Assembly (NCBI GenBank): GCA_003222535.1 | Contig: QHWJ01000328.1 | Span: forward strand, 1 to 62,217 | DNA: 62,217 bases | Source: Acidobacteriota bacterium | GTDB lineage: Bacteria > Acidobacteriota > Vicinamibacteria > Vicinamibacterales > CAVVIG01 | Direction: 5' to 3' | Shown here: piece after piece, positions 1 through 62,217 of the stretch | Position numbering within the stretch: position 1 is the first letter of the stretch | Layout: each line of letters starts with the position of its first letter | The notes under the pieces: generated by a model | Seen by the model: only the letters and a program-made list of their open reading frames with translations | The model's database searches: none | What the model was told of the DNA's origin: nothing | Position numbers and translations under genes: made by a program

Positions 1-616
1 TCGAACGGCTGCAGCGTACGGAGATCAATCACCTCGACCTCGACACCTTCCATCGCCAGCCGATCCGCCGCTTCGAGCGACGGCGTCGCCATCGCGCCGT
101 AGGTAATCAGCGTGATGTCGCCGCCCTCGCGGCGCGTTGCGGCAACGCCGATCGGCACGATCTCGTCGCCTTCCGGCACCGGACCCTTCGCGCGGCGATA
201 GAGATACTTGTGCTCGAAATAGACGACCGGGTTTTCGTCGCGGATGGCCGCCTTCAGGAGGCCTTTCGCGTCGTACGGCGTCGAGGGGGCCACCACTTTC
301 AGACCGGGCCGGTGGACGAACCACGCTTCGGGATTCTGCGAGTGATACAGGCCGCCGCCGACGTTGCCGCCGCTCGGCGCCCGCACGACAATCGGTACGG
401 AGGCGCGCCCGCCGTAACGGTAGCGCAGCGTCGCCGCCTGGTCGGCGTGTCGACGACCCGGGTCTCGCCGAACTCATCGTAGAGCCCCTGCGTCACGCCG
501 AACGCGCCGCCGTACGCACCGACGTCCTCGCCGAGGACGAACACCCTCGGATCGCGGCGCATTTCTTCGGCGAGCGCTTCGCGGATCGCCTCGAGGTACG
601 AAAGCTCCTTGCTCAT
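1..616 (-). pseudogene. 2-oxoacid (pyruvate-type) dehydrogenase E1 beta subunit, 3'-partial and frameshifted
   Basis: E1 beta pairs with E1 alpha to decarboxylate a 2-oxoacid with thiamine diphosphate and pass the acyl group to E2. The N-terminus (start at 616) is typical: [15 protein letters not shown], then GEDVGAYGG and RVVDTP. At about 441-445 the frame breaks. In another frame the protein resumes at [11 protein letters not shown] and continues through [17 protein letters not shown] and [14 protein letters not shown] to the window edge. Compared with normal E1 beta, roughly 40 residues between VVDTP and the QAA(T/K)LRY helix are missing. That segment normally holds a conserved glutamate next to the cofactor. 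The start is 18 bases after the E1 alpha stop, so the two form an operon. Either the gene is inactive or the assembly lost about 120 bases here. Confidence 0.85.
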
Positions 617-634
617 GCGTTCTGTCTCTGAGCG

Positions 635-1618
635 TCACGCATAAAGGTCTGTGACGGCGTCCTCCGGCTTCGGATCCGGGGCGCTCATCGCGAACTCGAC
701 GGCTTCGTCGATGGTCGACGCAACGCGCCGCTCGACTTCCTTCAGCCGGGCATCATCGAGAACGTTACGGGACTGCAGATAGGTTGTGAACGTCGGAATC
801 GGATCGCGGCTCTTCCACATCGCGAGCTCTTCGTCCGTGCGGTAGAAGGCCTTGTCGTGCTCCGAGTGGCCGTGCCAGCGGTACGTCTTGCACTCGACGA
901 GCGTCGGGCCGTCGCCGCCGCGCGCCCGCGCGACCGCCCCCAGCGTCGCCTGGTACACCGCGAGCACGTCGTTGCCGTTGATCGCGACACCGGCGAAGCC
1001 GTACGCCTCCGCGCGAATCGCCACGTCGTCGATCGCCATGCTCTTCTCGACCGGCACGGAGTACGCGTACTGGTTGTTCTCGCAGATGAACACGATCGGC
1101 AGATGGTGCACGCCCGCGAAGTTCAACGCCTCGTGGAAATCGCCCGTGTTGCTCGCGCCCTCGCCGAAGTAGGCGACGACGACGTTGTCGAGCTTTTCCA
1201 TCTTGAAGGTGAGGCCGAGGCCGGCCGCCACCGGCAGGTTCGCGCCGAGCATGCTGGTGTTGCCGAAGATGCCCAGCTCGGTCACGCCGCTGTGCAACGC
1301 CGAGTCGCGCCCCTTGGAGAGACCGGTCGTCTTCGCGAACATCTGCGACATCATCACACGCGCCTCGACGCCCTTCATCAGGAACGCGCCAAGATCGCGG
1401 TGCAGCGGACAGATGAAATCCTCTTTCCGCAGGCCGTAACAGGTGCCGACGATGATGGCTTCCTGGCCGATGCCCGTGTAGACGCCGCTGCGGACCTTGC
1501 CCTGCTTGACGAGAATGCTGAGGCGCATGTCGAACGCGCGGATCAGCTTCAGCCAGTAGAACATCTCGAGGAGCTGCTCGGGCGCGAGCTTGAACTTGGT
1601 CCGCTTGATGGGAGGCAT
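635..1618 (-). CDS. 2-oxoacid (pyruvate-type) dehydrogenase E1 alpha subunit
   Basis: 327 residues from the start at 1618 (MPPIKRTK). An in-frame ATG at 1681 would add 21 residues encoded by an intergenic 8-bp repeat, so it is not chosen. E1 alpha carries the thiamine-diphosphate site, seen at residues 152-166 as GEGASNTGDFHEALN (the GDG-type motif with its distal Asn). YTGIGQEA near residue 48 and YRWHGHSEHD near the C-terminus (the region of the active-site/phosphorylation loop in relatives) also fit the family. Length is normal for bacterial alpha2beta2 E1. It lies directly upstream of the E1 beta gene, which is damaged here, so function depends on whether that deletion is real. The exact substrate (pyruvate, acetoin or branched-chain 2-oxoacids) cannot be fixed from sequence alone. 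Confidence 0.93.
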   Translation of the reverse strand: MPPIKRTKFKLAPEQLLEMFYWLKLIRAFDMRLSILVKQGKVRSGVYTGIGQEAIIVGTCYGLRKEDFICPLHRDLGAFLMKGVEARVMMSQMFAKTTGLSKGRDSALHSGVTELGIFGNTSMLGANLPVAAGLGLTFKMEKLDNVVVAYFGEGASNTGDFHEALNFAGVHHLPIVFICENNQYAYSVPVEKSMAIDDVAIRAEAYGFAGVAINGNDVLAVYQATLGAVARARGGDGPTLVECKTYRWHGHSEHDKAFYRTDEELAMWKSRDPIPTFTTYLQSRNVLDDARLKEVERRVASTIDEAVEFAMSAPDPKPEDAVTDLYA

Positions 1619-1627
1619 GGCGATCAA

Positions 1628-1673
1628 GAATCGGGTAATCGGGTGATCTGGTAATCGGGTAATTGAATTGCCC
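1628..1673. repeat. 8-bp unit intergenic repeat (ATTACCCG type)
   Basis: Between the DUF1501 and E1 alpha genes the sequence repeats an 8-base unit (CGGGTAAT, CGGGTGAT, CTGGTAAT, CGGGTAAT). Bases 1638-1668 are the exact reverse complement of 51096-51126, a 31-base identity 50 kb away, so this is a dispersed family. Confidence 0.85.
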
Positions 1674-1717
1674 GACTGCAAGGACTTAATCGCTCGATTC
1701 TGCGATCCGCTGGCGCG

Positions 1718-3004
1718 CTAGATGAACCCGAGCCCGCTCTTCCGGAAATTGCCTCCGAGCAGCTTCGTGGAGTCGGTCCCGAGCCAGCCGTCGAGAACCT
1801 GCGCGTACACCGAACGGAAGTCGGTCTCGTAGTGGATGTCGGCGGCGTTGTTTTCGAGCGTGGGGTTCTTCGGATCGGGATTCAAATCTGGCGCGGTACC
1901 GTAGAGCCCGCCGTTCACACGGCCGCCCATCGCGATCATCACCGAGGCGGCGCCGTGATCGGTGCCGGCCGTTGCGCCCGTGCTGTTTTCGTTGATCCGC
2001 CGGCCGAACTCGGAGAAGCTGAGAACCAGCGTGTCCTCGAGCAGTCCTTGATTCTTCAGGTCGGTATAGAAGGCGAACAGCCCGTCGTTCAGCGTTCCCA
2101 TCAGGTTGTAGTACGCGCCGCCGACGACGTTGACGTTCTCCGCGGAATGGGTGTCGAACCCGCCGGTGGTCACGTAGAAAATCTTCGTGCCGATGCCTCT
2201 CACCATCGCCCCGGCGACGGCCTTCAGCGCCTGCGCAAGGCCGTTGTTGGCTGGATAGTTCTGCGCGCCCGTCAGCGTGCCAGCGTAGGTCGACACGGTC
2301 GCGACGCGGTCGAGCGTCGCCAGCGCTGCCTGCGCGCTGCCGTAGACGAACGCGAGCTCCGGCCGATCGATCGGCACGTGCGACGCGATCCGCAAGGCGG
2401 TCGCGCGCTCGGCGCTCAATTCCGCGCCCGAGTTGGGACTCAGGAACGAGTAGCCTGACGGGCTGGCAATCGCCGGAACCGCCGTGCGCCCCTGAAGCAC
2501 GTGCGGCAGGCTCGCCGTGGTGTTCCATCCGATGAGGGGATCCACCGGGGACGGCAGCGAATCGAGATACCGTCCTACCCATCCGAACGCCTGCGAATTG
2601 GCGGGATCGGCCGTGGACCAGATATCGGTGCCCAGGAAGTGCGAGCGGCTCTGATTTTCGTAGCCGGTGCGCTGAATGAACGCAAGGCGGCCCTGGTCGA
2701 AAATCTGCTTCATGCCGGTGAGGCGCGGATGCAGACCGAGGGCGACGCGTGACGAATCGGTGCCGATCTGCAGCACCTGGCCCGCCGGCACGGCAAGCGT
2801 CGGGCGCCGGCTGGTGTAGAACGGGTCGTTGTAGGGCGCCAGCATGCTGAGCGCGTCGTTTCCGCCGCTCAGGTACAGGACGACCAGGTTGCGGACGTGG
2901 GCCCCCTGGGCGAGCGCGAGATCGGACAGGAACTCGGGGGCCGCATACGTGACGGTGAACGCCGCAACGCCGCCCTTGACGAACTGGCGTCTGGTGACTT
3001 TCAT
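1718..3004 (-). CDS. DUF1501 domain protein (Tat-exported, sulfatase/phosphatase fold)
   Basis: 428 residues. The N-terminus MKVTRRQFVKGG is a twin-arginine (Tat) signal followed by a hydrophobic stretch, so the protein is exported folded. The rest matches DUF1501: VLYLSGGNDALSM near residue 40, GTDIWSTADP, a TTGGFDTHS metal-site-like motif, SFSEFGRRINEN, and GTDHGAASVM near residue 335. DUF1501 proteins belong to the alkaline phosphatase/sulfatase superfamily and nearly always sit beside a DUF1800 gene. Here the start at 3004 overlaps the upstream DUF1800 stop by four bases (ATGA), indicating translational coupling. The substrate is unknown; a cell-surface role is inferred. Confidence 0.93.
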   Translation of the reverse strand: MKVTRRQFVKGGVAAFTVTYAAPEFLSDLALAQGAHVRNLVVLYLSGGNDALSMLAPYNDPFYTSRRPTLAVPAGQVLQIGTDSSRVALGLHPRLTGMKQIFDQGRLAFIQRTGYENQSRSHFLGTDIWSTADPANSQAFGWVGRYLDSLPSPVDPLIGWNTTASLPHVLQGRTAVPAIASPSGYSFLSPNSGAELSAERATALRIASHVPIDRPELAFVYGSAQAALATLDRVATVSTYAGTLTGAQNYPANNGLAQALKAVAGAMVRGIGTKIFYVTTGGFDTHSAENVNVVGGAYYNLMGTLNDGLFAFYTDLKNQGLLEDTLVLSFSEFGRRINENSTGATAGTDHGAASVMIAMGGRVNGGLYGTAPDLNPDPKNPTLENNAADIHYETDFRSVYAQVLDGWLGTDSTKLLGGNFRKSGLGFI

Positions 3005-4361
3005 ACGAACTGGTACTCCGGCGATCCCGCAATCAAGTGAACGAGCCCGGGCGCCTTCGCCTGGAGCTGGACGTCGCTGCCGGTCCAGGTTCCGGTTGCG
3101 CGGAGATAGTTCATCAACTCCGCCGTGGTACTGGAGTCGTTCGGAGCGCCGACGAGCGCATCGGTGAAGTACGACAGGAGCGCCTCGGGTGTCTTCGACG
3201 CGTTTTTCGCCGTCCTCGCCAGGTTGAATTTCTGGTTCGTCGCGAGCGACGAGGCGAAATTCATGCGCGCGAGCATGGCGCTGGTCGAGAACCACGTCTG
3301 GCCGGCATCCCAGCCGCTGACGTCGGGCGGCTCGAACAGAATCTGACCCATGTTCGCGAGGGGATTCAGCGCGTCGTTCACGGAGAAGCCGACCCACCCG
3401 ATGTCCTTCAGCGCGCGGACCACGAATTCCACCGGCCAGGCGTAGCGGGCGAAATACGCGCTCTCGTCCCAGAACTCGGGCGACTGCAGCACCGCGCGCA
3501 TGACGGCCTTCATGTCGTACCGGCTCTCCAGGTAGACCGAGGCCACGCGGTCCACGAAGGTCGCGTTGACCGGGCCAAACTCCGAGACGAAGAAGCGGTA
3601 GAGCTTCGTGGCCAGGTAGCGCGCCGTGTTCGGACTGCCGGCGAGCGCATTGATCAGATCGACGCCGTCCTGCTGGCCGTCGGCCGCGGAACGGGCCGGG
3701 ATGGTCCTGCCGCCGTCCGCGTAAATGGGAAAGCTGAACGTCTTGGCCGTCGTCTCGTGCTGGCCGGCGTTGTAGATGAACTCGTAATGCCGCGATCCGT
3801 CGGCCGCCAGCCCCGGCTGCTGGAGGTTCCAGCCGCTGAACACGCGCGCGGCGGAGTAGACGTCGGGCTCGGTGTAGTTGCCGACGCCCACCGTGAACAG
3901 CTCCATGATCTCGCGCCCGAAGTTCTCCTGCGGCTTCGCCTTCGTGTTCGTCCGGCCATCGAGGAAGACGAGCATCGCCGTGTCTTTCGCGATGTTGATC
4001 AGGATGTCGCGGAAGTTCCCGAGCGCGTTGTCGCGCAGCATCTCGATCTGGCCGCGGACCCTGGCCGGATCTTCGGACGCCTTCGCCGCGAGATAGCGCG
4101 CGCCCTCCGCCGCGCCGTACGCGCCCGCAATCTTCGTGTAGCCGGTCGCGAAGTGGTTGTGCCAGAACAGCGTCATCTTCTCCTGGAGAGGACGCTCGCT
4201 CCGATGAACCCGTCGACATCGTCGGGGATCTCGTCGTAGTTCACGAGCGTATCGACCGCTTGCGAGATCGACATCGCGCCGTAGGTATCGAGCTCGGCCG
4301 GACGGGCACCGAACCCCGCGCGCCGGAGGAGATGTTCGATTCGTCGATCGGAGATGGCCAT
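3001..4361 (-). pseudogene. DUF1800 domain protein, frameshifted by an internal deletion
   Basis: DUF1800 proteins are the standard partner of DUF1501 proteins. The true N-terminus starts at 4361 (MAISDRRIEHLLRRAGFGAR) and runs about 54 residues to DDVDGFIG. Near 4192-4202 the frame changes and the protein resumes at ERPLQEKMTLFWHNHFATG, continuing through IAKDTAMLVFLDGRTNTKAK, ENFGREIMELFTVGVGNYTE and DVSGWDAGQTWFSTS to the stop at 3001. Family members have about 50-60 further residues between DDVD and RPLQEKMTLFWHNHF (the DARQRW.F.M region), and these are missing. The frame reading through 4192-4202 without a break gives an unrelated N-terminus. As written the sequence cannot make a normal protein. 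The four-base overlap with the DUF1501 gene is preserved. Confidence 0.88.
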
Positions 4362-4385
4362 TTGGATGAGTTTTCTCGCCCGATC

Positions 4386-5756
4386 CTAAACACTCGCGCC
4401 GAGCCCGACAATGTTTTTTTTCACAAGGCGCTCCCAGGCGACCCGGCACGCGAGTAATGGCGAGCGCGCCAGCATCCGGCGGCGCAGGCCCCGGTACGAT
4501 CGCCGTCCGACTACGAACTCCAGGATGAGCTGGATGAGGGCCCGTTCACGATTCGCGCCGCCAATGATACGCGCGATTCTGCGGCGGTCCGCGAACAGGT
4601 ACTGCTGGATTCGCACCGAATCCCGAAGCTCAACGCCAATTTCGTCATCGCACGACCGGCCGTAACGTCGAGCGAGGCCGGGCGAGGCGTCCGGCCTGCA
4701 CGTGAGAATCGCGCGTGCAGCCAGGTCGCCCGACACCATTGCGTAGTAGATGCCTTCGGCGGTAAAGGCGTTGACGAATCCGCCCGCGTCGCCCGCCACC
4801 AGCACGCGGCCACGTCCGGGCTCGCGGAGGGGCCCGCCGACCGGAATGATGAATGGCGTGAAGTTCTTCCGCGTCGACTCCCCGACGACAATGTTGCGTT
4901 CGCGGAGGCGCGCCACGAACGCGCGCTGCACATCGTAGGGCGCCTGGTCGACGGCCTGCCGGTAATGCGAGAGCACGTAGCCGATTCCAATGTTGACGTG
5001 ATCGCGTTTCGGAAACACGTACGCATAACCTTCGGGTGTCCCACGCCGCGGACACGCGATTCCGCCAGGACCCAAAGGGCGACCCGCGGGCTTTTCGCCG
5101 TGCAGCAGCCGATCCGCTTGTCGGCCCTGATGGTCGTAGCCGTAGGCCACCCACAGCGTCGAGGGATCGACATCGCGCAGTACCGCGCGCGGCGACTCCT
5201 CCATCATGTCGAGCGCCACCGCAGAGGCCGGCCAGCCGGGATTCAGCCCAAGCCGCCGCGCGACGATGCTGTGCACGCCGTCTGCTGCGACGACGATCGG
5301 CGCATGGAATCGACGGCCGTCGCGTGTGGTCAGCGTCACACGATCGGCGTCTTCGCGCGCGTGCACGACGTCAGCGCCCGAGATGAGGTCCGCGCCTGCG
5401 GCGACGGCGAGGGAGACGAGAAGCGCGTCGAACTCCACGCGCCGGATCATCAGTGCGGCGGGGCGGCCGGCTGAAATGACGGTGGACTCGCCGGCTGGCC
5501 CCTCGAGGTGGAGACGCGAGATGACATGCGTGGCGATGCGGGGCAGCTCGCGGTCGAGGTACGGAAAGCGACGGAGGACCCTGAGACTGATCCCGCCGCC
5601 GCACGGCTTGTTGCGCGGAAACGCGGACCGATCGATGAGGCGGACCCGGATTCCGCCCGACGCCAGGGTTCGCGCGGCCGTGGCCCCGGCCGGTCCGGCA
5701 CCGACGACGATCACTGAATCCCCCGGCGGTCGAGGCGACGAACTGGGGCCGGGCAC
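4386..5756 (-). CDS. Geranylgeranyl-reductase-family FAD-dependent oxidoreductase
   Basis: 456 residues. An FAD-binding Rossmann motif lies at residues 15-32 (VIVVGAGPAGATAARTLA), followed by PRNKPCGGG, typical of the geranylgeranyl reductase (GGR) family. A second FAD motif near residue 322 is VLVAGDAGGFVNAFTAEG, whose AEGIYYAM ending is characteristic. Family members reduce isoprenoid double bonds (chlorophyll side chains, archaeal lipids, menaquinone) or hydroxylate or halogenate other substrates. It is divergent from the radical-SAM operon beginning at 6002, about 245 bases away, so shared regulation is possible. It does not overlap the DUF1800 gene (25-base gap). The substrate is unknown; a lipid or quinone isoprenoid is the likeliest. 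Confidence 0.88.
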   Translation of the reverse strand: MPGPSSSPRPPGDSVIVVGAGPAGATAARTLASGGIRVRLIDRSAFPRNKPCGGGISLRVLRRFPYLDRELPRIATHVISRLHLEGPAGESTVISAGRPAALMIRRVEFDALLVSLAVAAGADLISGADVVHAREDADRVTLTTRDGRRFHAPIVVAADGVHSIVARRLGLNPGWPASAVALDMMEESPRAVLRDVDPSTLWVAYGYDHQGRQADRLLHGEKPAGRPLGPGGIACPRRGTPEGYAYVFPKRDHVNIGIGYVLSHYRQAVDQAPYDVQRAFVARLRERNIVVGESTRKNFTPFIIPVGGPLREPGRGRVLVAGDAGGFVNAFTAEGIYYAMVSGDLAARAILTCRPDASPGLARRYGRSCDDEIGVELRDSVRIQQYLFADRRRIARIIGGANRERALIQLILEFVVGRRSYRGLRRRMLARSPLLACRVAWERLVKKNIVGLGASV

Positions 5757-6001
5757 GCGACGATTCTAGCGGATAGGAGTTGCGCCGGTCCCGTCCAACG
5801 GGGGACCGATGGGGCAGGAGCCCGCGTGGCTGGAATTTTCGACTCGTCAAAAAACAAGACCACGCAAGAATTCTGTGAAAACAGGCCTGATTTCGACCGA
5901 ACGCGGACCGAAGGTCGGCCTTCCGTGCCGTCTACCGTGTTGCGTACCCCGGACGCCTGTGGGATAGTGAAGCCCGTTCCCGCTCTTCCATTCCGGTCTT
6001 C
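5757..6001. other. Divergent intergenic region
   Basis: These 245 bases between the flavoprotein (-) and the secreted-protein operon (+) contain no credible reading frame. A short hairpin, GGTCCCGT with CGGGGGACC, lies near 5787-5807, and an A-rich patch spans 5835-5880 (TCAAAAAACAAGACC). No clear -35/-10 pair can be assigned. Confidence 0.4.
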
Positions 6002-6490
6002 ATGCGTCTAGTTTCGTCGCCTCTGCGAACGCTCACTGTGGCCTGCAGCATCGTGCTGCTTTGGCTCGTGTCGGTCTGCGTTGCCGGCGCGGCGCCGACA
6101 GCGCGGCATCGGCACGCGGGGCCGATCTGCGATCCGCAGGCGACGACGCTCCAGAAGCTGCCTCGCCATCCGAAGTCGTTTGGTGGACCGCTCAAGACAC
6201 TCTCATACCGGGCTCTGGCCGGGCTGATCGACACCGCGTCCCAAATGCGGGGCGGCACGCATGCCGACCTCGACAGCGACGACGCCGCCATCCAGAACGA
6301 CGCTCCGGCGGCCCAGGTCGACGCGGAGGATTGTCCGATCCCGCAGCTGCGCCCTCTCGGAGTCCTGATCGGCTCTCTCGACCTGCGCCTCTACAGCCGC
6401 GTGTTTTCTCCCCGGTCACCTCGCGGACCACCGTTGCGGCCTGACGTCGTTTTACATGGCCGTTACGGTTTTCCGATTCGAGGTGACTGA
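6002..6490 (+). CDS. Small secreted protein of unknown function, first gene of the radical-SAM operon
   Basis: 162 residues. A signal peptide (about residues 1-31, hydrophobic core TLTVACSIVLLWLVSVCVAG) is followed by a polar region rich in His, Asp and Pro with two cysteines (GPICDP and AEDCPIP). I recognise no domain. Its stop shares one base with the start of the radical SAM gene (TGATG at 6488-6492), which supports a real, translationally coupled gene. The protein would act outside the cytoplasmic membrane. The high arginine content of the last 30 residues (RSPRGPPLRPD) is odd and could mean that the natural C-terminus is shorter or has shifted frame. Confidence 0.6.
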   Translation: MRLVSSPLRTLTVACSIVLLWLVSVCVAGAAPTARHRHAGPICDPQATTLQKLPRHPKSFGGPLKTLSYRALAGLIDTASQMRGGTHADLDSDDAAIQNDAPAAQVDAEDCPIPQLRPLGVLIGSLDLRLYSRVFSPRSPRGPPLRPDVVLHGRYGFPIRGD

Positions 6491-7887
6491 TGCGAGTGCT
6501 TCTCGCAGATTTGGCGTCCACACGCGGGTTCGTCAGCAAGGACACGGTCGTCGGCGGTTACGGATCGCGGCTCGATCCGTTTTCGCGCGTGACGACCGTG
6601 ATGGCGTATCTCAAGAAAAAGTTCCACGACGTGCCGAGCGTCCACCTGGCTTACACCGCCGCGATTCTCGCGCGCGGCGGCCATGAAGTGAGATTCACCC
6701 GTGGCGCCGAGGCCGACGCCGATGTCGCGCTCGTGCTCACGTCGCTGGTCGATCACAAGAACGAGACGGCGTGGGCCGACCGCATGCGCGCGCGCGGCGT
6801 GAAGGTCGGCTTCATCGGCATCACGGCGTCGAAGATGCCGGAGCTCTTCGCCGACCACTGCGATTTCATGTTCGAGGGCGAGCCCGAAGCGGCGGTCATT
6901 CGCCTCGCCCACCACTCGGCGCCCAGCGGCAGGGTGATCAGCGAGCAAATCAACGACCTCGACTCGCTGCCGTTTCCGCGCTGGGATCTGGTCAGGGAAG
7001 ACAGCAGCCGGAAGCCGGGAAAAAAGTGGTTCACGCGGCCGGTCGGCGGCGGGTTCCCGCTGCTGGCGAGCCGCGGCTGCCCGGAGTTCTGCACGTACTG
7101 CCCGCATCGGATCCTGGCGGGCTATCGGGCGCGGTCGATCGCGAACATCGCGGACGAGCTCGAGCGGCTGTGCGATCGGCATCCACGGCCCTATGTGATC
7201 TTCCGCGATCCGCTCTTCAGCGAGCAGCGGGATCGGTGTCTGGAGTTGTGCGACGAGATTCGCGCGCGGGGCCTGACGCTGACGTTCGAGGCCGAGACAC
7301 GGCTCGACCGCCTCGATGTCCAGCTGCTGGACAGGCTCTACGACGCCGGCTTCCGCGCCATGAGCTTCGGCGTGGAGTCACTCGATCCGGCCACGCTCAA
7401 GAAATCCGGGCGCCGGCCGATTCCGCACGCGCATCAGCGCGAGATCATCCAGCACTGCCGGAACAAAGGCATCGTGACGGCGGCGTTCTACGTGCTCGGC
7501 TTCCTGCAGGACGACTGGAACTCGATCGCCGCGACGATCGACTACGCGACCGACCTGGGATCGACCTTCGCGCAGTTCAAGATCCTGACGCCGTACCCGG
7601 GCACGCCGATGTTCAAGCAGCTCGAGCCGCTGCTGACCGAAACGGATTGGGAGCGGTTCGACGGGTACACGCCGACCTTCCGGCACCCGAACCTGACCGA
7701 TCGCGAGCTGCGCTTCCTGCTCGGCGCGGCGTATACGCGGTTCTACATGCGGCCGTCGTACCTCGCGAACTTCCTGAAGATCCAGAATACGGTCGTCCGC
7801 GAATGGGTGAGCCGGATGGATCGCCGCGTCAACGAGCGCCACGCGCGCGAGGAGATCGCCGACTTCTCCCGTCCCGTGGCATGCTGA
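6490..7887 (+). CDS. Radical SAM protein with N-terminal cobalamin-binding-like domain
   Basis: 465 residues. The 4Fe-4S/SAM motif CxxxCxxC is at Cys197, Cys201 and Cys204 (SRGCPEFCTYCPHR). Residues 1-165 resemble the B12-binding domain of class B radical SAM enzymes: VHLAYTAAILARGGHEV, FIGITASK and FEGEPEA are the usual landmarks, but no DxHxxG histidine is present, so cobalamin (if bound) would be base-off. FGVESLDP and FYVLGFLQDDW belong to the radical SAM barrel, and TPYPGTP is typical of the methyltransferase-like subgroup. Class B enzymes methylate or cyclise unactivated carbons, for example in hopanoid, chlorin or phosphonate biosynthesis. It overlaps the next gene by seven bases. The substrate is unknown; lipid or isoprenoid is favoured by the neighbours. 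Confidence 0.92.
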   Translation: MRVLLADLASTRGFVSKDTVVGGYGSRLDPFSRVTTVMAYLKKKFHDVPSVHLAYTAAILARGGHEVRFTRGAEADADVALVLTSLVDHKNETAWADRMRARGVKVGFIGITASKMPELFADHCDFMFEGEPEAAVIRLAHHSAPSGRVISEQINDLDSLPFPRWDLVREDSSRKPGKKWFTRPVGGGFPLLASRGCPEFCTYCPHRILAGYRARSIANIADELERLCDRHPRPYVIFRDPLFSEQRDRCLELCDEIRARGLTLTFEAETRLDRLDVQLLDRLYDAGFRAMSFGVESLDPATLKKSGRRPIPHAHQREIIQHCRNKGIVTAAFYVLGFLQDDWNSIAATIDYATDLGSTFAQFKILTPYPGTPMFKQLEPLLTETDWERFDGYTPTFRHPNLTDRELRFLLGAAYTRFYMRPSYLANFLKIQNTVVREWVSRMDRRVNERHAREEIADFSRPVAC

Positions 7888-9134
7888 CAGCCATCTCGCG
7901 CTATGGCGCGCGAGTCCTGCCCGACACCGAAGCGCTCATCGCGGCCTGCAAGGGCCGCGGTGAGCTCATCCAGGGACCCCAGATCACCGAGTTCGAACAC
8001 GCCTTCGAGCAGCGCGCGGGCAGCGGCACCGCGATCACGGCCGCCTACGGACGGATCGCCTTCTACTACATGCTGAAGGCGCTGGATCTTCCCTCCGGCT
8101 CCGAGATCGTTTTCCCGTCGCTGACGTTCTGGGTCGTGCCGGAGCTTGCGCGCGCCGCCGGGCTGACCGTCGTCTTCGCGGACGTGGATCCGCAGACGTT
8201 CAACATCGATCCTGATTCGGTCGAGCGGGTCCTCACCGACAGGACGCGGGTGATCGTGCCGACGCATTTGTACGGCCTGCCGTGCGACATGGATCGGATC
8301 CTCGACATCGCGTCGCGGCACAACCTGATCGTGCTCGAGGACTGCGCGCATGCGCTCGGCGCCGCCTACAAGGGCCGGCGGGTCGGCACGTTCGGCACTG
8401 GCGCGCTCTTCAGTTTTCAGACGTTGAAGCCGTTGAACTGTTACGGCGGCGGCATCGCGCTCGTGCAGGATCCGGCGCTGGCGGCCAAGGTGCGGCGGAT
8501 CGTCGAGGCGCTGCCGTGGCCGAGCGAAAAGCGCGTCCGCGATCGCCTGCTGATGGGCCGTCTCCAGCGGATCTTCATCAAACCGTGGGTGTTCTCGATT
8601 TCACTCTTCCCGGTGTTGTGGATCTCGGCGCTCATCGACGCGAACCCCGACGTGTTCCTGTGGGAGAAGATCCGCCCGCTCCGCCCGCTGCCGGACCAGT
8701 ACATGGAGCGCTTTCCGAACGTTCAGGCCGTCATCGGCCTGGCGGCGCTGACGCGGCTCGACGGCTGGACCGCTCAAGCGCAGGCGAACGCCGCGTACAT
8801 GACCCGGACGCTTGGAGATCTTCCCGGCGTTCAGGTTCCCCGCGTGCCGGCCGGCCGCACGCACGTCTACTACCAGTACTGCGTGTACGGACCTGACGGC
8901 CCGCAGCGCGACGAGCTGGTCGTCCGCTGCGTCCGCCGCGGCATCGACATCGAGACGCTGCACGTGGACGTCCCGCCCGACATGGAGCTGTTTCAGGGCG
9001 CCACGGCGGAGGCCGACGGCGCGCGACGCGCGACGCAGGCGATTCAGATCCCGATCTACGCCGGGCTGACCGAGGAACAGATCGAGCGGGTCGCGGCCAC
9101 CGTACGCAGCGTGCTGTCGAACGCCCGTGCCTGA
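7881..9134 (+). CDS. DegT/DnrJ/EryC1/StrS-family PLP aminotransferase
   Basis: 417 residues from ATG 7881, inside the 3' end of the radical SAM gene. The pyridoxal-phosphate lysine is Lys183 in FSFQTLKPLNCYGGG, and the cofactor-binding Asp154 is in VLEDCAHALG. QGPQITEFEHAF near residue 31 is the usual family opening. Members transaminate keto-sugars or related ring ketones. Residues about 205-260 form an insertion with a strongly hydrophobic stretch (WVFSISLFPVLWISALI) not found in typical soluble sugar aminotransferases, which suggests membrane association or a lipid-linked substrate. Its stop overlaps the DedA start by one base (TGATG). Coupling with a radical SAM enzyme suggests that a ring or carbonyl made upstream is aminated here. 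Confidence 0.92.
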   Translation: MLTAISRYGARVLPDTEALIAACKGRGELIQGPQITEFEHAFEQRAGSGTAITAAYGRIAFYYMLKALDLPSGSEIVFPSLTFWVVPELARAAGLTVVFADVDPQTFNIDPDSVERVLTDRTRVIVPTHLYGLPCDMDRILDIASRHNLIVLEDCAHALGAAYKGRRVGTFGTGALFSFQTLKPLNCYGGGIALVQDPALAAKVRRIVEALPWPSEKRVRDRLLMGRLQRIFIKPWVFSISLFPVLWISALIDANPDVFLWEKIRPLRPLPDQYMERFPNVQAVIGLAALTRLDGWTAQAQANAAYMTRTLGDLPGVQVPRVPAGRTHVYYQYCVYGPDGPQRDELVVRCVRRGIDIETLHVDVPPDMELFQGATAEADGARRATQAIQIPIYAGLTEEQIERVAATVRSVLSNARA

Positions 9135-9652
9135 TGCTGCCCTACCTCGCCATCGTGCTGTTCGCCTTCCTCGAAGGCGAGATCTACTACAGCAAGGTGT
9201 GTGCGGACGCCATGATCGGCAAGCTGAGCTGGGCGGGCGTCTGGTGCGCGGGCGCGCTCGGCGGGTCGCTCGGCGATCAATTCTGGTTCTACCTGCTGCG
9301 CGGGCGCATCCACTGGCTGGATCGGCTGCCGAAGCTGGCGAAACACCGCGCCGCCGTCAGCGAACGGGTGCATGCGCACGAAGCGCTGATGGTGCTGTCG
9401 GGCCGCTTCCTGCCCGGCCTCCGCACGGCGATTCCCATCGCCTGCGCGTACGCGAACGTCGGGCCGCTGAAGTTCAGCGCGCTGAACCTGGTCAGCGGCG
9501 TGGCCTGGTCCGGCGCCATCATGCTGTTCGTGAAGCTGGGGTCGAACACGCTGAGCGCCTTCGGCCTGAGCGCCTGGTGGGGTCCGCTGATTCCGGCGGT
9601 GCTGGTGATCCTGTTCTTCCGGTGGCTGAGCATGACAAGAAAGCAGCCCTAA
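9134..9652 (+). CDS. DedA-family membrane protein
   Basis: 172 residues, mostly hydrophobic. DedA landmarks are visible: FLEGE near residue 11, GGSLGDQFWFYLLRG near residue 43, and SGRFLPGLRTAIPIACAYA near residue 89 with the PGxR motif and its essential arginine. The C-terminus has hydrophobic helices ending in a short basic tail (RWLSMTRKQP). DedA proteins are flippase-like membrane proteins; some recycle undecaprenyl phosphate, others move phospholipids. At 172 residues it is slightly short (usual about 200). As the last gene of the overlapping operon it may move the lipid product or carrier made by the radical SAM and aminotransferase proteins; this is inference. Confidence 0.9.
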   Translation: MLPYLAIVLFAFLEGEIYYSKVCADAMIGKLSWAGVWCAGALGGSLGDQFWFYLLRGRIHWLDRLPKLAKHRAAVSERVHAHEALMVLSGRFLPGLRTAIPIACAYANVGPLKFSALNLVSGVAWSGAIMLFVKLGSNTLSAFGLSAWWGPLIPAVLVILFFRWLSMTRKQP

Positions 9653-10037
9653 TCTGATCCAACCACGAAAGCACGAAGACTCGAAGACGCACGAAGAAGA
9701 AAACACCACCGAGACGCAGAGACACAGAGCAGAACAAACAGAGCGTGCGACCGGCCCGCGCAGCGGGCCGCGAAACGACAGACGCGGTGCAAACACAAAC
9801 GTGTGAGCTCTTTCGTTTGCGTTTGCGCCGCGTTTGTCGTTTCGGGCAGGCCGGCTCCGCCGGCCGCCGGTCGCACGCGCGTCTCTGCGGACTCTGCGCG
9901 CTCCGCGGTTAAACCGTGATCACGATTGCAGCGTGACAGACTCCGTGACTCCGTGTCTCTCTGTGGTTTAACTTCAACCCGTGGGTCCGATGCAGCGTGA
10001 CCGCGTCTGTCGCGAGGCGGGTCCGAGAAGACGCACC
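9653..10037. repeat. Composite repeat gap between convergent genes (CCACGAA arms around a cloverleaf)
   Basis: This 385-base gap between the convergent DedA and acyl-CoA ligase genes holds no gene. From 9661 it begins with a degenerate ACCACGAAAGCACGAAG / CGCAGAGACACAGAG tract. The mirror-image tract (CTCCGTGTCTCTCTGTGG and CTCTGCGGACTCTGCGC) lies at about 9881-9972. Between them, at 9743-9878, is a cloverleaf-shaped inverted repeat listed separately. The gap probably also ends transcription from both sides. Confidence 0.75.
9743..9878. other. Cloverleaf-forming structured element (long form)
   Basis: Read by eye it folds completely. Closing stem P1 9743-9751 pairs with 9870-9878. Side hairpin P2 9752-9759 pairs with 9763-9770 (loop GCA). 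Central stem P3 9771-9794 pairs with 9821-9844: 24 pairs whose only two non-Watson-Crick positions are G.U-compatible. P3 is capped by a further 6-bp stem, 9796-9801 with 9814-9819. Side hairpin P4 9849-9855 pairs with 9859-9865 (loop TCC). Wobble-only exceptions suggest selection at the RNA level. The same layout recurs at 57364-57505 with different sequence. It could be a structured RNA, a bidirectional terminator or a REP-like element. Confidence 0.7.
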
Positions 10038-11609
10038 CTACTGCGCGGCGATCGCCGAGCGCCTGCCTCGCAGCACGAACTTCTGAATCTTGCCCGTCGC
10101 CGTCTTCGGCAGCTCCGTGACGAAGGTAAAGCTGTGCGGGCACTTGAAGTGCGCCAGGCGGTCGCGCGTGAACGCGCGCAGCTCCTCGGGCGCCGCCGCG
10201 CTGCCCGGCTTCAGCACGACGAACGCGTGCGGCGCTTCCCCCCATTTCGCGTCGGGCAGACCGACGACCGCGGTTTCCTGCACCGAGGGATGGCGCAGCA
10301 GCACACCCTCGACTTCGACCGACGAGATGTTCTCCCCGCCGCTGATGATGACGTCCTTGAGCCGATCGCGAATATCGACGTACCCGTCCGGATGCACGAC
10401 GGCGGCGTCGCCGCTGTGGAAATAGCCGCCGCGAATCGCGGTCGCGGTGGCCTCGGGATCGCGGTAGTAGCCCTTCATCACGACGTTCCCGCGCACGATG
10501 ATCTCGCCGACGGTCGAGCCATCGCGCGGCACGTCCCGCCCCTCCTCGTCCACCACGCGGAGATCGCCTGACGTGATCAGCTCGACACCTTGCCGCGCCT
10601 TGATGACGGCGCGGTCTGCTCCGCTGAGCGTCCCGTGCTCGGGCCGCGATTCGCAAACCGTGATGAACGGCGCCGTCTCGGTCAGGCCGTAGACGTGGGT
10701 GATCGTCCACCCGAGCTCGCCCTCGATGCGCTCGATCGTCGCCGCGGCCGGCGGCGCTCCGGCGGTCACGACGCGAAGGCCCCTGCGCGCGCGCGCCCGC
10801 ACCTCCGCCGGCGCGCCGGCGACGCCGATGAGCACGGTCGGAGCCGCGCAGAAGATGGACACCGACTCCGCGTCGATCGCCTCGAACACCCTGCCCGGGT
10901 CGACCTTTCGCAGGCAGACGTGGGTGGCGCCGACCGCCGTGACGCTCCAGACGAACGTCCATCCGTTCGCGTGAAACATCGGCAGCGTCCACAAGTACCG
11001 ATCGGCCATCCACATCGGGATGTGGAGCAGCGACCCGACGACGTTCACGTACGCGTTGCGGTGCGTGATCATGACACCCTTGGGCCGCGACGTGGTGCCG
11101 CTGGTGTAATTGATCGTCAGGAGATCACCTTCTTCGATCGGCGCCCGCTCGAACGAGGAAGGCGCTCCGCTCAGGAGCGTCTCGTAATCGAGCCAGCCTT
11201 CCCGCGCCCCCTCGAGCGCGACGAAGTGCCGGACGCCTGGAAGCCGTGGCCTGATGTCGTCTACGCACTCGAGATAATCCTCATGGGCGCAGACGACGGT
11301 CGCACCGCTGTGCGTGATGATGTACTCGAACTCGCCCGGACTGAGGCGATAGTTGATCGGCACGAGGACCGCGCCGATCTGCGGCACGGCGTAAAACGAC
11401 TCGAGCTGCGAGTGCGTGTTCGGCGCGATGTAGGCCACCCGGTCGCCGGCCGTGACGCCCAGCCGCTGGAGCGCCGCCGACCATCTGTCGCAGCGCTCGA
11501 AGAAGTGCGCGTAGGTCAGGCGCAGCGGACCGTCGACGAGGGCCTCGCGATCGGGGTACAGCGTTCGCGCCCGGCGCGCGAGCTCCAGGGGCGTCAGGGC
11601 TACTTCCAT
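10038..11609 (-). CDS. AMP-forming acyl-CoA synthetase / fatty-acid--CoA ligase family
   Basis: 523 residues, normal for the family. The adenylate-forming P-loop is INYTSGTTSRPKGVMITHRN near residue 167, the A5 motif is VYGLTETAP near 305, GGYFHSGDAA near 390 holds the ATP-ribose aspartate, RLKDVIISGGENISS near 410 is the hinge, and KTATGKIQKF near 505 carries the catalytic lysine. It activates a carboxylic acid (medium- or long-chain fatty or aryl acid) to an acyl-AMP and then an acyl-CoA in the cytoplasm. Chain-length preference cannot be read from the sequence. It is followed at its 3' end by the composite repeat at 9653-10037 and preceded by a 7-bp repeat element; no operon partner is evident. 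Confidence 0.93.
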   Translation of the reverse strand: MEVALTPLELARRARTLYPDREALVDGPLRLTYAHFFERCDRWSAALQRLGVTAGDRVAYIAPNTHSQLESFYAVPQIGAVLVPINYRLSPGEFEYIITHSGATVVCAHEDYLECVDDIRPRLPGVRHFVALEGAREGWLDYETLLSGAPSSFERAPIEEGDLLTINYTSGTTSRPKGVMITHRNAYVNVVGSLLHIPMWMADRYLWTLPMFHANGWTFVWSVTAVGATHVCLRKVDPGRVFEAIDAESVSIFCAAPTVLIGVAGAPAEVRARARRGLRVVTAGAPPAAATIERIEGELGWTITHVYGLTETAPFITVCESRPEHGTLSGADRAVIKARQGVELITSGDLRVVDEEGRDVPRDGSTVGEIIVRGNVVMKGYYRDPEATATAIRGGYFHSGDAAVVHPDGYVDIRDRLKDVIISGGENISSVEVEGVLLRHPSVQETAVVGLPDAKWGEAPHAFVVLKPGSAAAPEELRAFTRDRLAHFKCPHSFTFVTELPKTATGKIQKFVLRGRRSAIAAQ

Positions 11610-11613
11610 AACG

Positions 11614-11702
11614 TTGCGGATCTCGGATTGCGGGTTGCGGATTGGATTGCGGATTCAATCGTGGATTTTAGTCCGCATTCCGCATTCCGAGATCCGCAAT
11701 TC
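11614..11702. repeat. 7-bp unit inverted-arm repeat (GCGGATT type)
   Basis: The left arm (about 11614-11655) is built from degenerate GCGGATT units and the right arm (about 11671-11702) from their reverse complement (CCGCATTCCGCATTCCGAG). GCGGATCTCGG in the left arm pairs with CCGAGATCCGC in the right. The element fills the gap between the PIG-L and acyl-CoA ligase genes; the PIG-L stop codon lies at its edge (11701-11703). Confidence 0.8.
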
Positions 11703-14637
11703 AGCGTGAGCTCGCCGGCGTCGATGCGGGGGCCTTTCCCAGCGAAATGAGGTTGGCGAGCAGCTGGTACGCGCCCTCGGTGCCGGACGGCAGTTGCCGC
11801 CACAGGTTCAGACCCACGTAGATCCAGCGGCCCTTCCCGTACTCGGCCTCGACGAGCGCGCCGGTCTTCCGGCCTTTGTTGTACGTGAAGTTGTCCTCCA
11901 TCTGCACGAGGTCGCGGTAGCGCGAGTCCTTCTCGCCGAGGAAATACAGCCCGCGTTCCTGGACCCAGTTCTTCCACGCGGCTTCACCGATCTCGTTCGG
12001 CGTCGTGAACACCGGGTCGTGCGGGGCAAGAATCTCGGCCGGCGCATTTTCGTCCGTGATGCGATTCGAGCTCACCTTCGCCGGGTACGGGCCGTACTGC
12101 GCCTCGTTGAACTCGAGCTTGTTGTACTGCACGATCATCGTCCCGCCGTTGAACACGTACTCGAGCAGGCGGCCGTTGTTCGCCCGCAGGTCGCCGCGCC
12201 GCTCGTACGCGCGCACGCCCGTCATGATGGCGTCGAACCGCGAGAGGTTCCCCCACGCGAGATCGTCCGCCGAGATCATCTCGACCTTCGCGCCGAGCTG
12301 CTCTATCGCCGGCGGCACCTGATCGCCGACGCCCATCACGTAGCCGATCGTGAGGTTCGCCGGCGTCCGCATGTCGATCACCTTCACCGTCGTGTGCGCG
12401 TCGTCGTAGATGTGATAGCGCCGGATGTGCGGGTACTCGATCACCTGGAATCCACGATCGAACGTCTGGCCGTTCGCCGAAGCGGCCGCGCGCACGCGGA
12501 ACTCGCCCGGCGCCGTGTCCGGCCCGGGTTTCACCACGAAACGGACCGTCTCCGATTCATCGGTGCGAGCGAACTTCACGGTCTGACTCGCGGGCGTGGC
12601 CGTCCATCCCTGCGGCGTCGTGAGCTTGACGACGCTCTCGGACACGCCGGGCGTGTTGTTGACGACGGTCACGCGAACCTCGCGGTCCGCGGAAGGAGCG
12701 CTCGCCGGGGGACGCTCTGCCGGTGCGGAGGGAGCGCCAGCCGGGGGACGCGCGGCCGCCGCGCCGCGAGCGCCCGCCGGAGGACGCGCGGGCGTCGCGC
12801 CCCGAGCGGTCCCGCGCCCCGCGGGCGCCGCTGCGCGGGCCGTCACGCGCCCTGCCGCCTCCGGCCGTGAGCGAATCGCTGCCGCGGAAACGATCGCGAC
12901 CTCGGGCGTCACGCGGACCGACAAGGCCGGCACGACGAGCAGCTCGGTGCGCTTCTCGCCGCCGAAGATGTCGCCCTCGTAGCGATACTGCACGGGCATG
13001 CCCTGGATCACCTCTTCGCCGCCCGGCATTCCGAGGGTCACCTGCACGTAGAACGGCGTCGGACGCATTGGCAGACCGAACGGCGCGTCCTGGTCGAACG
13101 TGTAGCGTCCGGCCTGCCCCTCGCGATGCCAGTACGGCTCGCTCACGCGCGCGTTCGCCGGAATCGTGAGCGTCGGCTCGCAGTGCGCGACCTGATCTCT
13201 CCTGACGCTCGACATCGCCAGCGGGGCGCTCGCATCGCGCCCGCCGCGGCCGCCGCGCCCGCCGCGGCCGATGCCGGGGAACCCGAATCCTCCCGCGGTG
13301 AACGACGTCATGGCGCACGCCGATTCGCCTTCGAAGCCGGTGAACCTCACCTGCTTGATCGCCACCTCGCCCGCCCCGCGGTTGGCGACGATGACATTCA
13401 CCTTCACCGCCTGTCCGGGCACGACGACCCCATCGTCGGCGAGGACTTCGACCTTCAGGCCCTTGGCGATGACGGCGGCCTGCTGGAACTCGCCTTCCTT
13501 CTGTCGCAGGCGGAAATCGACGTCGTACTTCGCGGCATCGTCAATCGGCATGGTGCGCAGCGCGCGGCGCAGCACGCGCACGGCGAAGAGGCCGTCGAGG
13601 ATCGGCTTCAGCGTCGACTCGTCGGTGCCCGTGTCGAAGGCTTTCTGCGCGACGGACACCGCCGCGGCCATGACCTTCAGGCCTTCGGTGAGATCCTTCG
13701 GCGGCCGCGCGCCGGCGAACGACGCGAGGCTCGCGATGCTGCTGTCGACGCCGTCGAAGAGCGAGGTCTCGTCCTTCTGCATCTGTCCCGGGAGCGTCGT
13801 CTCGACGAGCTGGTACGAGGACTGCGCCGCGGGAGCCGGCAGCGAGAGCAGCTGGCCCGCCCCCTGGCATTTGTGCATGCTCCGCGCTTCGCTGCCAATC
13901 TCGCTGTACGTCTTGCCGAGCAGCGGATCGTAGACGCCCGAGTTGATGCGCGTGATTCTGCCGGACGTCTCCGGCTCGCCGGGAAACCCGAATCCGGCGC
14001 TGTGATAGAGCTTCTTCGGCTGCCAGGGCCGCAGGCCTTCCCTGATCTGTTCGGGATACTTCGTCGGGTCGGCGGCAAGCTTGTACGCATCACGGGTGAT
14101 CACCGCTGATGCCATGTGATGCTGTCCGCCCGCGTTGCCCGTCGGGGGGAGCGTGATGATGACATCCGGGCGGATCGTGCGAATCAGCCGCACGTAGTCG
14201 GCGGTGATCTCGGCGCGGCCCCACTTTTCGAACGTCTCTTCGATGCCGAACGAATACCCGAAGTCGACGGCGCGTGTGAAGTACTGTTCCGCCCCGTCGA
14301 AGCGATGCAGCGACGCCAGCTCGCCAGTCCGCAGGACGCCGAGCGCCTCGAAGAGCTCGGGCCCGATCTCGTTCTGGCCCCCGTTGCCGCGCGTCGCGGT
14401 CGCCAGCGCAGTGCGGTAGCCCTGACCGCGATTCAGCATCACCAGCAGCCCGTTGTTCTCATCGTCGGGGTGCGCGGCAGTGTGCATGAAGATGCCGGTG
14501 TTCGCCAGATGTCGGAGCGCGAGCCCGAGCGCGACGTGCCCCTGCGCTTCGTCGAGCGGGATGACGCGCATCTGGGCGACGGGGAAGGCGATCAGCGCGG
14601 AAAGGAAGAGAAAGGACGAGAGGATGACGTACTTCAT
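11701..14637 (-). CDS. Secreted PIG-L (LmbE-like) family deacetylase, multidomain
   Basis: 978 residues. A signal peptide (residues 1-21, ILSSFLFLSALIAFPVA) is followed by a PIG-L/LmbE N-deacetylase domain of about 300 residues: TAAHPDDENNG near 55 (zinc ligands His-Pro-Asp-Asp), GNGGQNEIG, and GGQHHMAS near 170 with the third histidine. PIG-L enzymes remove acetyl groups from N-acetylglucosamine-type sugars using Zn. A beta-sandwich-like region follows (EVLADDGVVVPGQAVKVN, NEW3-like), then an Ala/Pro/Arg/Gly linker of about 60 residues near 589-649, a second sandwich, and a C-terminal glutamine-amidotransferase-like module ending near GKGRWIYVGLNLWRQLP. The protein is exported, likely periplasmic, and probably acts on polysaccharide or glycoconjugates. 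No operon partner is evident. Confidence 0.9.
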   Translation of the reverse strand: MKYVILSSFLFLSALIAFPVAQMRVIPLDEAQGHVALGLALRHLANTGIFMHTAAHPDDENNGLLVMLNRGQGYRTALATATRGNGGQNEIGPELFEALGVLRTGELASLHRFDGAEQYFTRAVDFGYSFGIEETFEKWGRAEITADYVRLIRTIRPDVIITLPPTGNAGGQHHMASAVITRDAYKLAADPTKYPEQIREGLRPWQPKKLYHSAGFGFPGEPETSGRITRINSGVYDPLLGKTYSEIGSEARSMHKCQGAGQLLSLPAPAAQSSYQLVETTLPGQMQKDETSLFDGVDSSIASLASFAGARPPKDLTEGLKVMAAAVSVAQKAFDTGTDESTLKPILDGLFAVRVLRRALRTMPIDDAAKYDVDFRLRQKEGEFQQAAVIAKGLKVEVLADDGVVVPGQAVKVNVIVANRGAGEVAIKQVRFTGFEGESACAMTSFTAGGFGFPGIGRGGRGGRGGRDASAPLAMSSVRRDQVAHCEPTLTIPANARVSEPYWHREGQAGRYTFDQDAPFGLPMRPTPFYVQVTLGMPGGEEVIQGMPVQYRYEGDIFGGEKRTELLVVPALSVRVTPEVAIVSAAAIRSRPEAAGRVTARAAAPAGRGTARGATPARPPAGARGAAAARPPAGAPSAPAERPPASAPSADREVRVTVVNNTPGVSESVVKLTTPQGWTATPASQTVKFARTDESETVRFVVKPGPDTAPGEFRVRAAASANGQTFDRGFQVIEYPHIRRYHIYDDAHTTVKVIDMRTPANLTIGYVMGVGDQVPPAIEQLGAKVEMISADDLAWGNLSRFDAIMTGVRAYERRGDLRANNGRLLEYVFNGGTMIVQYNKLEFNEAQYGPYPAKVSSNRITDENAPAEILAPHDPVFTTPNEIGEAAWKNWVQERGLYFLGEKDSRYRDLVQMEDNFTYNKGRKTGALVEAEYGKGRWIYVGLNLWRQLPSGTEGAYQLLANLISLGKAPASTPASSR

Positions 14638-14654
14638 GATGGTCTGATTTTATA

Positions 14655-14817
14655 GGGTCAGGTGGGTCGCGTGGGTCAGGTAGGTGAGGTCGAGCGAAAC
14701 CCAACCCAACCAACCGGCCCGACTCCCCCGACTCACCTGACCTACCTGACCCACGCGACCTACCCGACCTACCTGACCTACCCGACTGACGCGACCTACC
14801 AGACCTACGTGACCCTG
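14655..14817. repeat. 9-bp unit minisatellite with inverted arms
   Basis: The left arm (14655-14693) repeats GGTCAGGTG/GGTCGCGTG-type units; the right arm (about 14722-14817) repeats their reverse complement (CCTACCTGA, CCCACGCGA, CCTACCCGA). GGTCGCGTGGGTCAGGTAGG at the left finds its complement at the right. It fills the gap between the TonB receptor (stop 14818-14820, directly abutting) and the PIG-L gene. The same family occurs near 19990, 41191 and 51996. Confidence 0.88.
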
Positions 14818-17685
14818 TTAGAAACGGACCTTGAAGCCCAACTGGAACTGCCGCTGCTCGTACCCGCCGTTCGGCGCGAATCCATCGCCGCTCGTTGGAA
14901 TCGCCGTGGCGGGGCTCCCGGCGACATCGGTGGTGACGGTGCTCGTGACGCCGGACCACTGCTCGGTGTTGAAGACGTTTTTCAACTCCGCGATGATCTC
15001 CGCCGTCGCGTGCTGACCGAAGGGGACCTGTCTCGAGTAGCGCGCGTCGACATTGTAGCGCGCCGGGAGCCGCAGCGAATTGCGCGTCACGCCCAGCGGA
15101 CGATCGCTTCCGATGCCGTCGTTGTTCAGCTCGCGGTTGCTCCGGACGTTCACCGGAATGCCGCTGGCGAACTGGATGGCGAGACCGAGCTGGTTGTTGT
15201 TCAGCACTGCGCTCATGGCGCTGCTGTTCACCTTCACGCTCGGCTGCGCGACGACGCTGGCGACGAACGTGTGGCGCTGATCCAGGATGTTCGGGCCTCT
15301 GTCCCGCTCGAGGCTGCTCGGATCCTCGCGCCCCGCGTCACCCTGAACCGACAGTGTGGCGGTGATTGGTGCCGTGTCCTCGCTCTTGGCGAGCGTGTAC
15401 GCGAGATCCCACTGAATCCCGTGGCTGAATCGCCGCGCGAGCTGCAGCGTCATGGCTTTGTAGCTGGATTCGCCGAGCGCCTGCGTTTCGAAGATCGAGT
15501 TGTAGCGCGGATCGACGCGGGTCGCGGCGTTGACAGCCGTGCTGTAAATTGGACGGCCGTCGGTCAGCGACCCCGTCGGATTGATCAGGTTGATGTTGCT
15601 GACGAGCGGCAGGTTGTAGCCCCGAGTGTAAGACACGCCGAGCGTGGCCGAGAAGTCCGCGCCGAATCCGCGTTCGACCTGCACGTTGCTCTGCCACATC
15701 CGCGCGATTTGGAACGCCGGGTCGACCGTCCACGCCGTGTTGGACGGCGTGCCGGCGCCGCTCGAGAGCACGTTCGGAAACGCCGGCGCTCCCGCCTGGT
15801 TGGGCTGAAACGACGCGCTCGCACGGAAGGCCGTGCCGTCGTTGACGATCGCCTGCTCATACATCGCATTAATCGGCTGGTCGTACATGAGTCCCGAATT
15901 GGCGCGCACGACCGTGAGGCGGTCTTCACCGATGGCGTAGACCAGGCCCACGCGGGGCTGCACGTTGTTCTTGTCTCTCGGGAAGCGCTGAGTTGTGGGG
16001 ACCGGCGCGTTGGCCACGCCGTCTGGCGGCGCGTACGCGTCGTAGCGGAGTCCATACAGCAGCTTGATGTCCGGCCTCAGACGCCAATCGTCCTGCACGA
16101 ACAATGCGTACGCCCGCGTGTTGTACTCGAAGCTCGGCTGCCCGAAGAACTGCGCGAACGTCGTGTACCCGAACGGGCCGGCACCGCTTTTCGCCGCCAG
16201 GTACGCATCCACACTCGGGAACGTGTAGAGCTGGAACTGCGTCTGCGTGCGCGTGTCGTGAACCGCCTGCACCGACGCGCCGAACTTGTACGAGTGGCTC
16301 GCCCGGAGATAGGTGAAGTTGTCCGTCAGGCTGAAGATGCCCTCGGTGAACCCGAATCCCGAGTCCGCTGCGGCGCCGATCGGCCCGCCGAAGCTCGCGA
16401 TGCCGCTGACGGTGATCGCGGGCCCCGTGCCGGCCTGCGCGCCAGGCGCGCGCGACTGGTGGCGCGTGGCGTACTGCATGCGCGCCTCGTTCAGCAGGCT
16501 GTTGCCGAACGTCGAGACCAGCTGGCCTGCGGTCGAGTGCTGACGGTCGCTGAAGTCCGTCGCGCGCTGGACGGACGTGATGCCGCCAGCGATGTTGTTG
16601 GTGATGAAATTGTCGAAAAAGATATAGCGGACGCTGAGCCGCTCGGACGGCGAGAGCTGGTGATCGACCTTGCCGATCGCGAACTTCGTGTTTTCGAGCG
16701 CCGGCATGTACGCCGGATCGTTGAGCCCGAGCCGCGCCTCATTCGCCGGCGTGATCGTGATGACGCGGCCACCCGAAAGATCCCGCCGCGTGTTCTCGTA
16801 TCCCGCGAAGTAGAACGTCTTGTCCTTGACGATCGGCCCGCCGTTGTCCACGGTGAACACGTTGACATCCGTCGGCGGCTTCACGCTCGAGGTCGCAAAG
16901 AACGGGAGCGCCGCAAACGCCTTCCGCTGCAGACGATAGCTCACCTGTCCTTTGAAGAGGTTGGCGCCGGACGGCGTAATCGCGTTGTACACGAGGCCCA
17001 TCGTCTGGCCGAACTCGGGGGCGTAGCCCGTGGTGACCACCTTGACCTCGCGGATCATCACTTCCGACATCGGCATCTGTCGAAGCCCGGCGCGATCTTT
17101 CTCGGTGTTGTCGTTGCCGTCGATCTGGTAGTTCACGCGAAGGAGCGCACCGTTGGCGGTGATGCGCGGCACGCCGAACTCCTGGGTCTCGAACCCGGTG
17201 ACACCGGGCTGCAGCAGCGCGAAGTTATACGGATTGCGCGACGTGAGCGGGAGCGACTTGATCTCGCGCTCGTTCAGCGTGCGCCCCTGGTCGACTTTGC
17301 CCAGGTTGACGATCGGCGAGTCCGCCGTGACGGAAACGACCTCGGTGACCTGCCCGACGCCGAGCGTCATGTTGACCACGGCAGTCTGGCCCGCGGAGAG
17401 CGTCACGCCTGATTGCTCGAACTTCTTGAACCCTTGCAGCTCGGCGATCACACGGTAGGTGCCCAGCTGGAGCAGCGGCGCACGGTACAACCCCTTCTCG
17501 TTGGTGACCACGGCCCGTTCGGCGCCGGTATCGAGGTTGGTGATCGTGACCATGACGCCGGGCAGGACGCCTCCCGAGCTGTCCGAGACCGTGCCTTCGA
17601 TGGTGCCGTTGATCGCCTGGGATTGAGCGAACGCCGCCGCGGCGAGCGTCAGCGACAACAGTGCGGAAAGAAATCCTCTGAGCAT
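14818..17685 (-). CDS. Carboxypeptidase-regulatory-like / TonB-dependent receptor outer-membrane protein
   Basis: 955 residues from ATG 17685; an upstream in-frame ATG at 17838 lies inside the preceding gene and is rejected. A signal peptide (FLSALLSLTLAAAAFAQ) is followed by an Ig-like carboxypeptidase regulatory domain (about residues 25-110: GTIEGTVSDSSGGVLPGVMV), a plug-like region (LPLTSRNPYNFALLQPG) and a long beta barrel of the oar type ending in an aromatic terminus (FQLGFKVRF) for the outer-membrane insertion machinery. Such proteins import or display large ligands and are numerous in Acidobacteria. No TonB box is obvious. A -10-like TTGTATAC lies at 17694-17701 on the minus strand. 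It starts 40 bases after the FAD oxidoreductase stop, so cotranscription is possible. Substrate unknown. Confidence 0.92.
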   Translation of the reverse strand: MLRGFLSALLSLTLAAAAFAQSQAINGTIEGTVSDSSGGVLPGVMVTITNLDTGAERAVVTNEKGLYRAPLLQLGTYRVIAELQGFKKFEQSGVTLSAGQTAVVNMTLGVGQVTEVVSVTADSPIVNLGKVDQGRTLNEREIKSLPLTSRNPYNFALLQPGVTGFETQEFGVPRITANGALLRVNYQIDGNDNTEKDRAGLRQMPMSEVMIREVKVVTTGYAPEFGQTMGLVYNAITPSGANLFKGQVSYRLQRKAFAALPFFATSSVKPPTDVNVFTVDNGGPIVKDKTFYFAGYENTRRDLSGGRVITITPANEARLGLNDPAYMPALENTKFAIGKVDHQLSPSERLSVRYIFFDNFITNNIAGGITSVQRATDFSDRQHSTAGQLVSTFGNSLLNEARMQYATRHQSRAPGAQAGTGPAITVSGIASFGGPIGAAADSGFGFTEGIFSLTDNFTYLRASHSYKFGASVQAVHDTRTQTQFQLYTFPSVDAYLAAKSGAGPFGYTTFAQFFGQPSFEYNTRAYALFVQDDWRLRPDIKLLYGLRYDAYAPPDGVANAPVPTTQRFPRDKNNVQPRVGLVYAIGEDRLTVVRANSGLMYDQPINAMYEQAIVNDGTAFRASASFQPNQAGAPAFPNVLSSGAGTPSNTAWTVDPAFQIARMWQSNVQVERGFGADFSATLGVSYTRGYNLPLVSNINLINPTGSLTDGRPIYSTAVNAATRVDPRYNSIFETQALGESSYKAMTLQLARRFSHGIQWDLAYTLAKSEDTAPITATLSVQGDAGREDPSSLERDRGPNILDQRHTFVASVVAQPSVKVNSSAMSAVLNNNQLGLAIQFASGIPVNVRSNRELNNDGIGSDRPLGVTRNSLRLPARYNVDARYSRQVPFGQHATAEIIAELKNVFNTEQWSGVTSTVTTDVAGSPATAIPTSGDGFAPNGGYEQRQFQLGFKVRF

Positions 17686-17725
17686 TCCGCGAGTATACAA
17701 CGCGAAACTGGCGCAGTTCCCAGCT

Positions 17726-18940
17726 CTACCTATGGAACCCGAAGACCGCGTCGCCGGGATCCATCTCCTCGAAGTGCTGCCGCAGCAGGACCCGGCTGGC
17801 GAGATACGCGCCGGTGACGCTCGGGCTGCAGTCGCCAAAAACGAACAGGTGATGCGGATAGTTGCGGTGCGGCCCGATGCACGGCAGGCCGTTCGCGCTA
17901 CGCACGTAATCGGCGCTCCAGCCGTACGCTGGCTGCAGACCGGAGATGTCCGGATACAGAGTCGAGAGCTCGTACATCAACTGACCGGTCCGTTGAACGA
18001 TCACTTTATCGCGCAGGCGCAGCTGCGGCGCTTCTCGGTCGGCCCCGCTCACGAGCAGGCGATCGTCGCCGAGCCAGCGGGCCAGATGGCGCGGTTCGGC
18101 GTAGTCCCGAACGACGGTCGCGCGCCGCCCGAGGCACTGGCGGATCTTCGCCGGCACCGGCTCGGTCAGCGTGAGATACGTGCTCCGGAACCAGAAGTGG
18201 CGTACGAGCGACTTGAACAGCGGCGTCGGCATCCCGGTCGCGATGACGACACGATCGGCGCGGATGCTGCCGCCCGCGGTGAAGACTTGGACCGCCTTGC
18301 GTGTGAAGGTGATCTTCCTCGCGGGCGAGCGCTCGAACAGCACCGCGCCGCGAGCAGCGGCGGCCGCCGCGAGGCCCAGGCACGCTCGGTACGGATCGAT
18401 GGTCGATCCGTTTCCGCGAAGAGCCGCGGAGCCGTCGAGGGCGACCTCGCCCCTGATCGCGCGCGCGTTGAGGAGGGGCGCGTCGACGCCGGAGGCCCGG
18501 CGCGCCTTGTGCTCGCGCTCGAGGCGCATCGCCTGCTCGCGCGTGACGGCGACGTCCATGGCGGGCCGCGCCTCGAGATGGCATTTCACGTCGAGCCGAC
18601 GGAGGAGCGCGGCGAAGTCGAGCGCCGCACGCCGGAAGGCCCGCCAAACACCGCGGGCGCCGCCGAGGCCGATCGTTTTCTCGAGGTCCACGAAGGCGAC
18701 GCCTGGATCGTCGGCCATCCAGCCCGACGCCGACCCGCTGTTGCCGCGCCCAAGCTGCTCCGCCTCAAGCAGCACCACCTTAACGCCCGCGGCCGCGAAG
18801 GCATAGCCGGTCGCGCAGCCGGCCAGCCCGCCGCCCACGATCACGACGCCGGTCTTCATCGCGCCGCGCTGACGTGGAAACGCCGGGACACGCGACTTCG
18901 GGAACTGATCGATCCAGGGCGAGCGACCGTACTTAGTCAT
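17726..18940 (-). CDS. FAD-dependent oxidoreductase (DAO family)
   Basis: 404 residues. FAD-binding motif near residues 32-50 (VVIVGGGLAGCATGYAFA), EAEQLGRGNSGSASG near 60 and an internal second half with RADRVVIATGMPTP. The N-terminal RSPWIDQFPKSRVPAFPRQR before the Rossmann fold is a pattern I recall for a subgroup of these oxidases, so the start at 18940 is kept. The C-terminal PHHLFVFGDCSPSVTGAYLAS is the usual FAD-contacting end. DAO-family enzymes oxidise amino acids or other amines (D-amino acids, glycine, sarcosine, glycerol-3-phosphate), giving an imine and transferring electrons to O2 or quinone. The substrate is not evident. It may share a transcript with the TonB receptor. Confidence 0.9.
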   Translation of the reverse strand: MTKYGRSPWIDQFPKSRVPAFPRQRGAMKTGVVIVGGGLAGCATGYAFAAAGVKVVLLEAEQLGRGNSGSASGWMADDPGVAFVDLEKTIGLGGARGVWRAFRRAALDFAALLRRLDVKCHLEARPAMDVAVTREQAMRLEREHKARRASGVDAPLLNARAIRGEVALDGSAALRGNGSTIDPYRACLGLAAAAAARGAVLFERSPARKITFTRKAVQVFTAGGSIRADRVVIATGMPTPLFKSLVRHFWFRSTYLTLTEPVPAKIRQCLGRRATVVRDYAEPRHLARWLGDDRLLVSGADREAPQLRLRDKVIVQRTGQLMYELSTLYPDISGLQPAYGWSADYVRSANGLPCIGPHRNYPHHLFVFGDCSPSVTGAYLASRVLLRQHFEEMDPGDAVFGFHR

Positions 18941-18957
18941 CAGTCATTAGAAACGTG

Positions 18958-19042
18958 CAGGGCGACGCTTTTAGGGTCGCCATCGGGCGAGGCTGAAAGC
19001 CTCGCCCTACGGTCTTGAAACCGGCTGCCCTCCGGTCTTGAA
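18958..19042. repeat. Palindromic REP-like hairpins
   Basis: Several hairpins with 2-3 nt loops lie between the FAD oxidoreductase start and the M55 gene. The best is CGAGGCTGAAAGCCTCG (7-bp stem). It is preceded by GGCGACGC/GGGTCGCC and followed by two GGTCTTGAAA(C/G)CGGCTG copies. They belong to the same class as those at 38.4, 46.2 and 50.8 kb (stem, TGA or TAA loop, complementary stem, then CCCTACG). Confidence 0.75.
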
Positions 19043-19054
19043 AGCGGCTGTGCG

Positions 19055-19942
19055 TCACGGCAGCTCGAGGCTGGTCAGCACCTGCAGCAGCTTTGTGATC
19101 TCGGTCATGTCCTTGAAGGAGCCCTTGACGTTGTGCGCGTCCGATCGTGAGAGCCCGGGCACGAACGCGGCGCGCTCGGCGTCGATTGTCAGCTTGAAGC
19201 CGACCTCGAGCTCGATCGGCGTCCTGATGCGATACGGCTGGAGCGATCCCAGCTTGCCCATCGCGCGCGAGAGTCCCTCGCGAATCAGCGCTTGACCGCG
19301 TGCCGGGGTCAGCGTCATCGCGGCGTGATAGCCGTACGGCTCCTTCACGATCGCGCCTTCGGCCGCGGGCGCGATCCGCTGCACCTGCGTGACGGCCAGG
19401 CGGTCCCCCGAGACAAAGGCGACCGGCACGCCGAACTGGCCGGCAAGCGCCGCGCTGTAGATACCTTCCGACACTTCCATGCCGTTCAGTTTCACGCCGA
19501 GCAGCCGCGCGCTCGAAATCGTGTGGCCACGAACCGCATTCGCGCTCCACTCGCTCGCGTGGTAACCGATGAAGACCGCGGCGGCGAACGACTCGTCGAT
19601 GCCCTGCATCATCTCGAGCGGCCGCGGAAACCCCCGCACGATCCGCACGTCGTCTGGCAGCCTGTCTATCAGGACGCTCTGTCCGTTGCCGTGTGAGTCA
19701 CAGACGACGATCTCGGCCGCGCCGGCGGCACGGATGCCGGCGATCGCGGCATTCACCTCTGCGGTCATCCACTCGCGGGCGCGCCCGTACTCGAACCCTT
19801 CGGGTCCCGGCTGCGCCGGCTGGACGACGCCCGTGATGCCTTCCATGTCGGCGGAAATGAAGACCTTGCGCGGCCGCGGTTGGGCCTGGACGTGGAGGAC
19901 CGAGAGCGAAAAAAAGACAACAACGGAGAGCCGCGCGATCAT
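19055..19942 (-). CDS. M55-family D-aminopeptidase (DppA-like), exported
   Basis: 295 residues. Signal peptide (residues 1-20, LSVVVFFSLSVLHVQA), then KVFISADMEGITGVV, the M55 metal site (Asp-x-Glu), VVCDSHGNGQSV, FIGYHAS (metal-binding His) and a C-terminal region typical of the family. DppA removes N-terminal D-amino acids from peptides such as D-Ala-D-Ala using two Zn ions in a decameric ring. Here the enzyme is exported, unlike cytoplasmic DppA, fitting peptidoglycan-peptide scavenging. Length is normal (about 270 plus signal). No operon partner: a REP gap lies downstream and a 9-bp repeat upstream. Confidence 0.92.
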   Translation of the reverse strand: MIARLSVVVFFSLSVLHVQAQPRPRKVFISADMEGITGVVQPAQPGPEGFEYGRAREWMTAEVNAAIAGIRAAGAAEIVVCDSHGNGQSVLIDRLPDDVRIVRGFPRPLEMMQGIDESFAAAVFIGYHASEWSANAVRGHTISSARLLGVKLNGMEVSEGIYSAALAGQFGVPVAFVSGDRLAVTQVQRIAPAAEGAIVKEPYGYHAAMTLTPARGQALIREGLSRAMGKLGSLQPYRIRTPIELEVGFKLTIDAERAAFVPGLSRSDAHNVKGSFKDMTEITKLLQVLTSLELP

Positions 19943-19989
19943 GGCAGGCGCATTCTACCCGAGCGCTCCTGCCGTCCCCCTTCCTCCCG

Positions 19990-20150
19990 CACCCGACCTA
20001 CCTGACCTGCTCGACCTACCCGACCTACCCGACCTATCTCGACCTACCCGACCTATCTCGACCTACCCGACCTATCTCGACGTACCCCGACCTATCTCGA
20101 CCTGCCCGACGTACCCGACCTACCCCGACCTACCCGACCTACCTGCCCGT
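19990..20150. repeat. 9-bp unit minisatellite overlapping the 3' end of ada
   Basis: About seventeen degenerate copies of CCCGACCTA (with 10-base variants TCTCGACCTA). Unlike the copy at 14.7 kb, the orientation is uniform. The last codons and the stop (20120-20122) of the Ada gene lie inside the tract, so the repeat sets the protein's C-terminus. Confidence 0.9.
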
Positions 20151-21235
20151 ACGCGCCCTTCCTGCGTGAGAAGCGCCTTCTTCCGCACGGCACCCCAGCG
20201 GTACCCGCCCTGGCCGCCTGCGGCCGGCACGACGCGATGACACGGAATCGCCAGCGCGACCGGGTTGGTCGCGCACGCGCGCGCGACCGCGCGAGAAGCG
20301 CGCGGGCGGCCGATGGACGCCGCCACCGCGCTATACGTCCGCGTTTCGCCGTACGGGATGGCGGCCAGCGCCTGCCACACCTGCCATTGGAATGCCGTCG
20401 CCTGAACGTCCAGCGGCAGATCGAGGCGTGGCGCTCGACCCGCCAGGTGCGCGACGATCGCGTTCGCCCACTGCGCCAGCCGACCGGCGTCCGGCGCGAT
20501 GGTCGCCGCCGGGTATTCGCGGGAAAGCCCGCGCGTCAGCCCGGCGTCCGACGATCCCATCGCGACCGCGCACACGCCGCGCGACGTCGCCGCGACGAGC
20601 AAGCGTCCGAGCGCGCCGTTCGGCGAGTCGACGATCGTGTACTGGATGTGCATGCCCGTGCCACCGCGCTTGTAGATCGACGGCGCCATCCCGAGCTTGG
20701 GCGCCGCTCGTTCATAGAACCGGCTGCTCGAACCGTATCCGGCATCGAACATCGCGCCGGTGACCTCATCTGCGTGCCGCAACGATCGCTTCACTCTCCC
20801 CAGCCGGCACGCTTCGGCATATTCCCGCGGCGAGACGCCGACGAGCCGCTTGAAATTCCGCTGCAGGTGGTACGGGCTGCCGCCGAGCCGCGCGGCAAGT
20901 GTCGCGAGCGCCGGATGCCCGTCGACGTTCGAGAGGTACACGCACGCGCGCCGGATTTTCTCGACCCACGGATCCGCGACCGGCACGGTCGCATCCGGAT
21001 TGCAGCGCAGGCACGCGCGGAAGCCCGCCGTGCGCGCGGCCGTGGACGTCTCGAAAAACGCGACGCGATCGCGCCGGGGGCGGCGGCTCGGGCACGACGG
21101 GCGGCAGTAGATGCCGGTCGACCGCACGGCGTAGACGAACAGTCCGTCAGCCTCGCGGTCGTGGTCGACAACCGCGTTCCATCGCGCGGCGTCGTTGAGC
21201 TTTTCGGTTGGTTGAACGGCGGCCATGGTGTGCAT
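20120..21235 (-). CDS. ada: Bifunctional DNA alkylation repair protein Ada (methyltransferase and AraC-type regulator)
   Basis: 371 residues. N-terminal Ada domain: STGIYCRPSCPSR near 42 and FRACLRCNP near 75 contain the zinc-site cysteines, one of which accepts methyl from phosphotriesters. An AraC-type helix-turn-helix follows (LAARLGGSPYHLQRNFKRL near 115). The C-terminal O6-alkylguanine methyltransferase domain has IPYGETRTYSAVAASIG and IPCHRVVPA with the acceptor cysteine near 338. Methylated Ada activates its own regulon. The final residues (RVRAGRSGRSG) come from the 9-bp repeat, not from the family. The alternative start at 21226 (MAAVQ) is equally possible; neither has a clear ribosome site. 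All catalytic cysteines are present. Confidence 0.95.
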   Translation of the reverse strand: MHTMAAVQPTEKLNDAARWNAVVDHDREADGLFVYAVRSTGIYCRPSCPSRRPRRDRVAFFETSTAARTAGFRACLRCNPDATVPVADPWVEKIRRACVYLSNVDGHPALATLAARLGGSPYHLQRNFKRLVGVSPREYAEACRLGRVKRSLRHADEVTGAMFDAGYGSSSRFYERAAPKLGMAPSIYKRGGTGMHIQYTIVDSPNGALGRLLVAATSRGVCAVAMGSSDAGLTRGLSREYPAATIAPDAGRLAQWANAIVAHLAGRAPRLDLPLDVQATAFQWQVWQALAAIPYGETRTYSAVAASIGRPRASRAVARACATNPVALAIPCHRVVPAAGGQGGYRWGAVRKKALLTQEGRVRAGRSGRSG

Positions 21236-21299
21236 GCGGCGAGTATGGCGCGCGGCGCCGGTTCCGAACTATCCGTGGCTTGCGGTCGAATTGTACGAA

Positions 21300-21402
21300 A
21301 TGTGAGGCGACCGTGGGGTCGCCCGACGTAGCGCGAAGGCTTTTTATAGCCGCGCGCGCGCGAACCCACGCCGGAACGCGAAGGCTTTAGCCGAGCGTGC
21401 TA
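21300..21402. repeat. REP-like element upstream of the ketopantoate reductase gene
   Basis: CGTAGC at about 21327 pairs with GCTACG near 21398, enclosing GCGAAGGCTTTTTATAGCC and GCGAAGGCTTTAGCC hairpins. Bases 21377-21396 (CGCGAAGGCTTTAGCCGAGC) are repeated inverted at 22328-22347, just beyond the gene. Confidence 0.75.
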
Positions 21403-21416
21403 CGCTTCCGCCCCTC

Positions 21417-22337
21417 ATGCGCATAGCGATCGTCGGGAGTGGGGGCGTCGGCGGCTATTTCGGCGGACGCCTCGGCGCCACGGGCGTTGACGTCACGTTC
21501 CTCGCGCGCGGTGCGCACCTCGAGGCGCTGCACACGCGAGGTCTCCGTATCGAGAGCCCGAAGGGCAACCTCCACCTCCCGCGCGTCAATGCGTCCGACG
21601 ATCCCGTCGCGATCGGTCCCGCCGACATCGTGTTCTTTGCCGTCAAGCTGTACGACACGGAAGGCGCGCTCGCGCTGCTGCCGCCGCTGCTCGGCCCCGA
21701 CACCGTCGTCATCCCCCTTCAGAACGGCGTTGACAGCGTCGCGATGCTGACGCGGGCCGTCGGCCAGGCGCACACCGCTGGCGGGACGTGTTACGTGTCG
21801 GCCGTCATCTCCGAGCCGGGCGTCATCCGGCACACGGCCATGGACCACCTGATTTTCGGCGAGCTCGATGGCACACGCTCGTCCCGGCTCGAGTGGCTGC
21901 TCGAAGCGTGCCGGCCCGCGGGGTTTCAGGCGACACTCAGCACCGACATCACCGTCGACATCTGGAGCAAGTTCATACGGCTCTCGGCATTCAGCGGCAT
22001 GACGGCGGTCACACGCAGCCCGATCGGCGTGATCCGCGAAGACCCCGAGCTGTTCGCGATGCTGAAGGTCGCCGCCAGAGAGACGATGACTGTCGCGCAG
22101 GCGAGAGGCGTCGCCGTGCCTCGGAGCAGCCTGGACGACGTCGCGGCGGCGTTTAGCGTCGTGCCGCCGGAGGCGAAGTCGTCGATGCTCGAAGATCTCG
22201 AGCGCGGCCGCCGCCTCGAGCTCGCATGGCTCAGCGGCGCGGTCGTCCGGATCGGGCGCGAGGTCGGCATCGACACGCCGACCCACCGGTTCATCAACGC
22301 CGTCCTGAAACCGTACGCGAACGGATCGCTCGGCTAA
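21417..22337 (+). CDS. panE: 2-dehydropantoate 2-reductase-like (ketopantoate reductase)
   Basis: 306 residues. N-terminal NADPH-binding fold IAIVGSGGVGGYFGGRLG (residues 3-20). VIPLQNGVDS near 99 is the family motif, followed by a C-terminal helical domain with LEDLERGRRLELAWLSG near 262, the substrate region found in PanE. The enzyme reduces ketopantoate to pantoate in coenzyme A synthesis; related paralogues act on other 2-oxoacids, so the symbol is tentative. The TAA stop (22335-22337) lies inside a palindromic repeat, and the gene is framed by 20-base inverted copies of that repeat. No pan neighbours are present. It converges with the amidase gene, ten bases away. Confidence 0.85.
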   Translation: MRIAIVGSGGVGGYFGGRLGATGVDVTFLARGAHLEALHTRGLRIESPKGNLHLPRVNASDDPVAIGPADIVFFAVKLYDTEGALALLPPLLGPDTVVIPLQNGVDSVAMLTRAVGQAHTAGGTCYVSAVISEPGVIRHTAMDHLIFGELDGTRSSRLEWLLEACRPAGFQATLSTDITVDIWSKFIRLSAFSGMTAVTRSPIGVIREDPELFAMLKVAARETMTVAQARGVAVPRSSLDDVAAAFSVVPPEAKSSMLEDLERGRRLELAWLSGAVVRIGREVGIDTPTHRFINAVLKPYANGSLG

Positions 22338-22352
22338 AGCCTTCGCGCTATT
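22328..22352. repeat. REP palindrome containing the stop codons of two convergent genes
   Basis: GCTCGGCTAAAGCCTTCGCG at 22328-22347 inversely repeats 21377-21396. The panE TAA is at 22335-22337 and the amidase stop (CTA on the plus strand) is at 22348-22350. The two genes are separated only by this element. Confidence 0.85.
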
Positions 22353-24246
22353 TCTCGAACGACACCTGGACGTCGGCCGCGCTGCCGCGGCCGTTGCGCA
22401 GATAGAAGCGAGCGAGCAGGCCGCCCTCGGCGAGGTCCCGGCGATCCGCGGCCGCGAGCGTCACGGTGCCTGCGGGCGCGCGATCGGCACCGAACAGTTG
22501 ATGCCGCGCGGCGCCCGGCTTGGCCGCACTCCCCGCGTGAATCCACACGGCGGACAACTTGTCGACGGCTGCGGCGTCACCGCTCAGCGAGTACTGCAGC
22601 CGCGAGATAGTCGCGTCGTAGCTCAGCGCCAGCACCAACCCCTGGAACCGCACGTCCGTCGTTCGTGGGGCAGGCCGTTTGCCGTTGACAAGACCGGGCG
22701 TGCTGAACGGCTCGTGCCGAAGATTCAACGTCTGTCCGATCGCATACCCAAGCGACAACAGGTCCTGCTCCGCGAACGCGCCGCCAAGCAGATCCATGCC
22801 GACCGGGACGCCATCGTCGCTGAAGCCGGCGGGCACGGCCAGCGCCGGGAGGCCGGAATGCGCGCTGAGCTGGCACGTGGAACCGCCCTGCCCGTCGCCG
22901 ATGCGCGCAGGCTTTCGCCGAAGCGTCGGATAGAGGAGCGCGACGAGTCGGTGTTCGCTCAACACCGCTTCGACTGCCTGCCGGAGTGCGACGCGTTTGA
23001 TGCGCGCGCGCCGTGAAGCCTCGTTGTTCCGCTGATCGACTGCGTTGCGCGCCCGGAAGGTCGATTCGAGCGCGCTGTGGTACAGCCCGCGGTCGAGGAT
23101 GTCGCCGAGCGACGTCACCGGCGGATTCTCGGCTTTCGCCAGATACTCCATCAGGTCGAATTTGAAGTCCGCGTTGATCATCGAGCCGTCACGAAGCAGA
23201 TCGTCGAGCCCCGGAATCACCACGTCGATGAGCTCTGCGCCCGCTTTTTTCAGGCCGTCGATCGCTTTCTGCACGATCGCGGTCACTTCCTGGTCCTCGG
23301 GCGCGGTACCAAACAGGCTCCTGACCACGCCGATCCGCGCGCCCGGAAGGGCGTCCGCGCTCAGCGCCGCTCGATATGACGATGGAATCCGGCCGGCGCT
23401 CACCTCCGTCGATGGGTCGGCGGGATCCGTGCCGACGGTCGCATCGAGCATGATGGCGAGGTCGGCAATCGAGCGCGCAATCGGCCCGCCGATGTCCTGC
23501 GTCGTCGAGAGCGGCACGATGCCGGTGCGGCTGGACAGCCCCTGCGTGCCCCGCAAGCCGACGAGGTTGTTGTGCGACGCCGGATTCCGAATCGACCCGC
23601 ATGTGTCGCTGCCCATGCCGGCGACCGCGAAATTCGAGGCGACGGCGGCGCCGGTGCCGCCGCTCGATCCGCCGGGGTTGCGATCGAGATCGTACGGGTT
23701 CTTCGTCTGTCCGAAACGCGAGCCGATCGTGAAGATTCCCGCGGCGAGCTCGTGCATGTTCGTCTTGCCGAGGATGACGGCGCCGGCCGCCTTCAGACGC
23801 TGGACCATGAAGGCGTCGCGCGCAGGATGAAAGGACGCCAGCGCGATCGATCCCGCCGAAGTCGGCATCTCCACCGTCTCGTAGTTGTCCTTCACGAGCA
23901 CGGGAATGCCGTGCAGCGGCCCACGGGAGCCGCGGCTCGCCCGCTCGGCATCGAGCGCATCGGCTGCCTCACGCGCGCGCGGATTCACCGCGACGATCGC
24001 GTTCAGCGCCGGCCCCTGTTTGTCATATGCCTCGATGCGCGCCAGATAGAAGTCGACCAGCGTCCGTGACGTGATCGCGCCCGCCTGCATCGCGCGCTGG
24101 AGATCCTCGATGGACCTCTCCATCACGTCGAACGCGGGCAGCGCGCGGGCCGCAGTCGGCCGGCCCGCCTGAGCGCGAACCGCCTGCGCGGCTGCGCATG
24201 TGCAGGCGAGAGCTGTAGCGACGACGATACGCGGCCATAGTTTCAT
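22348..24246 (-). CDS. Exported amidase (amidase signature family) with extra C-terminal domain
   Basis: 632 residues. Signal peptide (ATALACTCAAAQAVRAQA). The amidase catalytic triad is visible: Lys119 (VLVKDNYE), cis-Ser194/195 (NPGGSSGGTGAAVA) and nucleophile Ser218 (SDTCGSIRNPA). These hydrolases cleave C-N amide bonds; the GatA-like core is about 470 residues. After the core, residues about 520-632 form an additional beta-rich segment (LQYSLSGDAAAVDKLSAVWIH ... LLARFYLRN) that looks like a degenerate CHRD-type domain, which is unusual. The substrate is unknown; export suggests environmental amides or peptides. It is a paralogue of the amidase at 43925-45736. Confidence 0.92.
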   Translation of the reverse strand: MKLWPRIVVATALACTCAAAQAVRAQAGRPTAARALPAFDVMERSIEDLQRAMQAGAITSRTLVDFYLARIEAYDKQGPALNAIVAVNPRAREAADALDAERASRGSRGPLHGIPVLVKDNYETVEMPTSAGSIALASFHPARDAFMVQRLKAAGAVILGKTNMHELAAGIFTIGSRFGQTKNPYDLDRNPGGSSGGTGAAVASNFAVAGMGSDTCGSIRNPASHNNLVGLRGTQGLSSRTGIVPLSTTQDIGGPIARSIADLAIMLDATVGTDPADPSTEVSAGRIPSSYRAALSADALPGARIGVVRSLFGTAPEDQEVTAIVQKAIDGLKKAGAELIDVVIPGLDDLLRDGSMINADFKFDLMEYLAKAENPPVTSLGDILDRGLYHSALESTFRARNAVDQRNNEASRRARIKRVALRQAVEAVLSEHRLVALLYPTLRRKPARIGDGQGGSTCQLSAHSGLPALAVPAGFSDDGVPVGMDLLGGAFAEQDLLSLGYAIGQTLNLRHEPFSTPGLVNGKRPAPRTTDVRFQGLVLALSYDATISRLQYSLSGDAAAVDKLSAVWIHAGSAAKPGAARHQLFGADRAPAGTVTLAAADRRDLAEGGLLARFYLRNGRGSAADVQVSFEK

Positions 24247-24340
24247 CGCGGTCTTCGTGACTTCGTGAATGAACCTCGCGGCGGGAACGGCGTTGCACGC
24301 AGAAAAAGGGCGGGCCGCGGTACCGGCCCGCCCGGCAGGT

Positions 24341-25585
24341 CTACCGCTGCGCCGCCGTCGTCGGCGTCGTGTTCAGCGACGCCACGAGCTTGGCAATCAC
24401 CTCGTTCAGGTTCTTGTCGCCGCGAATCCAGCGCACCACCGCGACGATGTCGTTGTCCCAGTCGATGTAGATGATGTTCGAGCCGTTCCCCACGAACCGC
24501 ACGGCCGTCGCGGGCGCCGCCGGCAGCGGCTTGCGGCCCGTGTTCAGATACCAGTTCGCGTAGCCGTAGGTGGTGTTGTCGGTCCCCGGCGTGCGCGCCA
24601 TCTGAATCCATTTCTCGGAGACGATCGAGCGGTCCTTCCACTTTCCGTTGCGAAGGAACAGGTAGCCGAAGCGCGCCATGTCGTACGAGTCGATGAACAT
24701 GCCGCCGCCCCAGTGCCCGCCGCCGCTCACCGACTGGACCTTCTTGCCGTCCACCTCGACCCACGAGTTGTCGTAGCCGTACCAGCGCCACGTCGAAGAA
24801 GCGCCGATCGGATCCATCACTTCCTCGCGCAGGACGTCTGGCAAAGACTTGCGCCACACCTGCAACGCCGCGAGCGCCATGACGTTCACACGCACGTCGT
24901 TGTATTTGAAGTGCTCGCCCGGAGTAAACAGCTTGCGGTTCGGCCAGTCCTCGGTCTTTTCGCCCACGGGACGATCGGCCCAGTCCGGCTTGCCCCACAG
25001 CGTGCCCTGCCAGTCGCTCGTCTGCCGCAGCAGGTGATCCCATTTGATCTTCTGGTTGTGTGGCGCGTCGAACAGATCGACGTGCGGCGGCATGTAGTCG
25101 CGCACGTAGTCGTTTACGTCGCGAATCAGGCCCCGCTGCCACGCCAGCCCGACCACCGTCGTCAGAAACGTCTTCGTGACGCTGTTGGTGATGTCGGCGC
25201 GCTTCGGATCGCCCCACTCGGCGACGATGTAACCGTGGCGCGTGACGAGTCCGCTCGCAGCACCGCGATCCTTGATCGGTCCGACGATCGTGTTGTACGG
25301 CTCCTTGCCGAAGCTGTTGTGAAGAAACAGCGCCATGTCCCTGGGACCGGGCGTCTCGGCCGCGATCGCCAGCTGCACGGCCTCGTTCACGAGCGCCGGG
25401 TTCATGCCGACCTCTTCGGGCTTCTTGTGCTGCCAGTCGAGGCGTTCGGGGAAGTAGACCGCCTGCGCCGGCGCCTTCGCGGCGACGGCCCGCTGCGGGA
25501 AAGTCGGCGAGACCCGAGGGAGCTGCGCGAGAGCGGGCGCGATGACACAGGCGGCGAGGACGATTGGGAGCGCGCGTCGCAGCAT
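24341..25585 (-). CDS. Exported serine hydrolase, beta-lactamase/penicillin-binding-protein-like
   Basis: 414 residues from ATG 25585, preceded by AAGGAGAA (25592-25599) as ribosome site; the longer frame from 25678 is rejected. Signal peptide IVLAACVIAPALAQ. The SxxK motif is Ser135-Lys138 (TNSVTKTF) and the YxN motif is in HFKYNDV near 225. GGHWGGGMFIDSYDMARFG near 300 fits the class C/esterase-type family, and the third catalytic motif is the HxG/KTG-equivalent near the C-terminus (RFVGNGSNIIYID). Such proteins act as D-aminopeptidases, esterases or carboxypeptidases and are often mislabelled as beta-lactamases. It is divergent from the SUMF1 fusion gene with only 44 bases between the starts. 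Confidence 0.92.
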   Translation of the reverse strand: MLRRALPIVLAACVIAPALAQLPRVSPTFPQRAVAAKAPAQAVYFPERLDWQHKKPEEVGMNPALVNEAVQLAIAAETPGPRDMALFLHNSFGKEPYNTIVGPIKDRGAASGLVTRHGYIVAEWGDPKRADITNSVTKTFLTTVVGLAWQRGLIRDVNDYVRDYMPPHVDLFDAPHNQKIKWDHLLRQTSDWQGTLWGKPDWADRPVGEKTEDWPNRKLFTPGEHFKYNDVRVNVMALAALQVWRKSLPDVLREEVMDPIGASSTWRWYGYDNSWVEVDGKKVQSVSGGGHWGGGMFIDSYDMARFGYLFLRNGKWKDRSIVSEKWIQMARTPGTDNTTYGYANWYLNTGRKPLPAAPATAVRFVGNGSNIIYIDWDNDIVAVVRWIRGDKNLNEVIAKLVASLNTTPTTAAQR

Positions 25586-25604
25586 AGGTTTTCTCCTTGC
25601 GAAG

Positions 25605-25620
25605 CTGCAGTATAGTGCAG
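25605..25620. promoter_or_regulatory. Palindromic -10-like site between divergent starts
   Basis: CTGCAGTATAGTGCAG is an inverted repeat (CTGCA/TGCAG) centred on TATAG. Bases 25611-25616 (TATAGT) differ from the -10 consensus by one base and lie 14 bases before the ATG at 25630. No convincing -35 is seen. It could serve as promoter plus operator for the 25630 gene. Confidence 0.4.
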
Positions 25621-25629
25621 GCCCACACC

Positions 25630-27336
25630 ATGCGGGCCTGCTTTCGCGCCGTCCCGGCTGCTCCAGGAGCGTGTTCACGTTTCTCGAACACGCTCCTGGC
25701 CCTCAGCGCCGCGATCGCTGTGGCGGCGGCCCCCCAAACACCCGCCCGCGCGCCGCTCGACGTCGTGCTCGACCGCGCGGGATGGTATCTGGAGTCCTTC
25801 GTCGACGAGTTCGAAAACGTCGTGGCCGAGGAAATCTATGTCCAGGAGTCGTCGGTGCTGCTTCCGAGCTTCTCGCCTGTCGTCGGCCGGGGCCGCGGGT
25901 CGGCGCTGCCGCCGGCGTCGGAGATGTTGCGGGCGCGGCACCGTGATCTCCGATCGGACTTCCTGCTGGTCAAGTCGCTTGAAACCTCGGCGCTGGTGCC
26001 GTTTCGCGACGTGATCGCAGTCGACGGCGTCGCTGTGCGCGATCGCGAGGCGCGCCTCGCGAAGCTCTTCATGAACGCATCGACCGACGCGATGGCGCAG
26101 GCAGAGCGAATCGGTGAGGAAGGCGCGCGCTACAACCTCGGCAACATGCGCAGCACCCTCGGCAATCCGGTGCTGGCGCTCGGCGTGCTGCAGCGGAGCT
26201 ATCAGAGTCGATTCCGCTTCTCGCTCCGCAAGGACGACAGGAGCGCCGAGCCGGGCGTCTCGGTCGTTGAATACAAGGAGGTGGCATCGCCGGCAATGGT
26301 GCGCGGCGAAGGGGCACGCGATCTGATGTCGCACGGCAGGCTCTGGATCGACGCGGCCACCGGCCGCGTCGTCAAGACCGAGCTGCAGGTCGAGCAGCCG
26401 GCGGTGCGCGCGATCATCACCACGACGTTCCAGCTCGACAGCCGCTCGGGCATTGCGGTCCCTCGGGAAATGCGCGAGCAGTACACGCTCGGCAACGGCA
26501 ATCGCGTGAACAACGTCGCGACCTACGGACGCTTCCGCCGGTTCGACGTCAGCGCCAGCGAGGAAATCCACACGCCGCTTGCGATCGTCACGGACGACTG
26601 GACCGGCATGACGCTTGTCGATCTGCCGCCCGGCCGCTTCACGATGGGCAGCGCTTCGTCTGAAGAAGGCCGCAACGACGACGAGACGCTTCACGATGTC
26701 GAGATCACCCGGCCGTTCCTGCTGGGTCAGCATGAGGTGACGCAGCAGGAATGGCGGACGGTGATGGGCACGTCGCCGAGCCAGTTCGGCTCCTGCGGAC
26801 CGCGGTGTCCGGTGGAAAACGTGACGTTCACCGACGTCCAGCAGTTCCTCACGAAACTGAATACGCGCGTCGCCTCGTCTTCATCGAAGACCGCGTCGCT
26901 GCGATACAGGCTGCCGACGGAAGCCGAGTGGGAGTATGCATGCCGCGCGCGCACCACCGGGCCCTTCTCGACGGGCGAGAAGCTCACGACGGCGCAGGCG
27001 AACTACAACGGCAGCCGGCCGTCTGGAACGGTTTCCGCAGGTGAGTTCCGTCAGAAGCCGACGCCGGTCGGTTCGTTCCCGCTCAACCCGTGGGGGTTCG
27101 CCGACATGCATGGCAACGTGTGGGAATGGACCGCGGACTGGTACGGCCCGTACGGTGACAGCGCGGCGGTGAACGTCGACTCGCGAGGCCCGGAGGCCGG
27201 CGAGAAGCGAGTGATCCGCGGAGGAAGCTGGCTCTTCGACGCCAACAGCGCGCGCTGCGCGCTGCGCTACACGCACGCGCTGCAGGACAAAGGCTTCAGC
27301 CTGGGATTCCGCGTCGCCGCCGATCGCGTTCGCTGA
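25630..27336 (+). CDS. Exported fusion: Acidobacterial N-terminal domain plus SUMF1 (formylglycine-generating-like) domain
   Basis: 568 residues from ATG 25630. A signal-like N-terminus (NTLLALSAAIAVAAAP) is followed by a region of about 280 residues I cannot name (VAEEIYVQESSVLLPSF, SDFLLVKSLE, AVDGVAVRDREARLAKLF, ARYNLGNMRSTLGNPVLAL). From about residue 326 a SUMF1/FGE-sulfatase domain begins: PPGRFTMGS, QHEVTQQEWRTVMG, RLPTEAEWEYACRA, NVWEWTADWYG, VIRGGSWLFDA and SLGFRVA. Authentic FGE uses a CxxxxC copper-cysteine pair near the C-terminus. Here only one Cys (ARCALRY, near 541) is present, so formylglycine generation is unlikely; the fold probably serves binding or another oxidation. The 14-bp hairpin at 25663-25699 lies inside the 5' coding region. 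Confidence 0.85.
   Translation: MRACFRAVPAAPGACSRFSNTLLALSAAIAVAAAPQTPARAPLDVVLDRAGWYLESFVDEFENVVAEEIYVQESSVLLPSFSPVVGRGRGSALPPASEMLRARHRDLRSDFLLVKSLETSALVPFRDVIAVDGVAVRDREARLAKLFMNASTDAMAQAERIGEEGARYNLGNMRSTLGNPVLALGVLQRSYQSRFRFSLRKDDRSAEPGVSVVEYKEVASPAMVRGEGARDLMSHGRLWIDAATGRVVKTELQVEQPAVRAIITTTFQLDSRSGIAVPREMREQYTLGNGNRVNNVATYGRFRRFDVSASEEIHTPLAIVTDDWTGMTLVDLPPGRFTMGSASSEEGRNDDETLHDVEITRPFLLGQHEVTQQEWRTVMGTSPSQFGSCGPRCPVENVTFTDVQQFLTKLNTRVASSSSKTASLRYRLPTEAEWEYACRARTTGPFSTGEKLTTAQANYNGSRPSGTVSAGEFRQKPTPVGSFPLNPWGFADMHGNVWEWTADWYGPYGDSAAVNVDSRGPEAGEKRVIRGGSWLFDANSARCALRYTHALQDKGFSLGFRVAADRVR
25663..25699 (+). promoter_or_regulatory. Strong hairpin at the 5' end of the SUMF1-fusion coding region
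   Basis: CCAGGAGCGTGTTC (25663-25676) is the exact complement of GAACACGCTCCTGG (25686-25699): a perfect 14-bp stem with a 9-base loop, 33 bases after the ATG. It could hinder translation, pause transcription or act as a REP-like insertion within the signal-peptide segment. Confidence 0.7.
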
Positions 27337-27351
27337 GCACAACAAATGCAA

Positions 27352-27397
27352 CCACGAAAACACGAAGGCCCACGAAGAAGATTTCGTGTTTTCGTGG
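27352..27397. terminator. Perfect inverted repeat between convergent genes (CCACGAA family)
   Basis: CCACGAAAACACGAA (27352-27366) pairs exactly with TTCGTGTTTTCGTGG (27383-27397) around a 16-base loop. It sits between the SUMF1-fusion gene (+) and the acetyltransferase (-), where a bidirectional terminator is expected. There is no U-tract, so ordinary intrinsic termination is uncertain. The same family occurs at 9661, 43765, 57224 and 58848. Confidence 0.55.
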
Positions 27398-27454
27398 TCC
27401 CAGCCCGGTTCTACCGTTGTGCGCCGAACGCAGTCGACATGTTTACCCTGGACA

Positions 27455-27982
27455 CTAGCCAGTCGCAGGTGGAACGATGAACGCGTACTGCATCTGGTCG
27501 GTGATCGTGCCGTCCTTAATCGCGCTTCGGCGCAACCGCGCCTCGAGCACGTAACCCGCCTTCTCCAGCACGCGGCACGACGCCGCATTCCAGGCGAACG
27601 GCAGGGCGTATATCCGGGTCAGCCCATGCGCGTCGATCGCGTATCTGGTGATCGCGACCAGCGCTTCGGTCGTGATTCCGCGCCCCCAGAACGGCTCGGC
27701 CAGCCAGTAGCCGATCTCCGCAGACACACGCTCGACGTCGGGATGCAGGACGAATCCGATGCTGCCCAGGGCTTCGTCCTGCACCGCGATCGCGAATGCC
27801 GTCTCCGGCGTTCGCTGCCGGGCCAGGCGGATGTAATCGCGCGCGTCGCGGCTGGTGTACGGATGGGGAAACGCGTCCCGCAGATTGAGCCAGATCTTCC
27901 GGTTGTTGGCGTGCCGCACGAGCGGCTCGACGTCCGACGTCCGCCAGGATCGCACCTCGCACGTTTTGAGGGTGAGTTGCAC
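27455..27982 (-). CDS. GNAT-family N-acetyltransferase (RimJ/RimL type)
   Basis: 175 residues, normal for the family. LTLKTCEVRSWRTSDVEPL is the usual opening; the acetyl-CoA loop is EPFWGRGITTEALVAITRYA near residue 100 (Gx-x-G/A pattern), and NAASCRVLEKAGYVLEARLR near 132 is the classical closing region. RimJ/RimL-like proteins acetylate N-termini of ribosomal proteins or other amines; the specific target is unknown. The gene stands alone in orientation relative to its upstream neighbours and is preceded by a REP hairpin near 28012-28036. Confidence 0.92.
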   Translation of the reverse strand: MQLTLKTCEVRSWRTSDVEPLVRHANNRKIWLNLRDAFPHPYTSRDARDYIRLARQRTPETAFAIAVQDEALGSIGFVLHPDVERVSAEIGYWLAEPFWGRGITTEALVAITRYAIDAHGLTRIYALPFAWNAASCRVLEKAGYVLEARLRRSAIKDGTITDQMQYAFIVPPATG

Positions 27983-28011
27983 GCTGTTTCGCTTCTGTCC
28001 TGCCGTGCGGC

Positions 28012-28036
28012 GACGCTAAAAGGGCCGCCCTACAGG
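28012..28036. repeat. REP-like hairpin
   Basis: CGGCGACGCTAAAAGGGCCGCCCTAC is an imperfect member of the GGCGACGCTAAAGCGTCGCC class, upstream of the acetyltransferase start. Confidence 0.5.
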
Positions 28037-28101
28037 ATACACACTCTCGGCCCTTCCGCCGGTCTCCGGCGGAAATCAGTTACGGCCAGCCGCGCTGGAT
28101 A

Positions 28102-28395
28102 TTAGACGAAGTAGCGCTCGCCGGAGACGGCGGCCGTCGGCTCCGCGAAGCGCTCGGCGGCGAACGGCGTGAGATCGAACTGGGGATCGCGGCCGGTGAT
28201 GACGTCCGCGAGGATGCGGCCGGCCGCGGGAGAATGCTGGAAGCCGTGGCCGCTGAAGCCGTTGATCAGGAAGAAGCCGCTGACTCCGTGCGCCGGCCCG
28301 ATGATCGGATTCGCGTCGGGCGTCACCTCGTAGAGCCCGGCCCACGCGTGAGAGATCGAGGCATCCAACCATCTCGACGATGCGCTCGATAACGA
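28102..28395 (-). pseudogene. C-terminal remnant of an FAD-dependent oxidoreductase (sarcosine/glycine-oxidase-like)
   Basis: About 98 codons remain after an in-frame TAA at 28396-28398. The peptide HAWAGLYEVTPDANPIIG, then FLINGFSGHGFQHSPAAG and DLTPFAAERFAE, is the ending of DAO-family oxidases (about 380 residues), in which AWAGLYE.TPD and GFSGHG contact FAD. No N-terminal Rossmann motif lies upstream; the sequence at 28400-28555 has no recognisable coding content. The fragment probably survived a deletion or insertion that removed about three quarters of the gene. The strand and frame are clear, but no product is expected. A second, intact DAO-family gene is at 17726-18940. Confidence 0.8.
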
Positions 28396-28670
28396 TTATC
28401 TGTCTGCCACGGACCACAATAACTTGTTTGCTCTAGCCGGCCGCGCCATCGGCGCGACAACCAGGCTCCACGGCTATCTTCAAACGTGCAAGGGCCCATT
28501 CAAAGCGGCGGAAACGCAGGTAGACCAGACTCAAGGGGAAGGACCGACCCCCAAATCTCGAACTAAGAATCCACAACGAGGAACGTCGAACCGAGAACCT
28601 GGAACCGTGAACCGCGAACCGCGAACGAACCTTGAACCGTGAACCCTGAACCTGGAACCTAGACTCTAGC
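28396..28670. repeat. Gap with a 7-bp GAACC-type repeat tract
   Basis: 28396-28555 shows nothing recognisable; it is less GC-rich than the surroundings. 28558-28664 is a degenerate tandem tract of 7-base units (GAACCTG, GAACCGT, GAACCCT, GAACCTT). The related tract at 60169-60346 carries the same units in both orientations. Confidence 0.75.
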
Positions 28671-29912
<1,242 letters not shown>

Positions 29913-30021
29913 GCGCGACATCTTAGTTAACGGAGGCGACAGAGGCAACGGGATCACTCCGAGCACCCGAGAAACTGAGCGAGAAAAGAGAAGACCGGCG
30001 CTGTGGTACCGTACTCACCGG

Positions 30022-30540
30022 ATGGTGTTCGAGCTGCAACCTCACCTCGTTGGCGACCTTCTTGAGCTTCGGCCGCTTCGGCCGGATGATTGGGATGGCC
30101 TGTTCACAGTGGCTTCGGACCCGCTGATTTGGGAGCAACATCCTGCCCGCGATCGTTACAAGGAAGAGGTGTTCAACGAGTTTTTCCGGGAGGCGTTGGA
30201 AACGGGGAGTGCCTTTGTTGTCATCGACCGGAAGACTCAAAGGACTATCGGTTCGTCGCGGTACTTCGGATTGGACCTCGAGAAAAGAGAAATTGAAATC
30301 GGTTGGACCTTTCTTGCGCGCTCTCATTGGGGCGGAAAGTACAACGCGGAGTTGAAACGCCTCATGCTGGACCATGCTTTCAAATTCGTGGAGACAGTCG
30401 TGCTCCTGGTAGCGCCCACGAATGGCCGGTCGCGAAAGGCCGTCGAGAGAATCGGCGGGGTTATGAGAGAGCGGCGGGCAGGAGCGGATCCGCATCGACA
30501 AAATGTCGAACACCTCGTTTACGAAATCAAGAAACCTTAG
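30022..30540 (+). CDS. GNAT-family N-acetyltransferase
   Basis: 172 residues from ATG 30022. VGDLLELRPLRPDDWDGLF is a RimJ-like opening; SSRYFGLDLEKREIEIGWTF and HWGGKYNAELKRLMLDHAFK (near 105-124) form the acetyl-CoA region, and APTNGRSRKAVERIGG near 135 is the usual close. In many relatives this loop is DNxRSQRAxEKIG. The coding sequence is visibly less GC-rich than its neighbours and uses more A/T third positions, which hints at recent acquisition. A chain of AGCCCTC repeats begins directly after the stop. Target unknown. Confidence 0.9.
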   Translation: MVFELQPHLVGDLLELRPLRPDDWDGLFTVASDPLIWEQHPARDRYKEEVFNEFFREALETGSAFVVIDRKTQRTIGSSRYFGLDLEKREIEIGWTFLARSHWGGKYNAELKRLMLDHAFKFVETVVLLVAPTNGRSRKAVERIGGVMRERRAGADPHRQNVEHLVYEIKKP

Positions 30541-30567
30541 CCCTCAGCCCTCAGCCCTCAGCCCTCT
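30541..30567. repeat. 7-bp AGCCCTC repeat at the convergent gene ends
   Basis: Three to four copies of AGCCCTC lie immediately after the acetyltransferase stop (30538-30540). The ABC permease stop codon (30558-30560, TCA on the plus strand) lies inside the third copy, so the repeat again supplies a stop codon. Confidence 0.8.
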
Positions 30568-31856
30568 TCCCACCGGAACCGGCTCGCGGCCACGGAGGCG
30601 AACGCCGCGGCGAAACCGAGAAGCACCGCCACGGGGATCAACGCGCCGCTGAGGCCGATGCCGCGCCAGGTCATCGCGTCGAGCCCGTCGACGGCCCACC
30701 GGACGGGCACGATCACCGTCAGTTGCTGCAGCCACGCGGGAAAGATGAACGTCGGCACCCACGCGCCGCCCAGCATCACCATCATCAGCACCGCCAGCGT
30801 CGTCACGCCGCGGGCGGTCGCGGGTGAATTGCCGAGCGCGGCGACGAGCAGCCCGAATGTCGAGGCCATCACCGCGCAGGCGATCGAGATGCCCAGGAAG
30901 CCAAGGATGCTGCCCTGGATGCGCACGCGGAACACGATCATCGCGAACGCGAACGCGACCAGCAGAATCATCAGCGAGATGATCGCGCCGCTCGCCGCCT
31001 TGCCCGCCAGCAGCGTCAGCCTCGAGACCGGCGCGCTCCTCAGCCGTTTCCAGAGGCCGCGCTGGCGCTCGATGAGCATCTCGATCCCGGCATTCGCCAT
31101 CGCGAAGAGCAGGAACTGAATCGCCATGCCGGCGAAGGAATGCGAGTAGCCGTTGTAGGCGATGTTCGATCCGGCCGTCATCGCCTCCTCGCGCACGTTG
31201 TACGGCATCGTGAGGCCGCGACGCCCGGTGCCCGCCTGCGCGCCGCCGGCTGCCGGCTGGTTGTAGAACTTCTGCACGGAGTTGAGCATCTCCATCAGCG
31301 CACGCTTCTCCGCGGCCGGCATCGACGACGACGCAATCCCGGGCAGGGTCTGCTCGACCGCTCTGCGGCCCTGCTCGCCGCCGAACATCTCCCTGCTCAC
31401 CGCTTCCATCACGTGCTGGGTCAGGATGCCGCGCACCATCGCGAGCTCGATGCCGCGCGAAGGATCGTGGAGCAGACTGAGTTGCGGCTTTTCCCCGTTG
31501 CCGAAAAAAGCGTTCCCGGCTGCCTCCCCGAAACCCTTGGGAATGATGACGGCAACGGCTGTCTTCCCGCGCCTCACCTCGTCCCGCGCTTCGGCCTCCG
31601 TCGGCATCGCCAGCTTGAGGCTCTTGTCCGCCCGGGCGCCGGCAACGATGCTCCTCGAGATGGCGCTGGCGTCCTGATCGATGATCGCGATCGCAATGCG
31701 GGCCGGCTCGCTGTTGCTGCCCGGCCCGGAAAAGATCGATCCGAAGAACGATGCGATGGCGATCGGCACCACGAAACTGACGATCACCGAGCGCCGATCG
31801 CTCAAGAAGAGCTGCAAGTCCTTGCGGACCATCGCGAGAAGCGGGATGAGAGCCAT
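30558..31856 (-). CDS. ABC-2 type transporter permease (NatB/YhaP-like)
   Basis: 432 residues. One N-terminal transmembrane helix (RSVIVSFVVPIAIASFFGSIF) is followed by a large extracytoplasmic loop (about residues 50-220) and five C-terminal helices (IQFLLFAMANAGIEML, LLVAFAFAMIVFRV, ILGFLGISIACAVMAS, TLAVLMMVMLGGAWVP, LIPVAVLLGFAAAFAS), the topology of ABC-2 exporters. RLRSAPVSRLTLLAGKAAS is the coupling region. It pairs with the ATPase at 31856-32629; the ATPase stop and permease start share one base (TGATG). The substrate is unknown; sodium, drugs or lipids are typical of the group. Confidence 0.92.
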   Translation of the reverse strand: MALIPLLAMVRKDLQLFLSDRRSVIVSFVVPIAIASFFGSIFSGPGSNSEPARIAIAIIDQDASAISRSIVAGARADKSLKLAMPTEAEARDEVRRGKTAVAVIIPKGFGEAAGNAFFGNGEKPQLSLLHDPSRGIELAMVRGILTQHVMEAVSREMFGGEQGRRAVEQTLPGIASSSMPAAEKRALMEMLNSVQKFYNQPAAGGAQAGTGRRGLTMPYNVREEAMTAGSNIAYNGYSHSFAGMAIQFLLFAMANAGIEMLIERQRGLWKRLRSAPVSRLTLLAGKAASGAIISLMILLVAFAFAMIVFRVRIQGSILGFLGISIACAVMASTFGLLVAALGNSPATARGVTTLAVLMMVMLGGAWVPTFIFPAWLQQLTVIVPVRWAVDGLDAMTWRGIGLSGALIPVAVLLGFAAAFASVAASRFRWEEG

Positions 31857-32629
31857 CAGTCGCGCAAGCTCCTTCCGGTCAGCGTGAGGAACACCGTTTC
31901 GAGCGTCGCGTGACCGCCTGCGGGGGCGGCGACGCGCGACTGCAGGCCGTCGAGCGTGTCGTCGGCGATCACCTTGCCGTGGTCCATGACCACGATGCGA
32001 TCGGCGAGGCGCTCGACTTCCTCCATGTAGTGCGTCGTGTAGAGCAGCGCTTTGTCGCGGCTCTTCAGCACCTCGAGGTTGTCGAAAATCGCGTTGCGAC
32101 TCTGGGGATCGACGCCGACCGTCGGTTCGTCGAGGAGCAGAATGTCGGGATCGTGGAGGAGGCCGGCCGCCAGATTCAGCCGCCGTTTCATGCCGCCGCT
32201 GTAGGTCGCGACGCGATCGTTGCGGCGATCGGCGAGCCCCACGAGCTCGAGCGCGGCGGCGATGGCCTTGTCGAGCGCGCTCCCCGCGAGGCCGTAGAGT
32301 GCGCCGAAAAAGCGCAGGTTCGAGCGGGCCGAGAGCTCGTCGTACAGCGCGAGGTCCTGGGGGACGAGGCCGATCCGCCGTTTTTTTGGATCCGTGTCGC
32401 CGCCGAGGCGTGCGCCGTCGATGAGCACCTCGCCTTGTTCCGGCGTCACCAGCCCGGCGATCATCGACACGGTCGTCGTCTTGCCGGCGCCGTTCGGGCC
32501 GAGCAGACCGACCAGCTGCCCCGGAGCGAGCGTAAACGACACGTCGTCCACGGCGACGAGGGATCCGAACGACTTGCGCAGATGTTTGATGTCGAGCATT
32601 TCTGGCGGCACATCGATCGGCAGGACCAT
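31856..32629 (-). CDS. ABC transporter ATP-binding protein
   Basis: 257 residues from 32629 (MVLPIDVPPEMLDIKH); an internal start at 32599 (MLDIKHL) is equally plausible. Walker A GLLGPNGAGKTTT near residue 42, Q-loop GLVPQDLALY near 92, signature TYSGGMKRRLNLA near 145, Walker B ILLLDEPTVGVDP near 165, and H-loop YTTHYMEEVE near 203 are all intact. It drives the ABC-2 permease that overlaps its 3' end. It begins about five bases after the adhesin-like gene's stop, so at least three genes (32634-30558) are coupled, probably with the FtsX permease 52 bases further upstream. Confidence 0.95.
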   Translation of the reverse strand: MVLPIDVPPEMLDIKHLRKSFGSLVAVDDVSFTLAPGQLVGLLGPNGAGKTTTVSMIAGLVTPEQGEVLIDGARLGGDTDPKKRRIGLVPQDLALYDELSARSNLRFFGALYGLAGSALDKAIAAALELVGLADRRNDRVATYSGGMKRRLNLAAGLLHDPDILLLDEPTVGVDPQSRNAIFDNLEVLKSRDKALLYTTHYMEEVERLADRIVVMDHGKVIADDTLDGLQSRVAAPAGGHATLETVFLTLTGRSLRD

Positions 32630-32633
32630 CCTG

Positions 32634-33251
32634 TCACTGACGCTCGGCGCCTTTCGAATACAGGCGCAGATCGCCCGCCTTGAGCCTCGCGTGCAGGCGA
32701 TAGGGTCCCTTGCCGCTCCAGTCGAACGAGCGGAAGAGGCCGTCCTTGAACACGTGAAACGGCGCGGCCTGCAGTCCCCCCGCCCACACCGACGCATCCA
32801 CGCTGTGGTAGTCCTCGGCGCGCCCCACGTCGATGCGGGCGTCGCCGGCATGCAGCTCGATGTCCTTGTCGCCCCGGATGTCTTCGATGCGCAGATCTCC
32901 GGCCGTGAGGCGGACGTAGAGGCCGGACCGCTCAGGCACCTGGATGGTGACCTTCAAGCCTCTGTTGTTGGGACCGTCCGTCGTGATGTTCGCGTCACGA
33001 TCGCGCACGTCGGCGCGAGCGCGGACTCTCGGCAGCTGATCGGCGTCTCGCACGCTCCACGCCAGGCGAATGCGGTTGTCCGTACTGCCCGAGATGTGGT
33101 ACTCGCCGGCCGACAGGTCCATCCGGATCCGGCCGTTCTGAGAGAAGGCACGCTCGAGAGAATCCGACGTCGGTGCATTTCCGGTCGTTTGCGACCTTGG
33201 TGACGCAACGAGCACCGTGCCCAGAATCGCCGCCGCAGCTGCAACACGCAT
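32634..33251 (-). CDS. Exported beta-helix-like protein (DUF4097-type putative adhesin)
   Basis: 205 residues from ATG 33251, preceded by GGAGGA (33257-33262). A signal peptide (AAAAAILGTVLVASPRSQ) precedes a repetitive beta pattern (GEYHISGSTDNRIRLAWS, GLYVRLTAGDLRIEDIRGDKDIELHAGDARIDVG) typical of DUF4097/DUF2807 proteins, which form a right-handed beta-helix. Such proteins often sit next to ABC exporters or anti-sigma factors. It lies between the FtsX permease and the ABC-2 exporter genes in one orientation, so a role in assembling or sensing at the cell envelope is inferred. No catalytic motif. Confidence 0.8.
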   Translation of the reverse strand: MRVAAAAAILGTVLVASPRSQTTGNAPTSDSLERAFSQNGRIRMDLSAGEYHISGSTDNRIRLAWSVRDADQLPRVRARADVRDRDANITTDGPNNRGLKVTIQVPERSGLYVRLTAGDLRIEDIRGDKDIELHAGDARIDVGRAEDYHSVDASVWAGGLQAAPFHVFKDGLFRSFDWSGKGPYRLHARLKAGDLRLYSKGAERQ

Positions 33252-33303
33252 GACCGTCCTCCAGTCTGAAATGGCACACGTCCGAGAAGCGAGACCCGGC
33301 TGG

Positions 33304-35763
33304 TCACTCCGCGAGCGCCACAATCGGATCCACTCGCGTGGCGCGGCGGGCGGGCAGCGCGCACGCGGCGACGGCCACGAGCGCCAGAACCACGGTGACG
33401 GCCGTGAGCACGACCGGATCGCCGGCGCTCACGCCGAACAACTCGCTCTCGAGGCTTTTGCGCAGCGCAACCGCTCCGATCGCGCCGAGGACGAAGCCGC
33501 CGCCGATGAGCATCAGCCCTTCGCGCAGCACGAGCTCGAAGATGGCCCTGCCGCTGCTCCCGAGCGCAATGCGGATGCCGATTTCCTTCGTCCGCTGTGT
33601 GACGAGGTACGCGAGCACGCCGTAGATGCCGATCGCCGACAGGAACAGCGCCACAGCCCCGAAGCTCAGCGAAAGGATTACGGGCGAGCGCCGGCTCACC
33701 AGAGACTTCTCCATCCGCGCATCCATTGTCTGGATGTCGAACACCGGCAGCTCGCGATCCATCTGCGACAGCACGCCGCGGACGCCGCTCGTGAGCGTGA
33801 CGGGATCGCCCGCGGTCTTCAGGGCGAACGTCAAGCCGCGCGACGTGTCCTGCGCCATCGGGAAGTAGTACGCGCCGACCGTCTGCTTTCCTTCCGTGAG
33901 CGTGTGCAGCTTCACGTCGCGGATGACGCCGACCACGTACAGGAATACGGTCTTGTCGGTGATCGCCAGCAGGTTATTGATGTCCACGGGCGTGTACATC
34001 CGCCGCCCGATCGGATCTCGATTCGGCCAGAATCGCTTCGCGAGCTTTTCGTCGACGATCACCGTTCGCCGCGCGGTCGAGTGGTCGCGATCGTCGAAGA
34101 CACGTCCCTTGACGAGGGAGACGCCCATCGCCTCGAAGTACCCCGGCGTGACATCCACGGAGCTCGGCGAGATGACCGATTCGCCAGGGCTCATCTGATA
34201 ACCCTCGGCGAGGATGACGCTGTCGTTGTTGTTGCCGCCCATCGGGATCGTGTTGGTGGCGCCGGCGGCGCTGACGCCCGGCAGCGCGCGCAGGCGGCGC
34301 AGCGCCTCGTCGGTGAAGCCGCGCAACGTCGTGTCGTCCCCGTACCGCGCGCGCGGCAGGTTGACGGACACCGTCAGCACACCGTCGGGGTTGAACCCGG
34401 GATCGACCGCCAACACGCGGCGGAAGCTCGCGAACAGCAGGCCGGCGCCGATGAGCAGCACGAACGCGAACCCGACCTGTGCCACGACGAGCGCCCGGCG
34501 CAGCGTCCGCGCCCCGCGGCCGCTGGTGCCGGTGCGCCCTTCCTCGCGGAGCACCGCCGTGAGATTGGCGGGCAGCACGGTGGCAACCGGAATCAGCCCG
34601 AGCACGAGCCCGATCACCGCCGCGATCGCGATCGTGTAGGCGATGACGACGCCGTCGAGCCGGATTTCCCCGCCGCGCGGCAGCTCCTGGATATCGAGCG
34701 TGCCGAGCAGGCGGAGCGTCGCGTAGCCCACGAGCAGTCCGGCCGCGGCCGAAAACAGCGTGAGGAGCACGCTCTCGGTGATGAGCTGGCGTCCGACGCG
34801 CCAGCGTCCGGCGCCGAGCGCCAGCCGCGTCGCGAGCTCCTTCAATCGCGATCGCGCGCGGACGAGCACGAGATTCGCCACGTTCACGCAGCCGATGAGC
34901 AGGACGAACAGCGCCCCGCCCCACATCAGATAGAGCGTCGCTTTCACTTCGGCCACGAGGTTGTCCTGCAGACGCACGACGGTCGTATGGAAGCGCGCGT
35001 TGATCAGCAGCTCTTTGTACTGCGGAAATCTATCGAGGTTCGCCGCGTTGAGCGCGTCGATTTGCTGCTGCGCTCGTTGAACCGTCGCACCGGGCTTCAG
35101 CCGGCCGATGTTCTGAAAGTTGTTGCTGTGGCGCCGCGCGTCGGACTTCTGGTCGGCGTTGAATGCCAGGGCCGTCCACAGCATCACGTCGGGATTCAGA
35201 AAGTAGAACCCTTTCGGCATCACGCCGACCACGGTGTACGGCTGGCCGTCGACGCGGATGTCCTTGCCGACGGCCTGCGCGTCCCCTCCGAACTGCGACT
35301 GCCACAGGCCGTAGCTGAGCACCACTTTCCCGTCGTTGCCCGGTTCGCCTTCCTGCTCGGAGAAGGTCCGCCCAATCGCGGGCGGGACCCGCAACAGGCG
35401 GAAGAACGAGGGCGTGGCCTGCGTGACGCGCACGCGCGTCGGCGTGCCGCTCTGATCGATGCTCTGGTTGCGGCCGTTGTACAGCGCCTGCTCCTCGAAC
35501 ACCGTCGTCTCGCGCAGCCGGTCGTAGTAATCGGGGACGCCCGATGAGCTGCCGATGTCCGCGCCCGCGCCGGGATACGCGTTGCCCATCAGGACGATGC
35601 GGTCCGATTCGGGAACCGGCAGCGGCCGGAGCAGGACGTTGTGGACCACCGAGAACAGCGCCGTGTTGGCCCCGATACACAGCGCCAGCGTGAGCGCCGC
35701 CGTAATCGTGAACGCCTTTTCCTTCCGCAACAGCCGCAGGCCCACACGAATATCGGAATTCAT
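33304..35763 (-). CDS. MacB/FtsX-type ABC transporter permease (Acidobacterial ADOP form)
   Basis: 819 residues. Two FtsX halves with MacB periplasmic core domains: N-terminal helix FTITAALTLALCIGANTALFS, core domain (about 45-255), helices near 275 (LFVLLIGCVNVANLVLVRAR), 320 and 370, a second core after LVVAQVGFAFVLLIGAGLLF (about 425), and three C-terminal helices ending ALPARRATRVDPIVALAE, the standard terminus. These permeases work with a separate MacB-like ATPase in envelope export or mechanotransmission; no ATPase is adjacent except the one at 31856. Three similar genes occur in this window. The 52-base gap to the adhesin-like gene suggests cotranscription. Confidence 0.94.
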   Translation of the reverse strand: MNSDIRVGLRLLRKEKAFTITAALTLALCIGANTALFSVVHNVLLRPLPVPESDRIVLMGNAYPGAGADIGSSSGVPDYYDRLRETTVFEEQALYNGRNQSIDQSGTPTRVRVTQATPSFFRLLRVPPAIGRTFSEQEGEPGNDGKVVLSYGLWQSQFGGDAQAVGKDIRVDGQPYTVVGVMPKGFYFLNPDVMLWTALAFNADQKSDARRHSNNFQNIGRLKPGATVQRAQQQIDALNAANLDRFPQYKELLINARFHTTVVRLQDNLVAEVKATLYLMWGGALFVLLIGCVNVANLVLVRARSRLKELATRLALGAGRWRVGRQLITESVLLTLFSAAAGLLVGYATLRLLGTLDIQELPRGGEIRLDGVVIAYTIAIAAVIGLVLGLIPVATVLPANLTAVLREEGRTGTSGRGARTLRRALVVAQVGFAFVLLIGAGLLFASFRRVLAVDPGFNPDGVLTVSVNLPRARYGDDTTLRGFTDEALRRLRALPGVSAAGATNTIPMGGNNNDSVILAEGYQMSPGESVISPSSVDVTPGYFEAMGVSLVKGRVFDDRDHSTARRTVIVDEKLAKRFWPNRDPIGRRMYTPVDINNLLAITDKTVFLYVVGVIRDVKLHTLTEGKQTVGAYYFPMAQDTSRGLTFALKTAGDPVTLTSGVRGVLSQMDRELPVFDIQTMDARMEKSLVSRRSPVILSLSFGAVALFLSAIGIYGVLAYLVTQRTKEIGIRIALGSSGRAIFELVLREGLMLIGGGFVLGAIGAVALRKSLESELFGVSAGDPVVLTAVTVVLALVAVAACALPARRATRVDPIVALAE

Positions 35764-35819
35764 ACCTGACCCTAGACGTAAATCAGCCTAGCGGCGTTCA
35801 ACGCCAGATGATGCACGCG

Positions 35820-35882
35820 ATGTGATGGAGCGCGAGCCTTTCAGGCGAGCCGAGGCGACCCTGAAAGCGTCGCCCTAGAACA
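35820..35882. repeat. REP-like cloverleaf/hairpin element between two permease genes
   Basis: GGAGCGCGAGCCTTTCAGGCGAGC (side hairpin GCCT-TTC-AGGC at 35836-35846) followed by GGCGAC/GTCGCC around CCTGAAAG. It is a hybrid of the short cloverleaf class (43684, 46595, 49682) and the GGCGACGCTAAAG hairpin class. Confidence 0.7.
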
Positions 35883-35901
35883 GATGGCCTGCGGTCACGA
35901 T

Positions 35902-38388
35902 CTATTCGATTCGCAGCGCTTCAGACGGCGCCACGTGCGCGGCGCGCCAGGCGGGGATCAGATTGGCGAGCGAGGACGCGCCAATCAGCACGACGACCGC
36001 CGCCAGCCAGGAGACGGGATCGGCGGCGGTGACGCCGTACAACACGCCGGCGATCGCGCGTGCCGCGATCGCGGCAAGCACGCAGCCGGCCATCAGACCG
36101 GCGACCGCGACGATCAGCCCCTGCCGCAGCACGAGGCCGACGACGGCTGCCGGCCGCGCGCCGATCGCCATGCGGATGCCGATCTCGCGCGTGCGCCGGG
36201 CGACCGAATACGCGATCACGCCGTACAGCCCGATCCCGGCGAGCAGCACCGCCACCAGGCCGACGCCGCTCACCAGCCGCGCGCCGGCACGCATCGGAAA
36301 CAGCGTCGCATCCACCTCCGACTCCATCGTCTGGTTCTCGATGAAGACGAGATTCGGCTCGAGCGCGAGCAGCTCGCGGCGCATGTCGCGCAGCAGCGTA
36401 GCCGGGTCGCCGCGCGTGCGCGCGATGATCGCGGTATACGAGTTCGGCCGCTGGTTGCGCGAGATGTGCAGAAACGGCGTGGGCGCCTCGCTGAGCGTCA
36501 GGACTTTGTGGTCGGCCGACACGCCGACGATCTGGAAGACCGGGCCGTCGGATGCGCGCGAACGGAAGGTCTTGCCTACCGCGCTCCGACCCGGCCAGTA
36601 GCGCCGGGCCAGCGTTTCGTTGACGATCGCGACGCGAGGCGTCTCGGGCCGATCGCCCTCCTCGAACCCGCGGCCTTCGACGATCGGCACGCCGATGGTC
36701 TTGAAAAAACCGGTGGAAACCGTCGTCACCTCCACGGAGTCGCCGTGTTCGGCCGGCCGATGATGATCGGGGATCCAGATCTCCCAGCGGTTCGGATTCA
36801 CCTGCAGCGGCACGCGGGTGGCGAGGGCGGCGGATTCAACTCCGGGAATCGCCGTCACCCGTTCAATCGCCTGGTCGTAGAACTGACGGCTGCGCTCGAT
36901 CGAGTAGCGCAGCGTCGCGGTGTCCGTCGACAGGACCGCCAGGCGATTCACCGCGAAGCCCGCGCTGGTGCGCTCGGCCGCCGCAACGCTCCGCGTCAGC
37001 AGCGCCGCGACGACGAGCAGCAGGGCGGTGACAGCCATCTGGCCGGCGACCAGCGCGTCGCGCAGCGTCCAGCGGCGGCCGGCGCCGCGTGGTCGCATGG
37101 CCTCGCCTCGAAGATCGGCGGTGACATTCGGCTTCGACGCCTGGATGGCGGGCGCCAGGCCCGCGAGCAGCCCGGCAAGACATGTCGCGCCGAGCGTGAA
37201 CGCGAGCACGCGGACGTCGATGCGTAGATCGAAGGCGAGCGGAATCGGCAAAGGCAGGCTCAGCGACGCGACGGCCGACGTCATCCACCACGCGAGCAGC
37301 GTGCCGCCGATCGCGCCGAGCAGTGAGATCAGGAGGGCTTCGGTGACGAGCTGGCGCACGAGCCGGCTCCGGCTCGCGCCAATCGCCAGGCGGATGCCGA
37401 TTTCTTTTTGCCGGCCGGATGCGCGCGCCAGCAGCATGCTCGCGACGTTGGCGCACGCAATCAGCAGCACCAGACCGACGACGGTCATCAGGCCGGCGGC
37501 GATGGGGACGAGGATCGGATCGGCCGTGGGATGCAGGTGCACATCGTTGGTCGCCTTCAGCGACAGACGGCGCGCCTTGTTCGTGATCGGGTTGGCGGCC
37601 TCGAGCCGCGACATGATCAGCGTGAGGTTCGCGCGCGCCTCGTCGATCGACTTCCCGGGCTTCAGCCGCGCCCGCATGAACAGCCAGCGGTCGGCGCGCC
37701 GGTCGAGACGCGTCGTGCCAGTCGGCGACGGAATGGTGTCGTGCACCCCGACCGGCTCCACTTCGAGCGACGCTGACGCCGGCATCCACAGCTCCGGGGA
37801 GAGGACCGGCACCATGCCGCGGAAGCCGGCCGGCGCGACGCCGACGATCGTGTACACCGTGCCGCGAATGCGCACGGTGCGGCCAACGACGTCGGCCGCC
37901 GAGCCGAGCTCGCGTGTCCAGTACCGATGCGACACCATCACGACGCGCGGCGCCGCGGCCGCATCGTCTTCCGGCAGGATCGTGCGGCCGAGCAGGGGAC
38001 GTACCCCGAAAACCTGGAAGTAGTTGCCGGTGACGATTTCACCCATCGCCAGCCGAGACCGGTCGTCGAGGTTGAGCGCCGCGAACATCGGGCTGTAACC
38101 GACCATCCCGTCGAACACTTCGTTCTGCGCCTGGAGATCGAGATAGTCGGGATACGACGACGTGCTGAACGTCCCTTCGCCGGTCGAGTCGCTGGTGAAG
38201 ACGTCCACGAGCCGCCCGGGCTCGACGACCGGCAGCGGCTTGAACAGCAGCGCGTCAACGATGGCGAAGATTGCGGTGTTGAAGCCGATGCCGATCGTAA
38301 GCGACGCGACCGCCACCAGGGTGAACGCCGGGCTCCTGCGGAGCCACCGGAGCGCGAACCGGAGGTCGGCGAATAGGGAATTGAGCAA
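35902..38388 (-). CDS. MacB/FtsX-type ABC transporter permease (ADOP form), second copy
   Basis: About 828 residues from TTG 38388 (LLNSLFADLRFALRWLRRSP); the frame stays open to a GTG at 38409, inside a REP palindrome, which I reject. Helices: AFTLVAVASLTIGIGFNTAIFA, VVGLVLLIACANVASMLLAR near 330, LLISLLGAIGGTLLAWW near 385, VTALLLVVAALLTRSV near 485, and three at the C-terminus ending AHVAPSEALRIE. MacB-type core domains lie between. A consensus -10 (TATAAT, minus strand 38400-38395) lies seven bases before the TTG, so a leaderless message is possible. Different enough from 33304-35763 to be a paralogue. Confidence 0.92.
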   Translation of the reverse strand: MLNSLFADLRFALRWLRRSPAFTLVAVASLTIGIGFNTAIFAIVDALLFKPLPVVEPGRLVDVFTSDSTGEGTFSTSSYPDYLDLQAQNEVFDGMVGYSPMFAALNLDDRSRLAMGEIVTGNYFQVFGVRPLLGRTILPEDDAAAAPRVVMVSHRYWTRELGSAADVVGRTVRIRGTVYTIVGVAPAGFRGMVPVLSPELWMPASASLEVEPVGVHDTIPSPTGTTRLDRRADRWLFMRARLKPGKSIDEARANLTLIMSRLEAANPITNKARRLSLKATNDVHLHPTADPILVPIAAGLMTVVGLVLLIACANVASMLLARASGRQKEIGIRLAIGASRSRLVRQLVTEALLISLLGAIGGTLLAWWMTSAVASLSLPLPIPLAFDLRIDVRVLAFTLGATCLAGLLAGLAPAIQASKPNVTADLRGEAMRPRGAGRRWTLRDALVAGQMAVTALLLVVAALLTRSVAAAERTSAGFAVNRLAVLSTDTATLRYSIERSRQFYDQAIERVTAIPGVESAALATRVPLQVNPNRWEIWIPDHHRPAEHGDSVEVTTVSTGFFKTIGVPIVEGRGFEEGDRPETPRVAIVNETLARRYWPGRSAVGKTFRSRASDGPVFQIVGVSADHKVLTLSEAPTPFLHISRNQRPNSYTAIIARTRGDPATLLRDMRRELLALEPNLVFIENQTMESEVDATLFPMRAGARLVSGVGLVAVLLAGIGLYGVIAYSVARRTREIGIRMAIGARPAAVVGLVLRQGLIVAVAGLMAGCVLAAIAARAIAGVLYGVTAADPVSWLAAVVVLIGASSLANLIPAWRAAHVAPSEALRIE

Positions 38389-38394
38389 CGGGTG

Positions 38395-38400
38395 ATTATA
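38395..38400 (-). promoter_or_regulatory. Consensus -10 hexamer for the second FtsX permease
   Basis: On the minus strand these bases read TATAAT. The predicted transcription start would be at or next to the TTG at 38388. No good -35 can be named because the upstream sequence is REP repeat. Confidence 0.4.
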
Positions 38401-38402
38401 GC

Positions 38403-38612
38403 CCGGCACCGCTGAAGCGGTGCCCTACGTCCGAGGCTCGCAGGGCGCGCTTCAGCGGTGCTCTACGGACGAGGGTCGCAGGGCGCCGCTTCAGCGGTGC
38501 TTACGGACGAGGGTCGCAGGCCGCCGTTTCCAGCGGTGCCGATTGGGTACGTAGGGCACCGCTTCAGCGGTGCCGATTGGTACGTAGGGCGCCGCTTCAG
38601 CGGTGCCTGGTA
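38403..38612. repeat. Array of REP palindromes (GCACCGCT-GA-AGCGGTGC class)
   Basis: Five to six copies of a palindrome such as GGCACCGCTGAAGCGGTGCC, alternating in orientation, with partly conserved flanks (GGACGAGGGTCGCAGGGC; GATTGGTACGTAGGGC). Spacing is about 37-50 bases. They separate the permease start from a remnant of another permease gene. Confidence 0.88.
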
Positions 38613-38654
38613 GTGGCGTGGCCACGGCGAGCCGGAACGGATCCGCTACATGCG

Positions 38655-38816
38655 GGTCTTTTCGGACCTCTTCCACGATACAACGTGAGCGCGACCGATC
38701 CCGCGACGTTTTCCGGCATTGCGGCGGTGTTGGTGCTCGTTGCGCTGATCGCACAGGGCGTGCCGATCGCGCGGGCGATGCGCGTCGATACTGCTGTCGC
38801 ACTCCGGCAGGAATAG
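38655..38816 (+). pseudogene. C-terminal remnant of an FtsX-type ABC permease
   Basis: The frame RYNVSATDPATFSGIAAVLV ... ARAMRVDTAVALRQE, with a TAG at 38814-38816, is the standard end of ADOP permeases (GVSxTDPxTF ... ARRAMRVDPxxALRxE). Only about 50-55 residues survive, on the opposite strand to the two intact copies. Upstream sequence is REP array. The longer open frame beginning at 38577 reads through repeats and is not a protein start. The remnant suggests that permease copies recombined or were deleted in this block. Confidence 0.82.
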
Positions 38817-38990
38817 TGCGGCGGCTGCGACGCTGCCCGCTGGCGCGGCGGTCCAAATCTCTGGCGGTCATGCGCTCACATCCGTCATTCAGAGGCCGAT
38901 TCTGTTATCCGAAGCCTGGGATCGGTCGTCTGATACGGCGGCCAGCTCTGCGGCACGACAGTTGCTCCTGCTCAGGTTGGAGGGACCACC

Positions 38991-39719
38991 ATGCGAATCG
39001 CAACAATTCCAGCGGCCGCAATGCTCGTCGTCGGGCTGACAGTCGTCTCCGCGTTCGCCGGCCAGCACGGACATCCGACCACGCTTCATGGTAGTAGTGC
39101 CAAATCGTTGCCGCACACTCAACCGGCGACGCAGGGCCAGGCCCACGTGACACCAACCACGACGACGACGACGACGCGTTCGCACGGCAACCCGCACACA
39201 ACGTCGGTGAGCACGACACCGGCCACAACCACGACCTCTGCGCACGGTAACAAGCACACCGTGTCGTCGAGCACGACACCGACGACGACCGCGACACCGA
39301 CCGCGACCACGCAAACGACGCCGACGACGACCACGACGAACACGACGCCGACCACGACCACGACGCGTTCGCACGGCAACGCACGAACCACCTCGACGAC
39401 AACCACAACCACGACGACGACGAACCCGATTGCGTCGAAGATCAGCTCGCATCCGCAGCAGGCGGCGCGCATCGAGCGCATGCTCCCGCAGGGAATGACG
39501 CTGGCCACGGCGTCGAACGGCTTCAGGAATCAGGGTCAGTTCATCGCGGCGCTTCACGTGTCGCAGAACCTCAACATCCCGTTCACGGACCTGAAGCAGG
39601 CGATGACCGGTCCGAATCCGATGAGCCTCGGACAGTCGATTCACAAGCTGCGTCCGTCTGTCGATGCCACCACGGCGGAGAGCCGCGCGCGGACGCAGGC
39701 AACGACGGACCTTCGCTGA
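38991..39719 (+). CDS. Exported Thr-rich protein with conserved C-terminal domain
   Basis: 242 residues. A signal peptide (AAAMLVVGLTVVSAFAG) leads into about 100 residues dominated by Thr with RSHGN and SAHGN motifs recurring (a low-complexity, probably glycosylated or extended stalk). The C-terminal part (about 145-230) is folded-looking: ISSHPQQAARIERMLPQGMT, NGFRNQGQFIAALHVSQNLN and SLGQSIHKLRP. I recall this C-terminal pattern in other Acidobacterial exported proteins but know no name. Its stop shares one base with the next start (TGATG), so the two are coupled. The (ACGACG)n-like DNA could expand or contract. Confidence 0.75.
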   Translation: MRIATIPAAAMLVVGLTVVSAFAGQHGHPTTLHGSSAKSLPHTQPATQGQAHVTPTTTTTTTRSHGNPHTTSVSTTPATTTTSAHGNKHTVSSSTTPTTTATPTATTQTTPTTTTTNTTPTTTTTRSHGNARTTSTTTTTTTTTNPIASKISSHPQQAARIERMLPQGMTLATASNGFRNQGQFIAALHVSQNLNIPFTDLKQAMTGPNPMSLGQSIHKLRPSVDATTAESRARTQATTDLR

Positions 39720-40573
39720 TGCATCGCGCCGCCATCGCAGCGGGCGTCATCATGGCGCTCGCTGTCTCATCTCCTGCATACTCCCAGGGCAACAGTCAGG
39801 CGCATAAAAAGAAGGCGCCGCCCAGCCACGATCCGTTGCCCTCGTCCGCCGCCGGGACATCCACCGGCGGCGCGGCCCCGTTTTCGTGGCTTGACGACGC
39901 CAGCGTCCTCGAACCGGGCAGCGTCTCGGTGTCGGTCTCGATGGTGCGCTGGCAGGGCCCGGACACGAGCGAAGTCGTCGTGCCGGTCGTGGACGCCGCC
40001 ATCGGCCTCGCCAAGCGCCTTCATCTCACCGCGAGCGTCCCTCGCGTGCCCGGCAGCGGCGGCGTGGAAGCCGGAGGTGAAATCGGCACGAGCTTCTTCA
40101 GCGCGAAAATCGGGATGTTCGACGATCCGAAACGCGGCGTGAAGCTCTCGGTTTCACCGACGCTCGAACTGCTCGGGAGCGGAGTGCTGCAGTCGATCGA
40201 ACCAGGCGCAAATCGTCTCCAGTTCGGCCTTCCCGTGAGCGCGGAGCTCGATCGCGGAGCGCTGCGGCTGTTCGCCGGCGGGGGCTATTTCTCGGGCGGT
40301 GTGTGGTTCAGCGGCCTGGGCGCCGGGATTCGCGTCAACTCGAAGGTGTTTCTCTCCGGCAGCTTCAGCCGCGCCTGGCGGCGCGCCGCCGTCGCCGAGC
40401 TGCCCTCCGATCGGGATCGGAACGAGGTCTCCGGCAGCGCGGCCTTCACGGTGACGCCGCGCGTCAGTGTGTTCGGCTCGCTTGGCCGGACGATCGCCAC
40501 ACTCGACGAGAACGGCGCCGGCACAACGCTCGGGTGCGGTCTCTCGTTGTTCTTCAGCCCGGCGATCAAATAA
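39719..40573 (+). CDS. Exported beta-barrel-like outer-membrane protein
   Basis: 284 residues. Signal peptide (AAIAAGVIMALAVSSPAYS), a polar linker with HKKKAPPSHDP, then regular amphipathic strands (GSVSVSVSMVRWQG, GAGIRVNSKVFLSGSFSRAW, TVTPRVSVFGSLGRTIATL, TLGCGLSLFFSPAIK) with a hydrophobic, aromatic-containing end, as in small outer-membrane barrels. No named family recognised. Coupled to the Thr-rich protein, it may anchor or export it. Its 3' end overlaps the convergent comE-like gene by eight bases. Confidence 0.7.
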   Translation: MHRAAIAAGVIMALAVSSPAYSQGNSQAHKKKAPPSHDPLPSSAAGTSTGGAAPFSWLDDASVLEPGSVSVSVSMVRWQGPDTSEVVVPVVDAAIGLAKRLHLTASVPRVPGSGGVEAGGEIGTSFFSAKIGMFDDPKRGVKLSVSPTLELLGSGVLQSIEPGANRLQFGLPVSAELDRGALRLFAGGGYFSGGVWFSGLGAGIRVNSKVFLSGSFSRAWRRAAVAELPSDRDRNEVSGSAAFTVTPRVSVFGSLGRTIATLDENGAGTTLGCGLSLFFSPAIK

Positions 40574-41129
40574 TCGCGAGGTATCGCTGGAATGCGAACC
40601 GGTTCTCGAGCAGCGACAGCTCGGTCACGTACTTCGACGGCCCTACCGCATCGACCTTTGCGACGATCGTCGTCAGATCCCGGGCCGCGATCGCCTCGTC
40701 GAAGGCGCCCCTGAATTCATCCAGCGTCCGCGCGGTCGCGGTTCTCCTCACGCCGGCGGCAGCGGCGATCGCCGCGAGGTCGGTGCCGGTCGAGGTCGCT
40801 GTCGGAAACCCTCCGACCGACAGCAGGCTTTCGTTGTCGAACACGACGTGGACCAGGTTCCGCGGGCGATAGCGTGCAAGCGTCGTGAGGCCGCCGAGGT
40901 TCATGAGCACCGACCCGTCGCCGTCCAACACGATCACCTGTCGATCGGGGCGAGTGAGCGCGATGCCGAGCCCCATCGACGAGGCGAGGCCCATCGCGTG
41001 CTGGAGGTAGAAAAAGTTCGCGCGATGGCCGATCGACTGCAGCTCCGCCGCCACGGCGCCCATGATTGTGACGACGACTCGATCCTCGAGAAACGAATAG
41101 ATCGCGCGCAGCGCATCGAGCCGCTTCAT
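40566..41129 (-). CDS. Thiamine-diphosphate enzyme, sulfopyruvate/phosphonopyruvate decarboxylase beta subunit
   Basis: 187 residues, the length of ComE-type beta subunits. The thiamine-diphosphate motif GDGSVLMN is at residues 70-77, with NNF/HAMGLASSMGLGIAL before it and VVFDNESLLSVGGFPTAT after, all typical of sulfopyruvate decarboxylase beta or the C-terminal half of phosphonopyruvate decarboxylase. With the alpha subunit at 41265-41786 it would decarboxylate a 3-sulfo- or phosphono-pyruvate to the acetaldehyde. The 135 bases between the two genes are repeat DNA. No other coenzyme M or phosphonate genes are visible, so the substrate is open. Confidence 0.88.
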   Translation of the reverse strand: MKRLDALRAIYSFLEDRVVVTIMGAVAAELQSIGHRANFFYLQHAMGLASSMGLGIALTRPDRQVIVLDGDGSVLMNLGGLTTLARYRPRNLVHVVFDNESLLSVGGFPTATSTGTDLAAIAAAAGVRRTATARTLDEFRGAFDEAIAARDLTTIVAKVDAVGPSKYVTELSLLENRFAFQRYLAII

Positions 41130-41264
41130 CGTTTACGCTCCGGCCTACCCCCATCGGCACCGCTAAAGCGGCGCCCTACGACACCGATCGGCCCACCCGA
41201 CCTACGCGACCCACCCGACCTACCCGACCCACCCGACCTACGCGACCCACCCGACCCAATCGCC
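41130..41264. repeat. REP hairpin plus 9-bp minisatellite inside the comDE-like operon
   Basis: 41157-41180 is the palindrome GGCACCGCTAAAGCGGCGCC followed by CTACG. 41191-41264 is a 9-bp unit tract (CCCACCCGA, CCTACGCGA, CCTACCCGA). The alpha-subunit stop (CTA on the plus strand, 41265-41267) lies at the edge of the tract. Confidence 0.85.
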
Positions 41265-41786
41265 CTACCCGCCCTCCTCCCACATCAGATCGCGACAGAG
41301 CAGCAGCGCGACCGGCTTGTTGGCGGCGAGCGCCAGCGTCTGCGCTTTGGCGATGCGGCGCGCGACGTGGTCGGGGTGATCGAGGTACGAGAACGGGATC
41401 CGCAGGGCTCGCAGCAGATCCTCGGTGACCGCCCCGCCCTCGGTCTGCCAGGGATCGCGCTCGCCGAATTCGCCGCGGTAGCTGACGAGCATCAGCAGTG
41501 GAATGCGATACAGCTGCGCGCACGACACGATCCCGTTGATCGAGGCAAGGAACCCGTGGTTCTGCATCAGCATCGCCGACTTGACGCCGGCGAGGTGCGC
41601 ACCGGCGGAGATGCCCACGCCCTCCTCTTCTTTCGCCAGCCGCACGAGCGTCATCTCGGGATCCTCGTCCGCCATTCGAACGAGGTGGACCAGCCACGTC
41701 TCGGGGAGCGCCGAGAGGAGCCGGATGTGGCACGCCTTGAGGGCGTCGTAAATCAGGCGCGAATGGATCGTGGAAACGGGCGACAT
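41265..41786 (-). CDS. Thiamine-diphosphate enzyme, sulfopyruvate/phosphonopyruvate decarboxylase alpha subunit
   Basis: 173 residues. AKEEEGVGISAGAHLAG (residues 51-67) holds the catalytic glutamate that activates the cofactor, and MLMQNHGFLASINGIVS near 72 and LLMLVSYRGEFGERDPWQTE near 97 are standard for ComD and the N-terminal half of phosphonopyruvate decarboxylase. Partner of the beta subunit at 40566-41129, from which it is separated by repeat DNA. The natural C-terminus (LLLCRDLMWEEGG) ends where the repeat begins, so the last residues may be repeat-encoded. Confidence 0.88.
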   Translation of the reverse strand: MSPVSTIHSRLIYDALKACHIRLLSALPETWLVHLVRMADEDPEMTLVRLAKEEEGVGISAGAHLAGVKSAMLMQNHGFLASINGIVSCAQLYRIPLLMLVSYRGEFGERDPWQTEGGAVTEDLLRALRIPFSYLDHPDHVARRIAKAQTLALAANKPVALLLCRDLMWEEGG

Positions 41787-41801
41787 GCGCGTCCAACCGG
41801 C

Positions 41802-41826
41802 ACCGCTGGAGCGGCGCCCTTCAACT
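41802..41826. repeat. REP palindrome (GGCACCGCTGGAGCGGCGCC)
   Basis: Single copy of the GCACCGCT-class hairpin just upstream of the alpha-subunit start, in the gap 41787-41947, which otherwise shows no gene. Confidence 0.65.
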
Positions 41827-41947
41827 ACCAGCGGTAGGATTCTAGATCAAGGTCCCGGCTTCCCGGTGCTCCGCGGCGGCGTACGGGGGCGGCCCTCGCG
41901 TGGCTGGCCCTCGATCCCACACGTCCTATCGTCGCCGAGCGACGCGG

Positions 41948-42529
41948 TTACTCCAGAATATCGTCGAGACAGGCGCTGAATTCCGGCAACACGGACGATT
42001 CGATCCGCGCGCGGCGATCGTAAATGCGGCGCTCCGCCACGCACCGGCCGTCGAACCGGATGACCGTGACCGATCGATGGTCCTGGTGGACGAGCCAGCA
42101 TTCCCGCACACCGTACTCGGCAAACCACTCAATGTGCTCCTCGACGCGGCCAATGCGCAGGTTCGGCGAGAGCACTTCGACGACGAGATCGGGCGCGCCG
42201 CGAACGCGATCCTTGACGATCCATTCGCGCTCGTTCGAAATGAAGAACACGTCGGGCTGCACGATGAGCGCCCGCGGCTCGTTGAGCACCACGTCGAGCG
42301 GCGCGAGCCATACCTTTCCCCGTGCACCGGCGCGGACGTGGGCATCGAGTGCTCGGAACAGCTCGGCCACGGCAGACTGATGGCGCGGGGTGGGCGACTC
42401 GGCCACGCGAAGCACGCCGAACGCGAGCTCCGCCGGCCTCACGGTCTCGGGTGTGTTCGTGAAATAGTCGTCGACGGTCATCAGCGGCGGGGCTGGGGCC
42501 ACTGCACGACCTCCCTTCTTCCAGTACAT
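41948..42529 (-). CDS. Uma2-family putative endonuclease (DUF820)
   Basis: 193 residues from ATG 42529; a start at 42484 (MTVDDYF) is possible and neither has a clear ribosome site. The family's PD-(D/E)XK-like core is present: IVQPDVFFISN near 108, APDLVVEVLSPN near 128 and HIEWFAEYGVRECWLVHQD near 148. The opening LMTVDDYFTNTPETVRPAEL fits, and RHQSAVAELFRALDAHV near 55 is typical. Uma2 proteins are abundant, often single genes; function is unproven, probably a restriction- or toxin-like nuclease. No antitoxin-like partner is adjacent. Confidence 0.88.
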   Translation of the reverse strand: MYWKKGGRAVAPAPPLMTVDDYFTNTPETVRPAELAFGVLRVAESPTPRHQSAVAELFRALDAHVRAGARGKVWLAPLDVVLNEPRALIVQPDVFFISNEREWIVKDRVRGAPDLVVEVLSPNLRIGRVEEHIEWFAEYGVRECWLVHQDHRSVTVIRFDGRCVAERRIYDRRARIESSVLPEFSACLDDILE

Positions 42530-42717
42530 GTGTGACGACGACGATGCCATCGTCTGTTGGCGAAAAGCAAGCCTGATCAAGGAGTCCGGTTGCACAGATT
42601 CGTGCAGGCCATTGAGGCGTGACGTCGCCGGCACGATGCACCGGTTCCCTTTCGGCGTACTCCGTGGCGTCCGCACGCTTCGTCCAGCCCCGCCGGATGC
42701 GTGCAATCATCCATAGC

Positions 42718-43659
42718 CTACGGCTTCGCCGCGCTGGACGAGGCCTTCGGTGCAGTCACGTGAGCAGCCAGAAACACCTGAATCGCCGCGTACGCGCGCT
42801 GCCACTGGTCCTGCGAGAAGTTGCCGTGGCCACCGCCGGGAATCGTGACGAGCTCGTGCGCCACACCGGCCTTCTGCAGCGCCTCCTGAAGGCGCACCGA
42901 GTGGCTGTAGGGCACCAGAGGATCGGCGTCGCCGTGAATCGAAATCGTCGGCGGCGCGCCTGCGCGCACGTAGGTCAGCGGCGACGCGGCCTTCGCGATG
43001 TCGGCGCGGTTGGGCTGGTTGCCAAGCCACTGCACTGTGTATGGCCAGGTTTCGGGGAACGGCTTCTTGTTCGGACCGTCGAGCAGATCGCCGATGTCGG
43101 CGATGCCGAAGAAATTCACGATCGCGGCGACGTGGGGCTCGCCAGGCACCAGACAGGACCGATCGAACCCGGCGCTGGCCGGGACGAGGCCGGTCGTCAG
43201 CGCAAGGTGCCCACCCGCCGACGCGCCGGCGACGATCAGCTTGTTGGTGTCGAAGTCGTAGTCCTTCGCGTGCGCCACCACCCAGCGCAGCGCGCAGCGG
43301 CAGTCTTCAATAGCCGCGGGCGCCAGCGAGACGTTCGCGAGCCGGTACTCGACGTTCACGACCGAGTAGCCCATCGCGATGTACGGCAGGACCCCCTGCA
43401 GGACGCTCGCTTCCTTCGTGCCCTGCACCCAGCCGCCGCCGTGAATGAAGAGGACGGTCGGCGTTGGCGCCGGCGAGCGCTGCGCGTAGACGTCCAGTTT
43501 TCCTTCCCAGCCGTTGGCACGAACGTAGACCACGTTCGCCACTGTGCGGACTTTCTGGAACAGCGCCACGGCGGACTGCAGGTCCGACGCCGGCTGCGCG
43601 ATCGCGGGCACGACCAACGCGAGAAGGACGACGATCGAAAGGGCGAGTCGTTTCAGCAT
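42718..43659 (-). CDS. Exported alpha/beta hydrolase (esterase/lipase, BD-FAE/HSL-like)
   Basis: 313 residues. Signal peptide (LALSIVVLLALVVPAIAQ). Oxyanion-hole motif FIHGGGWVQGTKEA near 71, nucleophile elbow VAGASAGGHLAL near 145 (Ser in GASAG), acid region ISIHGDADPLVPY near 243 and catalytic His in VTIPGGGHGNF near 272. Such enzymes cleave acyl esters such as acetylated sugars or aryl esters outside the cytoplasm. The insertion DDLLDGPNKKPFPETWPY near 200 contributes a lid. Standing alone between Uma2 (-) and a repeat gap; no operon partner. Confidence 0.92.
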   Translation of the reverse strand: MLKRLALSIVVLLALVVPAIAQPASDLQSAVALFQKVRTVANVVYVRANGWEGKLDVYAQRSPAPTPTVLFIHGGGWVQGTKEASVLQGVLPYIAMGYSVVNVEYRLANVSLAPAAIEDCRCALRWVVAHAKDYDFDTNKLIVAGASAGGHLALTTGLVPASAGFDRSCLVPGEPHVAAIVNFFGIADIGDLLDGPNKKPFPETWPYTVQWLGNQPNRADIAKAASPLTYVRAGAPPTISIHGDADPLVPYSHSVRLQEALQKAGVAHELVTIPGGGHGNFSQDQWQRAYAAIQVFLAAHVTAPKASSSAAKP

Positions 43660-43924
43660 GTCAACCTCCAGAGACGCGGCGCTGGAGCGAGCCTTTCAGG
43701 CGAGCCGCGATGGCTCGGCTGACAGCCTCGCGCTCCATGTCGCTCATGCCGCACCAGGAAAATGCAACCACGCACCACGAAATAACACGAAAACACGAGG
43801 AACACAAAAAGGACCTCTTCTGGCATCGCGACGTGCGAGGGGCGACGTGGGACGTGCGGAGGTGCGAGTTGCGGCGGGCGAGGCGCGAGATGCGAGCGAC
43901 GAGGCGCAAGTGTGCGAGGGGCGC
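43660..43924. repeat. Repeat-filled gap before the second amidase
   Basis: Contains the short cloverleaf element at 43684-43736, a CCACGAA-family tract at about 43765-43815 (CCACGCACCACGAAATAACACG), and a degenerate GCGAG-rich tract at about 43830-43925 (GACGTGCGAGG, GGTGCGAG, GGCGCGAG). No coding content. Confidence 0.7.
43684..43736. other. Short cloverleaf element
   Basis: By eye: closing stem GGAGCG (43684-43689) with CGCTCC (43731-43736); side hairpin GCCT-TTC-AGGC (43691-43701); central hairpin GAGCC (43702-43706) with GGCTC (43712-43716); side hairpin GGCT-GAC-AGCC (43717-43727). Same plan at 46595-46643 and 49682-49735 with different stems. Confidence 0.65.
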
Positions 43925-45736
43925 TCATGGGAACAACGGCGGCGGAACGCGTTTTTTCGTCGCCTGCTCGAACGCGTACGCGAGCTCGATCAGCTTCGGC
44001 TCGCTGCACGCCATTCCGGTGAAGCTGACGCCGTACGGCGTCGGTCTGGCGTTAAAGCCGGCTGGAAACGCCGGCGCCGGCGCGTTCGGCACGAACGCGA
44101 ACGGCACGATGACGGTGGGATAGCCCGGCTTCGCGGCAATCGCGGCGCCGCTGGCGGCGGGGAACAGGATCGCGTCGAGCCGTTCGGCCTTCATCACCTC
44201 GTCGATGCCGTGCGTGCCGCCCAGCTTGATGTCCCTGGCCCGGTCCGCTTCGTAGCGCGCGCGATCCTTCTCGACGTCCATTTCTTCCGAGATGTCGAGG
44301 TTCGACTGCCCGTACTTGATCGCCCCGGCCTTCTGGTGGGCGGTATTCCAGGCGATCAGCTCCTTCAACGTTTTCACGGGAGCCGCCGCGCCGAGCGACG
44401 CCAGCCACTTGTTGAAGTCGCGCTTCATCCCGTATTTCAGATCGACCGAGCACCGCTCGTCCTTGCCCCGGCCTTCGTTGACGCCTGAACACTGGCCCCA
44501 CACCAGGAAGTTGTTCGCCGGATCCCTGTCGGTGATGCTCGGGATGTCGGCAGGGTCGATGACGACCGCGCCCTGCCGCTTGAGGACGGCGATTGCGTCT
44601 TCCATCGCCTTCTTCTGGTCGTCGTTCAAGCCTCCGCGCCCCTCGACTGGATCGGGACGCCCTGAGCCCGTCGCCGACGCGCGCGGTTCACCTCGCGCTG
44701 AGCCTGTCGAAGAGTCGCCGGGCGGCGTGACTTTGTCGTAGTAGAACGCACGCGGGATGCCGATGCGCGCGCCCTTCAGGCCGTCACGGTTCAGGAATTT
44801 CTCGTAATCGCGCCCCGGCGGCGGCGTGCATGTGCGCGTGGCGGGATCGTTCGGATCCGGCGTGGCGCCTTCGAGCACGCCGAGCATGATCGCGGCGTCG
44901 CTGACGGTCCTGGCCATCGGGCCGGCCGTGTCCTGATCCGCCGTGATCGGAATCACGCCGTAGCGGCTGATGCGTCCCACGGTCGGCTTGATGCCGGCGA
45001 GCATGTTCTGGTTCGACGGGCTGAGAATCGACCCCGAGGTCTCGGTCCCTACGTTGCCGGCCCAGAAATTCGCCGCCGTGCCGACGCCCGAGCTCGATCC
45101 GCCGGTGTTCAGAGCGGCGCGGCCGTCGAACGTCGCGTCGCGCGGATCCTTGCGCGGGTCGTACGGGTTGTAGCCCTGCCCGCCGACCGCGTTGTAGTTG
45201 CCCGGCATCGGCGTCGGCGCGCCCGCCACCCAGTTGGCGAGCTCGGTCATCCCGGTCTTCGCGATGATGATCGCGCCGGCGTTTTTCAGGTTCTTCGTGA
45301 TCGTCGCTTCGTAGGGCGGCACCAGATCTTCGAACGCGAGCGCGCCACCGGTCGTCCGCATCTCGGTGGTGTGGATGTTGTCCTTCAGCGCGACCGGGAT
45401 GCCGTGCAGCGGACCGCGGATCTTCCCCTGCGCCCGCTCGCGATCGCGCGCGTCGGCCTCCGCGAGCGCATGCGGGTTGACAGTGATCGCGGCGTGCAGT
45501 TTGTCTTCGTACGTGGCAATGCGGATCAAGTACTGGCGGACCAGCTCCCGCGACGTGAGACGCCCCTGCTCCATTGCCGCCCGCATCTCGGGAATCGTCG
45601 CCTCGACGACGATGAACGGCTTGCGCGCGGCGGGCGCCCCAGCGCGCTTCGTCTGCGCCGTCAGCATCAGCGCCGTCAGGATGGTCAGCATGAGGACGAC
45701 AAGAGCCACGACAGGAAGAAGCCGCAGACGTTTCAT
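43925..45736 (-). CDS. Exported amidase (amidase signature family), second copy, with in-frame REP insertion
   Basis: 603 residues from ATG 45736 (MKRLRLLPVVALVVLMLTIL, a signal or membrane anchor); the open frame reaching 45895 reads through a 7-bp repeat and is rejected. Catalytic residues: Lys118 (VALKDNIH), cis-Ser214/215 (NTGGSSSGVGTAANF) and nucleophile Ser236 (GTETSGSILSP). Residues about 338-367 (SSTGSARGEPRASATGSG followed by RPDPVEGRGG) interrupt the domain and are encoded by palindromic REP DNA (see 44634-44721). Substrate unknown; the GatA-like core is otherwise complete. It resembles the amidase at 22348-24246 but is not a recent duplicate. Confidence 0.92.
   Translation of the reverse strand: MKRLRLLPVVALVVLMLTILTALMLTAQTKRAGAPAARKPFIVVEATIPEMRAAMEQGRLTSRELVRQYLIRIATYEDKLHAAITVNPHALAEADARDRERAQGKIRGPLHGIPVALKDNIHTTEMRTTGGALAFEDLVPPYEATITKNLKNAGAIIIAKTGMTELANWVAGAPTPMPGNYNAVGGQGYNPYDPRKDPRDATFDGRAALNTGGSSSGVGTAANFWAGNVGTETSGSILSPSNQNMLAGIKPTVGRISRYGVIPITADQDTAGPMARTVSDAAIMLGVLEGATPDPNDPATRTCTPPPGRDYEKFLNRDGLKGARIGIPRAFYYDKVTPPGDSSTGSARGEPRASATGSGRPDPVEGRGGLNDDQKKAMEDAIAVLKRQGAVVIDPADIPSITDRDPANNFLVWGQCSGVNEGRGKDERCSVDLKYGMKRDFNKWLASLGAAAPVKTLKELIAWNTAHQKAGAIKYGQSNLDISEEMDVEKDRARYEADRARDIKLGGTHGIDEVMKAERLDAILFPAASGAAIAAKPGYPTVIVPFAFVPNAPAPAFPAGFNARPTPYGVSFTGMACSEPKLIELAYAFEQATKKRVPPPLFP
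44634..44721. repeat. REP element inside the amidase coding sequence
   Basis: Contains CTTCGACAGGCTCAG/GCCCTGAGCC-type palindromic pieces (CGCGCTGAGCCTGTCGAAGA, CCTCGACTGG, GACGCCCTGAGCCCGTC), the hallmark of a very widespread bacterial REP type. It keeps the reading frame and adds about 30 residues. Confidence 0.8.
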
Positions 45737-45788
45737 CGAGGCCTCACGATGCAATAGTGGACGCTTATCATAATCTGAGTTGGCATTG

Positions 45789-45880
45789 GAGATGGCTGAG
45801 GGCTGATGGCTCATGGCAGATGGATGACGGCCGAAGGCCCGCCGTTCCCTGGACCATAGGCCATCAGCCATCAGCCATAA
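45789..45880. repeat. 7-bp ATGGCTG-type repeat with inverted arms
   Basis: The left arm (45789-45825) holds GATGGCTGAGGGCTGATGGC units and the right arm (45852-45880) their reverse complement (GGCCATCAGCCATCAGCC). The same family occurs at 61001-61072 and 61960-62002. Confidence 0.85.
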
Positions 45881-45942
45881 CCCAGGCCGGGCCATTCTCT
45901 CCAGCGTTCGCGCTGGAATACGACGGACGTATCATCGACCCG

Positions 45943-46161
45943 ATGACATTCGACCCGGCGTGGCTCTTTCTATCGCTCATCACGAGCGGCGTCGGGTTCG
46001 TCTTGTTCGTCTATGGCAGGAAGCAACAGCGCTGGCCGCAGTTGCTCGGCGGAATCGCGTTCTCGTTGTATCCGTACTTCACGCCGAGCGTCGGCGCGCT
46101 CGTGGGCATCGGCGTGCTCCTCGGTGCGATCTTGTGGATGGCCGTCAGGATGGGGTGGTAA
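45943..46161 (+). CDS. Small membrane protein, two transmembrane helices
   Basis: 72 residues from ATG 45943; the longer open frame from 45757 passes through repeat DNA and is not the start. Two helices: WLFLSLITSGVGFVLFVYG (about 6-24) and GALVGIGVLLGAILWMAV (about 52-69), with a basic cytoplasmic loop RKQQRWPQLLGG between. I recall similar small proteins in many bacterial genomes, function unknown. The compact hairpin CCAGCGTTCGCGCTGG lies upstream at 45901-45916. Confidence 0.75.
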   Translation: MTFDPAWLFLSLITSGVGFVLFVYGRKQQRWPQLLGGIAFSLYPYFTPSVGALVGIGVLLGAILWMAVRMGW

Positions 46162-46225
46162 ATGGCGAGGGGACGGCTCATCGGGAAGCCCGACGGGATC
46201 TGATCCTGCAATGATCTGCGAGGGT

Positions 46226-46255
46226 GCGTAGGGCGCCGCTTTAGCGGTGCCGCGG
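46226..46255. repeat. REP palindrome supplying a stop codon
   Basis: GCGTAGGGCGCCGCTTTAGCGGTGCCG; the loop TTTAGC contains the stop (TTA on the plus strand, 46241-46243) of the gene on the minus strand. Confidence 0.8.
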
Positions 46256-46981
46256 GGTGCGGCGTGGAGCGCCGAGCTGAATCATCAGCCACGCGGCGGT
46301 TGCCGCGGCTTTCTCATCGCTGCGCCACGGACCGCCGAGCGTCTTGCCGAGCGCGGCGATCACGCGCTTGATGTCGCCATCCCGCCGGCCGAGACCCTCC
46401 GCTGCCTTCGCCGCGAGCTGCTTCTCGATCATGACGTCGCACTCGATGCCGTTCGATCGGAGCGCGTCCTCGAGCACGGTGCGAAAGAGCCGGCCCTCGC
46501 TGGCGTGCGCGCGAATGTGGAGGTTGCCGATCTGCTCCGGATCGATCACGCTGCCGACGACGAGCCCGGCGCGAAGGCGTGCCTGCCGGCTGGTGCGCGA
46601 GCCTTTCAGGCGAGCGATCGTCGCCCGGCTGAGAGCCTCGTGCTCCTTCCATAAATCGTCAAGCAGCCCGGCCACCGACTTCCTCGCGCAGCGCTTGACG
46701 ATGGCGACGCGGCGCGCAATCTCTCCGGTGTCGTTCTGCTCGCGGTAGAAGCCGTCGTGATACGGCTGGCGCGTTTCCGACGCGTCCGGATCGCTCAACT
46801 CGACGACCCGCCTCGCGACGGCCTGCGGCGCGGACGCGGGACCGCGAAGCGCCACCGCAATCGCGAACCCCGATTTCACGCGAAACCCCAGCGCGATCGT
46901 CGCTGACTCACCCCTCATCTTCGACGGCTCATCGTCTCTTCGAGCCCTGGTGAAAAAAGAGGTGCGCGCCACGGCGTTCAT
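46241..46981 (-). CDS. Conserved hypothetical protein, coupled to the ICL/PEP-mutase-family gene
   Basis: 246 residues from ATG 46981, which overlaps the upstream gene's stop by four bases (ATGA). I do not recognise the family. Visible pattern: IALGFRVKSGFAIAVAL near 28, ARRVVELSDPDASETRQPYHDGFY near 56, EQIGNLHIRAHASEGRLFRTVLEDALR near 150, and KRVIAALGKTLGGPWRSDEKAAATAAWL near 203. The N-terminal FRVKSGFAIAVAL resembles an RNase-H-like or actin-like first strand, but this is weak. Residues about 113-129 (EHEALSRATIARLKGSR) are encoded by a short cloverleaf repeat in frame, and the stop is REP-derived, so the C-terminus may differ between strains. Confidence 0.7.
   Translation of the reverse strand: MNAVARTSFFTRARRDDEPSKMRGESATIALGFRVKSGFAIAVALRGPASAPQAVARRVVELSDPDASETRQPYHDGFYREQNDTGEIARRVAIVKRCARKSVAGLLDDLWKEHEALSRATIARLKGSRTSRQARLRAGLVVGSVIDPEQIGNLHIRAHASEGRLFRTVLEDALRSNGIECDVMIEKQLAAKAAEGLGRRDGDIKRVIAALGKTLGGPWRSDEKAAATAAWLMIQLGAPRRTPRHR
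46595..46643. other. Short cloverleaf element inside a coding sequence
   Basis: Closing stem 46595-46600 with 46638-46643 (one G.U pair), side hairpin GCCT-TTC-AGGC (46601-46611), central hairpin GCGA-TCG-TCGC (46614-46624), side hairpin GGCT-GAG-AGCC (46627-46637). It lies in frame in the gene at 46241-46981. Confidence 0.65.
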
Positions 46982-47796
46982 TTCATCAGCTCGTTGACCT
47001 CGTTGAACGCCATCGCATGCGTCGTAAAGGCGCGATACGTTCCGGTGGTCTTCAGCTCGCGCGCGACGTCGCGCACCACCGCGAGCGCCGCCCGCATCGG
47101 GCCCGACCCGACGCTCACGCGAGCGACGCCGAGCGTCTCGAGATCCGCAATCGGAGGCGTGCCGTCCACAGCCAGGACGTTGATTGGACCGCCGATTCCT
47201 CGAACGAGAGCGGCGATCGTGTCCCGATCGCACACGCCGGGAACGAACACGCAATCGGCGCCTGCGGCGAGAAAGGCCTTCCCTCGCTCGATGGCCACGC
47301 CGAGCCGGGCGTCGGGCGCCCCGAGCGCGCGGAGAAAGACGTCCGTGCGCGCGTTGATCACGACGCGCACCCCGGCCGTCTTCGCCGCCTTGATGATGGT
47401 GGTGATCTTGTCCACCTGCAGCGCCATCGGCTCGAGATCCGTCGCGCCGGGCACATAGTCCTCGAGGTTGATCCCGACCGCGCCGGCCGCGATGACACGG
47501 AGCACGACCTCCGCCACGGCATCGGAGGTAGCCGCGTAGGCATGCTCGATGTCGGCGGTCACGGGGACGGTAACCGCCCGGACGATGCGCGCGACGGCCT
47601 CGATCATCTCGCGCGACGGCACGATGCCGCCGTCGGGGTAGCCGAGCGCGGCCGAGACGCCGGCGCTGGTCGTCGCGATGGCAGGAAAGCCTTCGGCCTC
47701 GAACACGCGCGCGCTGGCGGCGTCCCAGGCGTTGGGGAGGACGAGAATCGGCGGCGTCTGGTGGAGGGCGCGCAGCCGCTCAGCTGGGTCCGGCAT
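46978..47796 (-). CDS. Isocitrate lyase / PEP mutase superfamily protein
   Basis: 272 residues from ATG 47796 (MPDPAERLRALHQTPPILVL). TIM-barrel landmarks: LPNAWDAASARVFEAEG near 20, TTSAGVSAALGYPDGG near 44 and VPVTADIEHAYAAT near 78 (metal-binding Asp). GINLEDYVPG near 118 replaces the EDKxxxxxNS motif of true phosphonopyruvate mutase, and NARTDVFLRALG near 155 is standard. Related enzymes cleave C-C bonds of 2-hydroxy or 2-methyl-substituted acids (methylisocitrate, oxaloacetate, dimethylmalate). Substrate open. Coupled by four bases to the hypothetical gene at 46241. Confidence 0.92.
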   Translation of the reverse strand: MPDPAERLRALHQTPPILVLPNAWDAASARVFEAEGFPAIATTSAGVSAALGYPDGGIVPSREMIEAVARIVRAVTVPVTADIEHAYAATSDAVAEVVLRVIAAGAVGINLEDYVPGATDLEPMALQVDKITTIIKAAKTAGVRVVINARTDVFLRALGAPDARLGVAIERGKAFLAAGADCVFVPGVCDRDTIAALVRGIGGPINVLAVDGTPPIADLETLGVARVSVGSGPMRAALAVVRDVARELKTTGTYRAFTTHAMAFNEVNELMK

Positions 47797-47823
47797 GGCG
47801 CCAAGTATAACGGCACACGGATC

Positions 47824-47905
47824 CGGAAGTTCGAAGTACGAAGTTCGAAGTCTGAGCGCCCACTTCGTACTCAGACTTCCGACTTCCGACTTCCGACTTC
47901 CCACC
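47824..47905. repeat. 7-bp GACTTCC-type repeat with inverted arms
   Basis: Left arm GGAAGTTCGAAGTACGAAGT (47825-47844) and right arm of TCCGACTTCCGACTTCCGAC units (47877-47905), with ACTTCGTACTC in between pairing to GAAGTACGAAGT. It lies between the ICL-family start (-) and the sigma factor start (+). Confidence 0.85.
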
Positions 47906-47961
47906 TTCGCCTGCGTTAACATCTCAGCCGCCGGCCTCGTCTCGTTCTGTGACCGAGCTGA

Positions 47962-48570
47962 ATGGAGCATGTGCTCGAGACTGACCGCGTCCCGGCTGTG
48001 CTGACCTTCCAGGCGTCGGGCCGCTCCCGACGAGTTGACGAGCAGCCCGCGGACGTGGCGTCCGGGCTCGGTGCCCTGGCCGCGACGATTCGGGCCGTCG
48101 CCGCTGGGGACCAGGACGCCTTCGCGCAGCTCTACGCCGAGTACGTCCGGATGGTTCACGCCATCGTGCTCGGGCGGGTGCCGCACCGCGACGTCGACGA
48201 CCTGGTTCAGGACGTTTTCCTGACCGCGTACACGCGCGTCGCCGAGCTGCGCAATCCGGCGGCGTTCGGCGGATGGATCGCCGCGATCGCGCGCAATCGC
48301 GCCACGGACCACCTGCGCCAGTCGCGCGAGCAGGTGGAGCTGCCCGAAGACTTGCCGGGCGGCGATCCGATTCAAGCCGAGACATTCGCCGTGCTGGAAG
48401 TGGTCCGCAAGCTGCCGGAGGCCTACCGCGAGACGCTGCTGATGCGGCTGGTTGAAGGCATGAGCGGCGCCGAGATCGCCGAGCGCTCCGGATTGACGCC
48501 CGCGTCCGTGCGCGTGAACCTCCACCGCGGGATGAAGTTGTTGCGTGAGCGGCTGGGCGGAGAGACGTAG
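47962..48570 (+). CDS. ECF-type RNA polymerase sigma factor
   Basis: 202 residues. Region 2 (about 52-118): FAQLYAEYVRMVHAIVLGRV, VDDLVQDVFLTAYTRV (the conserved D-x-x-Q core-binding stretch) and AAFGGWIAAIARNRATDHLR (promoter -10 contact). Region 4 (about 140-196): LPEAYRETLLMRLVEGMSGAEIAERSGLTPASVRVNLHRGMKLLRE, a helix-turn-helix for the -35. The first 40 residues are a non-conserved extension. The FecR-like gene begins nine bases after its stop and is the probable anti-sigma partner. The regulon cannot be read; no matching promoter motif was found here. Confidence 0.93.
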   Translation: MEHVLETDRVPAVLTFQASGRSRRVDEQPADVASGLGALAATIRAVAAGDQDAFAQLYAEYVRMVHAIVLGRVPHRDVDDLVQDVFLTAYTRVAELRNPAAFGGWIAAIARNRATDHLRQSREQVELPEDLPGGDPIQAETFAVLEVVRKLPEAYRETLLMRLVEGMSGAEIAERSGLTPASVRVNLHRGMKLLRERLGGET

Positions 48571-48578
48571 GGCGGACC

Positions 48579-49661
48579 ATGAAAGATGATTACCTCTGGG
48601 ATCCATCCGGCACTCCCGACGCCGACATTCAGCGCCTCGAGCGGCTGCTCGGCCGTCTGCGGACGACGCGGCCCGCGCCGCCGATTTCTGACACCGTCCG
48701 CCGCACCAACACAGTCCGCCTGAAGGCGGACAGCACGTACGACGCGGACACCACGTACGACAAGGCGACCACGCCGGTCGGCTGGCGCACCGTCCGGTTC
48801 CTCGCACCGTCACTCGCCGCCGCGGCAGCGATCATCGTCATGGTCGCCCTTACCTGGAAGTCGACCGGCACCGGCGCGTCGTGGAGTGTGGCGAGCCTCA
48901 GCGGGACGCCGCGCATCGGGGCCGGCACGCTCACGGGCGAAGGACGTCTCGCCGTCGGCCAGACGCTCGTCACCGACGCGACGTCGCAGGCGCGGCTGCA
49001 CGTCAGCACGATCGGCGAGGTCACGGTCGACCCCGACACGCGCGTGCGACTGGTGGAGACGCGGGATGGTCGTCATCGGCTCGCGCTCGACCGTGGCACG
49101 CTGCGCGCCGTCATCACCGCGCCGCCCGGACAGTTCATCGTCAGCACACCGTCGGCGGAGGCGACCGATCTCGGCTGCGCCTACACGCTGCACGTGGACG
49201 AAGACGGCGCCGGTCTGCTGAGCGTCGCGCAGGGCTGGGTCGCCCTGGAATCGAACGGCCTCGAGTCGTTCGTGCCGGCGGGCGCGTCCTGCCGCACGGA
49301 TCCGGCGCGCGGTCCGGGCACGCCGCGCTACGACGATGGGGCTGAGGCGCTTTTGAACGCGCTGGACGAGCTCGATTACGGAGGTGACACGGCGCGACGT
49401 GCGGCGGCGCTCCGGTTCGTGCTCGATCATCCGGACACGAGCGCCGTAACGCTATGGCATCTGGTTCCCCGCGTCGGCGAGGCGGATCGCGGCGCCGTCG
49501 TCGACGCGCTCGCGGATCAGCTGGCGATGCCGCGCGGCGTCACGCGCGAGGCGATCCTGCGGCTCGATCGCGCTGCGCTGGATGCGTGGTGGAACGAGCT
49601 TGGGCTCGGCGACGCGAACTGGTGGCGCCAATGGAAACGCCCCATGCCGGCTTCGCGCTGA
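48579..49661 (+). CDS. FecR-like membrane protein, probable anti-sigma/signal partner
   Basis: 360 residues. Cytoplasmic N-terminus (about 1-73), one transmembrane helix near 74-96 (FLAPSLAAAAAIIVMVALTW), then a FecR-type beta domain (about 105-225: GTPRIGAGTLTGEGRLAVGQTL, EVTVDPDTRVRLV, LDRGTLRAVITAPPGQFIVSTPSAEATDLGCAY) and a helical C-terminal part. No zinc-binding anti-sigma motif. Residues 46-61 (VRLKADSTYDADTTYD) are encoded by an in-frame REP palindrome and an 18-base tandem repeat. Upstream sigma gene and the nine-base gap point to a sigma/FecR signalling pair that senses at the envelope. Confidence 0.88.
   Translation: MKDDYLWDPSGTPDADIQRLERLLGRLRTTRPAPPISDTVRRTNTVRLKADSTYDADTTYDKATTPVGWRTVRFLAPSLAAAAAIIVMVALTWKSTGTGASWSVASLSGTPRIGAGTLTGEGRLAVGQTLVTDATSQARLHVSTIGEVTVDPDTRVRLVETRDGRHRLALDRGTLRAVITAPPGQFIVSTPSAEATDLGCAYTLHVDEDGAGLLSVAQGWVALESNGLESFVPAGASCRTDPARGPGTPRYDDGAEALLNALDELDYGGDTARRAAALRFVLDHPDTSAVTLWHLVPRVGEADRGAVVDALADQLAMPRGVTREAILRLDRAALDAWWNELGLGDANWWRQWKRPMPASR
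48714..48761. repeat. In-frame REP palindrome plus 18-bp tandem repeat in the FecR-like gene
   Basis: GTCCGCCTGAAGGCGGAC (48714-48731) is an 8-bp-stem palindrome; GCGGACA(G/C)CACGTACGAC occurs at 48726-48743 and 48744-48761 as adjacent 18-base copies. It encodes VRLKADSTYDADTTYD. Confidence 0.8.
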
Positions 49662-49681
49662 AATGGGGTCGCTCGGCCAAT

Positions 49682-49735
49682 GGAGCGCGAAGGCTTTCAG
49701 CCGAGCGTTCGGCTCACCTCAAAGGCTCGTCCTCC
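49682..49735. other. Short cloverleaf element upstream of the epimerase gene
   Basis: Side hairpin GGCT-TTC-AGCC (49692-49702), central GAGC/GCTC (49703-49706 with 49712-49715), side hairpin CCT-CAA-AGG (49717-49725). Outer ends GGAG (49682-49685) and CTCC (49732-49735) pair, with CGA (49688-49690) and TCG (49727-49729). Confidence 0.6.
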
Positions 49736-49756
49736 GTCGGGCTCGAGTCCGTAACC

Positions 49757-50770
49757 ATGCGCGTACTTCTCATCGGTGGCAGCGGCTTCATCGGTCCTCA
49801 CGTCGCGGGCGCGCTCGATCGCCTCGGCCACGAGGTCGTGATCTTTCATCGAGGCAAGGTGCCGGCGCCGCGCGAGATTCTTGGAGACCGCCGCAAGCTG
49901 ACCGACCATGCGTCCGCACTTCGCGCGGCCGCGCCCGACGTCGTCGTCGATCTGATTCTGAGCTCCGGCACGCAGGCGCGCGCACTGATGACGGTCTTTC
50001 GCGGAGCGAGCGGCCGCGTTGTCGCGCTGAGCAGTTGCGACGTGTACCGCGCGTGCGGCGTCCTTCACGGCTCCGAATCGGGACCGCTCGAGCCCCTGCC
50101 CCTCACCGAATCGTCTAGGCTGCGCACGGTCCTTCAGACCTACCCGCCCGAGCGCGTGAAGATGCTCCAGCAGGTGTTCGGGTGGCTCGACGAGGAGTAC
50201 GACAAGATCCCGGTCGAGCGCGAGATCCTCGGCGATCCCGATCTGCCCGGGACGGTTCTGCGCCTGCCGATGGTGTACGGGCCGGGCGATCCGCTGCACC
50301 GGTTCTTCCCGACGCTCAAGCGGATGGACGATCGCCGCCCGGCGATTCTCTTCGAGGAGAAGCTCGCATGCTGGCGATCGCCGCGCGGGTACGTCGAGAA
50401 CGTCGCGGACGCGATCGCGCTGGCGGCCTCGAACGACCGCGCCGCCAGCCGCATCTACAATGTCGGTGAAGCCGAGAGTTTTTCCGAGCTCGACTGGGCG
50501 CAACAGATCGCGAAGGTCACCGGCTGGAGCGGCAAGCTGGTCACGTTGCCCGCGGAACACACGCCGGCGCACCTTCAGTGGCCGGGCAACCTGGATCAGC
50601 ACTGGACGATTGATACGACGCTGATCCGGGAGGAACTGGGCTACTGCGAGCCGATTGCTCGAGAGGATGGGATCCGGCGGACGATTGAATGGGAGCGCGC
50701 CAATCCTCCGCCGCTCGATCCACGCGCGTTCGATTACACCGCTGAGGACGTCGCGTTGCGCCGGCGCTGA
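49757..50770 (+). CDS. NAD-dependent epimerase/dehydratase family protein (extended SDR)
   Basis: 337 residues from ATG 49757; the frame stays open upstream only because it passes through a repeat element. NAD-binding motif VLLIGGSGFIGPHVAGAL (residues 3-20), VVVDLILSSG, VVALSSCDVYRA near 90 and LRLPMVYGPGD near 165 with RSPRGYVENVADAIALA near 205. The usual catalytic YxxxK is not clear: the region around SSCDVYRACG lacks the Lys four residues on, so it may be a binding protein or an atypical reductase. Likely substrate: a nucleotide sugar or isoprenoid-type cofactor; unknown. Confidence 0.85.
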   Translation: MRVLLIGGSGFIGPHVAGALDRLGHEVVIFHRGKVPAPREILGDRRKLTDHASALRAAAPDVVVDLILSSGTQARALMTVFRGASGRVVALSSCDVYRACGVLHGSESGPLEPLPLTESSRLRTVLQTYPPERVKMLQQVFGWLDEEYDKIPVEREILGDPDLPGTVLRLPMVYGPGDPLHRFFPTLKRMDDRRPAILFEEKLACWRSPRGYVENVADAIALAASNDRAASRIYNVGEAESFSELDWAQQIAKVTGWSGKLVTLPAEHTPAHLQWPGNLDQHWTIDTTLIREELGYCEPIAREDGIRRTIEWERANPPPLDPRAFDYTAEDVALRRR

Positions 50771-50955
50771 AATCGCGGCAACCCTGAAAGCGTCGCCCCT
50801 GCATCGGAGCTGCTGTGGCCACGCTAAAGCGTCGCCCTACTTCAGAGCTGCCGCGGCAACGCTAAAGCGTCGCCCTACTTCAGAACTGCCGCGGCAACGC
50901 TAAAGCGTCGCCCTACTTCAGAACTGCCGCGGCAACGCTAAAGCGTCGCCCTACA
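50771..50955. repeat. Tandem REP array, 38-bp unit
   Basis: Starts one base after the epimerase stop. 50845-50882 and 50883-50920 are consecutive 38-base copies differing at one or two positions; degenerate copies lie before (from 50775) and a partial one after (50921-50955). Each contains GGCAACGCTAAAGCGTCGCC then CTACTTCAGA(A/G)CTGCCGC. There are no spacers between copies. Confidence 0.9.
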
Positions 50956-51134
50956 ACGCAGAAACCGCGGCACCCGCGGAGAAAGATGCTCAAGGTTTTT
51001 CTGCGTGCTCTGCGAGTTCTGCGTTCAACTTCGCATCTCTTCACAAGCTTGAAGGCCTGCGCGACGTCGAGCGATCGACGACAACCCAATCGCCCATTCA
51101 ATTACCCGATTACCAGATCACCCGATGACCAGAT
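50956..51134. repeat. CTCTGCG-type and 8-bp ATTACCCG-type repeats
   Basis: 50956-51027 holds AACGCAGAAACC ... TTTTTCTGCGTGCTCTGCGAG, whose ends pair (AACGCAGAA with TTCTGCGTT). 51089-51134 is the 8-bp ATTACCCG family; bases 51096-51126 repeat 1638-1668 inverted. No gene. Confidence 0.8.
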
Positions 51135-54100
51135 TCACCGAAGCGCGCTATCCGCGTCCGCCTTGAGCGCCGCCCATTCCTTCATCAGCTCGTTGAAGCG
51201 CTCGTAGGCGCTCGCGCCGACCTTCTGATCCGCCTGACCGATCTCACGGTTGACGTTCGACATCTGGTCGATGAACATCTGATCTTCGTACGGACCGCTC
51301 TTCGTCGTGAGCCGCTCCAGGACGCTCTGCAGCTTTGCCGGATCGCCGCGTCTGGCGTCGATCGCCTGACGCACGCGCTGCGCGAGCTGCCGCGCCTCGG
51401 CAAGCGCATCGCGCACTTTCAGCGCGAACTTCGTCTGCTCGGCGAGGTCCGCGGACGTGACGCCGTCCTTCGCGACACGCGGATCGATCTTCACGGTGAA
51501 GGACTCCGTCTTCATGACGCCGCCCGCCGTGAGCCTCGCCTTGAAGCTGCCCGGCGCCACGAGCGGGCCGCCGCCACCGGAGCCGCCGCCTTCGCCGTCA
51601 CCCGCAGTGGCCGGTCCCCCCGGATAGCGCAGATCCCACACGAAGCGGTTCATGCCGGTCTTCGTTGGCATCGCCGACGGCAACCCGCCGCCGCGACGGC
51701 CGCCCCCGCGTCCACCCGTTGGCGCCGCGCGCGCGTCGCTCGAATAACTGCGAACGACCTTGCCGGCTGCGTCGAGGATCTCGAGCGTCACTTCACTTGA
51801 CGGGCTCGCGAGGTAGTAGTCGATCCGCGCGCCGGCCGGCGGATACTCGGGTGCGTCGGGGCGTCCCGACAGCGGCGTGTAGTGCATGCGATACGCCGGC
51901 GCCGGCGTGAAGAGGAAGACGTTCGATCCGTCGAACGGCTTGATTGGCGGTCTGGCTGTCGGCATCATCCTCGGCGGTACCGTGCTCACTGTGCCTTGAC
52001 CTACCTGACCCACCCGGCCTACTTGACCCAGCTGACCTACCTGACCCACCCGACCTACTTGACCCACTTGACCTACTTGACCCACCCGACCTACTTGACC
52101 TACCTGACCCACCCGACCCACCTGACCCACCCGACCTATCTGACCTACCTGACCTACGCGACCCACCTGCCCATCAGGATTGTCCGTCGGGCGCGTGCGC
52201 GCGGGCTTCATCACGCTCGCCGCGATCTGCCGCAGCGGCGCGATGTCGTCCATGATCCAGAACGCCCGGCCCATCGTCGACGCGACGAGATCCCCGTGGT
52301 GGACCTTGAAATCGGTGACGGGCGTCGCCGGCAGATTCTGCTGCAACGTCTGCCAGTGCTTGCCCTGATCGAAGGACACAAACGCCCCTTCGAGCGTGCC
52401 CGCATAGAGCAGGCCTTCCTGCTCGGGATCCTCGCGCACGACGTGCATCGGCTGGTCGGCCGGGATGCCGTTGGCACCGTCGGTCAGGAGCGTCCAGCGC
52501 TGACCGTAGTCGTTCGTCATGAACAGGTACGGCTTGAAGTCGTTCAAGTACATCCGGTAGACGGAGACGTAGGCCGACCCCTTTCTGTGTGGCGAATCCT
52601 CGATCGTGTGCACGCGGCCGCCGGGCGGCAGACCGGCCGGCGTCACGTTCTTCCACGTCTTGCCGTTGTCGCGCGTCACCCAGACCGGGCCGTCGTTGGA
52701 ACCGGTCCAGAAGACGCCCGGCTCGAGCCGCGACGATCGCATCGAGTAGAGCGCGGCGTACACCTCTTCACCCGTCATGTCGCGCGTGATCGGCTCGCCC
52801 GATATCACGTGACCCTCGGGGCCGTTCGCCGTCACGTCCGGGCTGAGGCGCGACCAGTGCACGCCGCCGTCGATCGTCTTGTGCACGTACTGAGAGCCGT
52901 GGTAGACAATGTTCGGGTTGTGCGCGTCGATTTCGATCGGCGCCTGCCGCACGAAGCGGAACATCATGTCCTGCGGTAGTTTTCCGTAACGCTGCTGCGG
53001 GTTGATCCAGAGCGCCTGCTCCTGCCCCGTCTCGACGTTCATGCGGCCGAACTCGCCCTTGCAGTCGCCGTACACGATCTTGCCCGACGGAATCGGCCGC
53101 ACCTGCCCGCTCTCGCAGCCGGGTGCCGGCTGCCAGAGCTGCAGCGGATCGTCGGGTCCCCACGCCGTGGGCGGCAGACTCGGGACCGTCAGGTTCTTGC
53201 CGGTGTCCTGCTGCGGTCCGTAGATGAGATAGGGAAACTGCTCGTCGGCGTCGACGTGATACATCTCGGCCGTCGGCTGATTGTTCTCGGTCGACCAGCT
53301 GCGCCCGCCGTCCTGCGTGATGTTCGCCCCCCCGTCGTTGGTCTCGATGAATATATCCGGCCGATCGGGATTGAACCAGACGACGTGGTTGTCGCCGTGG
53401 GGCGTCGTCACGTTCGCGAACGTCCTGCCGCCGTCGGTCGAGTGATGGAGCGACAGCTCCGTCACCCACACGTCGTTGTCGTTCTTCGGGTTCACGAAGA
53501 CTTTGTTGAAGTAGAACGGACGCGCTCGAAGCTGCTGGCTGCTGTTGACGAGCGTCCAGCCCGCGCCGCCGTCGGCCGACCGATACAGACCGCCCTGCGC
53601 GCCCTGCGCTTCGACCTGCGCGTACACGACCTTCGGGTTCGATTGCGCGACGTCCACCCACACCTTGCCGACGAGATCGTCGGGGAATCCCGCGCTCGCG
53701 CGCGCCCAGTGGTCGCCGCCGTCGGTCGTCTTGTAGACGCCGCCTTCGGCCGCCGGACCGCCGCTGATGATCGTCCACGGCCTGCGCTGCCCGCGCCAGG
53801 CGCCCGCGTACACCTCGTTGGGGCTTGCCCAGTTGATCGCGACCGACACGGCGCCGGTCTGATCGTTGATGAAGAGCACCTTCTGCCACGTCCTGCCGCC
53901 GTCTTTCGTGCGGTACACGCCGCGCTCGGGTCCCCATCCGAACGGGTTGCCGATCGCCGCGACGAACGCGATGTCCGGGTTCTTCGGGTGCACCTTCACC
54001 TGGCCGATCTGGCCGACGTCCTTCAGCCCGGCGAACTGCCACGTTCTGCCCGCGTCAGAGGACCTGTACACGCCGCGCCCGAGGATCACATTCGACCGGA

Positions 54101-54470
54101 TTGCCTCGCTGCCCGTCCCGACGTAGATGACGTTCGGGTTGGAATCGGAGACGTCGATTGCGCCAATCGATCCGGTCGCCATCTGGCCGTCGGAGATCGG
54201 CGTCCACGTGATGCCGTAGTTCCCGGTCTTCCAGACGCCGCCGCCGGTCGCGCCCATGTAGAACACGCCGGGCTGCGTGCGCACGCCGGCCGCCGCCGTC
54301 GAGCGGCCGCCGCGGTGCGGCCCGATCGATCGCCACCGCAGATCCTGATAGGCCTTCGTATCGATGACGGTGTTCGAGCTCGACTGGGCAATCGCGCGAG
54401 TCGCGGCGCGACCGTACCCGAACACGACGAGAGACAGCGCCGTGCAGGCGAACAGTACCAGCTTTCTCAT
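51135..54470 (-). CDS. Exported VPS10/BNR-repeat (sialidase-like fold) protein
   Basis: 1111 residues. Signal peptide (VLFACTALSLVVFGYGRAAT). About ten Asp-box/BNR-like repeats spread over residues 70-750 (SSDAGRTWQ, TKDGGRTWQ, TTDGGDHWA, STDGGRTFA, TQDGGRSWS, TIDGGVHWS, TRDNGKTWK), forming two beta propellers of the VPS10/photosystem-stability type. No sialidase arginine triad. Then a (VGQ/VGR) tract at about 766-825 encoded by the 9-bp minisatellite, an Ig-like domain (about 880-940) with a Gly/Arg linker (GGRGGGRRGGG) and a C-terminal helical bundle (ALAEARQLAQRVRQAIDARR). Related proteins are abundant in soil Acidobacteria; role unknown, probably carbohydrate or protein binding outside the cell. 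Confidence 0.93.
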   Translation of the reverse strand: MRKLVLFACTALSLVVFGYGRAATRAIAQSSSNTVIDTKAYQDLRWRSIGPHRGGRSTAAAGVRTQPGVFYMGATGGGVWKTGNYGITWTPISDGQMATGSIGAIDVSDSNPNVIYVGTGSEAIRSNVILGRGVYRSSDAGRTWQFAGLKDVGQIGQVKVHPKNPDIAFVAAIGNPFGWGPERGVYRTKDGGRTWQKVLFINDQTGAVSVAINWASPNEVYAGAWRGQRRPWTIISGGPAAEGGVYKTTDGGDHWARASAGFPDDLVGKVWVDVAQSNPKVVYAQVEAQGAQGGLYRSADGGAGWTLVNSSQQLRARPFYFNKVFVNPKNDNDVWVTELSLHHSTDGGRTFANVTTPHGDNHVVWFNPDRPDIFIETNDGGANITQDGGRSWSTENNQPTAEMYHVDADEQFPYLIYGPQQDTGKNLTVPSLPPTAWGPDDPLQLWQPAPGCESGQVRPIPSGKIVYGDCKGEFGRMNVETGQEQALWINPQQRYGKLPQDMMFRFVRQAPIEIDAHNPNIVYHGSQYVHKTIDGGVHWSRLSPDVTANGPEGHVISGEPITRDMTGEEVYAALYSMRSSRLEPGVFWTGSNDGPVWVTRDNGKTWKNVTPAGLPPGGRVHTIEDSPHRKGSAYVSVYRMYLNDFKPYLFMTNDYGQRWTLLTDGANGIPADQPMHVVREDPEQEGLLYAGTLEGAFVSFDQGKHWQTLQQNLPATPVTDFKVHHGDLVASTMGRAFWIMDDIAPLRQIAASVMKPARTRPTDNPDGQVGRVGQVGQIGRVGQVGRVGQVGQVGRVGQVGQVGQVGRVGQVGQLGQVGRVGQVGQGTVSTVPPRMMPTARPPIKPFDGSNVFLFTPAPAYRMHYTPLSGRPDAPEYPPAGARIDYYLASPSSEVTLEILDAAGKVVRSYSSDARAAPTGGRGGGRRGGGLPSAMPTKTGMNRFVWDLRYPGGPATAGDGEGGGSGGGGPLVAPGSFKARLTAGGVMKTESFTVKIDPRVAKDGVTSADLAEQTKFALKVRDALAEARQLAQRVRQAIDARRGDPAKLQSVLERLTTKSGPYEDQMFIDQMSNVNREIGQADQKVGASAYERFNELMKEWAALKADADSALR
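51996..52171. repeat. 9-bp unit minisatellite read in frame inside the VPS10-like gene
   Basis: About twenty 9-base units (CCTACCTGA, CCCACCCGA, CCTACTTGA) give a run of Val-Gly-Gln and Val-Gly-Arg triplets on the minus strand. The unit length, a multiple of three, keeps the frame. Confidence 0.92.
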
Positions 54471-54729
54471 GACGGGTCCCCTTGCTGGTGCGCGATCTTA
54501 GCACCCGCGCGGTCGGATCGAATTGTGACGGGCGCGAGGCTTCCGCCTTCGCTGAAGCTACGGCGGACCGCCGAAGCCTTGGCGGAGGCTGGTCAGCCGA
54601 GCGACCTCGGCTCGCCTGAACGTCTGGCGGGCCGATCTGAAGACCGGCCCTGCACGTGACCTCGCCCTCTGCCCGTCATTTTCGTGCCAGCTGTTAACAC
54701 CCGACCCGGTAACATCGTCATCACGCCTG
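54471..54729. repeat. Gap with GC-rich REP-like hairpins
   Basis: GCGAGGCTTCCGCCTTCGCT, GAAGCTACGGCGGACCGCCG and GCCGAGCGACCTCGGC-type inverted repeats at about 54535-54655, between the VPS10-like (-) and FtsX (+) starts. A -10-like TAACATC lies near 54709. No gene. Confidence 0.6.
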
Positions 54730-57204
54730 ATGGATACCGTGCTCCAGGATGTCCGCTACGCCGTCCGCACCCTCGCTCGCATGCGCGGCGTGGCCGCAGT
54801 GGCCATCCTCACGCTCGCGCTCGGCATCGGCGCGACGACGACGATGTTCAGCGTGGTGTATGGGGCGCTGCTCCGGCCTGTGCCGTTCGCCGAGCCGGAT
54901 CGCCTCGTCATTCTTTTCACCACGAGCGTGACACCGCGTGACGGCCTGACGCGCCTCCGCTGGTCGCGGCCGCATATCATCGAGCTTCAGGCGTCGGTGA
55001 CGTCGTTCGAGAGCGTCGGATCGTTCACGCCGGCGTTGCTGTCGACGAGCGGGCACGGCGATCCGGAACAGGTCGACGGCGAAGTGGCATCGCCCGGCTA
55101 TTTTCAGGCGCTGAGGGTGACGCCGATCGCAGGCCGTGTCTTCCGCCCCGAAGAAGACACGGTGGCGGGCGCACAGCCCGTGACGATCATCAGCGCGCGG
55201 CTCTGGAAGCGGCGGTTCGCCGGCGATCGGGCGATCGTCGGCGGCACGCTTCGCGTCAACGAAGTGCCGCTGACGATCATCGGCATCCTGCCTGACGGCT
55301 TCGCGGGACTGAGCGGCAAGGCCGAGCTCTGGATTCCGCCGCCGATGGCCGCGCGCCTGACGTACGCCGAGTACCTCACGACCCCGCAGAAGTTCATCGC
55401 CGTTGTCGCCCGGCTGAAGCACGGCGTCACGCTTGGGCGGGCGAACGCGGAGCTCGCGGCTATCGGGCCGCGTTTCGCCAGCGTGGGATCGCCGGACGCC
55501 GTGTGGAGCGCAGCCGCGGTGCCGATTGGCGACGCGCGCATCGACGCCACAGTGCGGCGATCCGCTCTCGTGCTGCTCGGGGCCGCCGCGTGCGTCCTCC
55601 TCATCGCCTGCGTCAACGTGGCGAGCCTGCTTCTCGCGCGCGCGAGGATGCGGCGGCGTGAGATGGCGGTGCGGCTGGCCGTCGGGTCGAGCCGCGGCCG
55701 CCTGATTCAACAGCTGCTCACCGAAGGGCTGTTGATGGCCGCGGTCGCCGGCGCGTGCGGAACTGCTCTTGCCGCCTGGGGCACGGAGGCGTTCGCGCGG
55801 ACGGCACCCGAGATCGTGCCCATCGGCCGCAACAACTACGGCCTGATCGCCGCGTTCGGGCGGCCGGCGCTCGATCCAGGCGTGCTGATGTTCGCGCTCG
55901 CGATGACGCTCGGGACCACCATGCTGTTCGCGCTCGTGCCTGCGCTCGAGGCGTCGCGTCCCGAGCTCGCGACGGCACTCAAGGAGAACGATCGCGGCGG
56001 CGGCGGGCAGGGCCGCGCCCTGTCGATGCTCGTCATCAGCGAAGTGGCGCTCGCCTGTCTGCTGCTCACGGTGTCGGGACTGCTGATTGAGAGCTTCGCG
56101 CGCATCCAGAACCGGCGAACCGGATTCGTGGCCGACAACGTGTTGACGTTCTGGGTGCGCCCGCCAGCATCGCGCTACGCGCCCGCCGACGGACCGGCGA
56201 CGCTCGAGCGCCTGCTCACGAGCATCCAGGCGGTGCCCGGCGTCGAGTCGGCGGCGGTGAACCGCTGCACGCCCTTCACCGGCTGTTCGCGCAGCACGGT
56301 CTTTTTTCCGGATCGGCGTGTCGATCGCGCCGACGCGCCCGGCGTCGGCCGTCACTATGTGTCCGCCGACTATTTCCGGACGCTCGGCATCCCGCTCCTG
56401 GCCGGACGGACGCTCACGGCTGCGGACCGCGCGGGCACGGCACCGGTCGCGGTCGTGAACGAAACGGGCGCGCGGCGTTTCTGGCCCGGCGAGACCGCGA
56501 TCGGCAAACGCGTCTGGTTCGGCACCACGACCGGACCGTTCGCCGATCGTGCCCATGCAGTCGAAATCGTCGGCGTCGTGGGCGACGTGAAGTACGAGGG
56601 CGTCGAGCAGCCGGACAGTCCGTACCGGGCGGATTTCTACACGTCGTATCTGCAGTTTTCGTTTCCCGACACCATGATGATCGTCAAAGCGCGCGGCGCG
56701 GCGGACGCGCTGCCGCCGGCGATGCGGACGGCGGTGGCGTCGGTCGACCCGGCGCTGCCGATCTACGACGCGATGACGCTCGACGAGCGGATCGGCGCGG
56801 CCATCTCGCGGGCGCGGTTCAACGCGACGCTGCTCACCGCGTTCGCCGGCGCTGCCGTGCTCCTCGCCGCGATCGGCGTCTACGGCGTGCTGTCGTACTC
56901 GGTCTCGTCGCGCATGCGCGAGATCGGCGTGCGGCTCGCGCTCGGCGCCGATGCGCGTCGCGTGGTCTCGCTGGTGCTCGGTCAGGGGCTGCGCCTGGCG
57001 GCGATCGGCGCGGGAATCGGCCTCGCCGCCGCGCTTGCCGCCGCGCGGTTCCTCCAGGGACTCGTTGCAGGCGTCTCCGCCTCGGATCCCCGGCTTCTCG
57101 CCGCGTCCGCCGTGCTCATGACCGCGGTCGCGGGCCTCGCCGCCTTTCTGCCCGCGCGCCGCGCCAGCGCCATCGATCCCATCGTCGTACTACGCGAGCC
57201 GTAG
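54730..57204 (+). CDS. MacB/FtsX-type ABC transporter permease (ADOP form), third copy
   Basis: 824 residues. N-terminal helix VAAVAILTLALGIGATTTMFSVV, MacB core (about 60-255), helices near 275 (LVLLGAAACVLLIACVNVASLLLAR), 330 (LLMAAVAGACGTALAAWG) and 385, a second helix set after LVISEVALACLLLTVSGLLI near 435, and C-terminal helices ending FLPARRASAIDPIVVLRE. The overall plan matches the permeases at 33304-35763 and 35902-38388. No ATPase neighbour. It is separated by a repeat-rich gap from the amidohydrolase. Confidence 0.93.
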   Translation: MDTVLQDVRYAVRTLARMRGVAAVAILTLALGIGATTTMFSVVYGALLRPVPFAEPDRLVILFTTSVTPRDGLTRLRWSRPHIIELQASVTSFESVGSFTPALLSTSGHGDPEQVDGEVASPGYFQALRVTPIAGRVFRPEEDTVAGAQPVTIISARLWKRRFAGDRAIVGGTLRVNEVPLTIIGILPDGFAGLSGKAELWIPPPMAARLTYAEYLTTPQKFIAVVARLKHGVTLGRANAELAAIGPRFASVGSPDAVWSAAAVPIGDARIDATVRRSALVLLGAAACVLLIACVNVASLLLARARMRRREMAVRLAVGSSRGRLIQQLLTEGLLMAAVAGACGTALAAWGTEAFARTAPEIVPIGRNNYGLIAAFGRPALDPGVLMFALAMTLGTTMLFALVPALEASRPELATALKENDRGGGGQGRALSMLVISEVALACLLLTVSGLLIESFARIQNRRTGFVADNVLTFWVRPPASRYAPADGPATLERLLTSIQAVPGVESAAVNRCTPFTGCSRSTVFFPDRRVDRADAPGVGRHYVSADYFRTLGIPLLAGRTLTAADRAGTAPVAVVNETGARRFWPGETAIGKRVWFGTTTGPFADRAHAVEIVGVVGDVKYEGVEQPDSPYRADFYTSYLQFSFPDTMMIVKARGAADALPPAMRTAVASVDPALPIYDAMTLDERIGAAISRARFNATLLTAFAGAAVLLAAIGVYGVLSYSVSSRMREIGVRLALGADARRVVSLVLGQGLRLAAIGAGIGLAAALAAARFLQGLVAGVSASDPRLLAASAVLMTAVAGLAAFLPARRASAIDPIVVLREP

Positions 57205-57565
57205 CGTCGATCTTCTCCAGATCACGAAAAACTCACCACGAAGACACGAAGATCCGCGAAGGCCACGAAAAGACAGTGCGTCGCCACGAAACACCACGGA
57301 GACTGCACCTCAGAGACAGGCGTACTAAGGATCAGGATGCAGCTTCGCTGAAGCGCGCGGAACGGATTCGGCGCGACGGCCTGCTATGCAGGCCGACGCG
57401 CACGGCCGGATCGGACGCGAGATACGAACCGGTGAGAAATCGGGTCCGGCTCGTATCTCGGTCCGATCCTGGCCGTGCCGCCGCTTCGCGGCGCCCGCCG
57501 AATCCCACTCCGGCGCGCTCTTCTTCGTGTGCTTCGTGCATCTTGGTGCTTTCGTGGTTGCCTTT
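57205..57565. repeat. Composite repeat gap with CCACGAA arms and a long cloverleaf
   Basis: 361 bases between the convergent permease and amidohydrolase genes. CCACGAAGACACGAAG units at about 57224-57305 have their reverse complement (CTTCGTGTGCTTCGTGC, GCTTTCGTGGTTGCC) at about 57522-57575. The cloverleaf at 57364-57505 lies between. A REP-like hairpin (GCTTCGCTGAAGCG) is near 57341-57356. No gene. Confidence 0.8.
57364..57505. other. Cloverleaf-forming structured element (long form), second copy
   Basis: Closing stem GGATTCGGCG (57364-57373) with CGCCGAATCC (57496-57505); side hairpin GGCCTGC-TAT-GCAGGCC (57378-57394); central stem of about 30 imperfect pairs (57401-57430 with 57448-57477); side hairpin CGCCGC-TTC-GCGGCG (57479-57493). 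Same order and loop size as 9743-9878, with unrelated sequence. Confidence 0.68.
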
Positions 57566-58798
57566 TTATTTGTGCGCGCTCCGGGCGACGTTCTTGTACA
57601 CGACGCCGCCCTTCATCACGAAGACGACGCGCCGCAGCGCGGTGATGTCCTCGAGCGGATTGCCGTCGACTGCGATGAGATCCGCGTCCAGCCCGGCGGC
57701 CAGCGCCCCGATCCGATCCGCCAGATTCAGCGACTGTGCGTTGATCGACGTGGTGCCGGCCAGTGCATCACGCGCCGGCTGACCCGCGATCTGCACGCGA
57801 TAGATGATCTCCTCCGCGCTCCGGCCGTGCGCGCCCGCGCCGGCGTCGGTGCCCATGAGCAGCTTCAGGCCGGTCACGGCCAGCGCCTTTCTGAACATCT
57901 CGCGCTTCATCGGGATCCCCTTCTCGGTGAAGGCGAACCCCTCTTCGTTGAAGTTGCCGATGCCGAAGTAGCGGCTCTTGTTCTCGAGATAGTTCTGGGA
58001 CACGAGGCCGATGTTCGGCTCGAAGTACGTGGCGTGCTGTTGCATCAGCCTCAGCTCCATGTCAGTGACCTGGCTGCCGTGCGTGACGGTCGTGCACCCG
58101 GCGAGCGTCGCGGCTCGGACAGACGAAGGGCTGTGCGCATGGACCCACGAGCGCAGCCCTACGGCCTTCGCCTCTCCGCAGGCGGCCTGGATCTGCTCGT
58201 CGGTCATCGTCTGGCCGCCGCCTTCGCGGCTGCTCTTCGACGCGAACAGCTTGACCAGATCGGCTCCGTCCGCCTTTACTTTCCGGACGAACGCGCGGAT
58301 CTGCTCGGGCGTTCCGGTGTTCTCGTTGACCGGACGGATGGAGGTGAGAAGCCGCGGCCCCGGCATGATGCCGCGCGCGATCGCGGCACGCATGTCGACG
58401 TCCAGCGGCGAGCCGATGCTCTGCACCGTCGTGAAGCCGGCCATCAACGTCACGTACGCGTTCTCGGCTTCGTACAGCATCGACTGCGCCGGGGTTTCAC
58501 CCTGGCTCGTGGCGCGGCCGTCCTTGCCGAAATGCGTGTCGAGGTGAACGTGCGTGTCGATGAGACCGGGCAGAAGCGTCAGCCCGCCCAGATCGTAGGT
58601 GGCGGGCCGGGAGCGACCGCTCTCCACGCTGACGATCTTCCCGCCGTGCACGACGACCGTCGCGTCGGGCACGGAGCGGCCGCGGCCGTCAAACGCCGAC
58701 GAGGCGCGGACCGTGACCGGGTCGGGCTGCGCGCCCGCGGTCGACACGGTCGCGGCCAGCACGCCGGCCGCAAGCGACATCCGGGTCTTGGTGCTCAT
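57566..58798 (-). CDS. Exported metal-dependent amidohydrolase (imidazolonepropionase-like)
   Basis: 410 residues. Signal-like N-terminus (MSLAAGVLAATVSTAGAQ). Amidohydrolase metal site: GLIDTHVHLDTH near 79 (His-x-His), Lys in LVKLFASKSS near 180, WVHAHS near 218, TTVTHGS near 239, and GTDAGAGAHG near 315 (Asp). Bacterial members hydrolyse cyclic amides, prolidase-type dipeptides or organophosphates. Export places it with the other peptide- or amide-cleaving enzymes here. Start at 58798 (ATG) is the only good one. Confidence 0.92.
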   Translation of the reverse strand: MSTKTRMSLAAGVLAATVSTAGAQPDPVTVRASSAFDGRGRSVPDATVVVHGGKIVSVESGRSRPATYDLGGLTLLPGLIDTHVHLDTHFGKDGRATSQGETPAQSMLYEAENAYVTLMAGFTTVQSIGSPLDVDMRAAIARGIMPGPRLLTSIRPVNENTGTPEQIRAFVRKVKADGADLVKLFASKSSREGGGQTMTDEQIQAACGEAKAVGLRSWVHAHSPSSVRAATLAGCTTVTHGSQVTDMELRLMQQHATYFEPNIGLVSQNYLENKSRYFGIGNFNEEGFAFTEKGIPMKREMFRKALAVTGLKLLMGTDAGAGAHGRSAEEIIYRVQIAGQPARDALAGTTSINAQSLNLADRIGALAAGLDADLIAVDGNPLEDITALRRVVFVMKGGVVYKNVARSAHK

Positions 58799-58847
58799 GG
58801 CGGCACAGTATACTCACGCGTTTCGCGCAGCATTGGTTTTCTTCGTG

Positions 58848-58905
58848 TGCAACCACGAAAACACGAAGATCCTCGTCGTGTTTCATGCATTTCGTGGTTG
58901 CATTT
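58848..58905. repeat. CCACGAA-family inverted repeat
   Basis: GCAACCACGAAAACACGAAG (58849-58868) faces TTTCATGCATTTCGTGGTTGCAT (58881-58903). The left half matches 27348-27367 exactly. It lies between the divergent amidohydrolase and M20 genes. Confidence 0.8.
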
Positions 58906-58926
58906 AGACTCCATCGGGAGCGGACG

Positions 58927-60168
58927 ATGAATGCAGAACGTGTTATCGCGGACCTGCGCGAGCTCGCGTCGAGGACCTCGACGCCCGAAGGGGCGCAACG
59001 CCTCGCCTGGGGCCCTTTATGGCGCGACGCGCGCGACTGGTTCAAGGGCAGGATTGCCGAGCTCGGACTGCCGATCGAAACGGATTCGGCCGGCAACAAC
59101 TGGGTGACGATGGCCGGCGCGTCGCCAAAGACCGTCATCGTCGGCAGCCATCTCGACTCGGTGCCGAATGGCGGATGGCTCGACGGCTGCCTCGGTGTGA
59201 TGGCGGCCCTCGAGGCGCTGCGGATGCACGCGGGCACCAGGCCGCCGGTGACGCTGAAGCTCGTGGACTGGGCGGACGAAGAAGGCGCTCGGTTCGGTCG
59301 CAGCCTGCTCGGGTCGGCGGCCGCCGCCGGGAGCTTGAAGGTCGAGGAGGTGCGCGAGCTGACAGATCGGCAGGGCACGCGGCTGGTCGATGCACTCGCG
59401 GAAAACGGGGTCGCGCTCGACCGGATGCTCGACGCGCACCGTGAGCTGAAGGCGATCGACGCGCGGGCGTATCTCGAGCTGCACATCGAGCAGGGGCCGG
59501 TGCTCGAATCGATGCGGAAGCCGACGGGCGTGGTGCTCGGGACCTTCGGCGTCGAGCGCAACATGCTTCGCTTCACCGGGCAGGCGGCTCACTCGGGATC
59601 GACGCCGATTCCGATGCGTCGCGACGCCTTTCTCGCGGCCGCGCAGACGGCGCTCGAATGCCGCGCGATCGCGACGCGGCATTCGAAGCCCGGCGCCGGC
59701 GTCGTCTGCACCGTCGGCGTCGTCAACGTCGAGCCGAAGATTGTGACCGCGGTGCCCGGCGTCTGCGAAATCTCGCTCGATCAGCGGGCGCTGGACGCCG
59801 GCGTCCTCGCCGCGATGCTTGGCGAGGCGCACGACGCGTCGGAGAGGGCGGCGCGGGAGAACAACGTCACGGTCGAGTGGCGCGGCCTGTGGCGGATCAA
59901 CCCCCGGCCGTTCGACCCTGCGCTGCTGCGCCTGTGCGAGGAAGCCGTCCGCGAGGAGACCGGCGACGCCCCGCGGCTGCCGTCGGGCCCGCTGCACGAC
60001 GCCGCCGAAATGGTGCCGCACATGCCGGTCGTCATGATGTTCGCGTCTTCGTCGAACGGCCTGTCGCACTGCAAGGAAGAAGACACGCCAGGGCCGCACC
60101 TCGAAAAAACCATCCGCGCCTACCTGCGCCTGGTCGAGAAGACCGTGGCGCACGTCGCCAAACAATAG
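58927..60168 (+). CDS. M20-family amidohydrolase (N-carbamoyl-L-amino-acid hydrolase / allantoate amidohydrolase-like)
   Basis: 413 residues from ATG 58927 (MNAERVIADLRELA); an upstream ATG at 58885 is in repeat DNA. Metal-binding residues of the family: GSHLDSVPNGGWLDGCLG near 79 (His and Asp), DWADEEGARFG near 117 (Glu-Glu), LELHIEQGPVLE near 178, AAHSGSTPIPMRRDAF near 214 and HDAAEMVP ... SHCKEE near 358. These cytoplasmic enzymes hydrolyse N-carbamoyl amino acids, ureidoglycolate or beta-ureidopropionate (pyrimidine breakdown). The final GLSHCKEE differs slightly from the common GxSHxPxE, where a His often binds zinc. Confidence 0.92.
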   Translation: MNAERVIADLRELASRTSTPEGAQRLAWGPLWRDARDWFKGRIAELGLPIETDSAGNNWVTMAGASPKTVIVGSHLDSVPNGGWLDGCLGVMAALEALRMHAGTRPPVTLKLVDWADEEGARFGRSLLGSAAAAGSLKVEEVRELTDRQGTRLVDALAENGVALDRMLDAHRELKAIDARAYLELHIEQGPVLESMRKPTGVVLGTFGVERNMLRFTGQAAHSGSTPIPMRRDAFLAAAQTALECRAIATRHSKPGAGVVCTVGVVNVEPKIVTAVPGVCEISLDQRALDAGVLAAMLGEAHDASERAARENNVTVEWRGLWRINPRPFDPALLRLCEEAVREETGDAPRLPSGPLHDAAEMVPHMPVVMMFASSSNGLSHCKEEDTPGPHLEKTIRAYLRLVEKTVAHVAKQ

Positions 60169-60346
60169 GGTTCATGGTTCAAGGTTCACGGTTCAAGGTT
60201 CGTTCTCGGTTCGGGGTTCAACGTTCAACGTTCGGGGTTCAACGTTCAAGGTTCGGAGCGGAACGCTGAACCGCGAACGCAGAACCTCGAACGAGGAACC
60301 AAGAACGTAGAACCTGAACGAACCCTGAACCCGGAACCGAGAACCT
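60169..60346. repeat. 7-bp GGTTCAA-type repeat with inverted arms
   Basis: Left half (60170-60255) is GGTTCAAGGTTCACGGTTCA-type units, right half (60261-60346) is their complement (GAACCGCGAACGCAGAACC). The two halves can fold into one long imperfect hairpin. It fills the gap between the convergent M20 and DUF3617 genes and begins one base after the M20 stop. Confidence 0.9.
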
Positions 60347-60349
60347 CTT

Positions 60350-60775
60350 TTATTTGGTGCAATCCCCGAGCCGCTTGCCCGAGTACTTCATCGTCATCGC
60401 GCCGCGGCCGCCACCTTCCATCTTGATCGTGCCGGTGTAGGTGTCGCCGGCGTAAACGAACTCACCTGTGCCGGTCATCGCCTGCTGCCCTTCGCACTTC
60501 ATCGACCAGGTGACCTTGTTGCCGTCCTGTTTGTAGTCGCTCACCTTGCAGTCCTGGTTCCCGCGCCCTCGGCCCTGCGGCATCGACTTCTGTGGGTCTT
60601 TTGCCTCGTCCGGCGTGATGCACTGGCTCGACGTCATCGGAGGCATTCCAGCGGGCATGCCGGGCATGTCCATTTCCATCTTCACTTCCCACCTGCCGTC
60701 CCGGCGCGGCTGCGCGAGAAGCGACGCGGAAACCGCGGCGGCGAATACGACCATGCCGATGGCTGCTCTTTCCAT
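60350..60775 (-). CDS. Exported DUF3617-like protein
   Basis: 141 residues from ATG 60775. Signal peptide (IGMVVFAAAVSASLLAQ), then DGRWEVKMEMDMPGMPAGMP near 25, SQCITPDEAKDPQKSMP, CKVSDYKQDGNKVTWSMKCEG near 78 and MTMKYSGKRLGDC, which fits DUF3617 with its four conserved cysteines. The function is unknown; proteins like this are periplasmic and Met-rich (PGMPAGMPPM might bind metal). A -10 TATAAT (minus strand, 60788-60783) ends eight bases before the ATG, so the mRNA would be leaderless. Confidence 0.85.
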   Translation of the reverse strand: MERAAIGMVVFAAAVSASLLAQPRRDGRWEVKMEMDMPGMPAGMPPMTSSQCITPDEAKDPQKSMPQGRGRGNQDCKVSDYKQDGNKVTWSMKCEGQQAMTGTGEFVYAGDTYTGTIKMEGGGRGAMTMKYSGKRLGDCTK

Positions 60776-60782
60776 GCGAGAA

Positions 60783-60811
60783 ATTATAGCGCCGAACCCG
60801 CGCGCTATAAT
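60783..60811. promoter_or_regulatory. Divergent -10 pair
   Basis: Minus-strand TATAAT (60788-60783) for the DUF3617 gene and plus-strand TATAAT (60806-60811) for the 58-residue membrane protein are both perfect -10 hexamers, 17 bases apart. No matching -35 is apparent for either; the intervening GCGCCGAACCCGCGCGC is a near-palindrome. Confidence 0.55.
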
Positions 60812-60831
60812 CGCGGCGCGAGGCAAACCTC

Positions 60832-61008
60832 ATGCGTGGTGTGTGCTGGCTGTTGATCGGCCTGGCGGCGCTGGCGTTCTCGGTCGGGACCACGATCGCG
60901 TTCACGCATCAGGTGTTTCTGCTCGAGCCGGTCGGATACTGGCGCGGCGCCGTCGGGTTCCTGCTGTTCGCAATCGCGCTGCGCTTGATGGACACTCGTC
61001 ATGGCTGA
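60832..61008 (+). CDS. Small membrane protein, 58 residues
   Basis: Starts at ATG 60832, 20 bases after a perfect -10. Two helices: WLLIGLAALAFSVGTTIAF (about 6-24) and WRGAVGFLLFAIALRLMD (about 37-54), with HQVFLLEPVGY between. No family recognised. The stop (TGA 61006-61008) lies in the first copies of an ATGGCTG repeat tract, so the last residues (RHG) are partly repeat-encoded. It is below usual annotation length, but the promoter, start and helices support it. Confidence 0.6.
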   Translation: MRGVCWLLIGLAALAFSVGTTIAFTHQVFLLEPVGYWRGAVGFLLFAIALRLMDTRHG

Positions 61009-61072
61009 TGGCTGATGGCTGATGGCTGATGGCTGATGGCTAATGGCTAATGGCTAATGGCTAATGGCTAAC
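61001..61072. repeat. 7-bp ATGGCTG repeat (left of the SDR gene)
   Basis: About ten consecutive 7-base units ATGGCTG/ATGGCTA. The inverted version (CAGCCAT) lies at 61960-62002 on the other side of the SDR gene, so the two may be arms of one element. Confidence 0.9.
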
Positions 61073-61106
61073 TAATCGTCGATGGAGCTGCAATGCCCAA
61101 CAGCCG

Positions 61107-61125
61107 TGAACCATGACATGGTTCA
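61107..61125. promoter_or_regulatory. Perfect 19-bp operator-like palindrome
   Basis: TGAACCATGACATGGTTCA is a 9-bp perfect inverted repeat with a one-base centre, the shape of a dimeric regulator's site. It is 72 bases before the SDR start. TTGACA at 61163-61168 lies between, but no good -10 follows at 17 bases, so the promoter is uncertain. Confidence 0.5.
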
Positions 61126-61197
61126 ACGTGAGCCCGTCATCGTCGCGATCGCACGAGCATTCTTGACACAAGATGTATTGAGTGCGGCTTCCACAGA

Positions 61198-61944
61198 ATG
61201 CTCTCAGCTCTCTTCGATCTGAGCAGTCACGTCGCCCTCGTAACAGGTGGGAACCACGGTATCGGTGCGGCGACCGCGCGTGCGCTTGCCGCCTGCGGCG
61301 CGCGCGTGCTGGTCTCCTACCTTCGGCTCACTGACCAGCCCGATCCGGGAATTCCCGAGAAGTACCGCGACAACCGCGCCGCCGATGCCGCCCACGTCCT
61401 CGCTGCTATCTGCGCTTCCGGTGGCCACGCGGCCGCGCTGGAAGCCGACCTCGCCGATCCAACGACGCCGCGCCGGCTGTTCGACGAGGCAGAGGCGAGG
61501 CTCGGTCCGGTCGACATTCTCGTGAACAATGCGAGTGGCTGGTTGGCCGATACCTTCGCCGTAGAGACCCGCGACAGGTTCGGCCGGAACCTCGTGCGCG
61601 TCTCCGCCGAGACGTTCGAGCGACAGTTCTCAGTGGACGCCCGAGGCTCAGCGGCGTTGATCGCGGAGCTCGCCCGCCGTCATGCCGAGCGAAAGTCCAG
61701 TTGGGGCAGGATCATCGGGCTGACCTCCGGCGGCGCAAACGGCTTCCCAGGCGAGGTGTCGTACGGTGCGGCGAAGGCGGCCCCCGAGAACTACACGATG
61801 TCGGCGGCGTTCGAGCTTGCCCACGTGGAAGAGCGCTCGGATCTGATCCACATCGTCGAGCCGGATGAAGTCGCACGGATCATCGTCTACCTCGTTTCAG
61901 AGGAGGCCAGGTTGATCACGGGAAACATCGTGCGACTGCGCTGA
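61198..61944 (+). CDS. Short-chain dehydrogenase/reductase (SDR), apparently with an internal deletion
   Basis: 248 residues. NAD(P) motif VALVTGGNHGIGAATARALA near 13 (TGxxxGxG), NNAS near 105 and the catalytic Tyr-x-x-x-Lys YGAAK near 188 are present. After the YxxxK helix (AAPENYTMSAAFELA) the protein jumps to EERSDLIHIVEPDEVARIIVYL. Family members have about 30 more residues there (PG/PP motif and substrate loop). The missing piece keeps the frame, so a protein can be made, but it lacks a normal substrate lid. The gene sits between ATGGCTG and CAGCCAT arms. Substrate unknown. Confidence 0.8.
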   Translation: MLSALFDLSSHVALVTGGNHGIGAATARALAACGARVLVSYLRLTDQPDPGIPEKYRDNRAADAAHVLAAICASGGHAAALEADLADPTTPRRLFDEAEARLGPVDILVNNASGWLADTFAVETRDRFGRNLVRVSAETFERQFSVDARGSAALIAELARRHAERKSSWGRIIGLTSGGANGFPGEVSYGAAKAAPENYTMSAAFELAHVEERSDLIHIVEPDEVARIIVYLVSEEARLITGNIVRLR

Positions 61945-61959
61945 GGTACCACACTTGGG

Positions 61960-62002
61960 AGCCATTGAACCATCAGCCATCAGCCATCAGCCATTAGCCA
62001 TG
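61960..62002. repeat. 7-bp CAGCCAT repeat (right of the SDR gene)
   Basis: Units CAGCCAT/TAGCCAT after GAGCCATTGAACCAT; reverse complement of the tract at 61001-61072. Confidence 0.88.
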
Positions 62003-62010
62003 AAGGTGGT

Positions 62011-62217
62011 TCACCGCGACCCTGCCGTTGTCTTGGAGCCGCTCGTCGCGATCTGCTTGAGCAGCTCGGCGACGGCCGCGTCGAGCTGGACGTCCTTCGA
62101 CGTGTAGCTCTCGCCGACCGGACGCGTAACCGGCACGTCGACCGGCCGCGGATGCATTTCCATCGGCGTCCCGTCGCTCGCGAAGATCTTGGTGCCCGGT
62201 ATGCGTAGCACCGAGCC
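62011..62217 (-). CDS. S41-family peptidase, C-terminal fragment (gene continues past the window)
   Basis: The last 68 codons, ending at 62011, including RIPGTKIFASDGTPMEMH and PVDVPVTRPVGES, then DVQLDAAVAELLKQIA. This is the usual end of the tricorn/C-terminal-processing-type S41 proteases, in which the phrase DG.xMExxPxPVDVPVT precedes a helix of D..LDxAVxxLL. The catalytic Ser-Lys region lies outside the window. Only this fragment can be described; exported protein-degrading function is inferred from the family. Confidence 0.75.
   Translation of the reverse strand, partial: GSVLRIPGTKIFASDGTPMEMHPRPVDVPVTRPVGESYTSKDVQLDAAVAELLKQIATSGSKTTAGSR

Follow-up and report, generated by a model that had tools for sequence, protein, structure and literature searches.

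What kind of element is the cloverleaf at positions 9743–9878 of the window (the whole stretch of 62,217 nt analysed here): a structured RNA, a by-product of the way palindromes replicate, or a piece of DNA that moves? An earlier note, made from the sequence alone, had described it as a fully paired fold between convergent genes, with wobble-only exceptions suggestive of selection at the RNA level. In our main reading, to which we give a probability of roughly one half, the cloverleaf belongs to a dispersed palindromic DNA element, probably mobile, which would act as a folded strand and have proteins of the GxxExxY family as its nuclease partner.

Fold of the cloverleaf core

Folding reproduced the plan proposed in the earlier note, i.e. 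a closing stem, two arms with triloops and a central stem of 24 pairs, and confirmed the fold, which lies well beyond what chance would give. In RNA folding, the + strand of 9743–9878 reached a minimum free energy of –107.7 kcal/mol compared to –63.3 ± 3.9 kcal/mol for shuffled sequences (z = –11.4; 0 of 200 shuffles equalled it), the – strand likewise exceeded its shuffled controls (z = –10.7), and the same segment folded as DNA gave a z-score of –9.9. In the predicted structure, a 10-bp closing stem (9743–9752, pairing with 9869–9878) encloses a short arm (9753–9769; 7-bp stem with a GCA loop at 9760–9762), the central stem (9771–9844) and a second, long arm (9845–9868; TCC loop at 9856–9858). 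The two sides of the central stem (9771–9801 and 9814–9844) are 90% complementary and separated by 12 nt; 24 pairs are followed by one mismatch and then six further pairs, and the tip reads CAAACG/CGTTTG. The two exceptions within the stem, described before as G.U-compatible, do form G.U pairs on the + strand, but are unpaired on the – strand.

A second core in the window (57364–57505), supported by folding both as RNA and as DNA, follows the same plan with a central stem of different sequence (z = –9.9 and –12.3 as RNA, –9.9 as DNA). No Rfam family reached its gathering score anywhere in the 62,217-nt window, in agreement with the previous remark that no named family is known to have this plan.

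Copies, arrays and ends of the repeat unit

A BLAST search of the source genome (8.06 Mb in 450 contigs) revealed two main families, A (the 9743 type) and B (the 57364 type). At least 33 full copies were present, each counted as a distinct place: 21 of type A or A-like, ten of type B, one of a third type (the second copy on contig C321) and one on C393. Model R1, built from family A, recovered all ten B copies (E = 1.5e-8 to 4.6e-5), indicating that the two families share a structure. A first sequence-blind scanner, which looks for a closing stem around two triloop arms with a long central stem between them, returned 31 matches with a score of ≥30 in 994 kb of fetched loci, equivalent to 25 distinct places since six matches fall in two overlapping loci; dinucleotide shuffles yielded none at this score and two lower matches (26.5 and 21). 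The contigs of three loci (L048, L068 and L020) stop at most some 25 bases away from a cloverleaf, which probably reflects assembly breaks at the repeat, so that copy numbers are likely underestimates. Two further sites, on C313 (L024:9935–9987) and C339 (L055 near 9860–9920), retain the closing stem and arms, with the central stem gone.

The extent of 9743–9878 given in the earlier note holds for the cloverleaf core, whereas the element as a whole reaches from about 9661 to 9971. This dispersed unit (ends set by eye; the automatic end finder failed on this copy) starts with a phased array on the + strand (9661–9742; AACCACGAA..., with CACGAAG followed by CAGAG repeats), continues through the core and closes with arrays on the – strand (9879–9971; CTCTGCG, then CTCCGTG/CTGTGG, ending in ...GTGGTTTAA). 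The second unit, of family B, spans 324 bp (57235–57558; ACCACGAAG...TTTCGTGGT). More generally, the cloverleaf sits within a unit of ~260–320 bp bounded by inverted CACGAAG arrays, with lengths of 257–324 bp in the 9 of 14 copies whose ends were found automatically. Fifteen close paralogues from five groups could be aligned from ACCACGAAG or nearby, via arrays and core, to CTTCGTGGT; homology stops sharply at the outer array ends, and the flanks are unrelated. That the element is a dispersed repeat with defined ends is well supported. Where ends had been identified (9 of 14 copies), no target-site duplication was found (mean of 1.6 compared to 1.6 in shuffled flanks).

Arrays also occur by themselves. 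At 27350–27399, the window has a hairpin made of array sequence alone (AACCACGAAAACACGAAGG...TTTTCGTGGTC), with no cloverleaf, and array clusters lacking a cloverleaf are present in many fetched loci. In the literature covered, the sole match to the array motif came from unrelated fish eDNA work.

Conservation of the fold

Compensatory changes among homologues, which the earlier note had proposed as a check, were found in both families. With relatedness of the copies inflating such counts, two-sided changes affected 22 of 49 pairs in family A (22 copies) and 14 of 53 pairs in family B (nine copies); slid controls nevertheless fell to 30–44% paired. For family A, 91.5% of cells were paired compared to 85.1% in shuffled and 35–44% in slid alignments, and 14 of the 15 pairs in the outer central helix had changed on both sides. 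The corresponding values for family B were 95.5% paired and 89.9% shuffled. Two of the 24 type-A copies (C80 and C148) had trimmed ends and were therefore omitted from the family-A alignment (A1).

The geometry, too, is nearly constant. A further sequence-blind scan made 18 matches in 228 kb of GxxExxY loci from the same order and another 21 across 763 kb of loci from the source genome (mostly chosen for their copies), with none in shuffles of either set, and the 37 matches with a score of ≥36 span 129–151 nt with a median of 140. In 753 kb from 80 unrelated loci, no match reached 36, and three weak ones scored 34–35. As read by eye, triloops vary freely in family A, the short-arm loop is nearly constant in family B, and ACAARC/GYTTGT, or a sequence close to it, is preserved at the tip of the central stem. 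Displayed folds from distant families of the order are almost fully paired despite differing sequence, with the exception of L194, which folds partly otherwise. When four methylase–GxxExxY modules (see below) were compared from the tip outward, 14–24 of 28 pairs had changed on both sides and none on one side only, in a register that may slip because unpaired positions were dropped; we therefore do not count this comparison among the main evidence. Conservation of the fold, with sequence turning over while pairing stays, is well supported.

Near-perfect pairing with free sequence turnover would also be the outcome if no selection acted on structure at all, but template switching at replication kept correcting one arm of the palindrome against the other while ordinary duplication spread the copies. 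The two sites without a central stem (C313 and C339) would suit such a process. We nonetheless regard it as highly improbable, since arm number, triloops and total span hardly change from family to family within the order and the central tip motif is preserved (by eye), and since arm correction leaves the association with GxxExxY genes described below unexplained.

Fold at the DNA or RNA level

Selection at the RNA level, as previously suggested from the wobbles, did not hold up once more copies were considered. Mismatches in the central stems of 37 copies (simple alignment) comprised 52 G.U, 41 A.C and 81 other combinations (G.U vs. A.C, binomial p = 0.30), and the wobble pattern of the 9743–9878 copy is unrepresentative. 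Read in the sense of the adjoining GxxExxY gene (18 loci with 24 cloverleafs; L236, found later, omitted), single mismatches amounted to 14 G.U, 28 A.C and 14 other (G.U vs. A.C, p = 0.04); this strand folded the better of the two in 9 of 24 cases. Wobble-tolerant, strand-biased conservation, the mark of structured cis-RNAs, was hence not seen in either the 37 copies or the 24 gene-adjacent cloverleafs. This lack of strand bias, or reversal of it, speaks against selection acting on a sense transcript and is consistent with a DNA fold; on these grounds, an RNA regulatory element was rejected as first choice.

A location between convergent genes applies to both sites in the window, where the 9743 copy lies between genes for a VTT-domain protein and an AMP-binding ligase and the 57364 copy between those for MacB-FtsX and an amidohydrolase, but not as a general rule. 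Among 26 own-genome copies, 17 are found between co-oriented, four between convergent and two between divergent genes, while three overlap an ORF call; the background pairs comprise 192 co-oriented, 44 convergent and 49 divergent ones (rough gene calls). A terminator of convergent genes was accordingly discarded as a general explanation in this genome, although in other genomes, of the 13 copies (19 examined) flanked by ORF calls on either side, 8 do lie between convergent ORFs (rough calls). The latter figure, together with the very stable RNA fold and the frequent placement after stop codons, would suit a transcribed 3′ structure, be it a terminator, a stabiliser or a regulatory RNA. Given mismatches without strand bias in the 37 copies and with the opposite bias on gene-sense strands, own-genome sites that are mostly co-oriented, and no match in Rfam, we deem this explanation improbable.

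Distribution across the Acidobacteriota

With model R1, 23 of the 149 genomes drawn from the order proved to contain cloverleafs, as did 5 of 396 drawn from the phylum, all five belonging to the same order; the phylum draw was the less sensitive one, with at most eight candidates per genome scored outside strict filters. Among the genomes behind named loci, 5 of 38 were positive with R1 (titled Acidobacteria or Terriglobia), four of which share match coordinates with genomes of the order draw and so are not new. As judged by one protein of the window, the nearest relatives are Acidobacteriota metagenome genomes. A similar element was not found described in the literature covered, which excluded subscription papers and preprints.

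GxxExxY genes are widespread. PF13366 gave 118 matches in 55 of the 149 genomes of the order (E = 1e-10), and GxxExxY was present in 106 of 297 genomes drawn from the phylum (E = 1e-15). Genomes with cloverleafs carried PF13366 in 18 of 23 cases compared to 37 of 126 others (Fisher p = 2e-5, with size and lineage uncontrolled). One genome, G062 (L227–L231), is without a PF13366 match at E = 1e-10 despite several cloverleafs; it may use another partner, or the gene may since have been lost.

Association with GxxExxY nuclease genes

In several genomes, the flank of a cloverleaf encodes the C-terminus of a GxxExxY protein. Of 89 GxxExxY loci of the order, fetched by PF13366 match rank and not by cloverleaf (though L232 and L240 were already known to be positive), 15 carry cloverleafs, 14 of them found by R1 and one (L236) added by the scanner. 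Inclusion of four loci fetched earlier for their cloverleaf (L201, L221, L224 and L226) and of six own-genome genes brings this to 19 of 99, with 19 of the 118 PF13366 matches left out. None of the six own-genome genes has an adjacent cloverleaf (a contig end cuts the flank of some), and the misses at L265, L287, L304 and L218, which have little or no downstream sequence, are uninformative. The cloverleaf begins 1–45 nt past the stop codon in 13 of the 19 positive loci, about 87 nt past it in L249 and about 140 nt in L236, and in L253 and L224 it overlaps the last part of the reading frame; at L309 and L260, the upstream cloverleaf alone was detected. Downstream of the L260 stop codon, a strongly folding stretch resembles a second, degenerate cloverleaf, which was called by neither R1 nor the scanner and is not counted here. 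At four loci (L217, L221, L223 and L201), the GxxExxY open frame extends back into the array, the repeats of which read as HRDTE-like peptides (by eye).

Seven of the 99 loci are bracketed by two cloverleafs (L282, L237, L298, L310, L306, L249 and L236), 12 have one detected cloverleaf and 80 have none. Members of a bracketing pair resemble each other, with identities of 0.96 (L282), 0.85 (L237), 0.82 (L298), 0.74 (L310), 0.65 (L306) and 0.99 (L249) compared to a between-element mean of 0.585 and a 95th percentile of 0.647, which places the L306 pair at the edge (18 loci and 24 cloverleafs, without L236). In L184, two cloverleafs (29–169 and 1501–1638) bracket a gene other than GxxExxY, which means that bracketing by itself does not prove cargo.

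As a control, the genes of 23S rRNA intervening sequences (S23), which also form a small multicopy family of these genomes, had a cloverleaf at 0 of 34 loci (p = 0.005) and were dismissed as a partner; GxxExxY loci of other orders likewise had none (0 of 30; p = 0.009). An array lies within 400 nt at 11 of the 15 GxxExxY loci with a cloverleaf, at 31 of the 74 without, and at 259 of 2000 random own-genome stretches, but at none of the 24 S23 loci whose flanks were complete. Because S23 loci lack arrays, this control is weaker than it looks and does not separate the gene from the array.

All 24 aligned GxxExxY proteins match TIGR04256, and Cas4 models were matched weakly; no relative was found in the PDB up to E = 10, nor was a role for the family described in the literature covered (again exclusive of subscription papers and preprints). 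On a GxxExxY tree, from which 3 of the 99 proteins (<95 aa) were excluded, the cloverleaf label is weakly clustered (14 changes compared to a shuffled mean of 16.7, with 15 of 500 shuffles as low), and a correlation of distances was weak, too (rho = 0.24, p = 0.012, n = 18), both tests using the same 18 loci and 24 cloverleafs without L236.

A clade with a common cloverleaf type and an occupied site

The GxxExxY gene on contig C76 of the source genome belongs to a clade of six (support 92), four members of which have cloverleafs. These score best with R1 among all GxxExxY-linked cloverleafs (103.5, 97.5, 94.8 and 88.3 bits); the 14 others range from 40.9 to 72.6 bits, and that of L236 is unreported at the cut-off. 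The four high scorers come from the window's family of genomes, as do two low ones (L237 and L310). In L221 and L217, the clade's gene follows an Eco57I/DrmMI-like methylase gene, and the four remaining members have upstream DNA homologous to that of L217. This methylase–GxxExxY pair (L217:1445–5244; L221:1208–5155), accompanied by a cloverleaf in some genera, is possibly a defence module.

Within genus g25, L221 has a cloverleaf and L286 has none detected. Their downstream DNA is 88% identical, with the matching part offset in L221 by about 147 nt in the downstream direction, and the upstream DNA of each is homologous to that of L217 from the source genome, which likewise lacks a cloverleaf. 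These alignments show one site that carries the element in one species and is vacant in a second species of that genus, in line with gain or loss alike.

These data also bear on who the partner is. Possibly, an unrelated host or phage factor mobilises the cloverleaf as an independent palindromic element, the arrays being its preferred target and GxxExxY genes being met by shared choice. Cloverleafs and many GxxExxY genes do adjoin the same kind of array (42 of 89 loci, within 400 nt); S23 genes without cloverleafs are also without arrays (0 of 24), so that this control is not contrary; the cloverleaf label is scattered on the GxxExxY tree; and G062 has cloverleafs without PF13366, while the own-genome copies are not at GxxExxY genes. 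We still consider such a shared target rather unlikely, in view of the sequence resemblance between bracketing pairs, of the way in which, for the family-A model, cloverleaf type tracks GxxExxY clade, and of the 4 of 15 cloverleaf-bearing GxxExxY loci with no detected array within 400 nt. Against a partnership with the nuclease speaks that about four in five examined GxxExxY genes have no detected cloverleaf.

A possible mechanism and known systems

If the cloverleaf is a mobile DNA element with GxxExxY as its partner, a single-stranded state, at a replication fork or as a cruciform, would let the strand form a four-way junction from the closing stem, the two GC-rich triloop arms and the long central stem. 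GxxExxY, a small PD-(D/E)XK nuclease distantly like Cas4, would recognise this branched shape along with the ACAARC/GYTTGT tip and would cut near the junction, upon which the element or the bracketed gene could be copied or moved. Elements bearing the gene would then be autonomous, and units of array and cloverleaf, such as those in the window, non-autonomous and moved in trans. We entertain more tentatively the full picture of GxxExxY-driven mobile elements, in which each gene moves in company with a cloverleaf subtype of its own, and copies made up of array and cloverleaf are spread in trans. The occurrence of the fold beside or on both sides of some nuclease genes hints at a new type of mobile element recognised by structure.

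Several known systems share parts of this scheme. As presented in the portions of PMC2817692 and PMC3733652 that we draw on, REP/RAYT systems likewise consist of dispersed palindromes with complementary changes and occupy sites mostly between co-oriented and convergent genes; their gene is placed between two cognate palindromes, an arrangement seen here at 7 of 99 GxxExxY loci, and REP palindromes additionally bear a GTAG or CGTC tag. REPs are hairpins of 20–40 bp, a size range well exceeded here by a four-helix core of 129–151 nt (about 140), and RAYTs are tyrosine (Y1, HUH) transposases, whereas the bracketed genes here match PF13366/TIGR04256 of the PD-(D/E)XK class. RAYTs are said to be always flanked, whereas a minority of GxxExxY genes is bracketed; bracketing in both direct and inverted order (by eye) and the outer CACGAAG arrays also set the present element apart. 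PF01797 had one match in the source genome, at a locus with neither array nor cloverleaf, and a RAYT was therefore rejected as partner. On the best reading, its mode of action would resemble that of REP/RAYT, with a branched fold in place of the hairpin and a Cas4-like nuclease in place of the transposase.

MITEs are small, have inverted ends and usually generate a target-site duplication. The present element has terminal inverted repeats and dispersed copies as well and, going by the part of PMC10969869 consulted, is also akin to MITEs in being small, non-coding, multicopy and presumably moved in trans by another element. Unlike them, it has a conserved branched core and showed no target-site duplication (9 of 14 copies with ends). 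MITEs share their ends with an autonomous element; the GxxExxY elements share the cloverleaf and often the arrays, yet GxxExxY is no known transposase.

Integron attC sites act as folded single strands, and their structure is kept more than their sequence. The ends of IS608 (IS200/IS605) act as folded single strands, too, according to the section of PMC6006769 used. Both are like the cloverleaf proposal in folded-strand action, while fold and enzyme class differ. A Cas4 cuts 2–3 nt from branch points, as stated in the excerpt of PMC12538437; GxxExxY resembles Cas4 profiles weakly, and this similarity is remote.

Implications

GxxExxY genes are common in Acidobacteriota, and a matching DNA substrate would make their function testable. 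If the proposed partnership is true, it would give this widespread, uncharacterised family a function, and a nuclease class without known transposase chemistry would join the systems that spread palindromic repeats. The cloverleaf would then also be a case of DNA whose shape is retained while most of its sequence changes.
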